From assembly GCA_902500995.1 (NCBI GenBank), contig CABVSR010000023.1, positions 1 to 59,766 of the forward strand: a stretch of DNA of 59,766 bases, read 5' to 3'. The stretch is from an uncultured Nitrospira sp. (lineage in GTDB: Bacteria; Nitrospirota; Nitrospiria; Nitrospirales; Nitrospiraceae). Numbering within the stretch: position 1 is the first letter of the stretch; each line of letters opens with the position of its first letter. Position numbers and translations under genes: made by a program. The notes under the pieces were generated by a model, which saw nothing but the letters and a program-made list of their open reading frames with translations, ran no database searches and was not told the origin of the DNA. Shown here in pieces: positions 1-59,766 of the stretch.

Positions 1-392
1 TTCGAGGGAGCAGGTCATTCGGAGGCCGGTCCTAATCACCCGCACCTTCACCAGCGCTTCCGCTCATCGCAATTGATGTGCCCCACTGGGGGCATACCTA
101 GCGCACGATAAACAATCAATCTTTCAATAAGTTGTGAAATAGTGAAGGGTATTTGAAACGGCGTGAAACGCCACAGCGTTTCCAGATGGTTAGACAGCGA
201 GCAGGAAATGGGAGACAATTCACGAAAATACAACTACTTAGACTGTCCAATTTGCTGGACGGCCAAATCATCGATTTTGGGGCGATATGGGACAATGACC
301 AGGAATAAACAGGAGGTATCGCACTAAATCGAGGGGATGCGCATGGCGCGGAGTGTAGGAGAAAAAGTAGTCAGAACGGAATCGGCAGCCAG
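1..392. other. Intergenic region, no gene seen
   Basis: No convincing coding region is present. The only structure I see is a short perfect hairpin at 79-94 (stem TGCCCC/GGGGCA, loop ACTG) with no following T-run, so it is not a clear terminator. The gene to the right reads towards this region, so its transcript ends here. Confidence 0.5.
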
Positions 393-1793
393 CTACTGGA
401 TGCCAAAATCATGCAGCTTGTTGTAGAGACTGGCCCGACTGATCTTCAAGAGACGAGCGGCCTTCATGCGATTTCCCGCCGTCTGCTGGAGGGCTTGCAG
501 AATTCTGATCCGTTCGGCTTGCCTGGCCGCATCTCGCCCCACCGTGCGCAGATCCGCCGGTTCCGGCTGAGAGCCCACCGCAACCAGATCCGCGCAGGTC
601 AACTCCGGATGCGTGGTGGTCACGACGGCGCGCTCGATATAGTGCTGGAGTTCACGCACATTTCCGTGCCATGGCGCAGCCGTAAGGGCGCGCATCGCCT
701 CCTCGCTGACCTGCCGAGGCGCCTGCCGATGTCGTTGGCAGGAATCCACGATAAACTTCGCCACCAGGAGGGGAATATCCGCTCGCCGCTCTCGAAGAGG
801 GGCCAGGTGGACGGGCAACACCGCCAGACGATAATACAGATCCTGCCGGAACGCCTTCTCCTTGACCAGGTCGGTGAGATCCTTGTTCGTGGCTGAAATC
901 ACACGCACATCGATCTTGATGGATTGCGTCCCGCCGACCCGCTTGATCTCGCCTTCTTGCAACACCCGTAACAATTTCGCCTGGAAGGTCGGGGATGTGT
1001 CGGCAATCTCATCCAGGAAAATGGTTCCGCCGTCCGCTTCCTCGAACAGCCCGGGCTTGGCCCCGGCCGCGCCGGTAAACGCGCCTTTGACATGGCCGAA
1101 CAGCTCGCTCTCGAGCAAGGTCTCGGGGAGCGCGCCGCAATCCACCACGACAAACGGTTTGTCTCGCCGATAACTGGTTTGATGAATGGTCCGCGCGACG
1201 AGTTCTTTTCCCGTCCCGCTTTCCCCTTGGATCAAGACCGTGGCCGAACTGTCCGACACCAGCCGGATCAGATCGAACAATTGATGCATGACCGCGCTGG
1301 AACCCACAAGGTCGCCCAAACGCGATTCCGTGCGTTCCGGACGCGGCCGGTCCAAGTTCTGCTGAAACGCGGGCTGAACGATCTGGGGATGCGACGATTT
1401 ATGGAACAGCACGAGCACAGACCCGACCTCACCTGAGCCAGTCATGAGCGGAAACGCTTGATGCATGCCGCAGGCCGTCCCGTCACCTGAACTGTTGCAG
1501 GCGACGGTACGCACTTCGCGTGTCTCAAAGACCGATTCGGCGGGGCAGGTCCCGCAGGGATCTTTCATTTGCACAAAGGCTTGATAACATTTGGCGGGCT
1601 TGCTGACCGACGCATCCGCTCCTTCCTGAGTCCAGGCCGCATCGTTGGCGTAGACCACATTCAGGTCCCGGTCCATGACAGCCACGCGGTCGCTCAACCC
1701 GTCGGCAAGCTGCCGAAGGGCTTCTAATCGTGCGGCCAGAATCGGGTCGGCGAAGGGAGAAAGGGACGATGCTGGTGCGTGAGATCCGGCCAT
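393..1793 (-). CDS. Sigma-54-dependent Fis-family activator with Cys-rich PAS domain
   Basis: Transcription activator of the NtrC/enhancer-binding type. An N-terminal PAS-like sensor (about residues 15-120) contains a cluster of cysteines (CYQAF, DPCGTC, ACGMH), which suggests a metal, redox or heme-linked signal; that is inference. The AAA+ domain has Walker A GESGTGKE, the sigma-54 contact loop GAFTGA and a GGTIFLDEI Walker B. The C-terminus is a Fis-type helix-turn-helix ([19 protein letters not shown]). There is no receiver domain, so it is not a classic response regulator. The start at 1793 is chosen because AAGGAG lies 7 bases upstream; a longer frame to 1823 lacks this. It follows a lone receiver gene on the same strand. 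Target promoters are not evident nearby. Confidence 0.9.
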
Positions 1794-1933
1794 CTCATCA
1801 CTCCTTGTTTCAAAAGGAACCAAGCAGGGCCTTTCTTTACAATGCAGGCCCTATATGTACTACGCCTCAGGGGTCGAAGACAACCCTACCCGGTCGAGGC
1901 AGATCAGCCAAAGTGCCCGTCCAGCGCGGGACT

Positions 1934-2365
1934 TCAGTGCACCGGGCGCTCCTCCGGCACAGAGTCGGACCGGTGAAGAAGCCGTTTGACGGTGGCCTTG
2001 AGTTCCGACAGCCGTACCGGCTTGTCAAAATAGGCCGTGGCGCCGTTTTTGAGGGCCTCCTCCTTGGTCCGTGCATCCCCGAATGCCGTCATCACGATGA
2101 TGGGACACCCGGGCACGCAGTTTCTCAGGCGATGCACATAATCGAAGCCGCCGGAGGGCATTTTCAGATCCGTGACGATCAGGTCCGGGGCGGCTCGCAT
2201 AACGGCCTCCAACCCCTCCTCCCCGTTCGTGGCTTCCCGCAGCTGATAGCCCTCTCCCCAGAGCTCGTCGCACAGCAGACTTCGCATATCCCTGTCATCT
2301 TCCACCACCAGTAACACGGCTGGGGTCCTTTCGTTCACGTTGAGGCTCCAAGAGACGTGAATCAT
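1934..2365 (-). CDS. Single-domain response regulator (CheY-like receiver)
   Basis: About 143 residues made of one receiver domain only. The acidic pair (VVEDDRD), the phospho-acceptor Asp (IVTDLKMP), the Thr (MTAFGD) and the Lys (YFDKPV) are all present, so it should be phosphorylatable. It has no output domain and probably passes a signal by protein contact. The C-terminal tail is short. It sits 140 bases upstream of the PAS/sigma-54 activator on the same strand and downstream of the PAS histidine kinase at 2659-5313, which is the obvious candidate partner. The start is not well fixed: no strong ribosome site is seen before the ATG at 2365. Confidence 0.87.
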   Translation of the reverse strand: MIHVSWSLNVNERTPAVLLVVEDDRDMRSLLCDELWGEGYQLREATNGEEGLEAVMRAAPDLIVTDLKMPSGGFDYVHRLRNCVPGCPIIVMTAFGDARTKEEALKNGATAYFDKPVRLSELKATVKRLLHRSDSVPEERPVH

Positions 2366-2658
2366 GACAGGTCACCCGTCGCAAACTGTATGCCATGCAT
2401 CTTTTGCCACGGCGCCACTAAACCCATCATGTTCATTGACGATTCACTGATGAAGGAACTAGCAGACAGTTGTAGGGCCTTGGCAGGGTTGGTGAGAAAG
2501 ACCCCACATTCCAGGAGAGACTGCCCCGAAGCGCTACAGCAGGAGGAACAGAGCTTATAGCAAATAGCCGATGGCGTATGGAACGAGTGAAGAAAAAGTC
2601 TGAACCATTCCCCAGGACTGTTTAATCCCCCTGGTCATAGGCCATATGCAATACGCTA

Positions 2659-5313
2659 TCAGCTCTTGGCTATCGGCAAGCAGATGGTGAAGACGGTTCC
2701 GACCCCCGGCCGGCTTTCCACCTGAATCGTCCCGCTATGCTCCTCGATGATCCCCTTGACCACGGTCAGCCCTAAGCCGGTCCCCTTCCCGAACTCCTTC
2801 GTCGTGAAAAAGGGGTCGAAAATTTTTGCGATGATGTCCTGTGGCATTCCGTGGCCGGTATCGGCGATCGCCAGTTTGACCATCCCGCGATCCGGCATGG
2901 GCGCCAGCGTCGCGCGCAACAGTCCTCCGTCAGGCATGGCATGGATGGCGTTCATGATCAAGTTGATCAACACCTGGCTCATCTGATCGGCGTCGGCATG
3001 GACGCAGGGGCAGCCTTCGGCAAAGGAGGTTTCGACCGTAATCCGGCTGTACGACAGGCGCTCGTGAAATATTTCGAGATTATCTTCGATGGTCTGGCGG
3101 AGGTCGATCGCGCGATGTTCGATGGGACGGCGCCGGGCAAATGCCAGCAGCTGGTTCATCACCCGCGTGATGCGTTCGACCTGGCTGATGATGGTTTGCA
3201 GACCCTTTTTGACGGATTCCTCTTTGGTCCGCTCCATCAGGTATTCAGCCCGGCCGAGGATCACATTCATGGGGGTCCCGATCTCATGCGCCATGCCGGA
3301 GGCCACGGTTCCGAGTTCGGCGACGCGCTCAGTCCGGCGAAGTTGCGCTTGCAACCGTTTTCGCTCCGTAATATCCGTGGCGATCCCGTCGATCCGCACC
3401 GGATGACCGGCGCGGTCCTTGATGATCCGCCCGCGGTCATGCACCCACCGTATGTCACCGTCCCGCCTCACGATGCGATACTCAACATCCAATTCTCCCG
3501 TGGCTTGAAGCTGTTGCATGGACTGCTCGACAAGCGCCCGGTCCTCCGCATGGACGACCTCCAGCCAGGTCGACGGTCGGGCGAGAAATTCCTCCGCCGA
3601 CCGGCCGTAGATCTCCGCCACGGAAGGACTCACATAATGAATGGAAGACAAATCCAGCGTGGACGACCAGATCACATCCTCCATCGCCCCCAGCAGACTC
3701 TGAAGCCGTTCCTCGCTTTCCCGCAGTCGTCGCTCCCTGGCCTTCCGCATCGTCATGTCGCGCAACACCAGCAGAATGCCCGTCCCGTCCTGGTCGCGGA
3801 AGTGAGCGGCTCGGACCGCGACATCCACCACGACCCCGTCCACGCGGGTGATCTGCTCCTCGGCTTCCGGCGCGGTCCCCCCGCCTTCCAGCAAGTGACG
3901 GATACGCTCGGCGACAGCTTCGCGGTGGGCTGCGGGAATCAAATCAGAGAACCCTCGTTCCTGAAGTTCCTCCGCGCTTCCGACGCCGAATAACCGCAGC
4001 CCCTGCTCGTTGGCGAAGACAATGCGGTTGTCCCGCACCACCAGAATGGCATCCGGCAGGACGGAGAGGAGCCGTCGATACCGCTCCTCACTTTGACGCA
4101 GGAGCTGCTCGGTTTTTTTCCATTCAGTGATATCGCGCGTCACGCCTAACACCGCCGTAATACTCCCGTCGGCCGCCCGCAACGGCACCACATGCGTGTC
4201 CACCCATCGGGGGGTTCCCAGCAGTCCCACCAGTTGAAACTCCAACCGGCCCGCCTCTCCTTCTGCCGCTTTCCGGATGAGATCACGAAGGACGGATCGC
4301 GATTCACCGACGACGAGATGGCAGATATCCTTGCCGACCACGTCCGCTTGGCAGGCCGCTTCAATCATGGCCAGCCCGGCGGCATTCATCGTCCGGACCG
4401 TTCCGTCCAGCGCCAGCACCTTCACGCACTCCGGCTCGGTTTCGATGATCGCGCGCAGCAGCCCTTCGCGTTCCGCCAACTCTTCTTCCAGCCGTTTCCG
4501 CGCCGTCATGTCGCGAAGAATGACGGTGTAGTAGTGCACCCCTTCCACGTCGATTTGCGAGATCGCCGCCTCAAGGGGGAATTCCTCGCCGGTGGAACGA
4601 ATTCCTCTGATCTCCCCCAGTGCGCCCATGTGACGCGTAGTGACCCCCGAGCGGCCGAATTCCTGGATGTGTTCCGCATGCGCGCTGCGAAACCGCTCGG
4701 GGATCAGCCGGTCCAACCGCCGCCCCAACATGTCTTGCGCGCTCCAGTGAAACATGTCTTCTGCAGCCTGATTAAACAGCACGATTTTCTGCCCTTCATC
4801 CACGGTGATGATGGCATCCATGGCCGATTGCACGATCCCTTCGAAGCGCAGTTTGTCGCGATGCAACTCCGCTTCCGCCTTCCGTCGTCCCGCCACCGCT
4901 CCTTCCACGGCCGCTTCGGCATGGGCGATCGCCTCCATGGTCTGTCCTGCCGGTTCTCCCCACGCCTGCTCCCTGGTGTCCGATGCGTTGCGGCGCGTTG
5001 CCGGCAGGACGGCGAGGCCCGCCATGAGTCCGATGCCCAGGAGCCGGTTGACCCACGAGGATAGCGGCAGAGATCCCGCGATGGCCCCGATCACCGCCAG
5101 CAACGCGACCAGCCCCGCGATGGACAGGAAGATAGGTCGTGGGAAGCGTGCCGCCGCCAGCGCAAGGGGAACGGCATAGAGCAGCCAGACCGCGTAATCG
5201 GCCGGCACCGATAGATCCAGGAGCAAGAGGACAAGGGTCAGCAGCGCGAGGCCGCCGGATTGAAGCAGCAAGGATGGTTGCGAAAGCGGTGGCACAGCGA
5301 TGGCTCCCCGCAC
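2659..5313 (-). CDS. Membrane PAS-domain sensor histidine kinase
   Basis: About 880 residues. The N-terminus has around four hydrophobic segments within the first 105 residues and no large periplasmic domain. Then come four PAS/PAC modules (roughly 155-275, 285-400, 410-525 and 535-655), each with a recognisable PAC end such as ILRDMTARK or ATDITERKR. The kinase core has the H box GMAHEIGTPMNVIL (His about 676), the N box (NLIMNAIHA), DTGHGMP, FDPFFTTK and GTGLGL. It phosphorylates a partner regulator; the NtrC-type gene 14 bases upstream in the same operon is the likely one. The first possible start is GTG at 5313. A second GTG at 5295 has GGGGAG eight bases upstream and may be the true start. 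Confidence 0.9.
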   Translation of the reverse strand: MRGAIAVPPLSQPSLLLQSGGLALLTLVLLLLDLSVPADYAVWLLYAVPLALAAARFPRPIFLSIAGLVALLAVIGAIAGSLPLSSWVNRLLGIGLMAGLAVLPATRRNASDTREQAWGEPAGQTMEAIAHAEAAVEGAVAGRRKAEAELHRDKLRFEGIVQSAMDAIITVDEGQKIVLFNQAAEDMFHWSAQDMLGRRLDRLIPERFRSAHAEHIQEFGRSGVTTRHMGALGEIRGIRSTGEEFPLEAAISQIDVEGVHYYTVILRDMTARKRLEEELAEREGLLRAIIETEPECVKVLALDGTVRTMNAAGLAMIEAACQADVVGKDICHLVVGESRSVLRDLIRKAAEGEAGRLEFQLVGLLGTPRWVDTHVVPLRAADGSITAVLGVTRDITEWKKTEQLLRQSEERYRRLLSVLPDAILVVRDNRIVFANEQGLRLFGVGSAEELQERGFSDLIPAAHREAVAERIRHLLEGGGTAPEAEEQITRVDGVVVDVAVRAAHFRDQDGTGILLVLRDMTMRKARERRLRESEERLQSLLGAMEDVIWSSTLDLSSIHYVSPSVAEIYGRSAEEFLARPSTWLEVVHAEDRALVEQSMQQLQATGELDVEYRIVRRDGDIRWVHDRGRIIKDRAGHPVRIDGIATDITERKRLQAQLRRTERVAELGTVASGMAHEIGTPMNVILGRAEYLMERTKEESVKKGLQTIISQVERITRVMNQLLAFARRRPIEHRAIDLRQTIEDNLEIFHERLSYSRITVETSFAEGCPCVHADADQMSQVLINLIMNAIHAMPDGGLLRATLAPMPDRGMVKLAIADTGHGMPQDIIAKIFDPFFTTKEFGKGTGLGLTVVKGIIEEHSGTIQVESRPGVGTVFTICLPIAKS

Positions 5314-5327
5314 GACGGTGAGACGGG

Positions 5328-6707
5328 CTACGCGTCTGAGTGTGGTTTGCCCTCGATCTCGGCGAGCTTGCGGTACAACGTCTTCCGGTCGATGCCCAAG
5401 ACATGCGCGGCCTGATACTTATTGCCGCCCGTCTTCTCCAGAATTTTCACGATGTATTCTTTCTCCACTTCATGGAGCGGCAGGGTCCGTTCGGCGGCTT
5501 CGTCGAGAATCCGGCGATCTCCACGCGCGCCCTGCACCTGAATTGGCAAATCGTCCGCGCTGATCACGTCGCCATGGCTCAACGTCACTGCCCGCTCGAT
5601 GACGTTCTCCAGTTCCCGGACGTTCCCCGGCCAGGCGTAGTCGGCCAGCATCGCAAGAGCCGGCTCGCTGAGCCCCTTCACCTGCCTGCCGCGGGCGGCG
5701 GCGCATTTTTTCAGAAAGGCATCGACCAGGATCGGAATATCCTCCCGCCGTTCCCGCAACGGCGGCAATCGCAACTCGATGACGTTGAGCCGGTAATAGA
5801 AATCTTCGCGGAATCGCTTGTGCTTCACTTCATCGACGAGATTCAGGTTGGTCGCGGCAATGATCCGCACATCCACGGGAATGGACTTGGTCGCGCCGAC
5901 ACGCCTGATCTCCCGCTCTTGAATGGCTCGCAGCAGCTTCGCCTGCAACATGAGCGGCAATTCGCTGATCTCATCCAAAAACAGCGTGCCCTTCTGCGCT
6001 TCCTCGAACAACCCGCGCTTATCCATTTTGGCATCCGTGAAGGAGCCCCGCATGTGGCCGAACAATTCGCTTTCGAGCAATTGCTCAGGAATCGCCGCGC
6101 AGTTGACGGGGACAAACGGCGCATCCCGCCGGTCGCTGTTGTAGTGAATCGCCTTGGCCACCAGTTCCTTCCCGGTGCCGCTTTCGCCGGTGATCAACAC
6201 GTTGGTCGGGCTATCGGCCACCCGCCGGATCAAATCGAAGACGGCCTGCATCGGTTTGCTCTTCCCCAGAATCTGATGGAAGCTGTATTCCTTGTGCACT
6301 TCCTTCCGCAGACGGCTGACCTCGCGCCGGAGCGCCGCTTCCCGCACCGCGCGCTCGACCACGCGGACCAATTCCTCAGTCTTGACCGGCTTGGTGAGAT
6401 AGTCGCTCGCCCCATGCCGCATCGCGTCTACCGCGGTCTCAACTGTGCCGAAGGCGGTCATCAAGATCACGCCGATATCAGGGTACCGCTGCTTGATTTC
6501 CGCGAGCAGCTCGGTGCCTTGCATGCCTTTCATCCGAAGGTCGGTGAGGACGACGGCATAATCTTCCTCGCTCAGCACCTTGAGCGCCTCATCTCCTCCG
6601 CCGACGCCCGTGCATTGATGCCCGCGCCCCTGTAGCACATCGCAGAGCAGACTGCGCATGTCGGCATCGTCATCCACCACCAAGACCGCACCCCAGTCCT
6701 CGGTCAT
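5328..6707 (-). CDS. NtrC-family sigma-54 response regulator
   Basis: Receiver domain (VLVVDDDADMRSLL; acceptor in VLTDLRMKG; Lys in LTKPVK), AAA+ domain (Walker A GESGTGKE, Walker B LFLDEI) and Fis-type HTH (NKYQAAHVLGIDRKTLYRK). The sigma-54 loop reads GSFTDA instead of GAFTGA, a variant I have seen in other NtrC-like proteins. The start at 6707 is preferred because GAGGGA lies just upstream; the frame extends to 6779 without a good site. It is followed by its probable kinase (14-base gap). Divergent from it is an efflux operon with a sigma-54 promoter at 6917-6930, which makes that operon the best target candidate. Confidence 0.93.
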   Translation of the reverse strand: MTEDWGAVLVVDDDADMRSLLCDVLQGRGHQCTGVGGGDEALKVLSEEDYAVVLTDLRMKGMQGTELLAEIKQRYPDIGVILMTAFGTVETAVDAMRHGASDYLTKPVKTEELVRVVERAVREAALRREVSRLRKEVHKEYSFHQILGKSKPMQAVFDLIRRVADSPTNVLITGESGTGKELVAKAIHYNSDRRDAPFVPVNCAAIPEQLLESELFGHMRGSFTDAKMDKRGLFEEAQKGTLFLDEISELPLMLQAKLLRAIQEREIRRVGATKSIPVDVRIIAATNLNLVDEVKHKRFREDFYYRLNVIELRLPPLRERREDIPILVDAFLKKCAAARGRQVKGLSEPALAMLADYAWPGNVRELENVIERAVTLSHGDVISADDLPIQVQGARGDRRILDEAAERTLPLHEVEKEYIVKILEKTGGNKYQAAHVLGIDRKTLYRKLAEIEGKPHSDA

Positions 6708-6795
6708 ATCGCTTCCCTCGCTCGCTGCTGCTCGCACCACCGACCTCCCCGTGCTCTGCGGGCACAGACTAATCGGCACGATCCTGTGCGGTCAA

Positions 6796-6820
6796 GGGGC
6801 GTCCTGCCGCAGGCGTCCCC
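6796..6820. promoter_or_regulatory. Candidate activator-binding dyad upstream of sigma-54 promoter
   Basis: An interrupted dyad of the form GGGG-N3-CCTGC-C-GCAGG-N3-CCCC, 9 of 12 positions paired, centred at 6808. It lies about 110 bases upstream of the -24 element, a normal distance for an enhancer bound by an NtrC-type protein. The match to a real binding site is inference. Confidence 0.35.
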
Positions 6821-6916
6821 TGCATCCTGTTGCATAATGCCCCACCCTCGATGACCCCACACCCCGGTTGAGCAGCAGCGCTTCCCACATCATCACGTTT
6901 GCAACCCAAACGAAAC

Positions 6917-6930
6917 GGCACTTCTCTTGC
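6917..6930 (+). promoter_or_regulatory. Sigma-54 (-24/-12) promoter
   Basis: The sequence GGCACTTCTCTTGC matches the sigma-54 consensus GGCAC-N5-TTGC with the exact GG-N10-GC spacing. Transcription would begin near 6942. The ribosome site AAAGGGA and the ATG at 6962 follow directly. The divergent neighbour encodes a sigma-54-dependent regulator, which fits local control. Confidence 0.65.
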
Positions 6931-6961
6931 GTCTCTCCAGAGCGAAACCGAAAGGGAACGC

Positions 6962-8281
6962 ATGTCTCAAGATCACTCCGAGCTCGACCCCCCACAGACC
7001 GATCACCCGACCACCGTCATGGTGGCCGCAGTTCCGACTGTGCAAGGTCAGGGCCATCATCAACTCCCGATGCCCCTCGACCGGCAGATTCGTCCCCGCG
7101 GCCGGCGGCGGTGGCCTCTGCTCATAGGAATGGCGGGCGTCCTCACGCTCGGAGCCGCCGCTCTCTGGCACTGGTGGGCCAACGACCCGGCCGGTGTCAA
7201 TTACAAAACCGTGACCATCGAACGCGGGCCGATCACAGCCCTGGTCACGGCAACGGGAGCCGTCAACCCGGTCATCTCTGTGCAGGTCGGCAGCCAGGTT
7301 TCGGGAAAGATCGCCAAGCTCTATGCGGACTTCAATTCGGTGGTGCGGGAAGGGCAGGTTCTGGCTTCGATCGATCAAAAGCCCTATCAAGCGAAGGTGA
7401 GCCAGGCCAGGGCGGCGCTCAAGAGCGCGCAAGCCGGTCTCGCCAAAGCGCGGAACATGCTCGCGCAAAAAACGTTGGAACTGAATCGCATGGCCGCGCT
7501 GCGGGAGCAGCAGTTCGTTGCACAATCGGACCTGGATCTGGCACGCACCAATGCCCGCGACGCCGATGCGCAGGTGGAACTGTCGCTGGCGCAAGTCGAC
7601 CAGGCCAAGGCCACGCTGGCTTCGGCCGAGCTGGATCTCGGCTATACCACCATTTATTCGCCGGTGAACGGGACCGTCGTATCCCGCAATGTGGAAGAAG
7701 GGCAAACCGTGGTGGCCAGCTTCCAAACGCCCACGTTGTTTGTCCTCGCGCAGGACCTCACCCGCATGCAAGTCATTGCCAATGTCAGCGAGTCCGATAT
7801 CGGAGGGGTGACCGAAGGCAAGTCCGCGGATTTCCGGGTGGATGCCTATCCGCGGGAATCGTTTCATGGCACCGTGACACAGGTCAGAAATGCGCCGGTC
7901 AGCATTCAGAATGTCGTGACCTACGATGTCGTCATTTCCGTGGACAACTCTGAACTCAAATTAAAACCCGGCATGACCGCCAATATCACGATCGTGACGG
8001 CTCGCAACGAAGAGGCGTTACGCGCGCCCAACTCCGCGTTACGATTCCGTATGCCGGGCGTGCCGGTGGATCGCAAAACTCCTCAACTGTGGATCGTGGA
8101 CGCGGCGGGGCAGGTACGGCCGGTCCAGGTCACGCTCGGCATTGCGGATTCTCTGTATACAGATATTACGGCAGGCGACGTGCACGAAGGCGACGCGGCC
8201 ATCGTGGGTATTCTGACTGAGGCTGACAGCGCCCAGGAGAAACTCCCTCCGGGCTTTGAATTCGGCCCGAAGATGCGGTAA
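6962..8281 (+). CDS. MacA-like periplasmic adaptor (HlyD/RND family)
   Basis: About 439 residues. A cytoplasmic tail is followed by one membrane anchor (WPLLIGMAGVLTLGAAALWHW) and then the adaptor fold: a split lipoyl-like domain (VSVQVGSQVSGKIAKLYADF and GYTTIYSPVNGTVVSRNVEE), a helical hairpin of about 90 residues with ALKSAQAGLAKA-type heptads, and a beta-barrel end. It bridges an inner-membrane ABC permease to an outer-membrane channel. The ATG at 6962 has AAAGGGA upstream. The permease gene starts 10 bases after the stop. No TolC gene is adjacent. The sigma-54 promoter ahead of it suggests signal-dependent expression. Confidence 0.9.
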   Translation: MSQDHSELDPPQTDHPTTVMVAAVPTVQGQGHHQLPMPLDRQIRPRGRRRWPLLIGMAGVLTLGAAALWHWWANDPAGVNYKTVTIERGPITALVTATGAVNPVISVQVGSQVSGKIAKLYADFNSVVREGQVLASIDQKPYQAKVSQARAALKSAQAGLAKARNMLAQKTLELNRMAALREQQFVAQSDLDLARTNARDADAQVELSLAQVDQAKATLASAELDLGYTTIYSPVNGTVVSRNVEEGQTVVASFQTPTLFVLAQDLTRMQVIANVSESDIGGVTEGKSADFRVDAYPRESFHGTVTQVRNAPVSIQNVVTYDVVISVDNSELKLKPGMTANITIVTARNEEALRAPNSALRFRMPGVPVDRKTPQLWIVDAAGQVRPVQVTLGIADSLYTDITAGDVHEGDAAIVGILTEADSAQEKLPPGFEFGPKMR

Positions 8282-8291
8282 TGCGCCTCCC

Positions 8292-9524
8292 ATGAGTTTC
8301 CTCTGGTTGACGATTCAATCTGCCCTTCGCATCCTCCGGAGAAATCCCCTGCGCGCGGGCCTGACCATGCTGGGAATTGTGATCGGCGTCGGTGCCGTGG
8401 TCGGCATGGTCAGTCTAGGACAAGGCGCGACCGCCTCGGTACAACGCGAGATCGCCAGCCTCGGCACCAACGTGCTGATCATCATTCCCGGCGCCACCAC
8501 CACCGGAGGGGTGCGCGGGGGGCTCGGCAGCGTGTCGACGCTGACCGTCGACGATGCCCGGGACATCGAAAAGCGGGTCGGCGACATCAGCCTCGTCACC
8601 TATGCCTCCCGATCGGTGCTCCAAGTCATTCATGAACACAAGAATTGGAACACGATTGCGCTCGGCACGACCACCGCCTTCAGCGACCTGCGCAACTGGC
8701 CGGTCGCCGACGGCGCCTTTTTTACCCAGGCCGATGAGGATGCCGCCGCCAAAGTCGTCGTCTTAGGGAAAACCGTCGCGGAGAATGTGTTCGAGCGCGG
8801 CGAGGAGGTGATCGGAGCGCAGATCAGAATCAAGAATGTCCCGTTGCGCGTGATCGGCGTCCTTTCGCCGAAAGGACAATCTCTGTCAGGGCAGGATCAG
8901 GACGACATCGTCATTCTCCCGTTTACGACCGCGGAACGAAAGGTCCTGGGCACGAAGTTTCTGGGCACGGTCGGCATGATCATGGCCGCCACCCGGCATC
9001 GATACACGGTTCCTGCCGCCGTGGAAGAAATCACGGAATTGCTGCGCGTGAGACACCGCATTCACCCCGCCGAGGAAAACGACTTCACCATCCGCACGAT
9101 GGAAGACGTGGCGAAAACCGTCGCCGGGGCAAGCCGCACGATGATGGTGATGCTCTTGAGCATCGCCTCCATCTCGCTGGTGGTGGGCGGCATCGGGATC
9201 ATGAATATTCTGCTGGTCTCCGTGACCGAACGCACCAGGGAAATCGGCATTCGCATGGCGGTCGGGGCCAAACGCGCTCACATTCTGCTGCAGTTCCTGG
9301 TCGAAGCGATCATCCTCACGGCGATCGGCGGCGTAGCCGGCGTTCTGGTCGGCATTGCGGGAGCGCGCCTGCTGACCCATCTGATCGGCTGGCCCACCAT
9401 CATTTCATCGCAATCCGTTGCCGTCGCGTTTCTCTTCTCGCTCGCGGTGGGCATCTTCTTCGGCCTCTACCCGGCCAACAAGGCCTCGCGCATGAACCCG
9501 ATCGAAGCGCTGCATTATGAATAG
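8292..9524 (+). CDS. MacB-type ABC permease (MacB_PCD-FtsX), no ATPase domain
   Basis: About 410 residues. It has one N-terminal TM (LTMLGIVIGVGAVVGMVSLG), a periplasmic core domain of roughly 230 residues, and three C-terminal TMs in the FtsX arrangement, with the typical VTERTREIGIRMAVGAKR motif before the last two. It works in efflux or mechanotransmission with the MacA-like protein encoded just before it. Canonical MacB has an N-terminal ATPase; here there is none, and no separate ATPase gene lies on either side, so the energising subunit must come from another locus. The start at 8292 is chosen because the frame upstream overlaps the adaptor gene. Confidence 0.9.
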   Translation: MSFLWLTIQSALRILRRNPLRAGLTMLGIVIGVGAVVGMVSLGQGATASVQREIASLGTNVLIIIPGATTTGGVRGGLGSVSTLTVDDARDIEKRVGDISLVTYASRSVLQVIHEHKNWNTIALGTTTAFSDLRNWPVADGAFFTQADEDAAAKVVVLGKTVAENVFERGEEVIGAQIRIKNVPLRVIGVLSPKGQSLSGQDQDDIVILPFTTAERKVLGTKFLGTVGMIMAATRHRYTVPAAVEEITELLRVRHRIHPAEENDFTIRTMEDVAKTVAGASRTMMVMLLSIASISLVVGGIGIMNILLVSVTERTREIGIRMAVGAKRAHILLQFLVEAIILTAIGGVAGVLVGIAGARLLTHLIGWPTIISSQSVAVAFLFSLAVGIFFGLYPANKASRMNPIEALHYE

Positions 9525-9527
9525 GGC

Positions 9528-9624
9528 ACATATTCGGAACTTCGACGAGCGGTTCTTGGCAGGATGAGGGGAAGTGACGATATTGTCAGCAGCTCTACCT
9601 GGCTAAAGCCTGTTCCGAATATGT
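9528..9624. repeat. Small element with perfect 13-bp inverted ends
   Basis: ACATATTCGGAAC at 9528-9540 is repeated as its exact reverse complement at 9612-9624, giving a 97-bp unit. A related 10-mer (TCGACGAGCG / TCGATGAGCG) follows both copies in the same orientation. It sits directly after the permease stop and before the antitoxin gene. It could be a miniature transposable element or an RNA hairpin at the operon end. No T-run is seen. Confidence 0.5.
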
Positions 9625-9694
9625 CGATGAGCGAGAAGGCGTGAGGGCATACTCTAGGGAGCATGGTGTTAAGCATGTTCCGGCGGGAGGCACT

Positions 9695-9922
9695 ATGGCA
9701 GACTTGAGCGAGGTTTTAAAAAATGCTTTGAGTCTTGAGGTTCGCGACCGTGCTACTCTCGCGGAAAGGCTCTTGGCAAGCTTGGAAGAGATCACCGAGG
9801 AAGAAGCCGAACAGCTTTGGGCAGAGGAAGCAGATAGGCGATTAAAAGAATATCGCGCGAACCGTGCCCAAGCGATCCAGGCAGAGGAGGTTCATAAGAA
9901 AGCGGATCGACTGTTTCAGTGA
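9695..9922 (+). CDS. Addiction-module antitoxin-like protein
   Basis: A 75-residue acidic, helical protein (ADLSEVLKNALSLEVRDRA, then EITEEEAEQLWAEEADRR). It resembles the family of putative addiction-module components, whose members have LPxxERxxLAexLLaSL near the start; here the matching part is RATLAERLLASLEE. The start at 9695 has GGGAGG 5 bases upstream. Its stop overlaps a GTG that opens a ParE/RelE-like frame, the usual antitoxin-toxin layout, but that second frame is very short, so this is probably an orphan. Confidence 0.72.
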   Translation: MADLSEVLKNALSLEVRDRATLAERLLASLEEITEEEAEQLWAEEADRRLKEYRANRAQAIQAEEVHKKADRLFQ

Positions 9923-10005
9923 TACCACTCAAGTACCACGAGGCAGCTCAAGACGGGCTGCTCATGATCGCGTTGCGTCAAAGGAGAACGAGACTTGCGT
10001 GTTGA
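9919..10005 (+). pseudogene. Stump of a ParE/RelE-like toxin gene
   Basis: Starting at a GTG that overlaps the antitoxin stop, the frame gives VIPLKYHEAAQDGLLMIA and then ends after 28 codons. The first dozen residues look like the start of ParE-type toxins (a strand followed by H-x-A-A). The rest of the roughly 95-residue toxin is missing, and lipA begins (opposite strand, its 3' end) 26 bases later. Assignment rests on a short match plus context. Confidence 0.45.
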
Positions 10006-10031
10006 GCATGCAGCTGAGCAGCCCGGTGCTT

Positions 10032-10940
10032 TCAACATCCTCCCACTTGCTGCTCGGCATGATAGGAACTGCGGACGAGCGGTCCCGATTCGACGTGGCG
10101 AAAGCCGAGAGCAAGACCTTCGGCTTTGAGCGCGGCGAATTCATCAGGGTGGTAGAACCGTGCGACGGGGAGGTGTTCTTTTGTCGGCTGCAGATATTGT
10201 CCGATCGTCATGATGTCGCATTCAACCGAGCGGAGGTCGCGCATGACCTCGCGTGCTTCGTCCGTGGATTCGCCCATGCCGACAATCAAGCCCGACTTGG
10301 TCGTCATGCCCCTCTGCTTGGCGCGGCCCAGCAACTCGATCGATCGTTGATATTTGCCCTGCGGCCGGATCGAGGGGAACAAGCGGCGCACCGTTTCGAT
10401 GTTGTGATTCAAGATGTCCGGTTGTTCAGCCGCCACCGCCGCGAGTGCCGCCTCATTGCCTTCGAAATCGGGAATGAGCACCTCGATCGTGCAGCTGGGA
10501 ATCAACCGCCTGATATGGCGGATCGTCTCGGCAAAGACGGATGCTCCGCCGTCTTCAAGTTCATCGCGATTGACCGACGTGATAACGGCGTGGCGCAGGC
10601 TGAGCGCCTGAATCGCCTCCGCCACCCGCAGCGGCTCTTCGTGATCGACCGCATGCGGCCGGCCGGTGGACACGGAACAATAATGGCATCGCCGCGTGCA
10701 GATGTCGCCGAGAATCAGAAACGTCGCCGTGCGCGCGTTCCAACATTCCCACACGTTCGGGCAACGCGCTTCTTCGCAAATCGTGTGCAGCTTGAGCCGG
10801 TCCATGGTCCGGCGAATGTCGTGGTAGTCCGGACCGGTCTGCAGCCGAACTTTGAACCAAGGCGGCAGGCGGCGAGATTGTGGAGCCGAGGGCTGATTCG
10901 CTTCAGATGAGGATCGTGGATCGATCTGAATGAAGCTCAT
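10032..10940 (-). CDS. lipA: Lipoyl synthase
   Basis: Radical SAM enzyme that inserts sulfur into octanoyl groups on the E2 subunit to form lipoate. The auxiliary cluster motif is CEEARCPNVWECW and the radical SAM motif is CTRRCHYCSV. The C-terminus has GPLVRSSYHA, which carries the conserved RSSY. Length (302 residues) is normal. The start at 10940 overlaps the E2 stop by four bases (ATGA), so it is translationally coupled to the last pyruvate dehydrogenase gene. This places cofactor assembly in the same operon as its substrate. Confidence 0.96.
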   Translation of the reverse strand: MSFIQIDPRSSSEANQPSAPQSRRLPPWFKVRLQTGPDYHDIRRTMDRLKLHTICEEARCPNVWECWNARTATFLILGDICTRRCHYCSVSTGRPHAVDHEEPLRVAEAIQALSLRHAVITSVNRDELEDGGASVFAETIRHIRRLIPSCTIEVLIPDFEGNEAALAAVAAEQPDILNHNIETVRRLFPSIRPQGKYQRSIELLGRAKQRGMTTKSGLIVGMGESTDEAREVMRDLRSVECDIMTIGQYLQPTKEHLPVARFYHPDEFAALKAEGLALGFRHVESGPLVRSSYHAEQQVGGC

Positions 10941-12139
10941 GATGGCACCGCCGGCGCAAGCAGTTCCTGCGGATGCTCCAACACGCGCTTGAACTCCTTG
11001 AGGAATTGCGCGCCCATCAATCCATCCAACGCACGGTGATCGCAAGAGAGCGTGACCTTCATCCGCCGCCCGGCGACCACCGAGCCCTTGGACACGACCG
11101 GCACATCCCGTATCGCACCCACCGCAATCGAGGCCGCCTGCGGCGGCATGAGCAGCGCGATAAACTGATCGACGTCGAACATGCCCAGGTTGGAAATGGC
11201 AAACGTCGCCCCGGTGTATTCCTGCGGCGATAATCGCTTTTGTCTGGCGCGATCGATCAACTGCTTCGTTTCCCCGGAGATGTCAGCCAGGGTCTTTGCG
11301 CCACAATTTCGAACGACCGGGGTGATCAGGCCGTCATCCATCCCGACCGCCACACCGATATCGATCTGCGGATACCGCCGTATGGCCTGGCCGGTGAATG
11401 ACACGTTGACTTCCGGATGCCGCGCAAGCGCCACCGCCGCAGCCTTGATCAGCACATCGGTAATCGATGGATGGGGCTGGCGGCTCTGCTTGAACTCATC
11501 GCGCGCCCGTTCCACCTGCGCCATGTCGATGTCGACCGTCAGATAAAAATGCGGAACCGGGGCCTTGCTCTGCACCGTGGATCTCGCAATGGCCTTGCGC
11601 ATCTGGCTCAACGGCTGATCGGTTCCGTCGGGCAATGTCGCCGGCGCTATGGAAGCGGAGGCAGCGACCACATCGTCCTCGACGATACGGCCACCGGGAC
11701 CTGTGCCGGTGAGCGTCGACAGATCAATGCCCCGCTCAGCAGCCAGGGCTTTCGCCCGCGGCGAGGCAACCAGCTTCTCCGGTCGCGGGCGACCCGGTGC
11801 TGGAGAAGCAGCGGTGTTGGCCGGCGATGCGGGCTTGGGCGCGCTCCTGGCCGTGGGCGCAGCCGTCGCTCCGTCGGACAAGGCCGCGGCAATGTCTTCA
11901 TCAGCCTCGGCGATGACGGCAATCAACTTGCCGGACTGCACCGTTTCGCCGTCACGCACGAGGACTTTGCGCAGGACGCCGGGGGCAAACGCTTCCAGGT
12001 CCATGACCGCCTTGTCGGTTTCGATCTCGGCGATCACTTCGCCCGCCTGCACCGGATCACCCTCGTGTTTCTTCCAGGCGACCAGGACGCCTTCCTCCAT
12101 GGTGTCGGTCAACTTCGGCATGACGACGCGGCTAGCCAT
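10937..12139 (-). CDS. pdhC: Pyruvate dehydrogenase E2 (dihydrolipoamide acetyltransferase)
   Basis: About 400 residues with three parts: one lipoyl domain (residues 1-80, lipoylated Lys in EIETDKAVMDLEAF), an Ala/Pro-rich linker, a peripheral subunit-binding domain (VASPRAKALAAERGIDLSTL), and the acyltransferase domain ending in the catalytic SCDHRALDGLMGAQFL. It transfers the acetyl group to CoA. The ATG at 12139 has GAGGAAC upstream. It follows E1 beta after a 63-base gap and overlaps lipA. Other 2-oxoacid dehydrogenases are possible, but the paired E1 subunits fit pyruvate best. Confidence 0.93.
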   Translation of the reverse strand: MASRVVMPKLTDTMEEGVLVAWKKHEGDPVQAGEVIAEIETDKAVMDLEAFAPGVLRKVLVRDGETVQSGKLIAVIAEADEDIAAALSDGATAAPTARSAPKPASPANTAASPAPGRPRPEKLVASPRAKALAAERGIDLSTLTGTGPGGRIVEDDVVAASASIAPATLPDGTDQPLSQMRKAIARSTVQSKAPVPHFYLTVDIDMAQVERARDEFKQSRQPHPSITDVLIKAAAVALARHPEVNVSFTGQAIRRYPQIDIGVAVGMDDGLITPVVRNCGAKTLADISGETKQLIDRARQKRLSPQEYTGATFAISNLGMFDVDQFIALLMPPQAASIAVGAIRDVPVVSKGSVVAGRRMKVTLSCDHRALDGLMGAQFLKEFKRVLEHPQELLAPAVPS

Positions 12140-12202
12140 GTATGTTCCTCCACGAAGCCGAGGGTCTTCGACGATTGCCCCGCCCTCTTCGGCCACCGTG
12201 CC

Positions 12203-13180
12203 TCATGCGGCACCACAGAGTGATTTCACGGCAGCGACGACACGAGCCACGTCCGGAATGGCGGCGTCTTCCAACGGGCGGCTGTAGGGGATCGGCACGT
12301 CCTCGCCGGTGACTCGAACAATCGGGCCGTCCAAATAGTCGAACGCGGCACTGTAGATACTCTCGGCAATTTGCGCGCCCAATCCGCAAAATCGCCATCC
12401 CTCCTCGACGATCACCAGACGCCCGGTCTTCGTGACCGAAGCAACGATCGTGTCGAGGTCCAAGGGCTTCAGTGTCCGCGGATCGATCACCTCCACGTCA
12501 AGACCTTCACGGCTCAACTGCTCGGCTGCTTCCAGCGCAACGAGCAACATTTTGGAATAGGCGACAATCGTCACGTCAGCCCCTTCCCGCTTCACGTCAG
12601 CTTGGCCGAGCGGAATCGTGTACTCCCCGTCACCGACCTCGCCCTTTGTGCCGTACAGCAACTGGGCCTCAATGAAGATGACTGGATTGTGGTCGCGAAT
12701 GGCGCTTTTCAGCAGACCCTTCGCATCGTGCGGTGTCGCCGGGGCCACCACTTTCAACCCCGGCACGTGGCAGAACCAGGCTTCCAAACTTTGTGAATGC
12801 TGCGCCCCCAGCTGATGCGCCGCGCTTCCGGGCCCGCGAATGACCAGCGGCACCGACAGCTGTCCACCCGACATGTACCGGATCTTCGCCGCGTTGTTGA
12901 CGATTTGATCGAGCGCGACGATACCGAAGTTCATGGTCATCAACTCGACAATCGGGTGCAGTCCCGCCATGGCCGCACCGATGGCCAGGCCGGTAAACCC
13001 GGCTTCGGTAATCGGCGTATCCACCACCCGCTGCGGACCGAACTCCTCGACGAATCCTTTGGTGACCTTGAACGCACCCTGGTAATAGCCGACTTCTTCG
13101 CCGATCAAAAAGATGCGCGCATCCCGCCGCATTTCTTCCCGCATGGCCTGATTGAGGGCTTCCCGGTAAGACAACAGCAT
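12203..13180 (-). CDS. pdhB: Pyruvate dehydrogenase E1 component, beta subunit
   Basis: About 325 residues of the transketolase-like beta chain. Typical parts are the start LSYREALNQAMREEM, IGEEVGYYQGAFKVTKG, DTPITEAGFTGLAIGAA and the C-terminal VEEGWRFCGLGAQIAE. It pairs with the alpha chain to form the thiamin-diphosphate active site that decarboxylates pyruvate. The start at 13180 leaves a seven-base gap after the alpha-chain stop. The frame runs further upstream but would overlap that gene. Confidence 0.95.
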   Translation of the reverse strand: MLLSYREALNQAMREEMRRDARIFLIGEEVGYYQGAFKVTKGFVEEFGPQRVVDTPITEAGFTGLAIGAAMAGLHPIVELMTMNFGIVALDQIVNNAAKIRYMSGGQLSVPLVIRGPGSAAHQLGAQHSQSLEAWFCHVPGLKVVAPATPHDAKGLLKSAIRDHNPVIFIEAQLLYGTKGEVGDGEYTIPLGQADVKREGADVTIVAYSKMLLVALEAAEQLSREGLDVEVIDPRTLKPLDLDTIVASVTKTGRLVIVEEGWRFCGLGAQIAESIYSAAFDYLDGPIVRVTGEDVPIPYSRPLEDAAIPDVARVVAAVKSLCGAA

Positions 13181-13187
13181 GGATGGT

Positions 13188-14165
13188 CTAGTCCCCCACC
13201 ATGATATCGGCGTGCAGGCTTGCGGGCTCGGGAAACGGGCTTTCGTCGGCAAACTTCACCGCTGCCGCCACCACGTCACCGACCTCCCGCTCAAGCTGCT
13301 TGAAATCGGCTTCGCTGCATGACGTCTGGTTCAGCATGGTCTCCTTGAGCACCAGGAGCGGGTCGCGCTTGCGATATTCCTCGACTTCGTCCTTGGTCCG
13401 ATAATGGCCATGCGAGGGATCGGCCATCGAGTGGCCCATGAAGCGGTAGGTCATCGCCTCAATGAAACAGGGTCCCTGACCTGCGCGAACTTGCTCCACC
13501 ACAGTGCGCATCAGGGTCCGCACCGCCAAGACATCCATGCCATCCACCCGCTCAGCCGTGATGCCATAGGAACGCGCAGCCTCGGCCACGTCCTCATACA
13601 AGGCCACCGCCCGATGCACGGGCGTGCCCATGCCGTATCGATTATTCTCACAGATGAAAACGACCGGGAGTTTCCACAGGGCCGCCAGATTGAACGCTTC
13701 ATGGGCCTGGCCGCTCGGCACGGCGCCTTCACCGAAAAAACAGACCGTCACCAGGTCCTGCTTCTGGTATTTCGCGGCGAAGGCCAGCCCCGCAGCCAAG
13801 GGAATGTGCCCGCCGACGATGGCGTAGCCGCCCATAAAGCGATTCTGGACATCCACCAGATGCATGGAACCGCCCTTGCCCTGGCAGAGTCCAGTCGCCT
13901 TGCCGAAGAGTTCGGCCATCACCTTACCGGGATCCGATCCGCGAGCCAGGCAATGCCCGTGGTCGCGATAGGCGCTGATGACATAATCATCCGGGCGCAA
14001 CACGTCGATCGCGCCGACCGCGATCGCTTCTTCTCCGATATAGAGATGGAGAAAACCGGCAATCTTAGCAAGCGCGTACATCTCTGCCGATTTTTCTTCG
14101 AAGCGGCGAATGAGCAACATCCGGCGATAGAGGGAACGCAGATCGGCCTTGTCCATGTCGGTCAT
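13188..14165 (-). CDS. pdhA: Pyruvate dehydrogenase E1 component, alpha subunit
   Basis: About 325 residues. The thiamin-diphosphate motif is visible as FFGEGAVPSGQAHEA followed by FICENN. The substrate-side AYRDHGHCLARG and the phosphorylation-loop-like region RYRTKDEVEEYRKRDP are also typical; the usual GD-G opening is GEG here. It is the first gene of the E1 alpha, E1 beta, E2, lipA operon. Start choice among MTDMDKA and MDKADLR is uncertain, as no clear ribosome site is visible. The E3 (lpd) gene is not in this window. Confidence 0.94.
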   Translation of the reverse strand: MTDMDKADLRSLYRRMLLIRRFEEKSAEMYALAKIAGFLHLYIGEEAIAVGAIDVLRPDDYVISAYRDHGHCLARGSDPGKVMAELFGKATGLCQGKGGSMHLVDVQNRFMGGYAIVGGHIPLAAGLAFAAKYQKQDLVTVCFFGEGAVPSGQAHEAFNLAALWKLPVVFICENNRYGMGTPVHRAVALYEDVAEAARSYGITAERVDGMDVLAVRTLMRTVVEQVRAGQGPCFIEAMTYRFMGHSMADPSHGHYRTKDEVEEYRKRDPLLVLKETMLNQTSCSEADFKQLEREVGDVVAAAVKFADESPFPEPASLHADIMVGD

Positions 14166-14311
14166 TATGCATGGTCGCACGAAGCCGACTCAACCGTGAT
14201 GTTCGGCCGGCGTAGCGTCGCGCGGTTGAAAGGGAAGAGCGCTGAAGGGAGAGGAAGGGAAGCGCACAAGCGACTCCGGTGCGGGCACACACCCGCACCG
14301 GCATACCGAAA

Positions 14312-14986
14312 CTATTTCACCTGCGCAAAATCAGCATCGAACTGCATGGTCTGACCATCCTGCAAGGTCACAATGATGGTGGTCTTGGCATTGGGGTCAA
14401 ACGACTCATATCCAAAACGGGCGGTGAAACGCGAGCGGTAGGCGGGACCCGTGCCGTCGTTTTTTCTGCCTCGATCAGCCGGGCTGAGATCCACCGGGCG
14501 GATGTTTTTCCCCTTTTGCTGGAAGACGATGTCGGCCTTCTCGGCAAAGTATTCATCGTCGCCGCACAACTGTACTTCGACTTCCATGTTCGGCATGTCC
14601 ACGACTTTCTGGATAAACTCGTCGGGCATGCGGACATCTTTCTTCTGTTTTTTCGATTCGGCTGCTTCCTGCCGGCCGAACGCCTCCAAGCGGTAGCGCT
14701 TGGTGCGCAGAATGGCGCTGGCGCCGCAGGGATCTTTTTCAGGATCTGCGCCTACCCGCGTGACCAGCGAGGCTTGTTGCAAGATTTTCTTCACGTCTTC
14801 CGGCGACGCGGCTTTGTCCATCGGCGTTCGGCCGGCTTCCAGCGCTTTCTTGGCATCTTCGGGAGACAACTTCACATCGATCGCCCAAGCCGGCCCACCG
14901 GCTGCCAACGCTATCGTTCCGACCACCAACCCGACTACCGCATGAATCCGCCCACGCCGACTCGCCTTGCCATCATTCGCACGCAT
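14312..14986 (-). CDS. Secreted protein of unknown function
   Basis: About 224 residues. A signal peptide is clear: a basic start, then VVGLVVGTIALAAGGPAWA and a likely cleavage after AWA. The mature part begins with two short repeats containing SPEDAKK and SPEDVKK. Two cysteines lie about 60 residues apart (DPCGAS and VQLCGDD) and could form a disulfide. The remaining sequence is mixed alpha/beta and ends in a strand-rich part (TTIIVTLQDGQTMQF). I do not recognise a family. It lies upstream of the pyruvate dehydrogenase operon but 146 bases away. Confidence 0.75.
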   Translation of the reverse strand: MRANDGKASRRGRIHAVVGLVVGTIALAAGGPAWAIDVKLSPEDAKKALEAGRTPMDKAASPEDVKKILQQASLVTRVGADPEKDPCGASAILRTKRYRLEAFGRQEAAESKKQKKDVRMPDEFIQKVVDMPNMEVEVQLCGDDEYFAEKADIVFQQKGKNIRPVDLSPADRGRKNDGTGPAYRSRFTARFGYESFDPNAKTTIIVTLQDGQTMQFDADFAQVK

Positions 14987-15091
14987 GAGTACCTCCCTGA
15001 CCTGTCACCAAGCAAGGGCGCATTGTAAAAGGATTGGGAAGATCATTTCAATCTCGCGCGGATCGGAAATAGGATGCAGGAGGGGTCTCAG

Positions 15092-15724
15092 CTAGTCACG
15101 AAAGCGGTCCCAGTTGGGATAGGGTCTGCGGGCGTACAGGTGATCGATGTCGACCGGACAGGAGAGCCCGCGCTGATGGAGCATCTCAGCGACCAGCCGC
15201 AGGGGCAGCCCCACGGCTGCGGTGAAATCCCCCTCGATTCGCTCGATGAAGGCCGCCCCGTCCCCCTGAATGGAATAGGCTCCGGCCTTGCCCAAGCTGT
15301 CGCCGGTTCGCAGATACGCGGCTAACGCCGCTTCGTTCAATGGTTTCATCGTCACCAGTACCTCTGCCAGCCGGGCTTCACACCGCTCAGGCTCCGGGCC
15401 TGCCAAGGCCACGGCTGTCACAATCCGGTGCTTCTTCCCGGCCATGCGGCGGAGCATCTCCTCGGCGCCCGCCAGATCGATTGGCTTTCCCAACACCTCA
15501 GAGCCCAAACTGATCAACGTATCGCTTCCCAGTATGAGGGCATCAGAACAGATGGACAGGCAAGACCGGGCCTTGCCTGCGGCGAATGCCATGGCCTGCT
15601 CATCGGCAGACAGGTGCGGCTGAACCTGTTCAATGAACGGTGGGGCGACGACATCAAACAGCAACCCGAGAAGCGCCAGCAATTCGTGCCGGCGAGGCGA
15701 GGTGGAGGCAAGAATCAATCGCAT
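15092..15724 (-). CDS. maf: Maf-like nucleotide pyrophosphatase
   Basis: About 210 residues of the Maf/YhdE fold. The phosphate-binding start (LILASTSPRRHELL), GSDTLISLGSEVLGKP and YSIQGDGAAFIERIEGDF are diagnostic. Maf proteins hydrolyse non-canonical or modified nucleoside triphosphates, and overexpression affects septation. The first motif has STSPRR, as in family members, so the catalytic frame is intact. It starts three bases after the dihydrouridine synthase gene and belongs to that operon. Confidence 0.93.
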   Translation of the reverse strand: MRLILASTSPRRHELLALLGLLFDVVAPPFIEQVQPHLSADEQAMAFAAGKARSCLSICSDALILGSDTLISLGSEVLGKPIDLAGAEEMLRRMAGKKHRIVTAVALAGPEPERCEARLAEVLVTMKPLNEAALAAYLRTGDSLGKAGAYSIQGDGAAFIERIEGDFTAAVGLPLRLVAEMLHQRGLSCPVDIDHLYARRPYPNWDRFRD

Positions 15725-15727
15725 GGG

Positions 15728-16912
15728 TCAGGATGCACGGGGGAATGGGAAGTGAGTGTCCATGGAATCGTCTTGAGATCCGGCGGCCTCCTTCAGCATG
15801 AGGTCCTGGCAAAACTCTGCGATGATGCGTTCGACATCCTGCACGGTGGAGACCCCGAACAGTTTGGCACGCATGGCCGCCGCGTGAGGAAACCCTTTGC
15901 AGTACCATCCCAGATGTTTCCGGATCGAGCGGAAACAGTCCAAGCCGGCAATAGCCTCGTACTGCCGCGCATGATCGAGCATGACCTGCATGCGGTGGCG
16001 TAAAGACACCGGCGGCTCCCAGAAGGTGGCGGGCAGTGCCGACAGATCGAGCCGGTCGGTGCAGGCGAGGCGAGCCTGTTCCTTTTCACGGAAGAACCAC
16101 GGCGCGCCGAGGGTTCCGCGCCCGATCAACACGCCCTGCACCCGGCTCTCCGCCACACGACGAACCGCGTCGACCAACGTCGTGAGGTCGCCGTTACCAA
16201 GAATCAACGTTCCCGTACCGCGGGCGAGGGTGGCCGCTTCGGCAATAGCGGACCAATCGGCGGCACCGCGATACATCTGTTGCAAAGTCCGGCCGTGCAC
16301 CGTAATGGCGGCCGGATGCGCTTCCAGCAGATGTTCCACCCATCGCCCGACCACGACACAATCGAACCCCAACCGCGTCTTGACGGACAGGGGGAGCAGC
16401 CGGCGCGGCACAACGGGAGAACCGCAACGCCGATAATTCAGCTCGTGAATAAATTCGATCCGAGACGGTTTAAACCCCTGCTGATGGATCGATTGCCCGC
16501 CGGCCCAATCCTCCAACCCCTGCCTCGCGGCTTTCAGAATCGCATGGGCCAGATCCGGCGTTTTGATGAGCGCCGCGCCTGAACCGGACGCGGCGACACT
16601 TTTCGACGGGCAACCCATATTGATATCGAGCCCGTCGAACCCGAGTTCGCAGACCACCTGCGCCGCTCGATAAAATTGCTCCGGATCCTTGCCGTACAAC
16701 TGGGCCACGATCGGCCGCTCGAGGTCGCTATAAATCAGCGAGGACAGCAGATGATCCGGTCCGCGGCAGATTTCGTTGACGTTGGTGAACTCGGTGAAGG
16801 TGATGTCGGGCCGGCCCTGGGAGGCCACCACGCGACGGAACGCGGCATCCGTTACCCCGTCCATCGGCGCCAATCCCAAAATGGGTTGTGGAAGCGTCGT
16901 CCACAAGCTCAT
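15728..16912 (-). CDS. tRNA-dihydrouridine synthase
   Basis: About 394 residues of the Dus TIM-barrel family. FMN- and substrate-binding motifs are seen: LGLAPMDGVTDAAFRR, NMGCPSKSVAASGSGA (catalytic Cys), VKTRLG, TVHGRTLQQMYRGAADW and LGNGDLTT. It reduces uridine in tRNA D-loops. The length is larger than usual (about 320) because of inserts around residues 135-160 and a longer C-terminus. Which of DusA, B or C it matches cannot be decided by eye. It overlaps the stop of the DUF692-like gene by four bases and is followed by maf. Confidence 0.9.
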   Translation of the reverse strand: MSLWTTLPQPILGLAPMDGVTDAAFRRVVASQGRPDITFTEFTNVNEICRGPDHLLSSLIYSDLERPIVAQLYGKDPEQFYRAAQVVCELGFDGLDINMGCPSKSVAASGSGAALIKTPDLAHAILKAARQGLEDWAGGQSIHQQGFKPSRIEFIHELNYRRCGSPVVPRRLLPLSVKTRLGFDCVVVGRWVEHLLEAHPAAITVHGRTLQQMYRGAADWSAIAEAATLARGTGTLILGNGDLTTLVDAVRRVAESRVQGVLIGRGTLGAPWFFREKEQARLACTDRLDLSALPATFWEPPVSLRHRMQVMLDHARQYEAIAGLDCFRSIRKHLGWYCKGFPHAAAMRAKLFGVSTVQDVERIIAEFCQDLMLKEAAGSQDDSMDTHFPFPRAS

Positions 16913-18390
16913 GCGCGCACCTGAGCCGAGCCGACCGGTTCATTCGCCGCGCGATACGCGGCCCGCAGCTCTTCCGCCTCTCGCATGACCGTCACGGCAG
17001 TCGTCGGGCAAGTTTCCGTGGCAAATTCCACAAATCGATCGATCTTCAACAGGAAAAAATCGTAGTCGTCCTGCTCGGGTCTCGGTCGGCTGAACCAGAA
17101 GGGGACAAACTGATCCAGTGGAATATTTGCTTCCTTCAAAGCACGACAGGTTTCCGGAAACATGTCGTGCAAGTCGCCGCCCCAGTGCAGCAATTCATGC
17201 GGCAAATACCGGTCCCGATACCGATTGAGATCCTCCTGCGAGCCGCCCAGCAGGCGCACAGCTTCCAATACTGAGGGAGATTCGCGCCTCGTCACGAATT
17301 GCACGTAGTTGCGATAGTGTTGCTGTAGAGCCGTGTGTTCACCCGGAGTCAGGCGTCGCATCACCTGAAGCGAACGATCGACCGGCGCCCGCGGCGCGAG
17401 CGATGGTTCCCGGTCTCCACGCTGCACCTTCCCGTCAACCGTTCGTCCAAAGCGCTCCAGAAATTGCCGGAATTCTTCGACGATCAGGGGGATGGACTTG
17501 GTATCGACTTCCAGCGCGACCCCTTTTAACGATGTCAGACAGGGATGGTACAGGACCTGCTCCAAGAGGTCGAATAAGACTGCTGGAATCGGCGCGCCGT
17601 GCGCATCGATCCAATAGGGCAACCCATCGCCGCCCGCGCCCAATCCTGGAACCTCTGGAATCATGAATTCAGCCAGCCCCGCGACATGAATCTCGACCAC
17701 CCGTTCCATGGGAAAGGCATCAAGAAACCCGGCGACAAAATCCTCCAGGCGCTGTGTTCGCCAGCTCCCCGTATAGCGATGTACCGTCCATAGATGTCCG
17801 ATATCCAACACGAGGCCGCAGGTCGCCCGGTCGGTCACTGCGCGAAAAAATTCAGGAATGGGCAGTTCGCCGCAGCCGAAATAGGTGAGCGGCGGCATTT
17901 CTAAGAGAACCAGCGCAGGATCGATCCCCTGCCTGCGCGCATCTCGATCCACCTGCTCTTGAAGGTAGGCCAGATTTTCAGCCGTCATTCTGGCCGAGAG
18001 CTCCGTATAGAGCGGCGGCAAATAGGTACCGAACGCGTAGCCCGCCATCTGTTTGGTCGCGCATTCATGATTCAGCCAGGCGCTATGCAGGGCCGCAAGA
18101 TGCGCACAGGCTTCCGCCACTCCCTGGCGGCCGCTTGCACTGTGGGGAAATTCCGGTTGCGTACTCCACAAGCCTTCCCCGTGGTAGGGGAGCTTGATGC
18201 CCGGCAATTGTTGCCGGACCCATTGCAGGACGGACGTCGTGGCCTTGAACACTTCCAGGTATTCCGGCTCCAACCCTGCATGACAAAGCGCGCGAACCAG
18301 CTCCAGCAGATCCGGAGAATACACGTCCACGGACAACCCGAGACCATGCGCGGCGAGACGATTCGCACGTTGTGTGAATTCACTTTTCAT
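16909..18390 (-). CDS. DUF692/MNIO-like enzyme with extra C-terminal domain
   Basis: About 493 residues. The first ~310 match the DUF692 (multinuclear non-heme iron oxidase, MbnB/TglH/HvfB) pattern: GLGLSVDVYSPD, PYHGEGLW, an H-E pair (NHECATKQ), LLEMPPLTYFG, CGLVLDIGHLW, VVEIHVAG, WIDAHGAPIP and GVALEVDT. The His, Glu, Asp residues in these segments correspond to the iron ligands of the family. Known members modify cysteine-containing peptides. The last ~170 residues (from about SLQVMRRLTPG) are helical and faintly resemble the HvfC/DUF2063 partner (YRNYVQ, VRLLGG), suggesting a fused partner. No precursor peptide gene is obvious. It overlaps the dihydrouridine synthase start by four bases. 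The start at 18390 fits the domain edge; an ATG at 18423 is also possible. Confidence 0.72.
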   Translation of the reverse strand: MKSEFTQRANRLAAHGLGLSVDVYSPDLLELVRALCHAGLEPEYLEVFKATTSVLQWVRQQLPGIKLPYHGEGLWSTQPEFPHSASGRQGVAEACAHLAALHSAWLNHECATKQMAGYAFGTYLPPLYTELSARMTAENLAYLQEQVDRDARRQGIDPALVLLEMPPLTYFGCGELPIPEFFRAVTDRATCGLVLDIGHLWTVHRYTGSWRTQRLEDFVAGFLDAFPMERVVEIHVAGLAEFMIPEVPGLGAGGDGLPYWIDAHGAPIPAVLFDLLEQVLYHPCLTSLKGVALEVDTKSIPLIVEEFRQFLERFGRTVDGKVQRGDREPSLAPRAPVDRSLQVMRRLTPGEHTALQQHYRNYVQFVTRRESPSVLEAVRLLGGSQEDLNRYRDRYLPHELLHWGGDLHDMFPETCRALKEANIPLDQFVPFWFSRPRPEQDDYDFFLLKIDRFVEFATETCPTTAVTVMREAEELRAAYRAANEPVGSAQVRA

Positions 18391-18414
18391 CAGAGCGCAT
18401 TTGGCATATTTTGA

Positions 18415-18439
18415 AGCAACCATAGTGACTATAGTTGCT
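18415..18439. promoter_or_regulatory. Near-perfect 25-bp palindromic operator before the DUF692-like gene
   Basis: Half-sites AGCAACCATAG (18415-18425) and CTATAGTTGCT (18429-18439) are reverse complements at 10 of 11 positions, separated by TGA. A minus-strand -10-like TATAGT lies inside it, so a bound protein would block the promoter of the gene ending at 16909. The regulator is unknown. Confidence 0.55.
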
Positions 18440-18507
18440 GTGCAGTCTAAGCGCCTCACCTCTGGGTTGACAAGGCAAGATGGGGAACCGGGTCCGGCAC
18501 ATCGATC

Positions 18508-18516
18508 TGATATACT
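18508..18516 (+). promoter_or_regulatory. Extended -10 promoter
   Basis: TGATATACT matches an extended -10 element (TGn plus TATACT). It lies about 68 bases before the CBS-PilZ start; no good -35 is visible at the standard distance. Prediction only. Confidence 0.4.
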
Positions 18517-18583
18517 TTCTTTCGACGTGGTGGTCGCCGGGCCGCACCGTTAGCCCCTCTCACGGCGAGAAATAGGCTTACAC

Positions 18584-19360
18584 ATGACACGAACCGGCTC
18601 CATGCTCCGCGACAAACCGACCCATTCCACAACCCCTATGGTCGCCCACATGATGACACCCGGTGTAGTGCAGATTCCCGGGGATGTCTCCGTCAGCGAG
18701 GCCGCCTCACTGCTCGATCGGGAGCAGATGCCCTGCCTGCTGGTCAAAGACGGCGAAGCGGCCTTCGGTATCATGACCTCCGGCGACATCGTCAAAAAAG
18801 TCGTGGCCCAGGGCATGGAACCGCACGATGTGGAGGTACGGGCCATCATGTCGAAACCCGTCCATTCCGTCGAATGCGATCAGATTCTCGACGACGCGAC
18901 CAGCGTCATGGCCTCCACCGGCACGTCTCTCCTGATCGTGACCAAGCAAGGACAACCAGTCGGCATCCTGACGGCGCGAGACCTGGCCCTGGCGCCGAAA
19001 CGTTGCGAGACCTGCCTTCCCGCAACCCTTCGCGTCACCAACGGCGAGGGCGAAGGGGCCAAACACACTGCCACGATCCGCCAACTCAGCTATGTCGGCG
19101 CGTCGATCGAGTGTCGCACCTTGCTGCTTCCCGGAACGAGCATCATGCTGTCCTTCATTCTACCCGGCGCGGACCTGAGCTTTTCTGTGCAAGGCACCAT
19201 TCTCAACAGCAGTTATGAGCCTGAATTCCACGAAGACCAGAGCGTGCTCGGCACGTATCAAGGAATCGACATCCAATTCACCTCCCTGCCGGCATCCGAT
19301 GAATCGAAAATTCGCGCCTGGGTCCTGCAAAATCTGCCGCGTGCGTCTGATCTCTCCTGA
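18584..19360 (+). CDS. CBS-pair protein with PilZ-like C-terminus
   Basis: About 258 residues. Two CBS motifs span residues about 15-150 (MTPGVVQIPGDVSVSEAASLL ends the first strand-helix unit, later IMSKPVHSVECDQILDDA and PVGILTARDLA), so a Bateman module that binds adenine nucleotides is likely. The C-terminal ~100 residues look like a PilZ domain: LRVTNGEGEGAKH then IRQLSYVGASIE and a final helix (ESKIRAWVLQN). PilZ domains bind cyclic di-GMP, but the usual RxxxR is not clear, so binding is uncertain. A link between energy state and second messenger is inference. It stands alone with its own promoter. Confidence 0.75.
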   Translation: MTRTGSMLRDKPTHSTTPMVAHMMTPGVVQIPGDVSVSEAASLLDREQMPCLLVKDGEAAFGIMTSGDIVKKVVAQGMEPHDVEVRAIMSKPVHSVECDQILDDATSVMASTGTSLLIVTKQGQPVGILTARDLALAPKRCETCLPATLRVTNGEGEGAKHTATIRQLSYVGASIECRTLLLPGTSIMLSFILPGADLSFSVQGTILNSSYEPEFHEDQSVLGTYQGIDIQFTSLPASDESKIRAWVLQNLPRASDLS

Positions 19361-19461
19361 CATTCCGCCGATGATTCTTTTGCTTCACGCTCCCCGGCTT
19401 GTTATGATTTCATTCTCCGGCGATCTCCGTCCGGAATTTACCGTGCTGTAGGTGACTATTC

Positions 19462-20517
19462 ATGAAAAGCCCTGCCTCCCGCTCCAAACCCGTTCCGACC
19501 AAAGACGAAATTCTGACACAAATCACCACCCTGCTCGACCGGCCGGACGACGATGTCCAGGCCGCGCTCATGAAAGAAATTCTCGCGGGCGTGATCCGGC
19601 TGTCTGAATCGCAGCTCGATGTCCTGGACCTGAAGATCGTCAATCGCGCGCTCAAAGAACTGCGCCATGCCTTCCGGGTGTTTCAAGGTTATCGGGATCG
19701 CTTGAAAATCAGCGTCTTCGGCTCAGCCCGCACCCCTGCCGACGATCCGAATTACCAATTGGCCTTTCAGTTCGCCCGGCGGATGGTGGAGGAAGGCTAT
19801 ATGACCATCACCGGCGGCGCCGACGGCATTATGCGAGCCTCGCAGGAAGGCGCGGGCCGCGAGCATAGTTTCGGCGTGAACATCATGCTGCCTTTCGAAC
19901 AGGGCGCCAACGCCGTGATCGCCGACGATCCCAAACTCGTCACGTTTAAGTATTTTTTCACCCGCAAGCTGATGTTCCAAAAAGAATCGCACGCGATCGC
20001 ACTATTTCCGGGCGGCTTCGGCACCCACGACGAGGGATTTGAGATCATGACCCTCGTCCAAACGGGCAAAAGCGATCCGAAGCCGATCGTGTGCCTCCAG
20101 GCGCCGGGCTGCGATTACTGGAACCACTGGTATTCGTTTATTACCGATCAATTGCTGAAACGGCACCTGATTAATGCCGAAGATCTGGCCCTCTTCACCA
20201 TCGTCGATAACGTGGAAGATGCGGTCACGGAAATCCGCACTTTTTACCGGCGTTATCATTCGTTGCGATTCGTGGGGCGCCAGCTTGTCGTCCGGCTGAA
20301 AACTCCGCTGACCGCGGAACAGGTCGAGGAGATTCAGCGTCTATTCAAGGACATGTTGACGGAAGGCACGTTCGAGCAACGGCCTTCACTCCCCGAAGAA
20401 ATCGACGAGCCGGGCTTGAAAGACCTCGCACGATTAACCTTTTCCTTCAACCGCCGCAATGCAGGCCGCCTCCGGCAATTGATCAATCACCTCAATCACC
20501 TCCCGACCACCGCATGA
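19462..20517 (+). CDS. LOG-family Rossmann protein (PpnN-like)
   Basis: About 351 residues. The core has the LOG family motifs VFGSARTP, MTITGGADGIMRAS and the PGGFGTHDEGFE signature (PGGxGTxxE), with an N-terminal helical extension of about 90 residues and a C-terminal extension of similar length. This layout resembles nucleotide 5'-monophosphate nucleosidases of the PpnN type more than short cytokinin-activating LOG proteins. The catalytic Arg and Glu appear present. It probably cleaves the glycosidic bond of a nucleotide monophosphate. The start has GTAGGTG upstream. Confidence 0.82.
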   Translation: MKSPASRSKPVPTKDEILTQITTLLDRPDDDVQAALMKEILAGVIRLSESQLDVLDLKIVNRALKELRHAFRVFQGYRDRLKISVFGSARTPADDPNYQLAFQFARRMVEEGYMTITGGADGIMRASQEGAGREHSFGVNIMLPFEQGANAVIADDPKLVTFKYFFTRKLMFQKESHAIALFPGGFGTHDEGFEIMTLVQTGKSDPKPIVCLQAPGCDYWNHWYSFITDQLLKRHLINAEDLALFTIVDNVEDAVTEIRTFYRRYHSLRFVGRQLVVRLKTPLTAEQVEEIQRLFKDMLTEGTFEQRPSLPEEIDEPGLKDLARLTFSFNRRNAGRLRQLINHLNHLPTTA

Positions 20518-20611
20518 CCTGCTGGAGCGACGCCGGGCGCCTGGCCGGCTCGCCTGTCTCCTGAGATAGCCCTTTAGTCTCCATGAACGGACATGCTAAG
20601 GTGATCAGCCT

Positions 20612-21469
20612 ATGAGCGCTGCCACCATGCGAACCCTGTCGTCCTCTCCACCCACGCTGGTCCTGTATCATGCCGAATGTGCGGATGGATTCGGCGCCGC
20701 CTGGGCCATCTGGCGGCGGTATCCGGGGGCTGAGTATCGCCCGGTGAAACACGGCGAAGCGCCGCCGTCCGATCTCGCCGGGCACCACATTGTCATGGTG
20801 GATTTCAGCTACAACCGGCCGACGCTTGAAGCCATGGCCAAGGATGCGGCCAGTCTCGTGGTGCTCGATCACCACATTACCGCCGAGCAGGCGCTGGCCG
20901 ATCTTCCCTATGCCTACTTCGATCTCAATAAATCGGGAGCGGTGCTGGGATGGGAATGGGCCCACGATGAACCGGCCCCCTGGCTGTTGCGCTACATCCA
21001 AGACAAGGATTTGTGGCACTGGGCCCTTCCGCACAGCCGTGAAATCAGCGCCGCGCTGGCCTCCTACCCGTTCGACTTTGACCTGTGGAGCCAGTTTGAA
21101 CAACGGGAATTAGAGCGGGAAGGCCGGGCCATTCTCCGGTACGAAAACGAACTCGTCACGAAACTCGCCTCGCACGCGACGCTGGTGCAGTTCGAAGGCA
21201 CCACGGTCCCGGCGGTCCAGAGCCAGATCCTGACCAGTCAGATCGGCGAACGGTTATCCGCCGCTCATCCGTTCTGCTTGATCTGGCATGATCGCAACGG
21301 TCGCCGGTACTTCAGCATGCGGTCCCGCGAGGATGGCACGGATGTCGGCGCCATCGCTGCCTCCTTCGGAGGCGGTGGCCATACGCATGCAGCCGGATTT
21401 TCGGTTCCGCTGCAAGCCGACGGCTTGCCTGCGCCGGATCCCCGGCTTCCACGACCGGCAACCTCATAG
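20612..21469 (+). CDS. DHH/DHHA1 family phosphoesterase
   Basis: About 285 residues. The N-terminal DHH fold has a metal-binding HAECADGFGAAW, VDFSYN and the motif VVLDHHIT. The C-terminus has the DHHA1 substrate motif GGGGHTHAAGF. Such proteins hydrolyse phosphodiesters (oligoribonucleotides, pAp or cyclic dinucleotides). The HxxCxDGxGAAW form is typical of uncharacterised members related to RecJ/NrnA, so the substrate is not clear. The ATG has AAGGTG upstream. The rhomboid gene begins 22 bases after the stop and may be co-transcribed. Confidence 0.85.
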   Translation: MSAATMRTLSSSPPTLVLYHAECADGFGAAWAIWRRYPGAEYRPVKHGEAPPSDLAGHHIVMVDFSYNRPTLEAMAKDAASLVVLDHHITAEQALADLPYAYFDLNKSGAVLGWEWAHDEPAPWLLRYIQDKDLWHWALPHSREISAALASYPFDFDLWSQFEQRELEREGRAILRYENELVTKLASHATLVQFEGTTVPAVQSQILTSQIGERLSAAHPFCLIWHDRNGRRYFSMRSREDGTDVGAIAASFGGGGHTHAAGFSVPLQADGLPAPDPRLPRPATS

Positions 21470-21491
21470 CTCTTTTCGGCCAGGTGTCGCA

Positions 21492-22196
21492 ATGCTGCCC
21501 CTGAGTGACGACAACCCGACGGAACGCACGCCTGTTGTCACCATCGCCTTCATCCTCGCCTGCTCGCTCGTCTTCCTGTACCAGAGTTCGCTGCGACCGG
21601 CCTCGGGTGAAGCCTTCGTGTACCAGTACGGAGCGATCCCATCCATCGTGTTCGGCCAGGCAACTCTCCCGCCGGAAATCGCCACCATCCCGGCCTATGC
21701 GACGATTCTGACCAGCATGTTTCTACATGGCAGCTGGATGCATCTGATCGGGAACATGTTGTACCTCTGGGTCTTCGGCAACAACATCGAAGACATCATG
21801 GGGCATGGCAGGTTTATCGTATTTTACGTGGGGTGCGGAATCCTGGCGGCGTTGAGCCATGCAGTGACCGATCCCACTTCCACGGTCCCGATGGTCGGCG
21901 CAAGCGGGGCCATATCAGGAGTGCTGGGCGCGTATCTGCTGCTGTTTCCCCATGCCCGCGTTTTGCTGATTGCCCCGATCGTGGGCACCACCTATGTACC
22001 GGCCGGTATCGTGCTGGGATTGTGGTTCGTCATGCAGTTGCTGAACGGCGGCGCCAGCCTGGGATCGCAAGGGGGAGGCGTGGCGTTTTTCGCGCATATC
22101 GGCGGGTTCATTGCGGGAATGATGCTGATCGGCTTCTTCAAGCGCCCGGACGTGCGATTTTTTAAGCCTGCCCGCACGACGACCTGGCGGTTCTAG
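21492..22196 (+). CDS. Rhomboid-family intramembrane serine protease
   Basis: About 234 residues with six or seven hydrophobic segments. Family features are present: TSMFLHGSWMHLIGNMLYLWVFG in loop 1 and TM2, the catalytic Ser in GASGAISGVLGAYL, and the catalytic His in FFAHIGGFIAGM. It cleaves membrane proteins within the bilayer. The start at 21492 is chosen because the longer frame overlaps the DHH gene and lacks a membrane-type start. It converges with the hybrid kinase on the other strand, 16 bases away. Confidence 0.93.
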   Translation: MLPLSDDNPTERTPVVTIAFILACSLVFLYQSSLRPASGEAFVYQYGAIPSIVFGQATLPPEIATIPAYATILTSMFLHGSWMHLIGNMLYLWVFGNNIEDIMGHGRFIVFYVGCGILAALSHAVTDPTSTVPMVGASGAISGVLGAYLLLFPHARVLLIAPIVGTTYVPAGIVLGLWFVMQLLNGGASLGSQGGGVAFFAHIGGFIAGMMLIGFFKRPDVRFFKPARTTTWRF

Positions 22197-22212
22197 CCAC
22201 CAGGTTTCTCGT

Positions 22213-24072
22213 TTACACATCCAACAATTCGCGGACCTTCGCGGCCAGGTCCTGCTGCCGGTAAGGCTGCTGAAGAAAATATTTCCTATTCACCCGATGG
22301 CTGGCGATCGTCTCGCCGGAAAATCCCGACACGAACAACGCCTTCATCTTGGGATGTTGCAGCACCAGCCGCTTGGCCAGCTCGCGGCCGCTGATGTCGG
22401 GCAGGGAGAGATGGCTGACCGTCAGATGAATCGGCCCTTGGTGTTGTTGAGCTACGAGCAAGGCCTCCACCGCCGAGCCCGCCTCAAGCACATGGTAACG
22501 ATGGCCGTGTAGCGTCGACAGCGCCAGCTTCCTGGAAACTTCATCCTCCTCGACGAGCAACACCGTTTCAGCGCCCTTTGAGCACGATTCGGGGAGGACT
22601 CTGGTATCACGGAACATCCCGTGATGCTCAGCCAGGGGCAAATAGACGCGAACCGTCGTACCCTGTCCGGGCTGGCTCTGCACTTCAATCGTTCCGCCGC
22701 ATTGACGGACGATCCCGTATACGAGGGTGAGTCCCAAACCGGCATGGGTCTCCTTGGTCGAAAAGAACGGCTCAAACATCTGCGCTTGCACGTCCAGATT
22801 CATGCCGCCGCCATTATCACTCACGGCAATCCGCGCCATACGCTTGCGAGGATTCTTCTCCAGCTGCTCAGCCGGTAACATTTCCCCGGTCACCACCTCC
22901 AGCGAGATCTCCACCCGGCCGCTGTCCGGCATGGCATCCCGCGCATTCGCGACCAGTTGCAGCAACAGATACTCCAGCCGGTCATGCCCCATTTCCACCA
23001 GCACCCGCTTGGACTCGTCCGGCACGCGCACCGCAATCCGGCCGGGAAGCAGGCCTTCAAGCGTGTCCCGCATCGACACCATCACCTCGCCGAGCGACAA
23101 CGTGTCTCGGATACCTGTTTCCTGCACTCCCAGCGCAAGCAGCTGCGCCGTGAGGGTTGCGGCGCGCTCCCCGCTCCTGAAGATGTCCTCCACCGGTCCG
23201 TGCAGCGGGTCATCAGGTTTGAGTTTGGAAACGATGGCACCGGTCTGCGCGCCGATCACCGCCAGCACCTGATTGAATTCATGCGCCAACCGTGAGGCCA
23301 GGCGTCCCATCGCCTCGAACTTATGCGCTTCGCGCAATTGCCGCTCCAACCCGGTGCGCTCCACCATACCCTGGCGAATTTCCTGATTGGCGCGAGACAA
23401 TCCCTGTTTCAACCCCTGCACACGGGTTTCCAGTTGCGTACGCCGTTCCTCCAGGACCTGCTCGGACTGTTTCAACCCTTGCACGTTTTCGCGCAACTGA
23501 CGGTTCCGCCGCCGCTCGACCGCCACGGCTTCAAGCGTGAGGCCATAAAACACCGACATGATCAGCAGGACAGGAATGCCCAGGAGGTGTCCGACCGCAA
23601 GGGTGCCGGACTGCATTGCATGCTCATAGACCAAGACCCCGTATCCGGCACAGATGATGACCGACAGGCCCAGCAGTTGTTTGAGCGACGGCGCGGAAGA
23701 CGCAATCAGCAGCAGAAGAAAATAGGTGAGATACAATTCCGAACTGGCGTTTCCCGAGAGATAGATGGTTCCCGTCACCAGCACCGTATTGATGCTGATC
23801 AACGCGCCGGGAAACCACGTGCGTTCCAATGCCTTGGTCGGCAACACCATGATGCCGGCGCTGATCAGGATCAATCCCAGCGCCACCATCCGGCTGACGG
23901 TTTGCCCATAGATCGTCTCATTACTGATCAGCAGTTCGTACGAGAGAATGCCGGCCACGAGGCTTTGCAGAAACAGCACGCGGATTCGTGAATGCGACAG
24001 CCACCGGCCCAATCCACGCATGTTGGGATATCGCCCGGTTTGATCGAGGTCGGAAGAAAGTGGAACGCTCAC
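22213..24072 (-). CDS. Membrane hybrid histidine kinase with degenerate receiver
   Basis: About 619 residues. Five to six TM segments (residues 30-180) are followed by a coiled coil (about 184-250), a kinase core and a receiver. The H box is RLAHEFNQVLAVIG (His 264; Gln replaces the usual second Asn of FNN), with SDNGGGM, FEPFFSTKE and GLGLTLVYGI. In the C-terminal receiver (about 504-619) the acidic pair is present, but the phospho-acceptor Asp is His (TVSHLSLPD, residue 554) and the conserved Lys is Gln (FLQQPY, residue 602), so it cannot work as a normal receiver. The start is GTG at 24072; an ATG at 24021 would still keep the TM domain. Confidence 0.9.
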   Translation of the reverse strand: MSVPLSSDLDQTGRYPNMRGLGRWLSHSRIRVLFLQSLVAGILSYELLISNETIYGQTVSRMVALGLILISAGIMVLPTKALERTWFPGALISINTVLVTGTIYLSGNASSELYLTYFLLLLIASSAPSLKQLLGLSVIICAGYGVLVYEHAMQSGTLAVGHLLGIPVLLIMSVFYGLTLEAVAVERRRNRQLRENVQGLKQSEQVLEERRTQLETRVQGLKQGLSRANQEIRQGMVERTGLERQLREAHKFEAMGRLASRLAHEFNQVLAVIGAQTGAIVSKLKPDDPLHGPVEDIFRSGERAATLTAQLLALGVQETGIRDTLSLGEVMVSMRDTLEGLLPGRIAVRVPDESKRVLVEMGHDRLEYLLLQLVANARDAMPDSGRVEISLEVVTGEMLPAEQLEKNPRKRMARIAVSDNGGGMNLDVQAQMFEPFFSTKETHAGLGLTLVYGIVRQCGGTIEVQSQPGQGTTVRVYLPLAEHHGMFRDTRVLPESCSKGAETVLLVEEDEVSRKLALSTLHGHRYHVLEAGSAVEALLVAQQHQGPIHLTVSHLSLPDISGRELAKRLVLQHPKMKALFVSGFSGETIASHRVNRKYFLQQPYRQQDLAAKVRELLDV

Positions 24073-24320
24073 TGCCGTGCCTGCCCTGAAGGAAAGAAGG
24101 TGGAATCAGTCAGAAAGACAGCAAGTCCCATACCGCCTACCGATCGTGGCAAGTCATCGCAATTTCAGGGAACAGAGAAACGGAGGTGGCCATGAACGCG
24201 CCGTGAATTTTCACCGGCTCACAAAAACGGACAGGCTCAGACCGGCGGAACGACGACAACCGAGAGAAATGGATACCAGCCGCTCGCGTCCTCAGCCGCG
24301 CCAGGTCGCCGGCGCCGCCT

Positions 24321-25487
24321 CTATTCTGAAGCTTGTGTCGGAACCAACCGCGAATGAAACTTCGACGCGGCCGCAAGCGCCTCCGTGCGGGTGGGAGCCA
24401 GGAATGAAATGTGGCCCATTTTTCGCTTCGGCCGGATCACCCGTTTTCCGTACAGATGGAGGATCGCACCGGGCACATCGAGCAGATCGCGCGCGGCAGC
24501 CGTGACGAGTCGAACGTCGTCGCCGATGAGATTCAGCATCACGGCGGGACTCAGCAATCGGACTTCTCCGAGCGGCAGGCCGCACAGAGCACGCACCTGC
24601 TGCTCAAACTGCGACACAGTGCAGGCATCCAAGGTGTAGTGCCCGGAGTTATGCGGCCTGGGGGCGATCTCGTTGATCACCAGCCGGCCATCGGCCATGA
24701 GGAACAGCTCCATGCAAAACACCCCGACTCCATCCAAAGCCTGCACGGCATCACGAGCCATGCCGGCGGCCAGGTCGGCCACCGCCTGCGGCACATCGGC
24801 CGGAACAACGGTCTGCCGGAGAATGCCGTCTTCATGCACATTCTCCACCAGAGGGTAGGTCTGTGACTGGCCATCCGTCCCTCGCACGACCAGAATCGAC
24901 AACTCGCGCTCGAAGGGAACCCATTCTTCGAGGATCCATCGCGAACCCGGCCGCTGATTGCGGGCCAACTCCTGTTGCACCGCAGGACAATCTTCCGTTC
25001 GACGGATTTTCCACTGCCCCTTGCCGTCATACCCGGCAGTGGCGGTCTTACACACCAGGGGGAAAGGCGGTACGGTCTGGCGACCGAGTTCATCCGGCGA
25101 GGTCAGGGTTGAAAAAGCCGGTACAGCCAGTCCGTGGGACCGTAAGAACGTCTTCTGTTCGATGCGGTCCTGAATCACCCGCAGCACGCGGCTCGATGGA
25201 CGCACCGGCAGCTCCCGTTCCAACTGCTCGCAAAGATCGGCGGGCACGTTTTCCCATTCATAGGTCGCGGCGCGGACTTGTCGGGTGAAGGCTTGGCGCG
25301 CGCTGTCGTCCGTGAACGGGTGAATGAGGGAAGAGTCGGCAATCCGGTGGGCAGGCGCTTCAGGATCGGGATCCCAGACGACAATCGCGTATCCCATCCG
25401 GCGGGCCGCGGTGGCGAACATCGCGCCGAGCTGCCCCCCTCCGAGCACGCCCAGGGTCGCGCCGGGATGGATCGCCGTGACGTTCAC
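24321..25487 (-). CDS. purK: N5-carboxyaminoimidazole ribonucleotide synthase
   Basis: About 388 residues, an ATP-grasp enzyme that carboxylates AIR with ATP and bicarbonate. Motifs: [16 protein letters not shown] at the start, [14 protein letters not shown] in the ATP-binding fold, [18 protein letters not shown] for metal and substrate binding. Length is normal. The start overlaps the PurE stop by four bases, so the two purine genes are coupled. A 4-base ATGA overlap sets the start at 25487. Confidence 0.95.
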
Positions 25488-26038
25488 GGTCGGCGGCTCG
25501 TCCGGCTACTACGCGGCGTGGAAAAGGGTGGAGACAACCGGGCGTCGTCCTGAGAATCGAGAACTTTTTGTGTTTGCGCGGCACGAAATCGTTCGACGCG
25601 TCGTCTGATCGAGGGGGACCGCAGTCCTAAAATTTGCGCCGCTAGAATCGCCGCATTCTCAGCGCCCCCGATCGCAACGGTAGCGACCGGAATGCCCCTG
25701 GGCATCTGAACAATCGAGAGCAGCGAATCCAAGCCACGGAGATTTTCAGTGGGAATAGGCACTCCAATGACCGGCAATGGAGTCTTTGCCGCCAGCATTC
25801 CAGGCAGATGAGCCGCTCCCCCCGCGCCGGCAATGATGACCTGAATCCCCCTCTCCGCCGCCTGCTCCGCATAGGCGAACAGGCGATCCGGAGTGCGATG
25901 CGCCGACACCACGAGCAGCTCATTGGGAATGCCGAGCTCATTCAACATGGCCACGGCCTTTTCCAGAATGGGAAAATCCGACGTGCTGCCGCCCAAAACA
26001 CCGACTGTCGCCCGCTCCGCGTTCTTCTGCTTCGGCAT
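25484..26038 (-). CDS. purE: N5-CAIR mutase
   Basis: About 184 residues. Class I PurE motifs are seen: [16 protein letters not shown] (GS-x-SD-x-P), [13 protein letters not shown] with the catalytic His, [13 protein letters not shown] and [18 protein letters not shown]. It interconverts N5-CAIR and CAIR. The start at 26038 has AGAGGTG upstream; an in-frame extension upstream lacks PurE similarity. The last ~25 residues are an extra basic tail. PurK follows with overlapping stop/start. Confidence 0.95.
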
Positions 26039-26138
26039 GAATACCACACCTCTGGCTACATGACAAAATGATGCGGCGAACCATAGCCGTTCTCCGGTGG
26101 AAGGGTCAAGTTGAGACGCGACGGAACCCCTCATTGAA

Positions 26139-26168
26139 TTGACCAACTCCTTTGTCTTCCACTATGAT
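26139..26168 (+). promoter_or_regulatory. Sigma-70-type promoter of the secretion-like operon
   Basis: TTGACC (26139-26144) and TATGAT (26163-26168) are separated by 18 bases. Transcription would start near 26175. This excludes any start codon before that and supports the GTG at 26214. Confidence 0.6.
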
Positions 26169-26213
26169 ACGTTTGCGCATCCATCCCAGAGTGGCCGATG
26201 CGTGGAGGGTTTC

Positions 26214-27650
26214 GTGCAGCGTATCCGTGAGGGACTTAAAACCCGCTTTCGCTCCCTCGTCACCCAGCGCACCGGCCTGGATGAAATGGCTGTCGATGAT
26301 CTGGCGACATCGACCAAGCTCCAGTCCTGGGAAGCTGTCCAAATCCCCGAACGGCTGCGATTCTCGTCACGGTTGGCGATTCTCCTGGTCGGCTTCTTCA
26401 TGTTGATCGTGGCCTTCGTGCCCTGGACTCAAACCATTACGGTCACCGGCCAACTGTCCTCCTACACTCCTTTTGAGCGCCCGCAGGACATTGAAGCGCA
26501 AATCACGGGGCGCATCAGAAAATGGCACATCTTCGAAGGTGTGCGGGTCAAGGCCGGCGACGTCATTCTCGAACTCGACGATTACGATCCGAACTTCATG
26601 GCCCCGGATCTATTGAATCTTCTCGAACAACGCAAGCAGGCGCTGGAAGAGACCCGGAAAGCCGCCCTGAGTCGCGCCGATCAACTCGACAAACGTATCA
26701 AGGAAATGCAGAACCTGGTGAAGGCCGCGGTGCCTTCAGCGGGCGCGCGTGTCCTCGAGGCGGAAAGCAAGGTGCGCGAGGCCAGGCAAAAAATCGAAGC
26801 GGCGAAAATCGCCGTTGCCACGGCTGAACTCAACGTGGAGCGGCATCAGCAACTGGCCACACAAGGCCTCGTCTCCCAGCGTGAATTGGAACTCACGATT
26901 CAATCCGCGCTGGCCAGCAAGGCCGACTTGCAGGGCGCGCAGGCGGCCTTGAGCGCGGCCGAACAGGGCATGAAGGCCTTGAGTTTCGGACGGGAGCAGG
27001 TCAGCGCAGAAGTACTGCAGCGCCTCCTTGATGCAGAAGCGGCGCGCGATGCTTCCATCGGCGAAGCCGCCCGAGCCGCCGATCAAGTGGCCGATGTCTC
27101 GCTGCGGCTTTCCAACGCCAACCAACGGCGCGTGGCCAGCCGGATTCTCTCGCCGATCGACGGCACCGTCGTGAAAATGGCGCAGGCGGGCTCCGGCGAA
27201 ACGGTGCGGCCCGGAGAAAAACTCGTCAGAATTTCTCCCAACAGCACCGACCGAGCCATTGAAATGGTGGCCGACGGCATCGACGCCCCGTTGCTCAATG
27301 TGGGCCGAAAAGTCAAAATTCTCTTCTATGGCATCCCCGCCATCCCTCTACCGGCCTGGCCGGAAATGATGGCCGGCACCTACAACGGCGTGATCAAGGT
27401 CATCGACCAGGTCGATGATGGCAAGGGCAACTTCCGTTTCTGGGTCATTCCCGATCTGGAAGAGCGGCCCTGGCCTCCGCAAGAACATGTCCGCCAGGGC
27501 ACCAAAGCCATGGGATGGGTCATCCTCAATCGCGTCCCGCTCTGGTACGAGCTCTGGCGCCGGTTCAATCTGTTTCCGCCCGACTACCAGGAACGGCCCC
27601 CGAGTCTGATCGATACACTCCTGCCGAAAGCCGGTCGCGGGGCAAAGTAA
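26214..27650 (+). CDS. HlyD-family adaptor of a secretion-like operon
   Basis: About 478 residues from a GTG with GGAGG six bases upstream and downstream of a good promoter. A cytoplasmic part of roughly 55 residues leads to one TM (RLAILLVGFFMLIVAFVPW), then a lipoyl-like half (DIEAQITGRIRKWHIFEG), a helical region of about 190 residues with Ala/Glu/Lys heptads, the second lipoyl half (ILSPIDGTVVKMAQAGSGE), and a barrel domain. It should link an inner-membrane component to the TolC-like channel encoded next. The C-terminal end LPKAGRGAK is basic. The substrate is unknown. Confidence 0.88.
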   Translation: MQRIREGLKTRFRSLVTQRTGLDEMAVDDLATSTKLQSWEAVQIPERLRFSSRLAILLVGFFMLIVAFVPWTQTITVTGQLSSYTPFERPQDIEAQITGRIRKWHIFEGVRVKAGDVILELDDYDPNFMAPDLLNLLEQRKQALEETRKAALSRADQLDKRIKEMQNLVKAAVPSAGARVLEAESKVREARQKIEAAKIAVATAELNVERHQQLATQGLVSQRELELTIQSALASKADLQGAQAALSAAEQGMKALSFGREQVSAEVLQRLLDAEAARDASIGEAARAADQVADVSLRLSNANQRRVASRILSPIDGTVVKMAQAGSGETVRPGEKLVRISPNSTDRAIEMVADGIDAPLLNVGRKVKILFYGIPAIPLPAWPEMMAGTYNGVIKVIDQVDDGKGNFRFWVIPDLEERPWPPQEHVRQGTKAMGWVILNRVPLWYELWRRFNLFPPDYQERPPSLIDTLLPKAGRGAK

Positions 27651-27738
27651 CCGATCCCGCCTCACCGGCGCATGCCGGAGCGATGACATCCTTCGACACG
27701 TATTCTCCGCCGTATGACCTTAGAAAGGAGTGCGTTTC

Positions 27739-29229
27739 ATGAAGAACTCTGCGTGGATTCTCGTCATTGCCGCCTGTGCCCTCTGCGGGTTGCCGGAAGG
27801 CAGCGCCAGGGCAGAGGAGCCTGTCAAACCAAAGGCCGCCCTTCCGCCGATTCCCCTATCCCTGAACGAAGTACACGCCTGGATCGATCGGTCCCATCCG
27901 CTCCTGAAAGGCGCCGGCACGGAAAAGACGTCGGCGCGCGGGAAGATGCTCAAGGCTCTGGGCGCATTCGAACCGATCCTGGTGAACGATACCGAGATCG
28001 AACGCTTTATCGAAAAGGGCACCACAAAAACGCAAAGTGTCGGATTCAACGACACCCTGGTCGAAGCGCGAACCCCTTGGGGATTCCGGGGTAGCGCGGG
28101 CATTCGACAGTCCATCGGAGACGCGGTGATTCCCGACCTCGCCTTCGGAAACGGCAAGCAAGTCATTCTCGGCGGCTTCCTGCCTCTGCTCAGAGGGCTC
28201 ATGATCAATCCGGAAAATGCGGAGCTGCAGCGTTCGGAACTGGCCGATCCTCGCGCCGAGGTCAAAATTTCGCAAACCCGCCAGGATCTCTTTCTGGCCG
28301 CGGCGAGCCAATTCTGGGATTGGGTCTCGGCCGCCAAGTTCGTAGACGTGCAACGCCGGGCCCTCGGCGTCGCGGAGGAACGCCTGCGGCAGGTAGAAGG
28401 CCGAGCCAAGGCCGGCGCGGTCGCGCCGCTCGACGTCGTCGAGGCAGGGCAGGAGGTGCAGCGCCGACGTGAAGTCGCCATCACCGCGCAGCGCGCCGTG
28501 GAGCAGGAACAATACAAAATGTCGATGTTCCTCTGGGAAAACCAGACGCCTACGGCCCCGCAACTCGAGCGCGTCCCGGATTTCCCGCCGCCCGCCGGTG
28601 CCCCGACGGCCGACATCGTCAAGGCCGATAAGTTACAAGCCAAAAGCGATCGCCCCGAGATCCGCGAAGTCGATATCGAAGCCAAGGTCAACAACATCGA
28701 TCTGGAACTCGCCAAGAACAATCTCTTGCCGAGTCTCGATCTCGAAGCGGCGCCGGCCAGGGCCCCGGAAAAATTTGTCCTCGGATTGGGCTATCGGTTC
28801 GGAGCGGAGTTGCGCATTCCGATTCTGCAGCGCCGCAGCCGCGGTGAAGTGATGGAGGCCCAGGCGCAGGCCGATCGCCTGGTGCTGGTGCAGAAGTACC
28901 GGGAACAGCAAGTGGTGGTGGACGTCGATAATGCCGTGTCGGCCATCGAACGGGCGAAGGAACGGGTCGCGGCGGCGGCGGAGTCGCTCCGCATGGCAAA
29001 GACCCTGGAGGAGGGCGAACGATTCCGGTTCAGCCTGGGCGCCACCAGCGTGTTGTTTGTGAATCTGCGCGAACGGAATTCCGTCGATTCGGAGATGCAA
29101 CTCGTGCGGGCCAAGGCTGATTACCAAAAGGCCCTCGCGCTTTATCAATGGGCCACCGGTTCCTGGGCCAGGAGCCAGCCGTCAGCCGTGCCGGTCAATT
29201 ACCGAGTCGGCGCGAGCCTTTCCAAATAG
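27739..29229 (+). CDS. TolC-family outer-membrane channel
   Basis: About 496 residues. The signal peptide is short (AWILVIAACALCGLPEG, cleavage near ARA). The body has long alternating helices with two similar halves, the usual TolC architecture, for example AEERLRQVEGRAKAGAVAPL and the matching EEGERFRFSLGATSVLFVN. The first part carries LSLNEVHAWIDRSHPLLKG. It forms the outer-membrane duct for the adaptor encoded upstream. GAAAGGAG precedes the ATG at 27739. A 131-base gap separates it from the first ABC-like gene. Confidence 0.88.
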   Translation: MKNSAWILVIAACALCGLPEGSARAEEPVKPKAALPPIPLSLNEVHAWIDRSHPLLKGAGTEKTSARGKMLKALGAFEPILVNDTEIERFIEKGTTKTQSVGFNDTLVEARTPWGFRGSAGIRQSIGDAVIPDLAFGNGKQVILGGFLPLLRGLMINPENAELQRSELADPRAEVKISQTRQDLFLAAASQFWDWVSAAKFVDVQRRALGVAEERLRQVEGRAKAGAVAPLDVVEAGQEVQRRREVAITAQRAVEQEQYKMSMFLWENQTPTAPQLERVPDFPPPAGAPTADIVKADKLQAKSDRPEIREVDIEAKVNNIDLELAKNNLLPSLDLEAAPARAPEKFVLGLGYRFGAELRIPILQRRSRGEVMEAQAQADRLVLVQKYREQQVVVDVDNAVSAIERAKERVAAAAESLRMAKTLEEGERFRFSLGATSVLFVNLRERNSVDSEMQLVRAKADYQKALALYQWATGSWARSQPSAVPVNYRVGASLSK

Positions 29230-29360
29230 TGGTATTTTGCGGTGTGCTCTGATAGGTTTTAACAGGTGTAGGCCTGCGCAGACAGGTCGCCGCAACAATC
29301 TCGTCCGGCCGTCACCAGAGCGCGGCACAGGGCTCGACGAGGCGCGGCAGGGGTAGCAGA

Positions 29361-31028
29361 ATGGCCCAGGATCACTCCGACAACCAGAGCAATTTGTTCC
29401 AAACGGTCGTCGGCCATCTGGGCCTTCTGTTTCGTCTCGAACGGCGCATCCTCGGCCTCATCGTCTCCTATTCAATCGCCATTGGGCTCTTCTCGCTGAT
29501 CGTCCCCCTCACCGTTCAGGAACTCGTCAACACATTCGCCTTCGCGCTGCAGCCCATCACCATTGTCACCTTGGCGGCGGTCATGGTGGCGGGCCTGTTG
29601 TTCGTCGGAGCGTTCCGGGCCCTTCAGTATTACGCCGTGGAAGTGCTGGAGCGGCGCATTTTTGCCCGGGTCGCCATCGCCATGGCCCAGCAACTCCCGC
29701 ACCTGCGGTATCAGGGCTTCAAACCTCGGTACGCGAATTTTTTCGTCGAAACCATTCTCATGCAGCGAGCCGTGTCGGTGCTCCTGGTCGACCTGATCAA
29801 CGTGATCGTGGGCGGGGCCGTGGGGATGACCATCCTCGTGTTCTACCACCCGTACTTCCTGCTGTTTAACGCGATCCTCCTGGTGGGATTCAACGTCGTG
29901 TTTTTTCTCATGAGCCACGGCGGTCTCAAGGCCGACATGGACCTGTCACACGCCAAATACGACACCCTGCACTGGTTCCAGGAAATCGCTTACAACCTGC
30001 TCCATTTAAAGTCTACCGACAGCCAGACGCTGCTGATCAAAAAAACGGATCAACTGCTGGACACCTATGTCGGGGTGCGCCGAACGAGGTTCGGCATCCT
30101 CATCCGGCAGTATCTGGGCTCGCTCGGGTGGCAGGCCATCGTCCACAGCGGACTCATTGCCACGGCAGGCTGGCTCCTGGGCATCGGCCAACTCACGCTC
30201 GGACAATTCGTCGCGGCCGAAGTCGTGGTGAGCGGAATCCTCTCGAGTTTCGACGGGGTCGTGAAGCGCATGGGCCACATCTATTATTTCCTGACCGCCC
30301 TGACCGAATTGAGTTTCCTGTTCTCGCTGCCCAAAGATCAGGACGCCGCCACGCTGTCCATTCCCTTGCCCGATCCGACGGTTCACGGAATTCGAGTCAC
30401 CTGCAAAGACCTGACTTTTGCGCCCCCCGGCGGCCTGCCGGTGTTTGAGCACTTCAATCTCGAAGTGACACCGGGCGAAAAAATCGGCATCTATGCGGAT
30501 ACGACGATGGCCAAAACCGCGCTGGCCCGGGTGCTTGGCGGGCTCGAATCGCCCACCGCCGGCGTCATCCGCTACAACGGCGTCGATCTCCGGCATCTCA
30601 ATTTGGATTCCGTCAATCGCTTCAGAGGATTCATTCTGGATTCACAGCTCTCCCTGTTCGAGGGGACACTGGAAGAAAACATCGTGCTCGGACGGGACTA
30701 CATTCCTTACAGCGACGTGCGATGGGCGCTGCGCTTCGCCGAGCTCGAGGAAGAAGTCGACGCCCTTCCTCACGGGCTGAAAACGCATGTGCGATCCGCC
30801 GGCAAAATTTTTGCCCCCACGCACATCGTGCGCATCCTGGTGGCGCGGGCGATCCTAGGGCGCCCGCAGCTGCTGATTTTCGAAGGCATTCTCCATAATA
30901 TGCATCCCGCCATGCGCGAGACGATCCTCCGCCGCCTGTGCAGCAAGGAAGAACCCTGGTCGGTGATTTTCGTCTCGAACGATCCCAATCTGACCCCGCA
31001 TGTCGACCGCCGGATCATGCTGAACTGA
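29361..31028 (+). CDS. ABC exporter-like subunit with degenerate nucleotide-binding motifs (paralogue 1)
   Basis: About 555 residues: six TM segments (28-315) like bacteriocin and RTX exporters (VPLTVQELVNTF replaces the usual PLxxQxxxDxV), then a nucleotide-binding-like domain (345-555). Motifs, compared with an active domain: Walker A is GIYADTTMAKTA (Lys385 and Thr386 kept, all inner glycines lost); the Q-loop Gln is Asp427 (FILDSQ); signature LSGGQ is FAPTH; Walker B DE is E508-G509 (LLIFEG); the H-loop His is Asn540 (VSND). Yet the D-loop/end segment LCSKEEPWSVIFVSND is fully shared with paralogue 2. Binding may remain; hydrolysis is unlikely. There is no C39 peptidase domain. Confidence 0.85.
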   Translation: MAQDHSDNQSNLFQTVVGHLGLLFRLERRILGLIVSYSIAIGLFSLIVPLTVQELVNTFAFALQPITIVTLAAVMVAGLLFVGAFRALQYYAVEVLERRIFARVAIAMAQQLPHLRYQGFKPRYANFFVETILMQRAVSVLLVDLINVIVGGAVGMTILVFYHPYFLLFNAILLVGFNVVFFLMSHGGLKADMDLSHAKYDTLHWFQEIAYNLLHLKSTDSQTLLIKKTDQLLDTYVGVRRTRFGILIRQYLGSLGWQAIVHSGLIATAGWLLGIGQLTLGQFVAAEVVVSGILSSFDGVVKRMGHIYYFLTALTELSFLFSLPKDQDAATLSIPLPDPTVHGIRVTCKDLTFAPPGGLPVFEHFNLEVTPGEKIGIYADTTMAKTALARVLGGLESPTAGVIRYNGVDLRHLNLDSVNRFRGFILDSQLSLFEGTLEENIVLGRDYIPYSDVRWALRFAELEEEVDALPHGLKTHVRSAGKIFAPTHIVRILVARAILGRPQLLIFEGILHNMHPAMRETILRRLCSKEEPWSVIFVSNDPNLTPHVDRRIMLN

Positions 31029-31157
31029 CGCCTTGCCCCTCGGTCGCCGGCCGCTCGCCCGGAACTGTCCCTTGCTCCGCCGGCCCCCTTCCCATCCTTG
31101 ACAGAATTGGGGCATTCGCCCACACTGCGCCCACCATCGACCGCCACGAGCCCTCGA

Positions 31158-32834
31158 GTGAACCACAAGGCCATCGAATCAACCGTCGCCGCACCCTCAG
31201 CCTGGACCCAGCTTGCGCGACTCAACCTTCTGATCGGGCTCGAGCGCCGCATCCTCGCGATCATCGCCTCCTATGCCGTCGTGATCGGCTCGTTCGCATT
31301 GATCGTGCCGCTCACTGTTCAAGAGCTGGTCAACACCTTCGCCTTCGCCATTCAACCGATCATGATCGTGACGCTGGTGGCCATCATGTTAGGCGCCTTG
31401 CTGTTGATGGGCGCGTTTCGCGTCCTGCAGGGGCGCGCAGTGGAAATCCTGGTTCAGCGCATCTATACGCGGCTGGCTGTCGCCTTTACCGAAGCCCTTC
31501 CGCGTTTTCGCGAGAACGTGTTCCTGCCCCAACATACGAATACCTTCATCGAAGCGGAACTGCTGCCGCGCGCGCTGGTCGCGATGCTGGTCGACCTCAT
31601 CAACGTGTCTGTGTCGGGCCTGATCGGCATGACCATTCTGATCATGTATCATCCCTATTTCCTCGGCTATAACCTCTTCCTGATCACCGGCTTTCTCTTT
31701 CTTCTGACCTTTTTCGGTCGCGGAGGGTTTCGTATCACCCAACGGGTGTCGCAGCTCCACTACCAGACCTTTCACTGGTTGCAAGACATCGGCATCAACC
31801 GGCTCCATTTCAAATCCACCGACAGCTTGCCTCTCCTGCTCAAGAAAACGGATGCGCTCGTTCAGGACTATGTCCAGGCGCGGAAAAGACGGTCGGATAT
31901 TCTGACCGGAGCCCAATATAAAAGCGCCGTCATCTTTCAAGCCTTCGCCCACAGCGGCATGATCGCCCTTGGCGGATGGTTGTTGTCGCTGGGGGACATC
32001 ACCCTCGGGCAGTTCGTGGCGGCGGAAGTCATTGTCGGCACCCTGCTCCTCAATCTCGACATGGTGGCCCGACGGATGTACGCCGCCATCTATGCCGCCA
32101 CGTCGCTGCATGAGCTGTCCGGGCTGTTCGAGATGCCGAAAGAAGAGGTGTCCGGCCCGATTGCCGGCTGGCTACCGAATCCCACCGTGCAAGGAGTCCG
32201 CCTGACGTGCAAAGATGTGTCGTTTGCCGGACCGGACGGGGCGACGCTGTTCGATCACTTCAACCTGGAAGTGCTGCCGGGCGAAAAGATCTGCGTGCTC
32301 ACGGGAACGAGCAGAAGCAAAACGTCTCTGGCGCTGCTCCTGGCAGGCCTCTACCATCCGGCCGGCGGCGTTATCCGGTACAACGACATCGACCTCCGCG
32401 ACGTGCCGCTCACCTATGTGAATCGTTGCCGGGGTTTGATGCTCGATTCCCATCCCACCTTGTTCGACGGCACCCTGGAGGAGAACGTGACGCTCCGGCG
32501 CCCGTCGATTCAATTCGAGGATCTCAGCTGGGCGCTCCGGTTCGTGGAGCTAGAGGACGAAATCGACGCGCTGCCCCAGGGACTGGAAACCGTCGTGCAC
32601 GGGAACGGAGCCAATCTGAGCCGCAGCCAGGTGCTGCGCATGCTTCTGGCCAGAATGATCGTGACCCGGCCGGAATTGCTGATTTTCAACGGCAGCCTCC
32701 ACAATATCGACCCGACTCTGCGACTGACGTTGTTGCGGCGGCTCTGCTCCAAGGAAGAGCCCTGGTCGGTCGTCTTTGTTTCCAATGATCCGGAGGTCTC
32801 GCAACTGGTCGAGCGGCGCGTCATACTCGACTGA
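31158..32834 (+). CDS. ABC exporter-like subunit with degenerate nucleotide-binding motifs (paralogue 2)
   Basis: About 558 residues, about half identical by eye to the gene before it along the whole length, so tandem duplication is likely. Six TMs then an ABC-like domain. Walker A reads GTSRSKTS (Lys and Thr kept, central Gly lost), Q-loop Gln is Asp (LMLDSHP), signature LSGGQ is LSRSQ, Walker B DE is NG (LLIFNG), and the H-loop His is Asn (FVSND). The replacements sit at the same five places as in paralogue 1 and often with the same residue. The two could form a heterodimer. GTG at 31158 is my preferred start; a TTG at 31098 is possible. Neither has a strong ribosome site. Confidence 0.84.
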   Translation: MNHKAIESTVAAPSAWTQLARLNLLIGLERRILAIIASYAVVIGSFALIVPLTVQELVNTFAFAIQPIMIVTLVAIMLGALLLMGAFRVLQGRAVEILVQRIYTRLAVAFTEALPRFRENVFLPQHTNTFIEAELLPRALVAMLVDLINVSVSGLIGMTILIMYHPYFLGYNLFLITGFLFLLTFFGRGGFRITQRVSQLHYQTFHWLQDIGINRLHFKSTDSLPLLLKKTDALVQDYVQARKRRSDILTGAQYKSAVIFQAFAHSGMIALGGWLLSLGDITLGQFVAAEVIVGTLLLNLDMVARRMYAAIYAATSLHELSGLFEMPKEEVSGPIAGWLPNPTVQGVRLTCKDVSFAGPDGATLFDHFNLEVLPGEKICVLTGTSRSKTSLALLLAGLYHPAGGVIRYNDIDLRDVPLTYVNRCRGLMLDSHPTLFDGTLEENVTLRRPSIQFEDLSWALRFVELEDEIDALPQGLETVVHGNGANLSRSQVLRMLLARMIVTRPELLIFNGSLHNIDPTLRLTLLRRLCSKEEPWSVVFVSNDPEVSQLVERRVILD

Positions 32835-32948
32835 CCCGCGCTGTCTCCAACCGGGCTTCGGCTTCTTTCTTGGAGTACGATCTGCTAGACTGATGCGCTG
32901 AAACAAGTGGGCCCTATGCCGGGCGCCGGCCCGGCGAAAGGAACTTCT

Positions 32949-33722
32949 GTGTCGCTTGCGTCACGCTTCAAACTATCCTTTCCCAGCCCAAACCAACTGA
33001 TCATCAGTCTCTTGATCGCCGGGCTGGGCTGGATCAGCGGGCAAGCCCTGAGCCGTATCGATCAGGACTTGCGCATCATGTACACCGAGTACACGCTGGG
33101 GGCAGCCGACCTGGCCCATATCTCTGCCGACGTCATCCGCTATCGCAACACGATCATCCGATCCTTGGAAGCGGAAAATCAGGCGGTCTTCGAGCGCATT
33201 ACAGAATCGCTTCCGACACAGCGAGCACGGATCCAACACGCGGTGGATCGGTATGCCGCAGCCGGCCTGCGCGTGTCACGGAGCGGGCGCAGCGAGGAAA
33301 AAGATATCCAGGCAGTGCGTGAAAGCCTCGATCAATACTTTCATGTCGCGAGTAACACCACCGATCTCCTCGCGCAAGAGTGGAAGGCGGGATCGCCGGC
33401 AGAGGCGGCGGAGCTCCGGCGCAAAGCGGAAATCCATGCGGCGGACAACGGCGGCCCTAAGGTTATGCAGGTCAGTCTGGCGTTGGATCGTCTGCTGGAG
33501 ACCGTAGCGGAAGTCGCCAAAGATATGCGGGACGCGGGCACCAAAACCATCCGCTCGACCAGCTATTGGATTGTGGGGGGCAGCTTTTTCATCGCCTTGC
33601 TGAATCTGTTCCTGAGTCGAACCACCAGGACGCCGCTGCCCCTGCCCAGATCCGAAGCCGCTCTCGATCCCGGTTCGAACCTGCCTCCCGATCGGTCCAA
33701 TACGGCGCTTCGCGCCGAATAA
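32949..33722 (+). CDS. Two-TM protein with helical periplasmic domain
   Basis: About 257 residues. One TM near the start (LIISLLIAGLGWISGQAL), a helical region of about 170 residues similar to four-helix-bundle sensor modules of chemoreceptors (for example VRESLDQYFHVASNTTDLLA), a second TM (YWIVGGSFFIALLNLFL) and a short Pro-rich tail. It has no HAMP, kinase or signalling domain. The GTG at 32949 has AAAGGA upstream. It is 114 bases after paralogue 2 on the same strand and may be part of the operon as a sensor or partner. Function is not known. Confidence 0.65.
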   Translation: MSLASRFKLSFPSPNQLIISLLIAGLGWISGQALSRIDQDLRIMYTEYTLGAADLAHISADVIRYRNTIIRSLEAENQAVFERITESLPTQRARIQHAVDRYAAAGLRVSRSGRSEEKDIQAVRESLDQYFHVASNTTDLLAQEWKAGSPAEAAELRRKAEIHAADNGGPKVMQVSLALDRLLETVAEVAKDMRDAGTKTIRSTSYWIVGGSFFIALLNLFLSRTTRTPLPLPRSEAALDPGSNLPPDRSNTALRAE

Positions 33723-33737
33723 TTCATTCCCTCATCG

Positions 33738-34442
33738 TCACGATTCCGGCGGCCGGCCGAGCGCTTCGAACAGCCGCCGGCGTTCCTCCTCATTCAAGTC
33801 CATCCACTGCCCCGCATGAAGCCCTTCGATCCCGATGTGCATGATCCGCACGCGGTGCAAGGCCACCACCCGGTAGCCGAGCGCCTGGCACATGCGCCTG
33901 ATCTGCCGATTCCTGCCCTCCGTCAGGATGATCCGGAACCGGCGAGGTCCCACACGCGCCATCCGGCAAGGGCGGGTACGCTGCCCCAGGATCATCACGC
34001 CCTCTGCCATGCGCGAGAGAAAGACGTCATCGAACTCCCGGTCCACCTCCACGCGATATTCACGCTCATGCCCGTGTTCAACCCGGAGGATCTCGTTGAC
34101 GATATCCCCGTCGTTGGTCAGGAGGATGAGTCCGGAGGAATCCTTGTCGAGCCGGCCGATGGGGAAAATCCGCTCGCGATGGTGGATTTCTGAAATGATA
34201 TTCCGCGGCACGTGCAGTTCGGTCGTCGTCGTCACTCCGACCGGCTTGTGATATTTGATATAGACGGCGCGGTTGCCTCGCTGGAGCACCGTTCCGTCAC
34301 GCGCCACGATATCCTTGGCCGAGACCTGATCCCCGAGCTTGGCGACCACCCCGTTGATCGTGACGCGGCCTTCGGCAATCAGCCGATCGGCTTCCCGCCG
34401 GGAACAGAGGCCTTGCTCGGTGAAGAACTTATTGATGCGCAT
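33738..34442 (-). CDS. RsuA/RluB-family rRNA pseudouridine synthase
   Basis: About 234 residues. An S4 RNA-binding domain (INKFFTEQGLCSRREADRLI) is followed by the synthase domain with the catalytic Asp in GRLDKDSSGLILLTNDGD and a further EGRNRQIRRM. It isomerises one uridine in 16S or 23S rRNA. RluB, RluE/F and RsuA cannot be separated by eye, although the length and S4 domain suit RluB or RsuA. It converges with the secretion-like operon from the other side; the intervening gap is 15 bases. Confidence 0.93.
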   Translation of the reverse strand: MRINKFFTEQGLCSRREADRLIAEGRVTINGVVAKLGDQVSAKDIVARDGTVLQRGNRAVYIKYHKPVGVTTTTELHVPRNIISEIHHRERIFPIGRLDKDSSGLILLTNDGDIVNEILRVEHGHEREYRVEVDREFDDVFLSRMAEGVMILGQRTRPCRMARVGPRRFRIILTEGRNRQIRRMCQALGYRVVALHRVRIMHIGIEGLHAGQWMDLNEEERRRLFEALGRPPES

Positions 34443-34618
34443 GGTCGGCGCAAGCCGTGCTTCCTGAAGCGCGAAGCATATCTCATCCGTTTATGGCATA
34501 TCGCTTATAGTATGATCCGGCACGGAGAGTGGGGGCTGTGCTGCCGGCCATACGCTAGGGGGTATACACTCTGGGTCCCACCGAGAGGCGCTTCACGAAC
34601 GACGTTTCACGGTGAGAA

Positions 34619-35551
34619 TCAATGCACGCGGCGGCCGGCTCGAATCCGTCCCAGCATACGGTAGATCAAACGCGCAATGCTGAACTGCGGCGCCACGAAA
34701 CCTTCGATCGGGGCAATCTCGCTGATGTCCATGCCGACGATGCCAGGCCCGTTAGCGAGCGCCGTCACCAGCGCAAGGGTGTCGTACCAGCCCAACCCCC
34801 CCGGTTCCGGTGTGCCCAAGGCGGGAACGAGCGAGGCATCCAGCCCGTCACAATCGAAGGTCAGGTACACGGGTCCGGTGCAAGCAGCCAGCACCTCAGG
34901 AATCCACCGGGCGGCCCGCCCCTCGTACGGCCCGGAAGGATCCAGGATCGAGGCCGCAAAAAAGGTCGTGATGCGCGGCGTCTTTTCGATGAGGTCGATT
35001 TCTTCAGGACTGATCGATCGGATGCCGACCTGCACGAGCGGTAACCCGTCTCCCACCACCCGGGCCATAACGCTGGCGTGACTGTAGGGATTGTCCTGGT
35101 AGGCCTGGCGGAGATCTCCGTGCGCATCGATTTGCACGACGTGCATCCCCGGGTAAGCCCGCGCATGCGCGCGAATGGCGCCCAAGGCGCCGGTATGCTC
35201 GCCGGTCAGAGTCACCAAAAATTTTCCTCGACCGACGTGCGGCCGGACAAACTCCTCGATCGCCTGCACCGCTTGACCGTCTATCCGCCCGGCAAGGTCA
35301 AGCGTGGCAGCCGTGGCTACCCCGCCCCACACGCGATACGGCTCGCACCGCAGGGTCTCGTCGTACAGCTCGACCTGCTGGGAAGCCTCAATGATGGCGG
35401 AGGGGCCGCGATCCGACCCGAGGATGTAACTGGACGTGTGCTCGTAGGGAGCCGGAAGGACGTAGACGCCCGCCTGCTCGGGATGACACCAGGGTTCGTC
35501 GATTCCGAGAAAATTATCGGCTTGCCCGAGCCATCCTGACGGGAGCGCCAT
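34619..35551 (-). CDS. speB: Agmatinase (ureohydrolase)
   Basis: About 310 residues of the arginase/agmatinase fold. The dinuclear manganese motifs are VQIDAHGDLRQAY and LTFDCDGLDASLVPALGTPEPGG; the GEHTGALGA segment replaces the usual GGDHS. It splits agmatine into putrescine and urea. The arginine decarboxylase gene that would supply agmatine lies just upstream on the same strand, behind an inverted-repeat element. The Pro that often follows DxDxxD is Ala here, but the metal-binding residues appear intact. Related proclavaminate or guanidinobutyrate hydrolases are less likely. Confidence 0.9.
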   Translation of the reverse strand: MALPSGWLGQADNFLGIDEPWCHPEQAGVYVLPAPYEHTSSYILGSDRGPSAIIEASQQVELYDETLRCEPYRVWGGVATAATLDLAGRIDGQAVQAIEEFVRPHVGRGKFLVTLTGEHTGALGAIRAHARAYPGMHVVQIDAHGDLRQAYQDNPYSHASVMARVVGDGLPLVQVGIRSISPEEIDLIEKTPRITTFFAASILDPSGPYEGRAARWIPEVLAACTGPVYLTFDCDGLDASLVPALGTPEPGGLGWYDTLALVTALANGPGIVGMDISEIAPIEGFVAPQFSIARLIYRMLGRIRAGRRVH

Positions 35552-35561
35552 ACTTGTACCG

Positions 35562-35742
35562 TTAGCTCGGATTATTCATGGATGCCGTCGCGAGGCGTTC
35601 GAGACTGAAGTCCGCCGGGGCTTCTCGCAAGTAAGGCCGACGCAGGCGTACTAGCAGTCCGTCGAGGAGGTCGAACGAGAAAAGCCCCGCCGGGCGAGAG
35701 GATCGGACGACATAGCGGGTATTCATGAATAGTCCGGGCTAG
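35562..35742. mobile_element. MITE-like element, ~181 bp, with imperfect 25-bp terminal inverted repeats
   Basis: The left end (from TTAGCTCGGATTATTCATGG, 35562) and the right end (reading inwards from 35742 as CTAGCCCGGACTATTCATGA) agree at 20 of 25 positions. A second inner inverted pair (GCCGGGGCTTCTCG against CGAGAAAAGCCCCGCCGG) makes a long hairpin. It carries no gene. It lies between the agmatinase gene and the arginine decarboxylase, and its right end forms the last bases of the latter, including the stop codon. Intergenic repeats of this style occur in Nitrospira genomes (recalled, not searched). Confidence 0.6.
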
Positions 35743-36314
35743 GCCTTGTTCAGAAGGCTCTTGGGAATGTTTTCCGTGGGGATAAATACCGCCAGCGCGA
35801 TGACGCAGGTCCAGCGGTTCGGCCTGCCGACAGCTGATTGCGTGATGTTGAGGGTCCGGACGATTTTTCCGCCCATTTTGAAGACCTGTTCGCGTTCTTT
35901 CCAGGCCACATCCGGATCGAACTCGATGCCTTGAGTAGTGGCGAGCATCTGCGCCGCCAGGTCTTCCGTGTATTCGCCGGATTCTTCGTCGGTTTCACCA
36001 TAGGCATGGTGCTCGGAGAGGTAGCCATAGGTGTCACGATCCGTAGGAATGGCCAACCCGATGGAGGCGGAGATCAGCCGGTTGCGTTCGTTGGTTTCCG
36101 ACCGGGCCATCACACAGAAGGTGATTTCCCCCGGATTCAATAGTTTTTCACCGCGCTTGCGCGGGAGAATTTTGCAGTTGGGCGGAAGGATGGACGAGAC
36201 GCTGACGAGGTTACAGTAGGCCACGCCGGCACTACGCAAGGCCTGCTCGAAAGCAGCCAGCTTTTCCTTGTGCACTCCGACGCCCCTCGTCAAAAACATG
36301 TGTGTTGGTACCAT
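35739..36314 (-). CDS. Pyruvoyl-dependent arginine decarboxylase
   Basis: About 191 residues. The self-cleavage site is seen in [13 protein letters not shown], where the second Ser of SS becomes the pyruvoyl group. Other family motifs: [18 protein letters not shown] and [20 protein letters not shown]. It converts arginine to agmatine. The start at 36314 has GAGGGAG at the right distance; a further ATG 18 bases upstream has none. Agmatinase follows 187 bases downstream, with the repeat element in between. The C-terminus (SLLNKA) ends inside the terminal repeat. Confidence 0.93.
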
Positions 36315-36487
36315 GTACGTCTCCCTCTTCATCCCGTGTCGAACGCACTCCGCGTGACTGTTCGATCAATTGTGGCAAGCCTCGCCTGCGCCTGCGATCA
36401 TGCGGCGACAGGCGCGAAAGTTGTATCAAGTTTGTTCCGCATCCGCAATACGGCGAGAGGGTTTTTTTGTGTCGCCGCTTCGTTCGG

Positions 36488-37918
36488 TCACGGGCGACGG
36501 AGATTGACGACCAGCAACTTGGGTTCCGTCATATCTTCGATGGCATACCGCAGCCCCTCACGCCCGATTCCGGAATCTTTGATGCCGCCGTAAGGCATGT
36601 GGTCGGCGCGAAAGGTGGGAATCTCGTTCGCCAGAACTCCGCCGACCTCCAGGCGTTCGAACGCGTGAAAGATGCGCCCGATGTGGTTGGTGAAAATTCC
36701 CGCCTGCAGCCCGTAGTCCGACGCATTGACGGCGTTCAGCGCTTCTTCAAAATCCCGATAGGGCGTGATCGTCACCAGCGGGCCGAAGACTTCCCGGCAC
36801 GACACGTTCATGGCTGAGGTGACCTGAGACAACACGGTCGGCCGCACCACCGATCCTTCGCGCGGCCCTCCCGACAAGAGGCGCGCGCCTTGCGCGACCG
36901 CTTCTTCGATCCAGCCCTCGATGCGCTGCGCGGCCCCTGCGTCGATCAAGGGCCCCACGACTGTGCGCTCATCTCCTGGATCCCCGGTCGCCAACCCTCG
37001 CACCCGCGCCACGAGTTGTTCCGTGAACGGCCCGGCGACGGACTCGTGCACAAAGATCCGCTGAACGGAAATACAGGTCTGCCCGGCATACGTGAATCCC
37101 CCGGTGACGCAGCGCTGAACCGCATACTCCAGATCCGCGTCAGGCTCGATGATCACCGCGGCATTGCCGCCCAGTTCGAGCACGACCTTCTTCTTGCCGC
37201 ACTTCGCCTTCAGCATCCAGCCGACAGGCGCGCTGCCCGTAAAACTCAGGAGCTTGAATCGGGGATCGACGACCATCTGTTCCGCGAGACCATTGTCGCA
37301 GGGCAGCACATTGAGTGCCCCCGGCGGCGCCCCTGCCTTGAGGAGCAGGTCGCCGAGCAGCAGCGCCGTCAGCGGGGTTTGGGGAGCCGGCTTGATCAGA
37401 ATCGAGTTTCCCGCCGCCAAGGCCGGCGCTACCTTGTGCACGACGAGATTGAGCGGGAAGTTGAACGGGGTGATGCCAAGGATCGGCCCGATGGGGAACC
37501 GCCGCGTGACACCCCAATAGGATTCCATACCGGGCTGCCAATCCAGCGGCACTACTTCGCCGCCGATACGTTTAGCTTCTTCCCCGGCAATCGACAGGGT
37601 CTGAATGGCGCGACCGACTTCGCGGCGTGCATCCGTCAGCGGTTTGCCGGCCTCCGCGGTCATCGTACGCGCAAATTCTTCCTGTCTTGCCTGCAGCGCC
37701 TGGGCCGCCTGCGCCAGCAAGGTCGCGCGCGCATGACCCGACAGCCGGCGCATGGCTGCCGCGCCGTCGACCGAGGACTGCATCGCCGATTCCGCATCCG
37801 CCGGAGTTGCCTGGCAGACATGGGCGATCGTCTCGCCTGTGTAGGGGTTTCGTACAGGGGCGACCGTCGTGGACTGAGACCAGCGGCCGCCGACTAGAAA
37901 TGGACGTCCATCTTCCAA
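36488..37918 (-). CDS. NAD(P)-dependent aldehyde dehydrogenase
   Basis: About 476 residues. Catalytic features: Asn in ITPFNFPLN, GSAPVG (cofactor binding), the general base Glu in VVLELGGNAAVI, and the nucleophile Cys in YAGQTCISVQR. The substrate cannot be read from these. The sequence is in the broad group that holds succinate-semialdehyde, lactaldehyde and non-phosphorylating glyceraldehyde-phosphate enzymes. Next to polyamine genes it might oxidise an aminoaldehyde; that is inference. The start is TTG with GGGAG eight bases upstream. The Zn-ribbon gene ends 28 bases before it. Confidence 0.9.
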   Translation of the reverse strand: MEDGRPFLVGGRWSQSTTVAPVRNPYTGETIAHVCQATPADAESAMQSSVDGAAAMRRLSGHARATLLAQAAQALQARQEEFARTMTAEAGKPLTDARREVGRAIQTLSIAGEEAKRIGGEVVPLDWQPGMESYWGVTRRFPIGPILGITPFNFPLNLVVHKVAPALAAGNSILIKPAPQTPLTALLLGDLLLKAGAPPGALNVLPCDNGLAEQMVVDPRFKLLSFTGSAPVGWMLKAKCGKKKVVLELGGNAAVIIEPDADLEYAVQRCVTGGFTYAGQTCISVQRIFVHESVAGPFTEQLVARVRGLATGDPGDERTVVGPLIDAGAAQRIEGWIEEAVAQGARLLSGGPREGSVVRPTVLSQVTSAMNVSCREVFGPLVTITPYRDFEEALNAVNASDYGLQAGIFTNHIGRIFHAFERLEVGGVLANEIPTFRADHMPYGGIKDSGIGREGLRYAIEDMTEPKLLVVNLRRP

Positions 37919-37946
37919 CGGACCAACTCCCGGAGAGGACCACTCG

Positions 37947-38225
37947 CTATTGCACGGACTCCACCGGAGGGGTCGCTGCAGCCGCCGCGCTCACCGCCGC
38001 CCCTTCCTGCTGAGCGGCCACCGCTTTGGCGATCAACTCGTCGGTTCCCCAATCCTGTACCGCCGCCAACGTGAACGCTTCGTATGTCGAGACCCCGTGG
38101 CAGGTCGGACAGGCGGGCATGGGTACCTTCCGGCAAAATGCCTCGCTCAAACAGGACATGCACACCCACAGATCCGGCTCTCCATCCTTTGCAGGTACAG
38201 TCCAAAAGGCTTGTTTCGACCCCAT
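37947..38225 (-). CDS. Small zinc-ribbon-like protein
   Basis: About 92 residues. Two CxxC pairs (WVCMSCLSEAFC and PACPTCHGV) spaced about 16 residues apart form a probable zinc ribbon; a tail rich in Ala follows (AAVSAAAAATPP). I do not recognise a family. GAGGAA lies upstream of the ATG. It is in the gap between the DsbA-like and aldehyde dehydrogenase genes on the same strand, 81 bases after the former. Confidence 0.65.
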   Translation of the reverse strand: MGSKQAFWTVPAKDGEPDLWVCMSCLSEAFCRKVPMPACPTCHGVSTYEAFTLAAVQDWGTDELIAKAVAAQQEGAAVSAAAAATPPVESVQ

Positions 38226-38305
38226 AGTGCAGTTTCCTCTTTCCTGGCTAGACGATGATGCTCGTCACGATAGTCACCACGCTCTGTCGCACGTGCATGA
38301 GAACC

Positions 38306-38959
38306 TTACTTCGCCTTCTCTCCCGATGCCGCGAGGAGCTTCTCGATTTCCTCCTCAAAGGCCGCAAACGGAAAGGCTCCGGGAATCGCGAGCGCCGGAT
38401 TCTGGGCGGTCGGCTGCTGCGTCGTCCGCATCAGGATGAAACCGGGGGTGCCATGAAAGCCCCAGGCATTGGCCTCATCCCGATCTTGAAAAATCGCCTT
38501 CATGTGGGGGGCGTCACGCAAACATTGCCGGAACTTTGCCTGGTCGAGCCCGATCGCTTTGGCATGCTGGGAATAACTGTCCACATCCAACCGGCCGTCT
38601 GCGGCAAACAGGCGGTCGTGCATCGGCCAGTAGGTGCCCTGATCTCCCGCGCAACGAGCGGCCAGGGCGGCCGTCACACCGGGGCCTTGGTCGGCGCGAG
38701 GATAATCCTTGTAGAGAAACCGCACCTTCCCCGTCTCGACGTAGCGCGCGTGAATCTTGGGCCAGGTTTCCTTGAAAAATTTGAGACAGTAGCCGCAGGT
38801 AAAGTCCGAATATTCGATGAGGGTGATCGGCGCATCCACCTTGCCCCGCATTCGATTGTCGATCGCCGGCGAACTCGCCGCCACGGCGGTGGTCGTCGTG
38901 ATCAGGAGCAGCAGAAGCGGCGCCCCGACCCTGGTCAACCAGCCTTCCCGGGCGATCAT
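38306..38959 (-). CDS. DsbA-like thiol-disulfide protein
   Basis: About 217 residues with a signal peptide or anchor (VGAPLLLLLITTTTAVAASS). The thioredoxin-fold active site is IEYSDFTCGYCLKFF (CxxC), with the cis-Pro in GFHGTPGFIL. Such proteins oxidise or isomerise disulfides in the periplasm; the CGYC/F-type site resembles DsbA/BdbD-like members. The start overlaps the stop of the deoxyhypusine-synthase-like gene by four bases (ATGA), which is unexpected for an exported protein and suggests only shared transcription. Substrates are not known. Confidence 0.85.
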   Translation of the reverse strand: MIAREGWLTRVGAPLLLLLITTTTAVAASSPAIDNRMRGKVDAPITLIEYSDFTCGYCLKFFKETWPKIHARYVETGKVRFLYKDYPRADQGPGVTAALAARCAGDQGTYWPMHDRLFAADGRLDVDSYSQHAKAIGLDQAKFRQCLRDAPHMKAIFQDRDEANAWGFHGTPGFILMRTTQQPTAQNPALAIPGAFPFAAFEEEIEKLLAASGEKAK

Positions 38960-40059
38960 GCGGAAACACTCTTCGCGGCGCACCGTTCCAGCAGCCCCAC
39001 CATGAGGAGCGGCCACACCAGCGTCGCGTCGCTGAGCACTTCGGCGAAACGGCCGCCTTCCGCCGGCGGGACGAACTTGCCCCAGGAGATGCCTTCTTGA
39101 TAGGTGCACCCGCTCAACCCGCCCCAATAGTCCGGCTCGGGGCAGATCCGCACCCCGTAATGAAAACGAGGCGGCGGCACGTTGAGCCCGAGGCGCGTAT
39201 TGCTGATTTCAATATAGGGGGCCACCTGCTGCGCCCAGTTGCGAGGGACACCGCCGCCGATGGTGAAAATTCCCAGCCGTGTGGAGCCGAGAATTTCCTC
39301 GGCATAGTGATTCAGATCGAGGTAGGGATTAAAGACCGGACAGGTCTGGTGCAGCGCGCGCAACACGGCCAGGTCTCCGCCTTCCTTGACCTGGCTGCGG
39401 GTAAAATCAATCTGTTTGCCCATCGCCCACGTTCCGACGTCCAGGCCCATCTCAGAATCAGTAAAGGCGGGAATATACACCGGCACATTTTTCAGATAGG
39501 CGCTTTTGAGGATGCCGGGACCTTCGAACTCTTCGGCCAGCGTCTTCCCCAATTCGCGCGTCAAATAATTCGACGACAGGGGCTGATCGGCATTGATGCG
39601 CTTCATCGTCTGCGACACCACATGCTCGACATAGTTGAGGTTCGATTCCATTTCGAGCGTGTCGTACACGCGATTGTAGCCCTTCTGGAAAAGCTCCTCG
39701 TCGGAATGCGACGGTTCGTGGCGGTAGTGCAGCTTGCCCACCGATTCGCTCAATCCGTGCGCCACCAACGCGCCGGTCGACACGATGGCTTGCACCATCC
39801 CGCGGTCGATCATGGTGCTGATGATTTTGCCCATTTTCGCGATCGTCATGGCCCCCGACAGGGTCAACACGACTTTGCACTCAGGGTCTTCGATCATCGC
39901 CGCCAGCGTCTCGTAGGCTTCGCCTAAACGGCGGCCGCCGAACGCGGTCTTCCGCATCGCTTCCAGCAATTCAGAAAACGAACGAATCTTCTCGGGGTCC
40001 AGAGGCTCCAACGCCTCCAAGCCATCCTTGGCACCGTCGTGAAATTCCCGTCCCGCCAT
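38956..40059 (-). CDS. Deoxyhypusine synthase-like enzyme (probable polyamine enzyme)
   Basis: About 367 residues of the DHS fold (LSGAMTIAKMGKIIS, STGALVAHGLSES, YLDLNHYAEEIL, EGISWGKFVPP). Bacteria have no eIF5A, so the target is not deoxyhypusine; bacterial members are thought to make homospermidine or related polyamines. The catalytic Lys of DHS (GGGVVK in the human enzyme) is Arg273 here (IGGGVPRNWAQQV). That suggests a changed mechanism or only binding. Arginine decarboxylase and agmatinase genes nearby would supply putrescine. The DsbA-like gene overlaps its stop. Confidence 0.85.
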   Translation of the reverse strand: MAGREFHDGAKDGLEALEPLDPEKIRSFSELLEAMRKTAFGGRRLGEAYETLAAMIEDPECKVVLTLSGAMTIAKMGKIISTMIDRGMVQAIVSTGALVAHGLSESVGKLHYRHEPSHSDEELFQKGYNRVYDTLEMESNLNYVEHVVSQTMKRINADQPLSSNYLTRELGKTLAEEFEGPGILKSAYLKNVPVYIPAFTDSEMGLDVGTWAMGKQIDFTRSQVKEGGDLAVLRALHQTCPVFNPYLDLNHYAEEILGSTRLGIFTIGGGVPRNWAQQVAPYIEISNTRLGLNVPPPRFHYGVRICPEPDYWGGLSGCTYQEGISWGKFVPPAEGGRFAEVLSDATLVWPLLMVGLLERCAAKSVSA

Positions 40060-40280
40060 GATGAACGCCTCCCGAAAAATTCCGCTTTCCGATTAAGCAG
40101 ACCATTTTATACACAACCGACTGTCGCGGGGTCAATTGAAGCGAGCAGCCATCGCAGGGCAACTCCACCATTCTTCTATGGAACGCAGTGACCGCGCAAG
40201 AGGACAAACTCCGGAGGAAGATGCAGACAAGATCGGAAGAAAGAACGTGAGGTGGGGAACGAGGCGCGAACGGGCCGTGA

Positions 40281-41033
40281 TCAGCTGCGAACGCCGGTGA
40301 CCAGCGTCAAGATCATGGCTGTGAGATACATGAGCGTGATGCCCGAAAACATCCCTGCGGAGACCTGCAGCCGGCGCGTCGCCGTGTAGGCGATCACCGT
40401 GAGCGACAGCACCACGTAGAGCAAGGAGCCGGCAGCCAACGCATAGAAGCAGATCGAAAAGTACGGCGACACCCCCTGCCCGCTGAGCAGCGTTCCCACG
40501 CAGGTCGGCAACCCGGCAATCAGGCCGAGCAGCGCCACATCGCGCCAGGACATCGCGGTTTTCCCGGCAGCGCCGACGATGCCGAAGCCTTCGGTTCCGT
40601 TATGCAGGCCGAAGCCGGCGACCAGCAAGGCGCTCAGCGCATATTGGCCGCCGGCGTAACTGGTGCCGATGGCGAGTCCTTCTCCAAGATTATGCAGCCC
40701 CATGCCTACCGCAATCATGTACGGCAAGGGCAGCATCCGGTTTCCGGCACGCGCCCCGAAGACCTGGCTCGATTCCACTGCGACCAGGCCGACAAAACTT
40801 ATGGCCAGACTGCCCAGAAATACCAGCCACGAGATCGGATCACGCGCGCCGGTCTGCTCGGTGGCTTCGTGCATGAGATCGAAAAACAGATAGATCAACA
40901 CCCCGTTCGCCAGGCCGATCAGTCCGCCTTCCCAGGTACGCGGGAGGACCTTGCCCACATACAGGGCCGCAAGAATTCCGAGATAGACGGGAATGAGACC
41001 GGCAAGTGCACCGAGAGCCAGGGTATCAAGCAT
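40281..41033 (-). CDS. ZIP-family metal transporter
   Basis: About 250 residues with eight hydrophobic segments. The metal-site motifs are in TM4, HNLGEGLAIG, and TM5, HNGTEGFGIVG. It moves zinc or another divalent metal into the cytoplasm. The usual His-rich loop between TM3 and TM4 is lacking. Adjacent is a palindrome (41046-41063) that could be a regulator site. There are no metal-resistance genes next to it. Confidence 0.88.
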   Translation of the reverse strand: MLDTLALGALAGLIPVYLGILAALYVGKVLPRTWEGGLIGLANGVLIYLFFDLMHEATEQTGARDPISWLVFLGSLAISFVGLVAVESSQVFGARAGNRMLPLPYMIAVGMGLHNLGEGLAIGTSYAGGQYALSALLVAGFGLHNGTEGFGIVGAAGKTAMSWRDVALLGLIAGLPTCVGTLLSGQGVSPYFSICFYALAAGSLLYVVLSLTVIAYTATRRLQVSAGMFSGITLMYLTAMILTLVTGVRS

Positions 41034-41045
41034 GCTACGCTTCTA

Positions 41046-41086
41046 TCAGAATCACGGTTCTGAAAGGAAGCACGAACGGGTACAAT
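41046..41086. promoter_or_regulatory. Shared control region: dyad and promoter-like elements
   Basis: TCAGAA (41046-41051) and TTCTGA (41058-41063) are perfect inverted arms around TCACGG. The right arm can act as a weak -35, followed 17 bases later by TACAAT (41081-41086) for the plus-strand methyltransferase. The dyad starts 13 bases upstream of the ZIP gene, so it could also act on it. Confidence 0.35.
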
Positions 41087-41121
41087 GCCGGTCGCAAGTT
41101 TTTTTCAGGAGAGCGCCCTGT

Positions 41122-42093
41122 ATGACCTATCAACAGCTCATGAGTTTGGCAAACGGATATGCCGAATCCAAAACGCTGCTGGTTGCCAATGACCTGGGTC
41201 TGTTCACGGCGATCGGACCCGGTGGGAGGCGTTCCGAGGAACTTGCGACCTCGTGCGGGACGACGCGCGAGGGGATGACGCTCCTGCTCAAGTCCCTGGC
41301 GGGACTGGGCCTGCTTCGTCTCAAGGCCGGGCGCTACTGGAATACGGCGCTCGGACGAACGTTCTTAGACGGCCATAGCCCACGCTCCATCACCAATCTC
41401 CTCTGGCTCATGAATCACCATTGGACCGATTGGAGCGGCATGAACGCAGCACTCCGGCATGGACCGCGCGGATGGGCACCCCTCACCAGAACGGCTGCCT
41501 TCAGGCGGCGCTTTGCCCTTGCGATGCAGGAGCGGAGCCAGATGCTCGTGCGCCCTACCCTCGACTCGTTTCGCCTCCCACGACAGGCCACCCTATTCCT
41601 GGACCTGGGGGGCGGCGCGGGCTCCTATGCGATCGCGTTAGCCCGCCGCCATCCTACACTCCACGGGCTCGTCGTTGACCAGTCCGTCACGGTCGCTCGG
41701 CGCCTCGTCCGCCAGAATGGACTGTCAGATCGTATGCAGGTTCACGAAGGCGATGTGCTGACCATGCCCCTCCCCAGCGGCTTTGATGCCGTGTTGCTCT
41801 CCAACGTGCTGCACGATTTTCACGAGAAAGACGTCCGGCGCCTGCTCCGCCGGGCGCGACAGGCCCTACGCCCGGGCGGCAAGTTATTCATTGTGGAGTA
41901 TTTTCTTTCGGCGGACCGCACCAGTCCGGCCGAAGCCGCAGTCTTTTCGCTTTTGATGTATGCGTTTACGGGTGCCGGCCGCTGTTACAGTTGGGACGAG
42001 ATCGAAGGCTGGTTGACGAAGGCCGGTTTCGGTCGCTGCCGCCGCCATCGGGTGACGGGCAGCATCGGCACGTTGGAAGCCATCAGACGCTGA
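41122..42093 (+). CDS. SAM-dependent O-methyltransferase
   Basis: About 323 residues. A winged-helix dimerisation domain (residues 5-90; ESKTLLVANDLGLFTAIG, then EGMTLLLKSLAGLGLL) precedes a Rossmann-fold domain with the SAM motif LFLDLGGGAGSYAIALAR and SNVLHDFHEKDVRRLL, the hallmark of Methyltransf_2 small-molecule enzymes. The usual His base may be in LHDFHEKD. The substrate is likely a phenolic or quinone-like compound; unknown. GGAG lies 11 bases before the ATG. Confidence 0.87.
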   Translation: MTYQQLMSLANGYAESKTLLVANDLGLFTAIGPGGRRSEELATSCGTTREGMTLLLKSLAGLGLLRLKAGRYWNTALGRTFLDGHSPRSITNLLWLMNHHWTDWSGMNAALRHGPRGWAPLTRTAAFRRRFALAMQERSQMLVRPTLDSFRLPRQATLFLDLGGGAGSYAIALARRHPTLHGLVVDQSVTVARRLVRQNGLSDRMQVHEGDVLTMPLPSGFDAVLLSNVLHDFHEKDVRRLLRRARQALRPGGKLFIVEYFLSADRTSPAEAAVFSLLMYAFTGAGRCYSWDEIEGWLTKAGFGRCRRHRVTGSIGTLEAIRR

Positions 42094-42113
42094 TCAGCCC
42101 GGCAGCCCTCTGC

Positions 42114-43229
42114 TCAGGCCGTTCCGCCGACACGGTGGTGATAACGATTGAGATGCCTGCGCACGGGAATGAGCAGCCGGGGCGGGATCCGAGGGCAGAC
42201 CTCGCGATCGAATGAGACCATGCGCTGGTACCGCTTCACGCCGAGAGCCGCGTCTGCCAGCGCCCAATACAGGTTTTCCACCCAGCGCAGTTTCACCACC
42301 TGCGCGAGGTACCCATACAACACCGGCCTGGATCGAATGGCGCCGCGAAAGGCGTCCTTCATCTCGTGGAGAAGCCGGTCCTCGGCAGCGGTCCGCTGGT
42401 ACAGGCCTTCCACCATATGGTTGAGCGAGATAAAGTCCTGGAGGTCAAACCGCGCGTCCACATCTTTCGTCTGCTCTCGATACAAGTCCCAGTCCGTGGT
42501 GAACTGGAGGCGTTCGAGCAGCAGAAGAAAATCTTGGAGCGCGATTTCCTCGACGGCCTCGCAGTGGCGCGACACCCGCACCTTGATGAACGTCCGGCGC
42601 TCGTAGCTATGTGTGGGGAGGTAATGGATGCCGGAGACTTCGAGCACCTGCCCGCCGGCATCCCGCTTGGCGTGCTGATACTGCCAGACAGCGGGAAAAT
42701 TCAGCCCCGCCTGCTGTAATGCGGCATGATACCGGGGGAGCAGGTGTTCAAACAGCAGACCGCCTTCCGCATGGAACGGCGTGGCCGGTAATCCCCCGAC
42801 GGCCAGCGTCAGCCGCGCGAAGGGCATACGGGTATACCCGTCCGGCTCGAGCACGAAGTTGAATCCGCCCCAGGGCCCCACGTCGAGCAAGGTGTCGTGC
42901 CCATGGCTTGCCAAGGCTTCTTCCGTCTCCAGGGCAAGCCGCCGCCAGAGCCGAATGAGGGCGCCGATGTGCACGTGCCGATTGCGAAACAGAGGGATGG
43001 CGCAGGAAGGCGTCTCTTGTGCGATGCTGTCCAGGCGAGTTTGGAGCTTGAGAATTTCCCATTCGAACGCCTGCGCCAGCGTCCCTTTGCCGTGGGGGAG
43101 GCCGGAAAAGTGCCGTTCGCATTCGTGTCGAACGCCGTCCCACAAGTCTGTTCCGGGAGGGGCTGTAGCCGCGACGCAGGCCACGTGATCGACGACCTGA
43201 AGCGACGTTGGCGAGCACTCGGCCGGCAT
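42114..43229 (-). CDS. Protein of unknown function
   Basis: About 371 residues, soluble, no signal peptide or TM. No family is recognised. Notable parts are two His-rich stretches (RNRHVHIGALIRLWRRLAL and HYLPTHSYERRTFIKVRVSRHC), FHAEGGLLFEHLLPRY and a very basic C-terminus (LIPVRRHLNRYHHRV). The glycine-rich DVGPWGGFNFVLEPDGY is not a standard nucleotide-binding motif. Codon use matches neighbours, so it is probably a real gene. It converges with the methyltransferase (20-base gap). Confidence 0.65.
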   Translation of the reverse strand: MPAECSPTSLQVVDHVACVAATAPPGTDLWDGVRHECERHFSGLPHGKGTLAQAFEWEILKLQTRLDSIAQETPSCAIPLFRNRHVHIGALIRLWRRLALETEEALASHGHDTLLDVGPWGGFNFVLEPDGYTRMPFARLTLAVGGLPATPFHAEGGLLFEHLLPRYHAALQQAGLNFPAVWQYQHAKRDAGGQVLEVSGIHYLPTHSYERRTFIKVRVSRHCEAVEEIALQDFLLLLERLQFTTDWDLYREQTKDVDARFDLQDFISLNHMVEGLYQRTAAEDRLLHEMKDAFRGAIRSRPVLYGYLAQVVKLRWVENLYWALADAALGVKRYQRMVSFDREVCPRIPPRLLIPVRRHLNRYHHRVGGTA

Positions 43230-43346
43230 GACTCGGCTGACGCCGACCCGAAACTGGCGGATAGCCCTGGACGCCCGGCGTTCGTTAGTCAGCTCCGGGC
43301 CGACCCTCTCCGTGACCGTCTTACCGAACCCCCGGTCGAACAGACG

Positions 43347-43562
43347 TTAGCTCCTGTGCTGATCCTGGCAGGGGTTACAGACGGTCTGAAACCACCACAC
43401 CTCTGCGGGGCTCACCTGGCACGTTTCCATGGCCACCGCTTCCTCCAGCCACGTATCGGGGGAGATTCCCTGCGTCTCCGCGGCGATCACCCGGCGGCAT
43501 TTCGTGCACTGAAACCAGACAGGGCGCCCGAACAATGTCATCAGAAAATCGTTCCGGTTCAT
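43347..43562 (-). CDS. Small zinc-ribbon-like protein
   Basis: About 71 residues from the ATG at 43562. Four cysteines in two CxxC pairs (FQCTKCRRVIAAE and TVCNPCQDQ) fit a zinc ribbon, with a Trp-rich central part (EVWWFQTV). Family unknown. It lies 117 bases from the larger unknown gene on the same strand. Confidence 0.5.
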   Translation of the reverse strand: MNRNDFLMTLFGRPVWFQCTKCRRVIAAETQGISPDTWLEEAVAMETCQVSPAEVWWFQTVCNPCQDQHRS

Positions 43563-43934
43563 GGCCACATTTCCGCCCACAGACCTCTCCGGCCATCTTC
43601 GGGATGGCATGTCGCGCCCCGAGAGAGGTTGTACGGCACCTGGCCGAGAGGCGGAACTCGTAAAGCCCGATAGTTTCGATGGGAAGATTACGAGGTCTGA
43701 ACGGCTGCCGCTCCCGCCTGTAGTCGTTTGGAAGCTACAGAACGGCCTGGAGGTTGGCGGGTTAAAGGAGTGTCAGTGAAGGCGATAGGGAAAATGAGAC
43801 GTTCCGGAATGGACTGATGCGGAGCGTGACTCCCGGTGATCGAGCCACGAGCACTGGTTCCGGCGCCACAGGTATTCCCGGTGACGCCGTCGGCCAGCTC
43901 GCCGTGCGGCGACAGGCTCGCCTGACCCGATTCA
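43563..43934. other. Intergenic region, nothing recognised
   Basis: 372 bases between two minus-strand genes. Only weak short reading frames with no family resemblance are present. No clear terminator or repeat was seen. Confidence 0.45.
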
Positions 43935-44579
43935 TCAGAGCGCCAGAGGCACGCGTTGATGCGAATAGACCGGACGGATCGTCTGGGCTCTCGCGGCCAC
44001 GGTCTTCACAAGGCCTTCATAGACCGCCGTATAGGCGGTGGCGGTTTCCACGAGTGAATCCAGCGTTTCTGCAGGGATGTCGCTCGAGTGACCGGCAGGA
44101 GCAACAGGAATCAGAGCCAGCCAATTGAGGTCGGGGCATTGTCGAATTTGCTCGGCCGAGGTCGCCACGAGGGGCAATTCCCTGAACTCCTGGAACAATC
44201 GCAGCACTTCGGACGCATCCAGCGGGCCATACACGGTAGCCAGGGTGGGGAGAGGACTCCGGCGCATCAGCGGAAAGGCGGTAAACCCCGCATGGACGTG
44301 GATTAGATCAAACGAAGAGCGCATACAGAACGCCTTTTCCAAGGCGAGAAACGTCAATCCCTCCGAGAGATGGCGTTTGGGTGAGGGATAGTGGCGAAGC
44401 GCCAGCGGCGACACCGGCACCAATGTCCCTGAGACCCGGCTGTCTCCGCTCGCGAAGACGGTCACTTCATGACCGAATTGAATCAGGCTCCTCGTCAAAA
44501 ATTCCACGCCGCGCGCATCCGCGCCTTCACTCTCGTGAGATACCTCTTCAAAAAACCGGCTGACCTGAGCAAGACGCAT
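43935..44579 (-). CDS. Glycosyltransferase family 4-like, N-terminal half only
   Basis: About 214 residues. The start (MRLAQVSRFFEEV, then GVEFLTRSLIQFGHEVTVFASGDS) and FDLIHVHAGFTAF, LATVYGPLD match the acceptor-binding domain of GT4 enzymes. The nucleotide-sugar-binding domain with the EX7E motif, which would need another ~170 residues, is missing. Either a truncated remnant or a domain-only protein. No second half is found in the 372 bases downstream. Confidence 0.65.
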   Translation of the reverse strand: MRLAQVSRFFEEVSHESEGADARGVEFLTRSLIQFGHEVTVFASGDSRVSGTLVPVSPLALRHYPSPKRHLSEGLTFLALEKAFCMRSSFDLIHVHAGFTAFPLMRRSPLPTLATVYGPLDASEVLRLFQEFRELPLVATSAEQIRQCPDLNWLALIPVAPAGHSSDIPAETLDSLVETATAYTAVYEGLVKTVAARAQTIRPVYSHQRVPLAL

Positions 44580-44906
44580 AGCTCACAACCTTTCTGGTTC
44601 GACGATCACCGTGACTGCTGCATGGGTGCAGCAAAAACCTGTGACTGCCCCACCGGATTCCCCGCGCGAATCCCCGGCCGGTCCCCGAAGGCACACTCAG
44701 GCAAGGGGGCACTCGGCGCAGAAAAGAACCATCCGGAAGAGGCCTGTTGGAAATGTGGCTGCCGCCTTACACGAGAGCGGATGGTACGACCGGAAGATGA
44801 AAATTGACTGAAGGCAGCATGAAAGTTAGATGAGGAAACCGGCGGATGAAGAGGCGAGGGCGTTTCGCGAAGACAGACGAACGGGATGGAACAGGGACGG
44901 CGGAGG
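44580..44906. other. Intergenic region with a small hairpin
   Basis: 327 bases between minus-strand genes. A 6-bp hairpin (GCTGCA-TGGG-TGCAGC, 44617-44632) is the only structure. In the minus direction it is not followed by T residues, so it does not look like a terminator. No gene seen. Confidence 0.4.
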
Positions 44907-45551
44907 TCAGGAAGGCGCGAGCAGGCCGTGCGTTAAGGCATACTTGATCAATTCCGCCGTGGTGCGCAGATTCAGCTGCTCCATGACTTGCGCTTTGTGA
45001 AACTCGACCGTGCGCGTCGAAATTTTGAGGCGGAGCGCGATGTCCTTCACGGTTCGTCCCTCCGCCAATAACTGCAGCACCTCCCGCTGCCGGAAGGTGA
45101 GCGTTTTTTTCTGTTGCCCATGCCCCGGTCCCATGGTGAGCAACACATCGAGCAGATCCTTGGCAATCAAGGGCGTGATGTAGGTATGGCCGGCCCACAC
45201 AGCCCGAATCGCCTGTTCCAACTCATCGACGGCCGACCGCTTCAAGAGATACCCCGAAGCCCCGGCTTCAAAGGCGGATCGAACATAGTCGGCATCGGAA
45301 TGCATGGTGACAAAAATGATCTTGATCGACGGATGCGTTTTCTTCAACTGCGTGGCCGCGTCGATGCCGTTTAAGAGGGGCATCGACACATCGAGAATGA
45401 CAATGTCGGGATCGAGTCGCCTCGCCGCCTCCAGCAGGGCCCGGCCGTCCTCGACCATCCCGACCAGTTCGCATTGGTCTTCGAGAATGCGCCGGAATCC
45501 TTCGAGCACCAATGAATGATCGTCGGCAAGCAACACGCGTGGTTTAGACAT
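44907..45551 (-). CDS. NarL/LuxR-type response regulator
   Basis: About 214 residues. Receiver (LLADDHSLVLEGFR, acceptor Asp in IVILDVSMP, Lys in YLLKRS) and a C-terminal LuxR helix-turn-helix (FRQREVLQLLAEGRTVKDIALRLKISTRT is the region; key part LKISTRTVEFHKAQ). It binds DNA after phosphorylation. It overlaps the end of its kinase gene by eight bases and forms a standard pair with it. Confidence 0.94.
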   Translation of the reverse strand: MSKPRVLLADDHSLVLEGFRRILEDQCELVGMVEDGRALLEAARRLDPDIVILDVSMPLLNGIDAATQLKKTHPSIKIIFVTMHSDADYVRSAFEAGASGYLLKRSAVDELEQAIRAVWAGHTYITPLIAKDLLDVLLTMGPGHGQQKKTLTFRQREVLQLLAEGRTVKDIALRLKISTRTVEFHKAQVMEQLNLRTTAELIKYALTHGLLAPS

Positions 45552-46710
45552 GGCGATTTCCAGGCAGCGGTACGCCGACCTCGATGTGCGTCCCGCGCCC
45601 CGGCGACGACGACACGTTCAAGGTTCCTCGCACCAACCGCACCCGCTCCTTCATGCTTAACAAGCCCAAACGCTCCCGTCCCTGCGACGCATGCCCGGCG
45701 TCGAATCCGACTCCGTTATCCCGCACCGAAAGCGTAATCATCCCCTCATCACAAATCAATTCCACTTCCACCTCCGTCGCCTTCGCATGGCGGGCCACAT
45801 TATTCAAGCATTCTTGAGCGATCCGGTACACGCAGGTCGCCAGATCGGTCGGCACCGGAGTCAACGGATCATGGTGCACATACACCGCTTCGACCCCGGT
45901 GCTGGCGGAAAAATCATCGACTAATCGCCGGACTGCTTTCATGAGACCCAAATCGTCCAGGATCGATGGATGAAAGCGGTAGGCCATCTGCCGGACATCG
46001 TCCGACACGGCGGTCAATCGACCGGTGATCGAGCGCACCATTTCACCGATGTTGCCAGTATCCCCTGCCTCGCCCTTCTCGATCCGCCGCAGATCCATGG
46101 CTAACATGGCGAGTCGCTGATTGACATCGTCGTGCAGATCGCGCGCGATGCGGCGGCGTTCTTCTTCTTGCGCCGTCAAGAGCTGACCGGCCAGCGCTCG
46201 GAGTTCTTCACGGCTCCGCCGCAACTCTTCCTGACTCGCCTTCAGCGACGACTCGCTGGCGCGAAGCGACCGTTCGGTTTCCCTCCGCTCGCCAATCTCA
46301 CCGACCAGCGCCTGGTTCACCAACGCCAACTCGCGGGTGCGGGCCTCCACGCGGATCTCCAGTTCATCGTGCGCGTTTCGGAGCGCCTCTTCGCTCTTTC
46401 GCCGCTGAAAGGCATAGACGACTGGGAACCAGATCGCCGTCAAGCTGAACAACCGGTTGCTGAGCCCCATCCACAAGGGCACATTGGAAAGCGTCACGCC
46501 GAAGAAGACATCCGAGAAGGCAAAGACCGAACAGGTGCCGGCCACCAGGAACGGAACCTTGCGATCCGGAATCGCCAGGGACAACACCACGAGGCCGCCG
46601 TACAGCACCCCGTTTCCGATTCCTAACGGCAGGTAGAGATCGAGCGTAAAGAGACCGACACCCAGGACGAGGATCGTGAGCAACAGCAACCGGTGGGAAG
46701 GCTGATTCAT
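45544..46710 (-). CDS. NarX-type membrane histidine kinase
   Basis: About 388 residues. Three or four TM segments fill the first 110 residues (LLLLTILVLGVGLFTLDLYL and further), followed by a coiled coil of about 90 residues, then the HisKA_3 dimerisation helix with the phospho-His in ARDLHDDVNQRLAML and a HATPase with VRDNGVGFD and GLLSMKERVRLV. No periplasmic or PAS sensor domain is visible, so the signal enters through the TM part or coiled coil. The start at 46710 lacks a strong ribosome site; the frame extends upstream by 22 codons. The NarL partner overlaps its end. Confidence 0.92.
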   Translation of the reverse strand: MNQPSHRLLLLTILVLGVGLFTLDLYLPLGIGNGVLYGGLVVLSLAIPDRKVPFLVAGTCSVFAFSDVFFGVTLSNVPLWMGLSNRLFSLTAIWFPVVYAFQRRKSEEALRNAHDELEIRVEARTRELALVNQALVGEIGERRETERSLRASESSLKASQEELRRSREELRALAGQLLTAQEEERRRIARDLHDDVNQRLAMLAMDLRRIEKGEAGDTGNIGEMVRSITGRLTAVSDDVRQMAYRFHPSILDDLGLMKAVRRLVDDFSASTGVEAVYVHHDPLTPVPTDLATCVYRIAQECLNNVARHAKATEVEVELICDEGMITLSVRDNGVGFDAGHASQGRERLGLLSMKERVRLVRGTLNVSSSPGRGTHIEVGVPLPGNRHV

Positions 46711-46855
46711 GGAGAGGCGATTATCCTCCGCCCAGGCAGACGCCTTCAAGCGGGGCGCGAGAGTTCGTTGCGGCAACTGCGGAAACCACTTTCCACGAGA
46801 GTTTCGAACTCGAAGGGTTTGAGATCCATGAGATTCGGTCGGAATTCACGCACGC

Positions 46856-46883
46856 TTGACCAATCAATGATTATTGATATATC
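46856..46883 (+). promoter_or_regulatory. arsR promoter with embedded operator
   Basis: TTGACC (46856-46861) and TATATC (46878-46883) are 16 bases apart. The perfect dyad ATCAAT-GATT-ATTGAT (46863-46878) fills the spacer, so a bound ArsR would exclude polymerase. Transcription would begin near 46890, about two bases before the ATG, implying an almost leaderless arsR message. Confidence 0.65.
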
Positions 46884-46891
46884 GTGGCGCC

Positions 46892-47215
46892 ATGAATGCA
46901 AAGGCCGCAAAACAGCTGACCGACGTGGTGATGGTATTTCATGCCTTGTCGGACGAAACTCGACTCTCGATTCTGGAGCTACTCAAAGAGGGCGAGCAAT
47001 GCGTCTGTGACCTGACAGAGGCCTTCAAGACGGGCCAATCACGGCTGTCCTTCCATCTTCGGGTGCTGAAGGAGGCGGAGCTGGTACTTGATCGACGGGA
47101 AGGACGGTGGGTCTATTACTCGCTCAACCCTGAGGCGATCGAAGATCTCCAGGAGGTTTTGAACTCGCTGAAGCAGGCCTCGCCCCGTTCACCGAAGAAA
47201 GGGAGTTGCCCGTAG
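46892..47215 (+). CDS. arsR: ArsR-family arsenite-responsive repressor
   Basis: About 107 residues, winged helix. The metalloid-binding motif ECVCDL is complete in the third helix (CVCDL), followed by the recognition helix (QSRLSFHLRVLKEAELV) and DRREGRWVYYSL. It represses the arsenic genes and lets go on binding As(III) or Sb(III). Its operator sits inside its own promoter, and a second copy precedes the acr3 gene. The stop is 50 bases before the acr3 start. Confidence 0.93.
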   Translation: MNAKAAKQLTDVVMVFHALSDETRLSILELLKEGEQCVCDLTEAFKTGQSRLSFHLRVLKEAELVLDRREGRWVYYSLNPEAIEDLQEVLNSLKQASPRSPKKGSCP

Positions 47216-47234
47216 CTTTTTTTTGCTTTCATTC

Positions 47235-47250
47235 ATCAACAATTATTGAT
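47235..47250 (+). promoter_or_regulatory. Second ArsR operator
   Basis: ATCAACAATTATTGAT matches the operator in the arsR promoter (ATCAATGATTATTGAT) at 14 of 16 positions. A weak promoter, TTGCTT-N17-TTGATT, overlaps it. acr3 starts 16 bases downstream, so acr3 may be directly controlled. Confidence 0.6.
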
Positions 47251-47265
47251 TTCAGAGAGCACGTC

Positions 47266-48384
47266 ATGGCGCCCGCTGTTGAACTTTCTCGGCAGACCCT
47301 CCCAACCGAAAAGCAGCTCAACCCGTTCGAACGCTACCTCACGGTCTGGGTGGGACTTTGTATGGTCGCGGGGATCTTCCTGGGGAAATCAGCGCCGGTC
47401 GTGATTCACGCATTGGGAGAGATGGAGTTTGGTCAGAACAGCCATGTGAATTTTCCTATGGCCATCCTGATCTGGCTCATGATCACCCCCATGATGATGA
47501 AAGTCGACTTTCGCGCCCTGACAACAGTGGGGCAACGCCCCCAAGGGTTACTGGTCACCCTGTTCGTCAATTGGGTCGTGAAGCCGTTCTCCATGGCCTT
47601 GTTAGCCTGGGTTTTCTTTCGAGTCATCTTCTCGCTCTGGCTGACGTCTGCCGAAGCCGATCAATACATCGCCGGCTCCATCATTCTCGCGGCCGCACCC
47701 TGCACCGCAATGGTCTTTGTCTGGAGTTATCTCACGGATGGCGATCCAGCCTACACCCTTGTCCAAGTAGCGGCGAATGATGTGATCATGCTGGTCCTAT
47801 TTGCTCCGATCGTCGGCTTGCTCGTGAGCGGGGCCTCCTCACTCACCGTTCCTTTCGCCGTGCTCCTCTATTCGGTCGTCGGCTTTATCGTGATTCCGTT
47901 GCTCATGGGCGTTGGCATCCGCTATTGGCTTATTGCGCAGCATGGGAAGCGTTGGTTTGAAGAGATCCTGCTGCCTCGGTTTGCCCCCGTCACGATTGCG
48001 GCGTTACTCACCACCTTGGTGCTCATTTTAGCGTTTCAATCCGAGAACATCCTGGGAAAGCCCTTCCATGTGCTGCTCATTGCGATTCCGATCCTGTTGC
48101 AGGTGTATTTCAACGCCTCGCTGGCCTATGGACTGATGAAATGGTTGAACGTGCCGCATGCCGTCGCGGCACCGGGAGCACTGATCGGCGCGAGCAACTT
48201 CTTTGAACTCGCCGTAGCCACAGCCATTGCGTTATTCGGCCCCGAATCCGGAGCAGCCCTGGCGACCGTCGTCGGTGTGCTGGTGGAAGTGCCCGTGATG
48301 CTCTCCGTCTGTCATGTGTGCAATCAGACCCGGCACTGGTTCCCCTCAAGTGAAGCCAGGATAGGAGCGGTACAACCTCAATGA
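47266..48384 (+). CDS. acr3: ACR3-type arsenite efflux transporter
   Basis: About 372 residues with ten hydrophobic segments. Family signs: FGQNSHVNFPMAILIWLMI, the conserved Cys in LAAAPCTAMVFVWSYLTDGD, and a final SNFFELAVATAIALFG. It exports As(III) using the proton gradient. AGAGAG precedes the ATG at 47266; the frame further upstream is not ACR3-like. The glyoxalase-like gene follows after 16 bases. Confidence 0.94.
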   Translation: MAPAVELSRQTLPTEKQLNPFERYLTVWVGLCMVAGIFLGKSAPVVIHALGEMEFGQNSHVNFPMAILIWLMITPMMMKVDFRALTTVGQRPQGLLVTLFVNWVVKPFSMALLAWVFFRVIFSLWLTSAEADQYIAGSIILAAAPCTAMVFVWSYLTDGDPAYTLVQVAANDVIMLVLFAPIVGLLVSGASSLTVPFAVLLYSVVGFIVIPLLMGVGIRYWLIAQHGKRWFEEILLPRFAPVTIAALLTTLVLILAFQSENILGKPFHVLLIAIPILLQVYFNASLAYGLMKWLNVPHAVAAPGALIGASNFFELAVATAIALFGPESGAALATVVGVLVEVPVMLSVCHVCNQTRHWFPSSEARIGAVQPQ

Positions 48385-48400
48385 CCAAGGAGGCAGCATC

Positions 48401-48871
48401 ATGAAACGGTTTCATCTCCACATGGGGGTAGAGAATCTAGACGAGTCCATTCGTTTCTATACGGCATTGTTTGGTGCTCCGCCCGTCAAAACCAAACCAG
48501 ATTATGCCAAATGGATGCTGGACGACCCTCGCATCAATTTCGCGATCTCCACGCGTGCCAATAAAGGGGTCGATCATCTTGGGCTTCAGGCTGATGGGGA
48601 AGACGAACTTGCAGAGCTACGTGGGCGGATTCAAGCCGGTCATTTGCCGATCGTCACTGAAGGGCAAACGGTCTGTTGTTATGCGTTGTCGGACAAGTCG
48701 TGGATCCAGGATCCATCCGGCCTTCCATGGGAAACGTACCGAACAATGGAGGATGCGCAACTGTTTTCAGACGCCAGCGAATCGGCGGAAGGTGCCTGCT
48801 GCACGCCGTTGACCATGGCGACGCCTGACTGCTGTGAACCATCTGAGAAAACGGCGGGGTGTTGCGACTAA
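48401..48871 (+). CDS. ArsI/CadI-type glyoxalase-fold protein with Cys-rich tail
   Basis: About 156 residues. The vicinal-oxygen-chelate fold starts RFHLHMGVENLDESIRFY; VDHLGLQAD and SDKSWIQDPSGLPWE carry metal-ligand positions (His, Glu). CCYA in the centre is typical of the ArsI/CadI group, which cleave carbon-arsenic bonds or bind metals. The C-terminus has three CC pairs (GACCTP, PDCCEP, AGCCD), probably for binding arsenic. AAGGAGG lies upstream of the ATG. arsC begins at the stop (TAATG). Whether it is a lyase is inference from the operon. Confidence 0.82.
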   Translation: MKRFHLHMGVENLDESIRFYTALFGAPPVKTKPDYAKWMLDDPRINFAISTRANKGVDHLGLQADGEDELAELRGRIQAGHLPIVTEGQTVCCYALSDKSWIQDPSGLPWETYRTMEDAQLFSDASESAEGACCTPLTMATPDCCEPSEKTAGCCD

Positions 48872-49317
48872 TGGAACCCGGCATCATAAAAGTCTTAGTT
48901 CTCTGCACAGGAAATTCCTGCCGGTCGGTGATGGCGGAAGCCTTGATTAACGATCTCCATCGCGGCCGCTATCAAGCCTGGAGTGCAGGCAGCCATCCCA
49001 CCGGGCATGTGCACCCGAAATCCATTGAAACGCTTACGCGACATGGGATGGATCCAGGTCGGCCGAGAAGCAAATCGTGGAATGAGTTCGCCGATCAGCC
49101 GTTTGATCTGGTGATTACAGTGTGTGATCAAGCCGTGGGCGAAAGCTGCCCGCTGTTCCAGGGAGCGCCGACCAAAATGCACTGGAGCACGCCTGATCCC
49201 GCCCAAGCGACAGGATCGGACGCCGAGGTGAATGCCGCCTTCGACGAGGCCTTTCTGATGCTGAAAAAGCGCGTGGAGAATTTGACGAGCCAATCAGCGC
49301 CACCGCAAACTTCATAA
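48871..49317 (+). CDS. arsC: Arsenate reductase, low-molecular-weight phosphatase type
   Basis: About 148 residues. The nucleophile loop is LCTGNSCRSVMAEAL, a form of CX5RS, and there are further Cys in TVCDQAVGESCPLF for the disulfide relay. It reduces arsenate to arsenite, which acr3 exports. The length suits the thioredoxin-coupled class. The start overlaps the glyoxalase stop by one base. Confidence 0.93.
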   Translation: MEPGIIKVLVLCTGNSCRSVMAEALINDLHRGRYQAWSAGSHPTGHVHPKSIETLTRHGMDPGRPRSKSWNEFADQPFDLVITVCDQAVGESCPLFQGAPTKMHWSTPDPAQATGSDAEVNAAFDEAFLMLKKRVENLTSQSAPPQTS

Positions 49318-49461
49318 ATAGTGCGGCGGCTGAATCGATAGCGCCTCCAGGCTGGGCGCATCAACAGAACTGGATCTAACGGTGCTTAAGGACGGCTATA
49401 CGAATTTAGCGCCATGCCGGGCGTGGGCCCGACCCGGCTTCTACTTACCGCTTGAAAAGGG

Positions 49462-49505
49462 TGGTGGTCCCAACGGGATTTGAACCCGTGTCTGAGCCTT
49501 GAGAG
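49462..49505 (-). tRNA. 3' fragment of tRNA-Glu(CTC): attachment site of the island
   Basis: Reading the minus strand, CTCTCAA (anticodon loop, CTC) is followed by GGCTC, AGAC, a T arm (ACGGGTTCAAATCCCGT) and TGGGACC-A-CCA. The 5' half is absent: the bases before the loop do not pair with GGCTC and no GGTCCCA is found upstream. A cut at position 32 of the tRNA is the usual crossover place for tyrosine recombinases. The fragment marks the distal end of an integrated element to its right; the intact tRNA should lie at the other end. Confidence 0.75.
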
Positions 49506-49672
49506 TCGATACTAAGTACTTTTAATAGCGGCTTGATTTTGCGAAGGTTTCCCCGTTTCACCTATTCAATTGCGTACTTAAAAGCGTTCTATTGATTCTA
49601 CTGGTTCGAACCAATATTGGACGTTCTGACATTTTTTAGCACAAATCTAGCACAAGAAGGAGGCACCGCCAT

Positions 49673-50605
49673 TTATGTCAGCCATTCTTCTAGGGTTGGG
49701 AAATAGAATGCTTCTTTAGCGAGCAGTAACTGCGCTCTATCTCTCACGGATGCATCTGGATTTATCACTTCAACCTTTGCCCCTGAAGCCGCCCAGCTCC
49801 TGTACGTGTCGAGCAGGTCCGCATCACTCTCAGTAAGCCCTACTCCCCAAAACGTAACCGCTTCGGGACGAATATTTTGAATAGAATCGAAGATGCTCTT
49901 TGCTATGTCATGCTCCACATATTTCTTGTTGAATCGAGGTGGAATGATCGCGTGGTAATTGCGGTAATCGTTCGCGCTGGAATGCAAAGCACCGATGCAT
50001 TCTGGTTCCGCAAAGTGAAAGTGTGAGGCATTGGCTAATAAATTTAAAGAACCGTGAGGTTTCGCAATTAGCAAGCCATGTCCCGGATACAAGTTTGGAA
50101 CATATGTAATCTGTCGCCCTATTTGCCTCGCTGCTATTTCAAACAAAGTGTCGTAGTTGAGATTGAGCACTAGATCACCATCGTTTAAAAAGCTTGCAAC
50201 CATTTTCCCAGCTTGTAACTGCTTGATGCCTACCCCGTTAACGTAAAAGGCCTGGAGCAGGAGAAATGTGAGAGGATTGAGCACCCCGTGTTCAATAAAT
50301 TGTTCCCAGGAGCCTTGTGGTTGCGCATCTTTATTAATCCAGCAGTATTCAAACAACCTCTCGATATTTAAATTTGTAGATTGGGCTGCCAACTCAATGA
50401 ATAAGGATGTGGGATTGCCTCCTGGGTCGATGCCGTTATCCCCCAAATAATCTGCCAGCCAGTAGCAGTAAAAAAGGTTGCCGGGTGGACTATCCCACAT
50501 CTTTTTTGCAAAGTTGGCCGTGGTGGGCGGCCACAACTCCTCGGGCACGTCCGCTCTTATCGCTTCTTCAATACTGGCTCCAGCTCCTACTATCAGTACG
50601 CGCAT
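49673..50605 (-). CDS. SIR2-like domain protein, probable defence NADase
   Basis: About 310 residues. The Rossmann start MRVLIVGAGASIEEAI, then NLNYDTLFEIA, KPHGSLNLL (the SIR2 His in HGS) and VTFWGVGLTESDADLLD resemble the SIR2_2 family found in antiphage systems. The mid-region carries the N and H expected for NAD hydrolysis. It could kill or stop infected cells by depleting NAD; that is inference from domain and context. The start at 50605 has GAGGAA upstream. Its sequence is more AT-rich than the chromosome. It diverges from the restriction operon. Confidence 0.75.
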   Translation of the reverse strand: MRVLIVGAGASIEEAIRADVPEELWPPTTANFAKKMWDSPPGNLFYCYWLADYLGDNGIDPGGNPTSLFIELAAQSTNLNIERLFEYCWINKDAQPQGSWEQFIEHGVLNPLTFLLLQAFYVNGVGIKQLQAGKMVASFLNDGDLVLNLNYDTLFEIAARQIGRQITYVPNLYPGHGLLIAKPHGSLNLLANASHFHFAEPECIGALHSSANDYRNYHAIIPPRFNKKYVEHDIAKSIFDSIQNIRPEAVTFWGVGLTESDADLLDTYRSWAASGAKVEVINPDASVRDRAQLLLAKEAFYFPTLEEWLT

Positions 50606-51146
50606 CCTTTGCTTCCTCGAATGGCATTTCAAACGGGAGGAGGACTAAGCACTTGATTGCGCCGGCCTCTGACATGCAAGGACTCGCCCTCCCACATGGA
50701 ATTTACGCTACCCTTCCAAGTGCAGGGTTCTCTTGACCGGAGTATGTTATAGCAATACAAAAGTCTAACCCACTCACTGGATTCGAATCGCCGCACCCCC
50801 TTAACCTGTTTAGCAATGACACCTTCTGGGAACCATTGACGAGTGATTGCGGGATCGTGACAATTACGCGCCTTTGGGCAATGTGCGTCGGCAATTTATC
50901 CGTTCGACGCATCACTTTAGGTAAGGCACTTTGGTATTAGCCTGTCATGTAGGGGGCGGCGATTGACACCACATGCATTGGGGTTCTTAACCGTCGCGCC
51001 CTTCTGCCCAATAAGGCACAGTCGCTAACCCTCCCCACAAACGACCTCGACTCTAACCCAGTTTCTTGCCATAAAAAGCCCAGTGCATTCCGGTAGACAA
51101 ACGGGTAATCTTCGCACCCTGACATGCATTGGTGTTTGGAATTACT
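50606..51146. other. Intergenic region between SIR2 and restriction operon
   Basis: About 540 bases without a convincing gene. A direct repeat, ACATGCATTGGGGTT (50971-50985) and ACATGCATTGGTGTT (51122-51136), 14 of 15 identical, lies just before the restriction gene. A GATTCGAATC sequence near 50780 looks like a tRNA T loop, but its stem does not pair. Probably control region plus decayed DNA. Confidence 0.45.
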
Positions 51147-53855
51147 ATGTCGCTACACCCTGATTTTCCCTTTTCTCCTTACGAACCTCTCCTGCCGCAC
51201 CAGCGTTGGTTTCCGGCTGATGAAGCGCTTCGCAGCACGGCTTATGAGAAGCTGCTGCCGCCGCTTGTGGCGAAAGTGCGCGAGGAAGTCCACTCCTGGA
51301 GAACGGCCCATTACCCAGGTGCATCTGCTACCTCAGCGGCACTGCTTCGCCACTGGTTCGAAACGGAGCATCTCATCGAGAATGCAGACGGATCACTCTC
51401 CCCATTCCGCTACTATTTCGCCCAGCGCGAAGCGGTCGAGACGGTCATCTGGCTCTTTGAAGTACGCCGGGCTCGCGACAAATACGACTTGCTCCGGTTC
51501 GATGCATCGGGCGCAGTATCCTCCGGCATGTTCGACGAGGACTGGCCGCGCTACGTGCTGAAAATGGCGACTGGAGCCGGAAAAACCAAAGTACTCTCCC
51601 TCCTCATCGCCTGGAGCTTCTTTCATAAGCTGTATGAAGCCGATTCCGACCTCTCGCGCAACTTCCTTGTCGTTGCACCAAACATCATTGTGCTCGATCG
51701 ATTGCTGGCCGATTTCGATGGGCTCAGGATCTTTTTCAATGACCCCATCCTGCCCGGCAATGGATACGAGAGCCGCAACTGGCGGGATGACTTTCAACTG
51801 ACCTTGCACATCCAAGACGACGTGCGGGTCGTCCGCCAGATCGGCAATCTATTTTTAACGAACATCCATCGCGTCTTTCTCGGCGAAGTCGCCGACCCGT
51901 CATTGGAAGATGATGACCTGCGCGATTATTTCCTTGCACCGTTCGGCCCCAAACCAGTCGGCAAAACCACCGACAGCCAAACTGATCTCGGCGAGCTCGT
52001 GCGAGAGATTGAAGAATTGGCCGTCTTTAACGATGAAGCGCACCATATTCACGACCCTAAGATGGCCTGGTTCAAATCCATTCAGGACATTCACCATAGG
52101 ATGCTTCAGAAAGACCGGCGCCTGGCACTGCAAGTCGATGTGACCGCCACGCCACGTCACAATAACGGAGCAATCTTCGTGCATACCGTCTCCGACTACC
52201 CCCTGGTCGAGGCGATTCATCAAAATGTGGTGAAGCATCCCATTCTGCCGGACGCCACTAGCCGCGCCAGGCTGACGGAGCGAACAAGCGCACTGTTCAC
52301 CGAGAAATACGATGACTATCTGAAGCTGGGCATCGAGGAGTGGAGAAAGAGCTTTGCCGAACACCAAGCGCTCGGCAAGAAAGCCGTGCTGTTCGTTATG
52401 GTAGATGACACCCGCAATTGCGACGACGTGGGCGCCTACCTCGAAAAGATCTGCCCAGAGCTGCAAGGTGCAGTCCTGGTCATTCACACCAAGAATAATG
52501 GAGAAATCTCAGAGGCCGCCTCTGGCAAGAAAGAGGAAGAACTCAAGAAGCTCCGCAAGGAATCCAACGAGATCGACACTTGGCGAAGTCCCTTCAAAGC
52601 TATCGTCTCTGTGCTCATGCTTAAGGAAGGCTGGGATGTACGCAACGTAACTGTCATCTGCGGCCTTCGCGCCTATGCCGCGCAGAGCAATATCCTGCCG
52701 GAACAAACGCTAGGGCGAGGGCTTCGACGAATGTATTTCGGCTCCGAGACGAAAGAAACCGTGTCTGTCATGGGTACGCCCGCCTTCATGGAGTTCGTCG
52801 AATCTATCCAGACGGAGGGCGTCAGTTTCGAACGGGTGCCGATGGGGGGAGGCGCTGCCCGCCGGGACTCATTAATCGTCGAAGTGGATAAAGAAAACCC
52901 CGCCAAAAACCTTGACGCATTGGACATTCCCCTCCCCAAACTCAGCCGCCGTTTCCAGCGGGACTACAAGGACCTGGACGCCCTCGATCCGGCGGCCTTG
53001 CGCAACGTCCGTATTGCTCTTAAGCCGTTTACTTTGGAAGAAACCCGGGAGATTGTGTTCAAGACGATGCTCGATGCCGAAGTGCACCACACCATCCACC
53101 TCGATGGCTCTGGTCCCGCCGACTACCGTTCTGTTGTCGCCTTCTTTGCCCGGCAACTCATGAAAGACCTTCGCCTTGTCGGAGGCTACGACGTGCTCTA
53201 CGGTAAGATGAACACCTTCATGCGGGAGCATTTGTTCGCCGAATCCCCCGTGCAGTTGGAAGATCCAGTAGTACTGCGCAACCTGTCCGAACCGGAAGTT
53301 GCCAAGACGATCTACGATGCCTTCAAAACCGCCATCAACGCGCTCACCATTCAAGACACCGGCACCACGCGCATTGAAGCTCGGATTCGCCTGCGCGAGA
53401 CGCGGCCCTTTCGAACTGAGCATCGTCCATTTCTCACCGCGAGCAAGTCCATCTTCACCAAAACGGTGGGCGAGCCACACTCCGGCGGGTTCGAGCTGTC
53501 GTTTGCAGCCTTTCTGGAGTCCGCCAAAGATGTGGCAGCGTTCGCAAAAAACTACCTTGCGGTTGGCTTCAAGCTCGACTATGTGAAAGCCGACGGTGAC
53601 CTCTCTACCTATACGCCGGATTTTCTTGTCCGCACGACAGACGGCGTGGTGTGGATCGTGGAAACGAAGGGGCGCGAAGAACTAGATTTGCCGCAAAAGA
53701 TGGCCAGGCTCCGGCAATGGTGCGCCGACGCAACCGCAGCAGAAGAGAACGGGCAACGGTACCAATATGTCTTTGTGGATCAAGCCGGCTTTGAAAAACA
53801 TCCACCCACGACGTTCGCAGCACTCGCGACCAGTTTCACCGACTACAAGTCATGA
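51147..53855 (+). CDS. Type III restriction endonuclease subunit (Res)
   Basis: About 902 residues. Helicase motifs: Walker A KMATGAGKTKVLSL, DEAH box VFNDEAHHIH, TATPRHN, LMLKEGWDVRNV and QTLGRGLRRMYF. The C-terminal nuclease has the PD-x(n)-E-x-K motif, YTPDFLVRTTDG and IVETKGRE. This is the translocase/nuclease subunit of a type III system, cutting after two sites meet. The start ATG at 51147 is chosen because the direct repeat is just upstream. The next gene overlaps its stop by four bases. Confidence 0.93.
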   Translation: MSLHPDFPFSPYEPLLPHQRWFPADEALRSTAYEKLLPPLVAKVREEVHSWRTAHYPGASATSAALLRHWFETEHLIENADGSLSPFRYYFAQREAVETVIWLFEVRRARDKYDLLRFDASGAVSSGMFDEDWPRYVLKMATGAGKTKVLSLLIAWSFFHKLYEADSDLSRNFLVVAPNIIVLDRLLADFDGLRIFFNDPILPGNGYESRNWRDDFQLTLHIQDDVRVVRQIGNLFLTNIHRVFLGEVADPSLEDDDLRDYFLAPFGPKPVGKTTDSQTDLGELVREIEELAVFNDEAHHIHDPKMAWFKSIQDIHHRMLQKDRRLALQVDVTATPRHNNGAIFVHTVSDYPLVEAIHQNVVKHPILPDATSRARLTERTSALFTEKYDDYLKLGIEEWRKSFAEHQALGKKAVLFVMVDDTRNCDDVGAYLEKICPELQGAVLVIHTKNNGEISEAASGKKEEELKKLRKESNEIDTWRSPFKAIVSVLMLKEGWDVRNVTVICGLRAYAAQSNILPEQTLGRGLRRMYFGSETKETVSVMGTPAFMEFVESIQTEGVSFERVPMGGGAARRDSLIVEVDKENPAKNLDALDIPLPKLSRRFQRDYKDLDALDPAALRNVRIALKPFTLEETREIVFKTMLDAEVHHTIHLDGSGPADYRSVVAFFARQLMKDLRLVGGYDVLYGKMNTFMREHLFAESPVQLEDPVVLRNLSEPEVAKTIYDAFKTAINALTIQDTGTTRIEARIRLRETRPFRTEHRPFLTASKSIFTKTVGEPHSGGFELSFAAFLESAKDVAAFAKNYLAVGFKLDYVKADGDLSTYTPDFLVRTTDGVVWIVETKGREELDLPQKMARLRQWCADATAAEENGQRYQYVFVDQAGFEKHPPTTFAALATSFTDYKS

Positions 53856-55519
53856 ACGAGACGGAACTCCAACAAAACTTGCAGCATCTTCTCACCGCGT
53901 GGGAAGGCGAGTGTGTGGAGTTCAAAGACGCCAACGACAACTTTCCCACCTCCGACATCGGCAAGTATTTCTCAGCCCTGAGCAACGAGGCCAATCTGCG
54001 CGGCTTGTCTGCCGCGTGGCTCGTGTTTGGCGTGAACGACACCACGCGCCGCGTCATCGGCACCGAGTACCGACCGGAACGGGAGCGGCTAAACAGCCTG
54101 AAATACCAGATCGCCCAGGGCACAGACCCGTCCACCAGCTTCCGTGAAATCCATGAGCTGATGACTCCAGCCGGGCGTGTGGTGCTGTTTGAGATTCCCG
54201 CCGCGCCGCGGGGCATTCCCATCGCATGGCAAACCCACTTCTATGCCCGGGCTGGCTCCAGTCTCACTGGCCTCAGCATCGCTAAGCAGGACGAAATCCG
54301 CGCCCAAGGTCTGGCCGATGACTGGTCTGCGATCGTCGTCAAGCAGGCCACTCTTGCCGACCTTGCCCCCGAGGCTTTAGAAAAAGCCCGCTCCATCTTT
54401 GCTACCCGGTATTCGAGCCGCATCCCTGAGGCCACCATCCGCGCTTGGGACGACGCCACCTTTCTTGAACAGGCCAAATTAACTGTGCGGGGCGGCATCA
54501 CCCGTGCGTGCCTGCTCTTGTTGGGCCGAGAACAGGCCACCACGCTGCTCAACCCGTATGTGGCTGAGATGACATGGAAACTCGAAGGGCCTGAACGCGG
54601 GTACGAACATTTCCATCCGCCCTTCTTGCTCAACACGTCGCGACTCTTCCAGCGCATTCGCAATCTGCGCCTCTCGCTGTTACCGCCAGGGCAACTGATC
54701 CCGGTGGACATCCAGAAATACGACGAAAAGATTGTCCTTGAGGCCCTCCATAACTGCATCGCCCACCAGGATTACACCCGCTGCGAACGCATTCTGGTCA
54801 TCGAGCGGCTTGGTGAACTCGAATTTCAGAACGCCGGCGAGTTTTACGACGGCACACCCGACGACTACATCCGGGCCAACCGTTCGCCCCGACGGTATCG
54901 CAATCGGTTTCTCGCCGAGGCCATGGTGACCTTGCGCATGATTGATACTCTAGGCTTCGGCATCCGCGAGGTCATGTGGAAGGGGCAGGCCAGCCGCTAC
55001 TTGCCGTTGCCTGATTATGACTTGTCCGAACCGGGTCACGTCACACTCCGCATCCAGGGTCGCTTCCTTGACGAGAATTACAGCCGCGCCCTGCTCACTC
55101 ATGCCGAGCTCCCATGGGCAGACGTGCTAGCACTCGACACTGTTCAAAAAGGCGGCCTGCCAGAAGACGCGCTCGTGCAGGACCTCCGCCACCGTGGGCT
55201 GATTGAAGGCCGCAAACCCAAGCTCCATGTTGCCGCCGATGTCGCCGCCGCGACGGATACCCAGGCCGAGTACATCCGCCACCGAGCCTTCGACGACCGG
55301 TACTTCTGTGATCTGATTCTTGATTACCTAAAAACCTTCAAACAAGGGCAGCGAACTGATTTTGAACGTCTCTTGACGGGAAAGCTTTCTGACCTGCTGT
55401 CCGGCAAGCAGAAAGCCCGCAAAATTAACAATCTCCTCCAACGCCTTCGTCGGGAGGGCAAAGTGATTACCGATGGCCGCACCAAAGGGGCTACCTGGCG
55501 ATTGACTACAATTGACTAG
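53852..55519 (+). CDS. ATP-binding protein with AlbA_2/Schlafen domain
   Basis: About 555 residues. The N-terminus (GECVEFKDANDNFPTSDIG, WLVFGVNDTTRRVIGTE) is an AlbA_2 nucleic-acid-binding domain; the centre has an HATPase_c_4-type region (EALHNCIAHQDYTRCERI and LEFQNAGEFYDGTPDDYI); the C-terminus is a winged helix (NNLLQRLRREGKVITDG). Such proteins often sit in restriction and defence loci, between subunits. Function is unclear (regulator or effector). It overlaps the Res stop by four bases and ends in the tandem repeat at 55500. Confidence 0.83.
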   Translation: MNETELQQNLQHLLTAWEGECVEFKDANDNFPTSDIGKYFSALSNEANLRGLSAAWLVFGVNDTTRRVIGTEYRPERERLNSLKYQIAQGTDPSTSFREIHELMTPAGRVVLFEIPAAPRGIPIAWQTHFYARAGSSLTGLSIAKQDEIRAQGLADDWSAIVVKQATLADLAPEALEKARSIFATRYSSRIPEATIRAWDDATFLEQAKLTVRGGITRACLLLLGREQATTLLNPYVAEMTWKLEGPERGYEHFHPPFLLNTSRLFQRIRNLRLSLLPPGQLIPVDIQKYDEKIVLEALHNCIAHQDYTRCERILVIERLGELEFQNAGEFYDGTPDDYIRANRSPRRYRNRFLAEAMVTLRMIDTLGFGIREVMWKGQASRYLPLPDYDLSEPGHVTLRIQGRFLDENYSRALLTHAELPWADVLALDTVQKGGLPEDALVQDLRHRGLIEGRKPKLHVAADVAAATDTQAEYIRHRAFDDRYFCDLILDYLKTFKQGQRTDFERLLTGKLSDLLSGKQKARKINNLLQRLRREGKVITDGRTKGATWRLTTID

Positions 55520-55539
55520 GATTAACTACAATTGACTAC
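55500..55539 (+). repeat. Two tandem 20-bp repeats at a gene end
   Basis: GATTGACTACAATTGACTAG is followed by GATTAACTACAATTGACTAC, 18 of 20 identical. The stop of the upstream gene is within the first copy. Related TTAATTGAC occurs twice near 55631-55648. Possibly regulatory or replication slippage. Confidence 0.6.
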
Positions 55540-55659
55540 GGTCATCCATGCCAATCAACACGTGTTCGTGACGAAAAACCCCGGCTAGCCACCGAAACAT
55601 CGGTAAACCTCAATGTTTACAAGGAAATCTTAATTGACGGTTAATTGACTGGAGTCCAC

Positions 55660-56985
55660 ATGGCCCGCGAAGCCACCCACTACGACCTCTCCGACGCCGA
55701 GAAGCGCGACCTGATTAAGCTCATCGAGCAGGGCAAGCCGCTGCCGGAGAAGTACCGGTTTCTCCTGTTCGCCGACAAGCGCGAAGTCGAGCTGGTCTGG
55801 AACGGCAAAAACCGCGAGGTCTGCACCGCCGTGCTCCCATTCCAGACGCTCGAACATATCGACGAGCCGCGCAAGGAACAGCGCGACCAAGAAGAGCTCG
55901 GCTTCGACCTGGGCGGGCGTCAGATTAAAGGTTGGACCAATAAACTCATTTGGGGCGACAACAAACTGATTCTTTCATCCCTCAAAGCCGGGGCGCTCCG
56001 CCGTCAGATCGAGGAGGCAGGCGGCCTCAAGCTCATCTATATCGACCCGCCCTTCGACGTAGGGGCGGACTTCAGCATGGACATCGAGATCGGTGACGAG
56101 ACCTTCCACAAGGAACCGAACCTGCTCGAACAGATCGCCTACCGCGACACCTGGGGACGCGGTGCCGATTCCTTCATCGCCATGATCTACGAACGGCTGA
56201 TCCTGATGCGGGATTTGATGAGTGATGAGGCAAGTATTTATGTGCACTGCGATGGTCGTGTGAATAGTTTCATCCGACTAGCGTTAGATGAAGTGTTTGG
56301 CAAGGAGAGCTTCCGTAACGATTTAATTTGGCAGCGAACATCATCTCACAACGATCCAAAACGCTTCGGTAATGTGCACGACACAATTTTATATTATGTC
56401 AAAACTGATCGCGCGACTTGGAATCAACAATACGACAAACAAGACAAGGACTTTTTCGATGCGCATGATTTCGAGACTGATGCGGAGGGAAAGCATTATC
56501 GAAAGCGAGATTTGACCGCACCAGCTCACGGCAGTAGCTCTGGGCAGTTTGCGTGGAAAGGAAAGCGCCCACCCCAGGGAAGGATGTGGAGTTACACAGA
56601 AGAGAACATGCGTCAGCTAGAAGCTGAGGGACGCATCGCGTACACCAATACTGGAACGCCACGATTGAAAATTTACGTGGATGATTTAAAGGGCCTACCA
56701 ATGCAGTCCCTCTGGGTTCGCCCTGAGTTGATGCTGAATTCCGCTGCTAAAGAGCGTATTGGTTATCCGACACAAAAACCAGAATTACTTACTGAGCGCA
56801 TCATCAATTCAAGTAGCAATGAAGGCGATTTGGTAGCGGACTTTTTCTGTGGCAGCGGAACGACTGCCGCGGTGGCGGAAAAGCTTGGGCGAAAATGGAT
56901 CGCCACCGACCTAGGCAAGTTCGGCATTCACACCACGCGCAAACGGCTCATCCAAGTACAACGCGAGTTGAAAGCAACCGGCTAA
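55660..56985 (+). CDS. Type III DNA methyltransferase, N-terminal part (Mod), split by stop
   Basis: About 441 residues of a beta-class adenine methyltransferase. The catalytic motif IYIDPPFDVGADF comes before the SAM motif VADFFCGSGTTAAVA, the order expected for this class. The target recognition part lies between them (about 56220-56840) and is much more AT-rich than the flanks. The frame ends at TAA (56983-56985) and continues in the same frame to 58002, where PFRAFEVLNLGRYERQAYLN is the expected continuation. The catalytic domain is complete, so it may still bind DNA or methylate. The start at 55660 follows TTGACTGGAG. Confidence 0.85.
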   Translation: MAREATHYDLSDAEKRDLIKLIEQGKPLPEKYRFLLFADKREVELVWNGKNREVCTAVLPFQTLEHIDEPRKEQRDQEELGFDLGGRQIKGWTNKLIWGDNKLILSSLKAGALRRQIEEAGGLKLIYIDPPFDVGADFSMDIEIGDETFHKEPNLLEQIAYRDTWGRGADSFIAMIYERLILMRDLMSDEASIYVHCDGRVNSFIRLALDEVFGKESFRNDLIWQRTSSHNDPKRFGNVHDTILYYVKTDRATWNQQYDKQDKDFFDAHDFETDAEGKHYRKRDLTAPAHGSSSGQFAWKGKRPPQGRMWSYTEENMRQLEAEGRIAYTNTGTPRLKIYVDDLKGLPMQSLWVRPELMLNSAAKERIGYPTQKPELLTERIINSSSNEGDLVADFFCGSGTTAAVAEKLGRKWIATDLGKFGIHTTRKRLIQVQRELKATG

Positions 56986-57003
56986 CCCTTCCGCGCCTTT
57001 GAG

Positions 57004-58002
57004 GTGCTCAACCTCGGTCGCTATGAACGCCAGGCCTATTTGAATGTTGCCGGTCGTCTCACGGGCAAACAGAAGGAACAGGCGCTGGCCAAGAAGGAGG
57101 CGGAGTTCCGTGAGTTGATCCTCAAGGCCTACCGCGCCGAGCCCTTGCCTGACACCGGATTCTTCCACGGCAAGAATAGTGGCCGACTCGTCGTCGTCGG
57201 CCCGATCAACTTGCCGGTCGGGCGGCTGTTTATCGAGGAAGTCATCACGGAATGCCGCAAGCGCGGCGCCTCTCGCGTGGATGTGCTGGCCTTCGAGTTC
57301 GAGATGGGCCTGTTTCCTGCCGTGCTGGAGGAGGCAAAACAAAAAGGCATCGACCTCTCGCCTAAGACCATTCCGCCGGAAGTGTTCGACAAACGCGCCG
57401 TCGAGAAGGGCCAGGTGCGCTTTCACGACGTGGCCTACATCGAAGTCACGCCGCGATTCGACAAGAAGGACAAACTCACTCTGGCCGTTGAACTGACGGA
57501 TTTCTCTGTCTACTACTCACAGGGTCTGGTGGAATCCATCGCTGCCGAACTGAAGGAAGGCAAGAGCGAGGTGGTCTGTGATGCGGGCAAGCTCATCAAA
57601 ATCAACAAAGACAAGCGGGGCGTCGTCACTCGCGAGGTGCTCACCAAGAAGTGGACCGACTGGGTGGACTACTGGGCCGTCGACTTCAATTACGAAAGCC
57701 GAAAAGAAATCATCAAAGTCCAGCGTGGCACCGGCCTCGGTGGGGTACAGGGTTTCCTGCCGGGACAGGAGCCGGACCAACGAGAACTCGAATTAGCCGC
57801 CGACGATTTCGAGGAGCGCTGGACAGGGGCCTACATCTTCGAGAACGAGTGGCAGAGCTTCCGAACCCGCCAGAGCCGCGATCTTGAGTTGAAGACCGCT
57901 AGCCACACCTACGATAAACCGGGCCGCTACATTATCGCCGTTAAAGTCATCGACATCTTCGGCAACGACACCATGACGCTTATGCCTATCACCGTGGGAT
58001 GA
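57004..58002 (+). pseudogene. C-terminal part of the interrupted Mod methyltransferase
   Basis: In phase with the upstream methyltransferase after the TAA; the first possible start is GTG at 57004. About 332 residues: helical part (GKQKEQALAKKEAEFRELI), mixed domains (GPINLPVGRLFIEEVI) and a strand-rich end (HTYDKPGRYIIAVKVIDIFG), as seen in the C-terminal half of long type III Mod proteins. A single base change could have made the TAA. Alternatives are stop readthrough or separate translation of a helper polypeptide. Confidence 0.7.
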
Positions 58003-58685
58003 GTAGCTATAGGGGGTTGGATCTGATGGCAAACCACACGAAAAAAGAGCTTTCCGCCAACGCGCACTAAAGCATACCTATGCATGGCATCGGCTTTACT
58101 TCTACCCTCCATCAACTCATGAAAATCAATGGTTTGCGTCTAACTTGAAGTCGGCGACGTACCACTGCAAAGCCTCATCTGAACGTGCATTTTCCCTGCT
58201 GCCCCTCAGTTCAGACATTTGACGATCCGCAGGCCCTCCAGTGAAACGATAAATATTTTTTCGCTGTCCTATCAAAAACAGCGGTGTCAGCCGCCTCGCC
58301 ATCAAGAGCATTTCAGTTTCGATCAGAAATGCCGCCACCAGCGCACGAAAGCGCACATACGCCTCCTTATGCTCACTTCCCTTTCCCCATCTGCCGTTCG
58401 ATAATTTGTCCCCTATTGCCCCCTCGTGACCCCTCCTGTCCCCTCGAGGGTTCTTTACTGTGTGGTGGCGTTTGCATAAGGTCGGAGCACGCAACGGGAC
58501 GGTCACAAGGATGCAATGACACCACGAATGGAGCCCTGTTCAGAGCAACACCGTTGTCCGTGGCCGGGAGGCGAAGCCGGTCCGCGCCGCATGCCGACAG
58601 GCTGCGGGGCGGAGCGGAATGGCCCCCGTCTTGGTAACACGGGGGCGCTACCCACAGCGCTCATTACAGGAGTTCGATAGGTTCG
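58003..58685. other. Intergenic region with iterons, possible replication or transfer origin
   Basis: 683 bases. It holds the phased repeats at 58410-58449. A minus-strand reading frame of 126 codons (58126-58506) has no family resemblance and is not accepted. The rest has no recognised feature. Confidence 0.55.
58410..58449 (+). repeat. Four direct repeats at exact 10-bp spacing (iterons)
   Basis: CCCCT begins at 58410, 58420, 58430 and 58440, each followed by five variable bases. One helical turn per unit puts all copies on the same DNA face, which fits a protein-binding array. The initiator gene follows 237 bases later. Confidence 0.55.
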
Positions 58686-59693
58686 ATGGATTCTAGCTTC
58701 ACCCTCTCGATTGATTGGCTGGCCTTTACCGTGTTGGCGAGTAATCCCCAAGAGACCATGAAGGTTCTCGGCGGCGATTGGAGCAAGGCCAAAGGCGGCT
58801 TCCGAGGCTATCCATTGTCCTGGATGAGGGTGGACGGCCTGCGCGGGGTCGGCAAACTGGGCACCAATGCGCCTCGTCGCCCGAATGAAATCCATGTGGA
58901 TCTGTCGGGCGGCCTGGCGTCCGCCCTGACACTGGATCAAATCCGCACCCTGCTCCAGTGGGTGCATGCCCAACAAGGCCACGCCACTCGGATTGATTGC
59001 GCCCTGGATGACCGAGCCGGATCGGTCCCGGTCACCACGATTCGAGAGGCCGTCGCTGCCGGTCACTGTGTCACTCGTGCGGCTCAGGTTCGGCATATCG
59101 TCTCGAACCTAACGCACGGCACAGGGGCGACGACTGGCGAGACCATGTACTTCGGAAGTCCACAGAGTCAGACTCTCTTGCGCATTTATGACAAACGACT
59201 CGAACTCCAAAGCAAAGGACAAGAGCACTATCAGGACTACGGGACACGATGGGAGTTAGAACTCAAGAAGGATCGGGCCGAACAGTGTGCCCGAGCATTA
59301 GCCACGTTAGACGAAGCCGATTGGAAGGAGTTGGTCGTCGGCTTGCTTCGGTCCTATGTGGATTTCCGCGACATCACCAAAGAGACAGAGGATGAAGAAC
59401 GGTACCGGGCTCCCGTGTTGGAGTGGTACGCCCTCCTGACGGAGGGATTTCAGAAGGGGCGATTGGCCCAGGAGAAGCAGGTGCAGACCCTGCAGAATGT
59501 GAAACGATGGGTGAGCGACACCCTGACGCCAATGCTGGCGGTCATTTGCGCCACCCCTGGAGGGGAAGAATGGCTACTGAACGAAATTGTCAGGGGCATT
59601 GCTCGGTGGAAAGACCGACACCGCAATTTGCTCAAACAACCACCCAATCGGTTTCACCGGTCTGCCGGCGGTCACGCGGGCAGCCCATGTTAG
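58686..59693 (+). CDS. Replication initiation factor/MobT-like protein (Rep_trans family)
   Basis: About 335 residues. Family motifs include HATRIDCALDD, TMYFGSPQSQTLLRIYDKRLE (Tyr region) and GTRWELELKKDRAEQCA. These occur in rolling-circle initiators of plasmids and in MobT relaxases of integrative elements such as Tn916 and ICESt3. The gene is next to iterons and an excisionase-like gene, so it probably serves replication or transfer of the element. AGG with a short spacer precedes the ATG. Confidence 0.8.
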   Translation: MDSSFTLSIDWLAFTVLASNPQETMKVLGGDWSKAKGGFRGYPLSWMRVDGLRGVGKLGTNAPRRPNEIHVDLSGGLASALTLDQIRTLLQWVHAQQGHATRIDCALDDRAGSVPVTTIREAVAAGHCVTRAAQVRHIVSNLTHGTGATTGETMYFGSPQSQTLLRIYDKRLELQSKGQEHYQDYGTRWELELKKDRAEQCARALATLDEADWKELVVGLLRSYVDFRDITKETEDEERYRAPVLEWYALLTEGFQKGRLAQEKQVQTLQNVKRWVSDTLTPMLAVICATPGGEEWLLNEIVRGIARWKDRHRNLLKQPPNRFHRSAGGHAGSPC

Positions 59694-59700
59694 GGGGACT

Positions 59701-59722
59701 GGGGGTGTCGAGAGACTCCCCC
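59701..59722 (+). other. Hairpin with GNRA loop between Rep and excisionase-like gene
   Basis: Arms GGGGGTGTC (59701-59709) and GACTCCCCC (59714-59722) pair at 8 of 9 positions around the loop GAGA. There is no T-run. It could be a nick site hairpin, an attenuator or an mRNA protector. Confidence 0.5.
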
Positions 59723-59736
59723 GGTGTATCTGCATC

Positions 59737-59766
59737 ATGCTCACCGTCAAAGAACTCTCCGCGTGG
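59737..59766 (+). CDS. Start of an excisionase-like HTH gene (partial, runs off the edge)
   Basis: The ten visible codons read MLTVKELSAW, a start typical of helix_turn_helix_17 excisionases. Next to the initiator in an element with a tRNA attachment site this fits, but only ten residues can be seen. Confidence 0.4.
   Translation, partial: MLTVKELSAW

Follow-up and report, generated by a model that had tools for sequence, protein, structure and literature searches.

The window, that is, the whole stretch of 59,766 nucleotides analyzed here (contig CABVSR010000023.1 of assembly GCA_902500995.1, from an uncultured Nitrospira sp.), carries a gene for a DUF692/MNIO-like enzyme with a fused C-terminal domain, followed on the same strand by three further genes.

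16909..18390, minus strand: proposed MNIO-partner fusion protein, 493 aa
15728..16912, minus strand: tRNA dihydrouridine synthase (DusB-like)
15092..15724, minus strand: maf nucleotide pyrophosphatase
14312..14986, minus strand: conserved secreted-type protein after maf

The coordinates and the strand that a sequence-only reading had assigned to the MNIO gene were right, and so was its remark that the gene overlaps dus and has maf behind it; the overlap is an ATGA at 16909-16912. The start Met of the 493-aa ORF is at 18390 and the homologues begin at the equivalent Met, with in-frame alternatives upstream at ATG 18423 and GTG 18459. The neighbors match PF01207 (dus, E 1e-55) and PF02545 (maf, E 5e-49), and the order with maf is conserved. 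The secreted-type protein follows maf in 75 of 80 loci and is conserved within the taxonomic order, has no Pfam or NCBIfam match, and has a second, distant paralogue in most genomes that hold a homologue. A divergent gene for a CBS-CBS-PilZ protein (18584-19360) faces the MNIO gene and is missing in L030 and L032, which keep the MNIO. Positions 20612-22196 hold a DHH/DHHA1-type phosphoesterase-like ORF and then a rhomboid protease (the listed rhomboid ORF overlaps), an order kept in most related loci.

The 493-aa protein matches PF05114 (DUF692) with 48.9 bits (cut-off 25 bits) and an E value of 7e-13, which is its sole Pfam match, and the source genome (3.97 Mb) encodes no second PF05114 protein. 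The NCBIfam MNIO equivalogs ApyH, BufB, and HvfB gave weak scores far under their cut-offs. A check for association with defence by PADLOC gave no match, and a plasmid search found no full-length relatives. An AlphaFold model of the whole protein, for which 29 homologues were the input, had a pLDDT of 89 and a pTM of 0.91, and it divides the protein as follows.

17419..18390, minus strand: catalytic TIM barrel, residues 1-324
17359..17418, minus strand: low-confidence linker, residues 325-344 (pLDDT about 54-71)
16933..17358, minus strand: all-helical partner-like domain, residues 345-486 (142 aa)

When the model was compared with VIA, the top match was TglH (8hi7_B, Z 25.8, rmsd 2.8, 267 aligned), followed by MbnB (Z 23.7) and the HvfB relative 3bww (Z 20.1), whereas the best non-MNIO fold reached only 16.8. 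Structure prediction thus gives a TIM barrel for which MNIO structures rank top. The barrel also aligned by hhalign with a profile of 13 other, canonical MNIOs (99.7%, E 1e-25), so that the assignment to the DUF692/MNIO-like enzymes, first made from the letters alone, is borne out by family profile, fold, and profile alignment. The residues predicted to bind metal are encoded at the following positions.

18181..18183, minus strand: His70, predicted metal ligand, equal to the first His of canonical MNIOs
18064..18066, minus strand: Glu109, at the canonical SEHL His position
17899..17901, minus strand: Glu164, predicted metal ligand
17794..17805, minus strand: Asp196-x-x-His199, predicted metal ligands (canonical Asp-x-x-Asn)
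17686..17688, minus strand: His235, predicted metal ligand
17599..17607, minus strand: Asp262-x-His264, predicted third-site ligands
17509..17511, minus strand: Glu294, predicted metal ligand (EVD; canonical EWD)

All nine ligand positions (H70, E109, E164, D196, H199, H235, D262, H264, and E294) are invariant across lineages, in 29 homologues with identities as low as 30%, and they lie at positions equivalent to those of canonical MNIOs, as the ligand-type residues noticed earlier would require. His70 and Glu109 are aligned with their canonical counterparts and His235 with the canonical EIH; hhalign pairs LLEMPP with LLENPS at Glu164; the canonical rows read DVNN or DLNN at Asp196-x-x-His199; and Asp262 and His264 are equivalent to D242 and H244 of HvfB (PMC13419390). 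The set is full, with two changes relative to the bufferin-type MNIOs: the His of SEHL is replaced by Glu109, and the last Asn of DVNN by His199. Glu109 stands in the context NHEC, where two members of family f3 have Gln in place of His108. The published AlphaFold 3 model of PbsC, a Phe ortho-hydroxylase, assigns H97, D133, and E178, H216, D260, and H262, and D213, H247, and E290 to its three sites (PMC12257519). The ligand types of the fused MNIO match these in identical order, with the Asp133 of PbsC where Glu109 stands. In MbnB, the iron with two His ligands holds the substrate thiolate (PMC13419390), and the change from His to an acidic residue at that iron therefore suggests, by analogy, that the fused MNIO may act on a non-cysteine substrate. 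A tree of the barrels placed the fused family together with the barrel of genome G299 (see below) in one clade (100/98), the canonical MNIOs were separate (100/99), and the two plasmid-borne MNIOs L180 and L181, which are acidic at the changed position, were nearest to the fused clade on long branches.

The C-terminal helical domain proposed by the sequence-only reading exists: predicted alone from 54 sequences, it was all-helical with a pLDDT of 89, and it is conserved among the homologues, with G404, G405, P412, D444, K449, and E471 invariant. By sequence, comparison with the PDB yielded noise only, and so did Pfam for the 54 C-domains up to an E value of 10, with no PF09836 among the matches; we therefore term the domain partner-like and not a member of DUF2063. 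The hhalign alignment with DUF2063 was colinear but fell short of significance (P 0.19 for 4 rows and 0.03 for 23 rows), and Foldseek with the C-domain alone gave no match with E < 1. When VIA was run over the 170 chains of Foldseek, TglI (8hi7_A) came first with a Z of 5.9, which is within noise (rmsd 5.4, 123 aligned). The match covers TglI 1-156 from end to end, and it is notable for which protein it is, not for its Z value. The partners MbnC and NGO1945 are not in the VIA list, an absence that carries no weight. The all-helical model contains no beta-strand region for pairing with a leader, as the winged helix of an RRE would have.

The best evidence that the C-domain is partner-like is genomic, and it comes from a split relative. 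In G299, a genome of family f6, barrel and C-domain are encoded by two overlapping genes (L202:2476-3860). The barrel gene encodes a 314-aa member of the family (40% identity). The second ORF (L202:3390-3860, 156 aa) scored 108.6 bits (E 1e-31) against the profile of the C-domain, whereas 500 shuffles reached at most 7.9 bits. The genes overlap by 31 bases, a GGAG lies four bases 5' of the second ATG, and the break falls inside the low-confidence linker. The barrel precedes the C-domain homologue, which is the canonical order, as MNIO systems are usually arranged as enzyme and then partner (PMC12452194). The split form was found in this one MAG, all other members being fused, and a frameshift error in a single MAG is a possible cause.

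Canonical partners were then considered across a phylum sample of 246 genomes. DUF2063 (PF09836) occurs in 17 of them, each of which has a canonical MNIO of 260 residues as well; 12 of these 17 have DUF2282 precursors. Comparison of two surveys of the phylum gives about 73 genomes with the fused gene and without DUF2063, and in the source genome itself searches for PF09836/DUF2063, DUF2282, and TIGR04222 found none. Some Nitrospira-type genomes, a minority of those sampled (L147-L168), have in addition a canonical MNIO of the bufferin type, accompanied by DUF2063 and in most cases by DUF2282. The split homologue in G299, the first rank of TglI by structure, and the absence of DUF2063 from the source genome support the earlier description of the domain as partner-like, and from the genomics we infer a self-sufficient form of MNIO.

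The fused gene is present in single copy, and almost every genome sampled from the same family has a full-length homologue. Among 61 near genomes, it was found in 27 of the 28 belonging to the same genus (61-77% identity, nearly full length); in the 28th, G010, the sole match was weak and in keeping with a canonical MNIO. Elsewhere in the order, some members of two further families carry the fused gene, and in the phylum it also occurs in family f21, at 34-43% identity. Among the best 80 of 287 public relatives, all but two are titled Nitrospira or Nitrospirota, and the two Nitrosospira titles look mislabelled. The fused MNIO thus looks like a single-copy core gene of Nitrospira-type bacteria that is vertically inherited. 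Losses also occur: the copy in G044 is broken, and in the 2.2-Mb genome G314 (L232) the MNIO is cut to about 100 N-terminal residues while the flanks are intact, with the LOG-like gene on one side and dus, maf, and the following gene on the other.

The search for a substrate near the gene was negative. When all ORFs of at least 25 aa in the flanks from families f1, f2, f3, and f21 were compared, no common small ORF or neighbor was found; the shared items were the MNIO itself, its antisense shadows, and chance domain matches. The comparison of the four lineages is in agreement with the earlier statement that there is no evident precursor peptide. Three candidates were also rejected. The secreted-type protein at 14312-14986 is an unsuitable dedicated substrate, since it also occurs in f3 g11 genomes that lack the MNIO and was not found in f21, which has it. 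A bufferin precursor acting in trans is excluded by the absence of DUF2282 from the source genome and by its tracking of canonical MNIOs, and the source genome has no TIGR04222 protein. As no recognizable target lies nearby, the substrate is probably a peptide or protein of the cell encoded elsewhere. Of the suggestion that the enzyme has a different substrate, the part resting on the His-to-Glu and Asn-to-His ligand changes is plausible, and no substrate was found to complete it.

The computation shows the fold, the complete ligand set, the two domains, the split form, and the broad conservation, and it shows neither a canonical partner nor a clustered precursor. The explanation that we favor, and regard as reasonably probable, is that the protein is a vertically inherited, single-chain fusion of an MNIO with its partner, which oxygenates a residue, probably other than Cys, in a peptide or protein whose gene lies elsewhere in the genome. 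By analogy with known MNIOs, two or three irons would sit in the barrel, which would use O2. The C-domain would take over the docking and cofactor-tuning job of a separate partner (PME, DUF2063-like, without RRE); like HvfC in its pairing with HvfB, it may bind the substrate and bring the irons to the mixed-valent state. HvfB requires HvfC to reach its active Fe(II)/Fe(III) state, and when the two were fused artificially, with HvfB first as the barrel is here and with no linker, the product was active (PMC13419390). Oxygen would be inserted at a non-cysteine residue, probably as a hydroxylation. Considering that there is neither an RRE nor a clustered peptide, the leading idea is a substrate in trans, possibly a folded protein. 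A more specific proposal, which we put forward tentatively and think could well be wrong, is that the MNIO has a housekeeping role apart from RiPP biosynthesis: a single-chain iron oxygenase, passed on vertically among Nitrospira-type bacteria and their relatives, it would hydroxylate a folded protein of the cell at one of its residues, and not a dedicated peptide.

The genes around the MNIO invite another explanation, namely that MNIO and Dus act on RNA or the translation machinery and that the operon is a unit for tRNA or ribosome modification. The gene is followed by dus in 80 of 80 Nitrospira-type loci examined, 52 of which have, like the source locus, an ATGA at the MNIO stop, and at L065 (family f2) the MNIO overlaps a gene for an S4-type pseudouridine synthase and not dus. 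However, the coupling to tRNA modification emphasized by the sequence-only reading is no general feature, because the MNIO-dus pair is confined to one family and absent in four other lineages. Judged from sequence, the MNIO of the f3 loci comes after a pair of ORFs resembling the subunits of glutamate synthase, and the upstream gene in f6 reads as precorrin-2 dehydrogenase; in f21, the genes nearby belong to chemotaxis and signaling (CheZ, MCP, or GGDEF). The two genes also part company: dus is far from the MNIO in G050, G057, and G037, occurs in G054 and G260 although these lack the fused MNIO, and was looked for without success in the MNIO-bearing G077, and G314 lost most of the MNIO but kept dus, maf, and the next gene. 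Moreover, the characterized MNIOs named in the literature examined all have peptide substrates. The MNIO-dus pair is an operon of one lineage and no functional signature of the enzyme, and we consider an action on RNA or translation improbable.

There is a still slighter chance that the barrel is a xylose-isomerase-like one with other chemistry, such as that of a hydrolase, nuclease, or epimerase. D196-x-x-H199 together with D262-x-H264 would suit such an enzyme, endonuclease IV was among the Foldseek matches, and the third-site His-Asp-His set resembles that of endonuclease IV. Yet every MNIO structure outranks such enzymes, PF05114 is the only family matched, and the description of PbsC, whose hydroxylase activity is proven, gives it identical types of ligand. 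It is also conceivable, and we rate this as unlikely, that the C-domain is a lineage-specific module for oligomerization or for docking to a membrane or protein and that the barrel works free of a partner; the lack of a significant DUF2063 match by sequence, the weak Z for TglI, and the missing RRE are compatible with this. What speaks against it is that the homologue in G299 is a separate adjacent gene in the position of a partner, that the structural match runs end to end over TglI 1-156, and that the six invariant residues suggest more than a spacer.

MNIO fusions as such are already known, from MovX, ChrH, and the MNIO-nitroreductase proteins. In the limited literature set examined, there was no report of an MNIO with an all-helical partner-like domain or of a cluster-free core-gene MNIO, and no paper joining DUF692 with Nitrospira or with Leptospirillum. 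Two plasmid loci also have altered ligands. The 533-aa MNIO of a Streptomyces europaeiscabiei plasmid (L181:1540-3141) has its own C-terminal extension, an LDIGH motif, and an acidic first-site residue, and its neighbors are an MBL-fold protein, a 51-aa ORF that is a possible precursor, and an acyl-protein synthase; hhalign found no similarity between its C-region and the Nitrospira C-domain. The MNIO of a Piscinibacter gummiphilus plasmid (L180:1639-2514) has the same altered ligands, with a carbamoyltransferase gene and a 57-aa ORF nearby, which recalls the std cluster for homocitrulline hydroxylation, although no partner is annotated.

Among the known systems, PbsC/PbsD (biphenomycin-like) shares with the fused MNIO the acidic first-site residue in place of the second His, the Asp-x-x-His, and the Asp-x-His, but it has a separate RRE-bearing PbsD, a clustered precursor, and Asp133 instead of Glu109. 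TglH/TglI is the closest solved fold for both the barrel (Z 25.8) and the C-domain (Z 5.9, weak); however, it consists of two proteins, acts on Cys, has Asp-x-x-Asn, and its precursor is clustered. Like the fused MNIO, MovX from Vibrio has no separate partner and carries an extra C-terminal domain (PMC12452194, PMC13419390), although that domain is a winged helix/RRE and not all-helical, and its substrate MovA is clustered. The PflD-type MNIO-nitroreductase fusion and ChrH also combine the barrel with a fused or additional domain, but what is added is another enzyme or a domain with no assigned role, and both belong to peptide clusters. BufB/BufC/BufA, present in some Nitrospira genomes, has a barrel of the same superfamily and partly shares its genomes with the fused MNIO, whereas it belongs to the separate canonical clade (100/99), and the DUF2063 partner and DUF2282 precursor co-occur with the BufB type only. 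The characterized MNIOs are peptide-tailoring enzymes of biosynthetic clusters, mostly with a separate partner, whereas the fused MNIO is a core gene with no clustered peptide. It points to MNIO chemistry beyond peptide natural products and offers one stable protein for studying the effect of the partner on the iron site.
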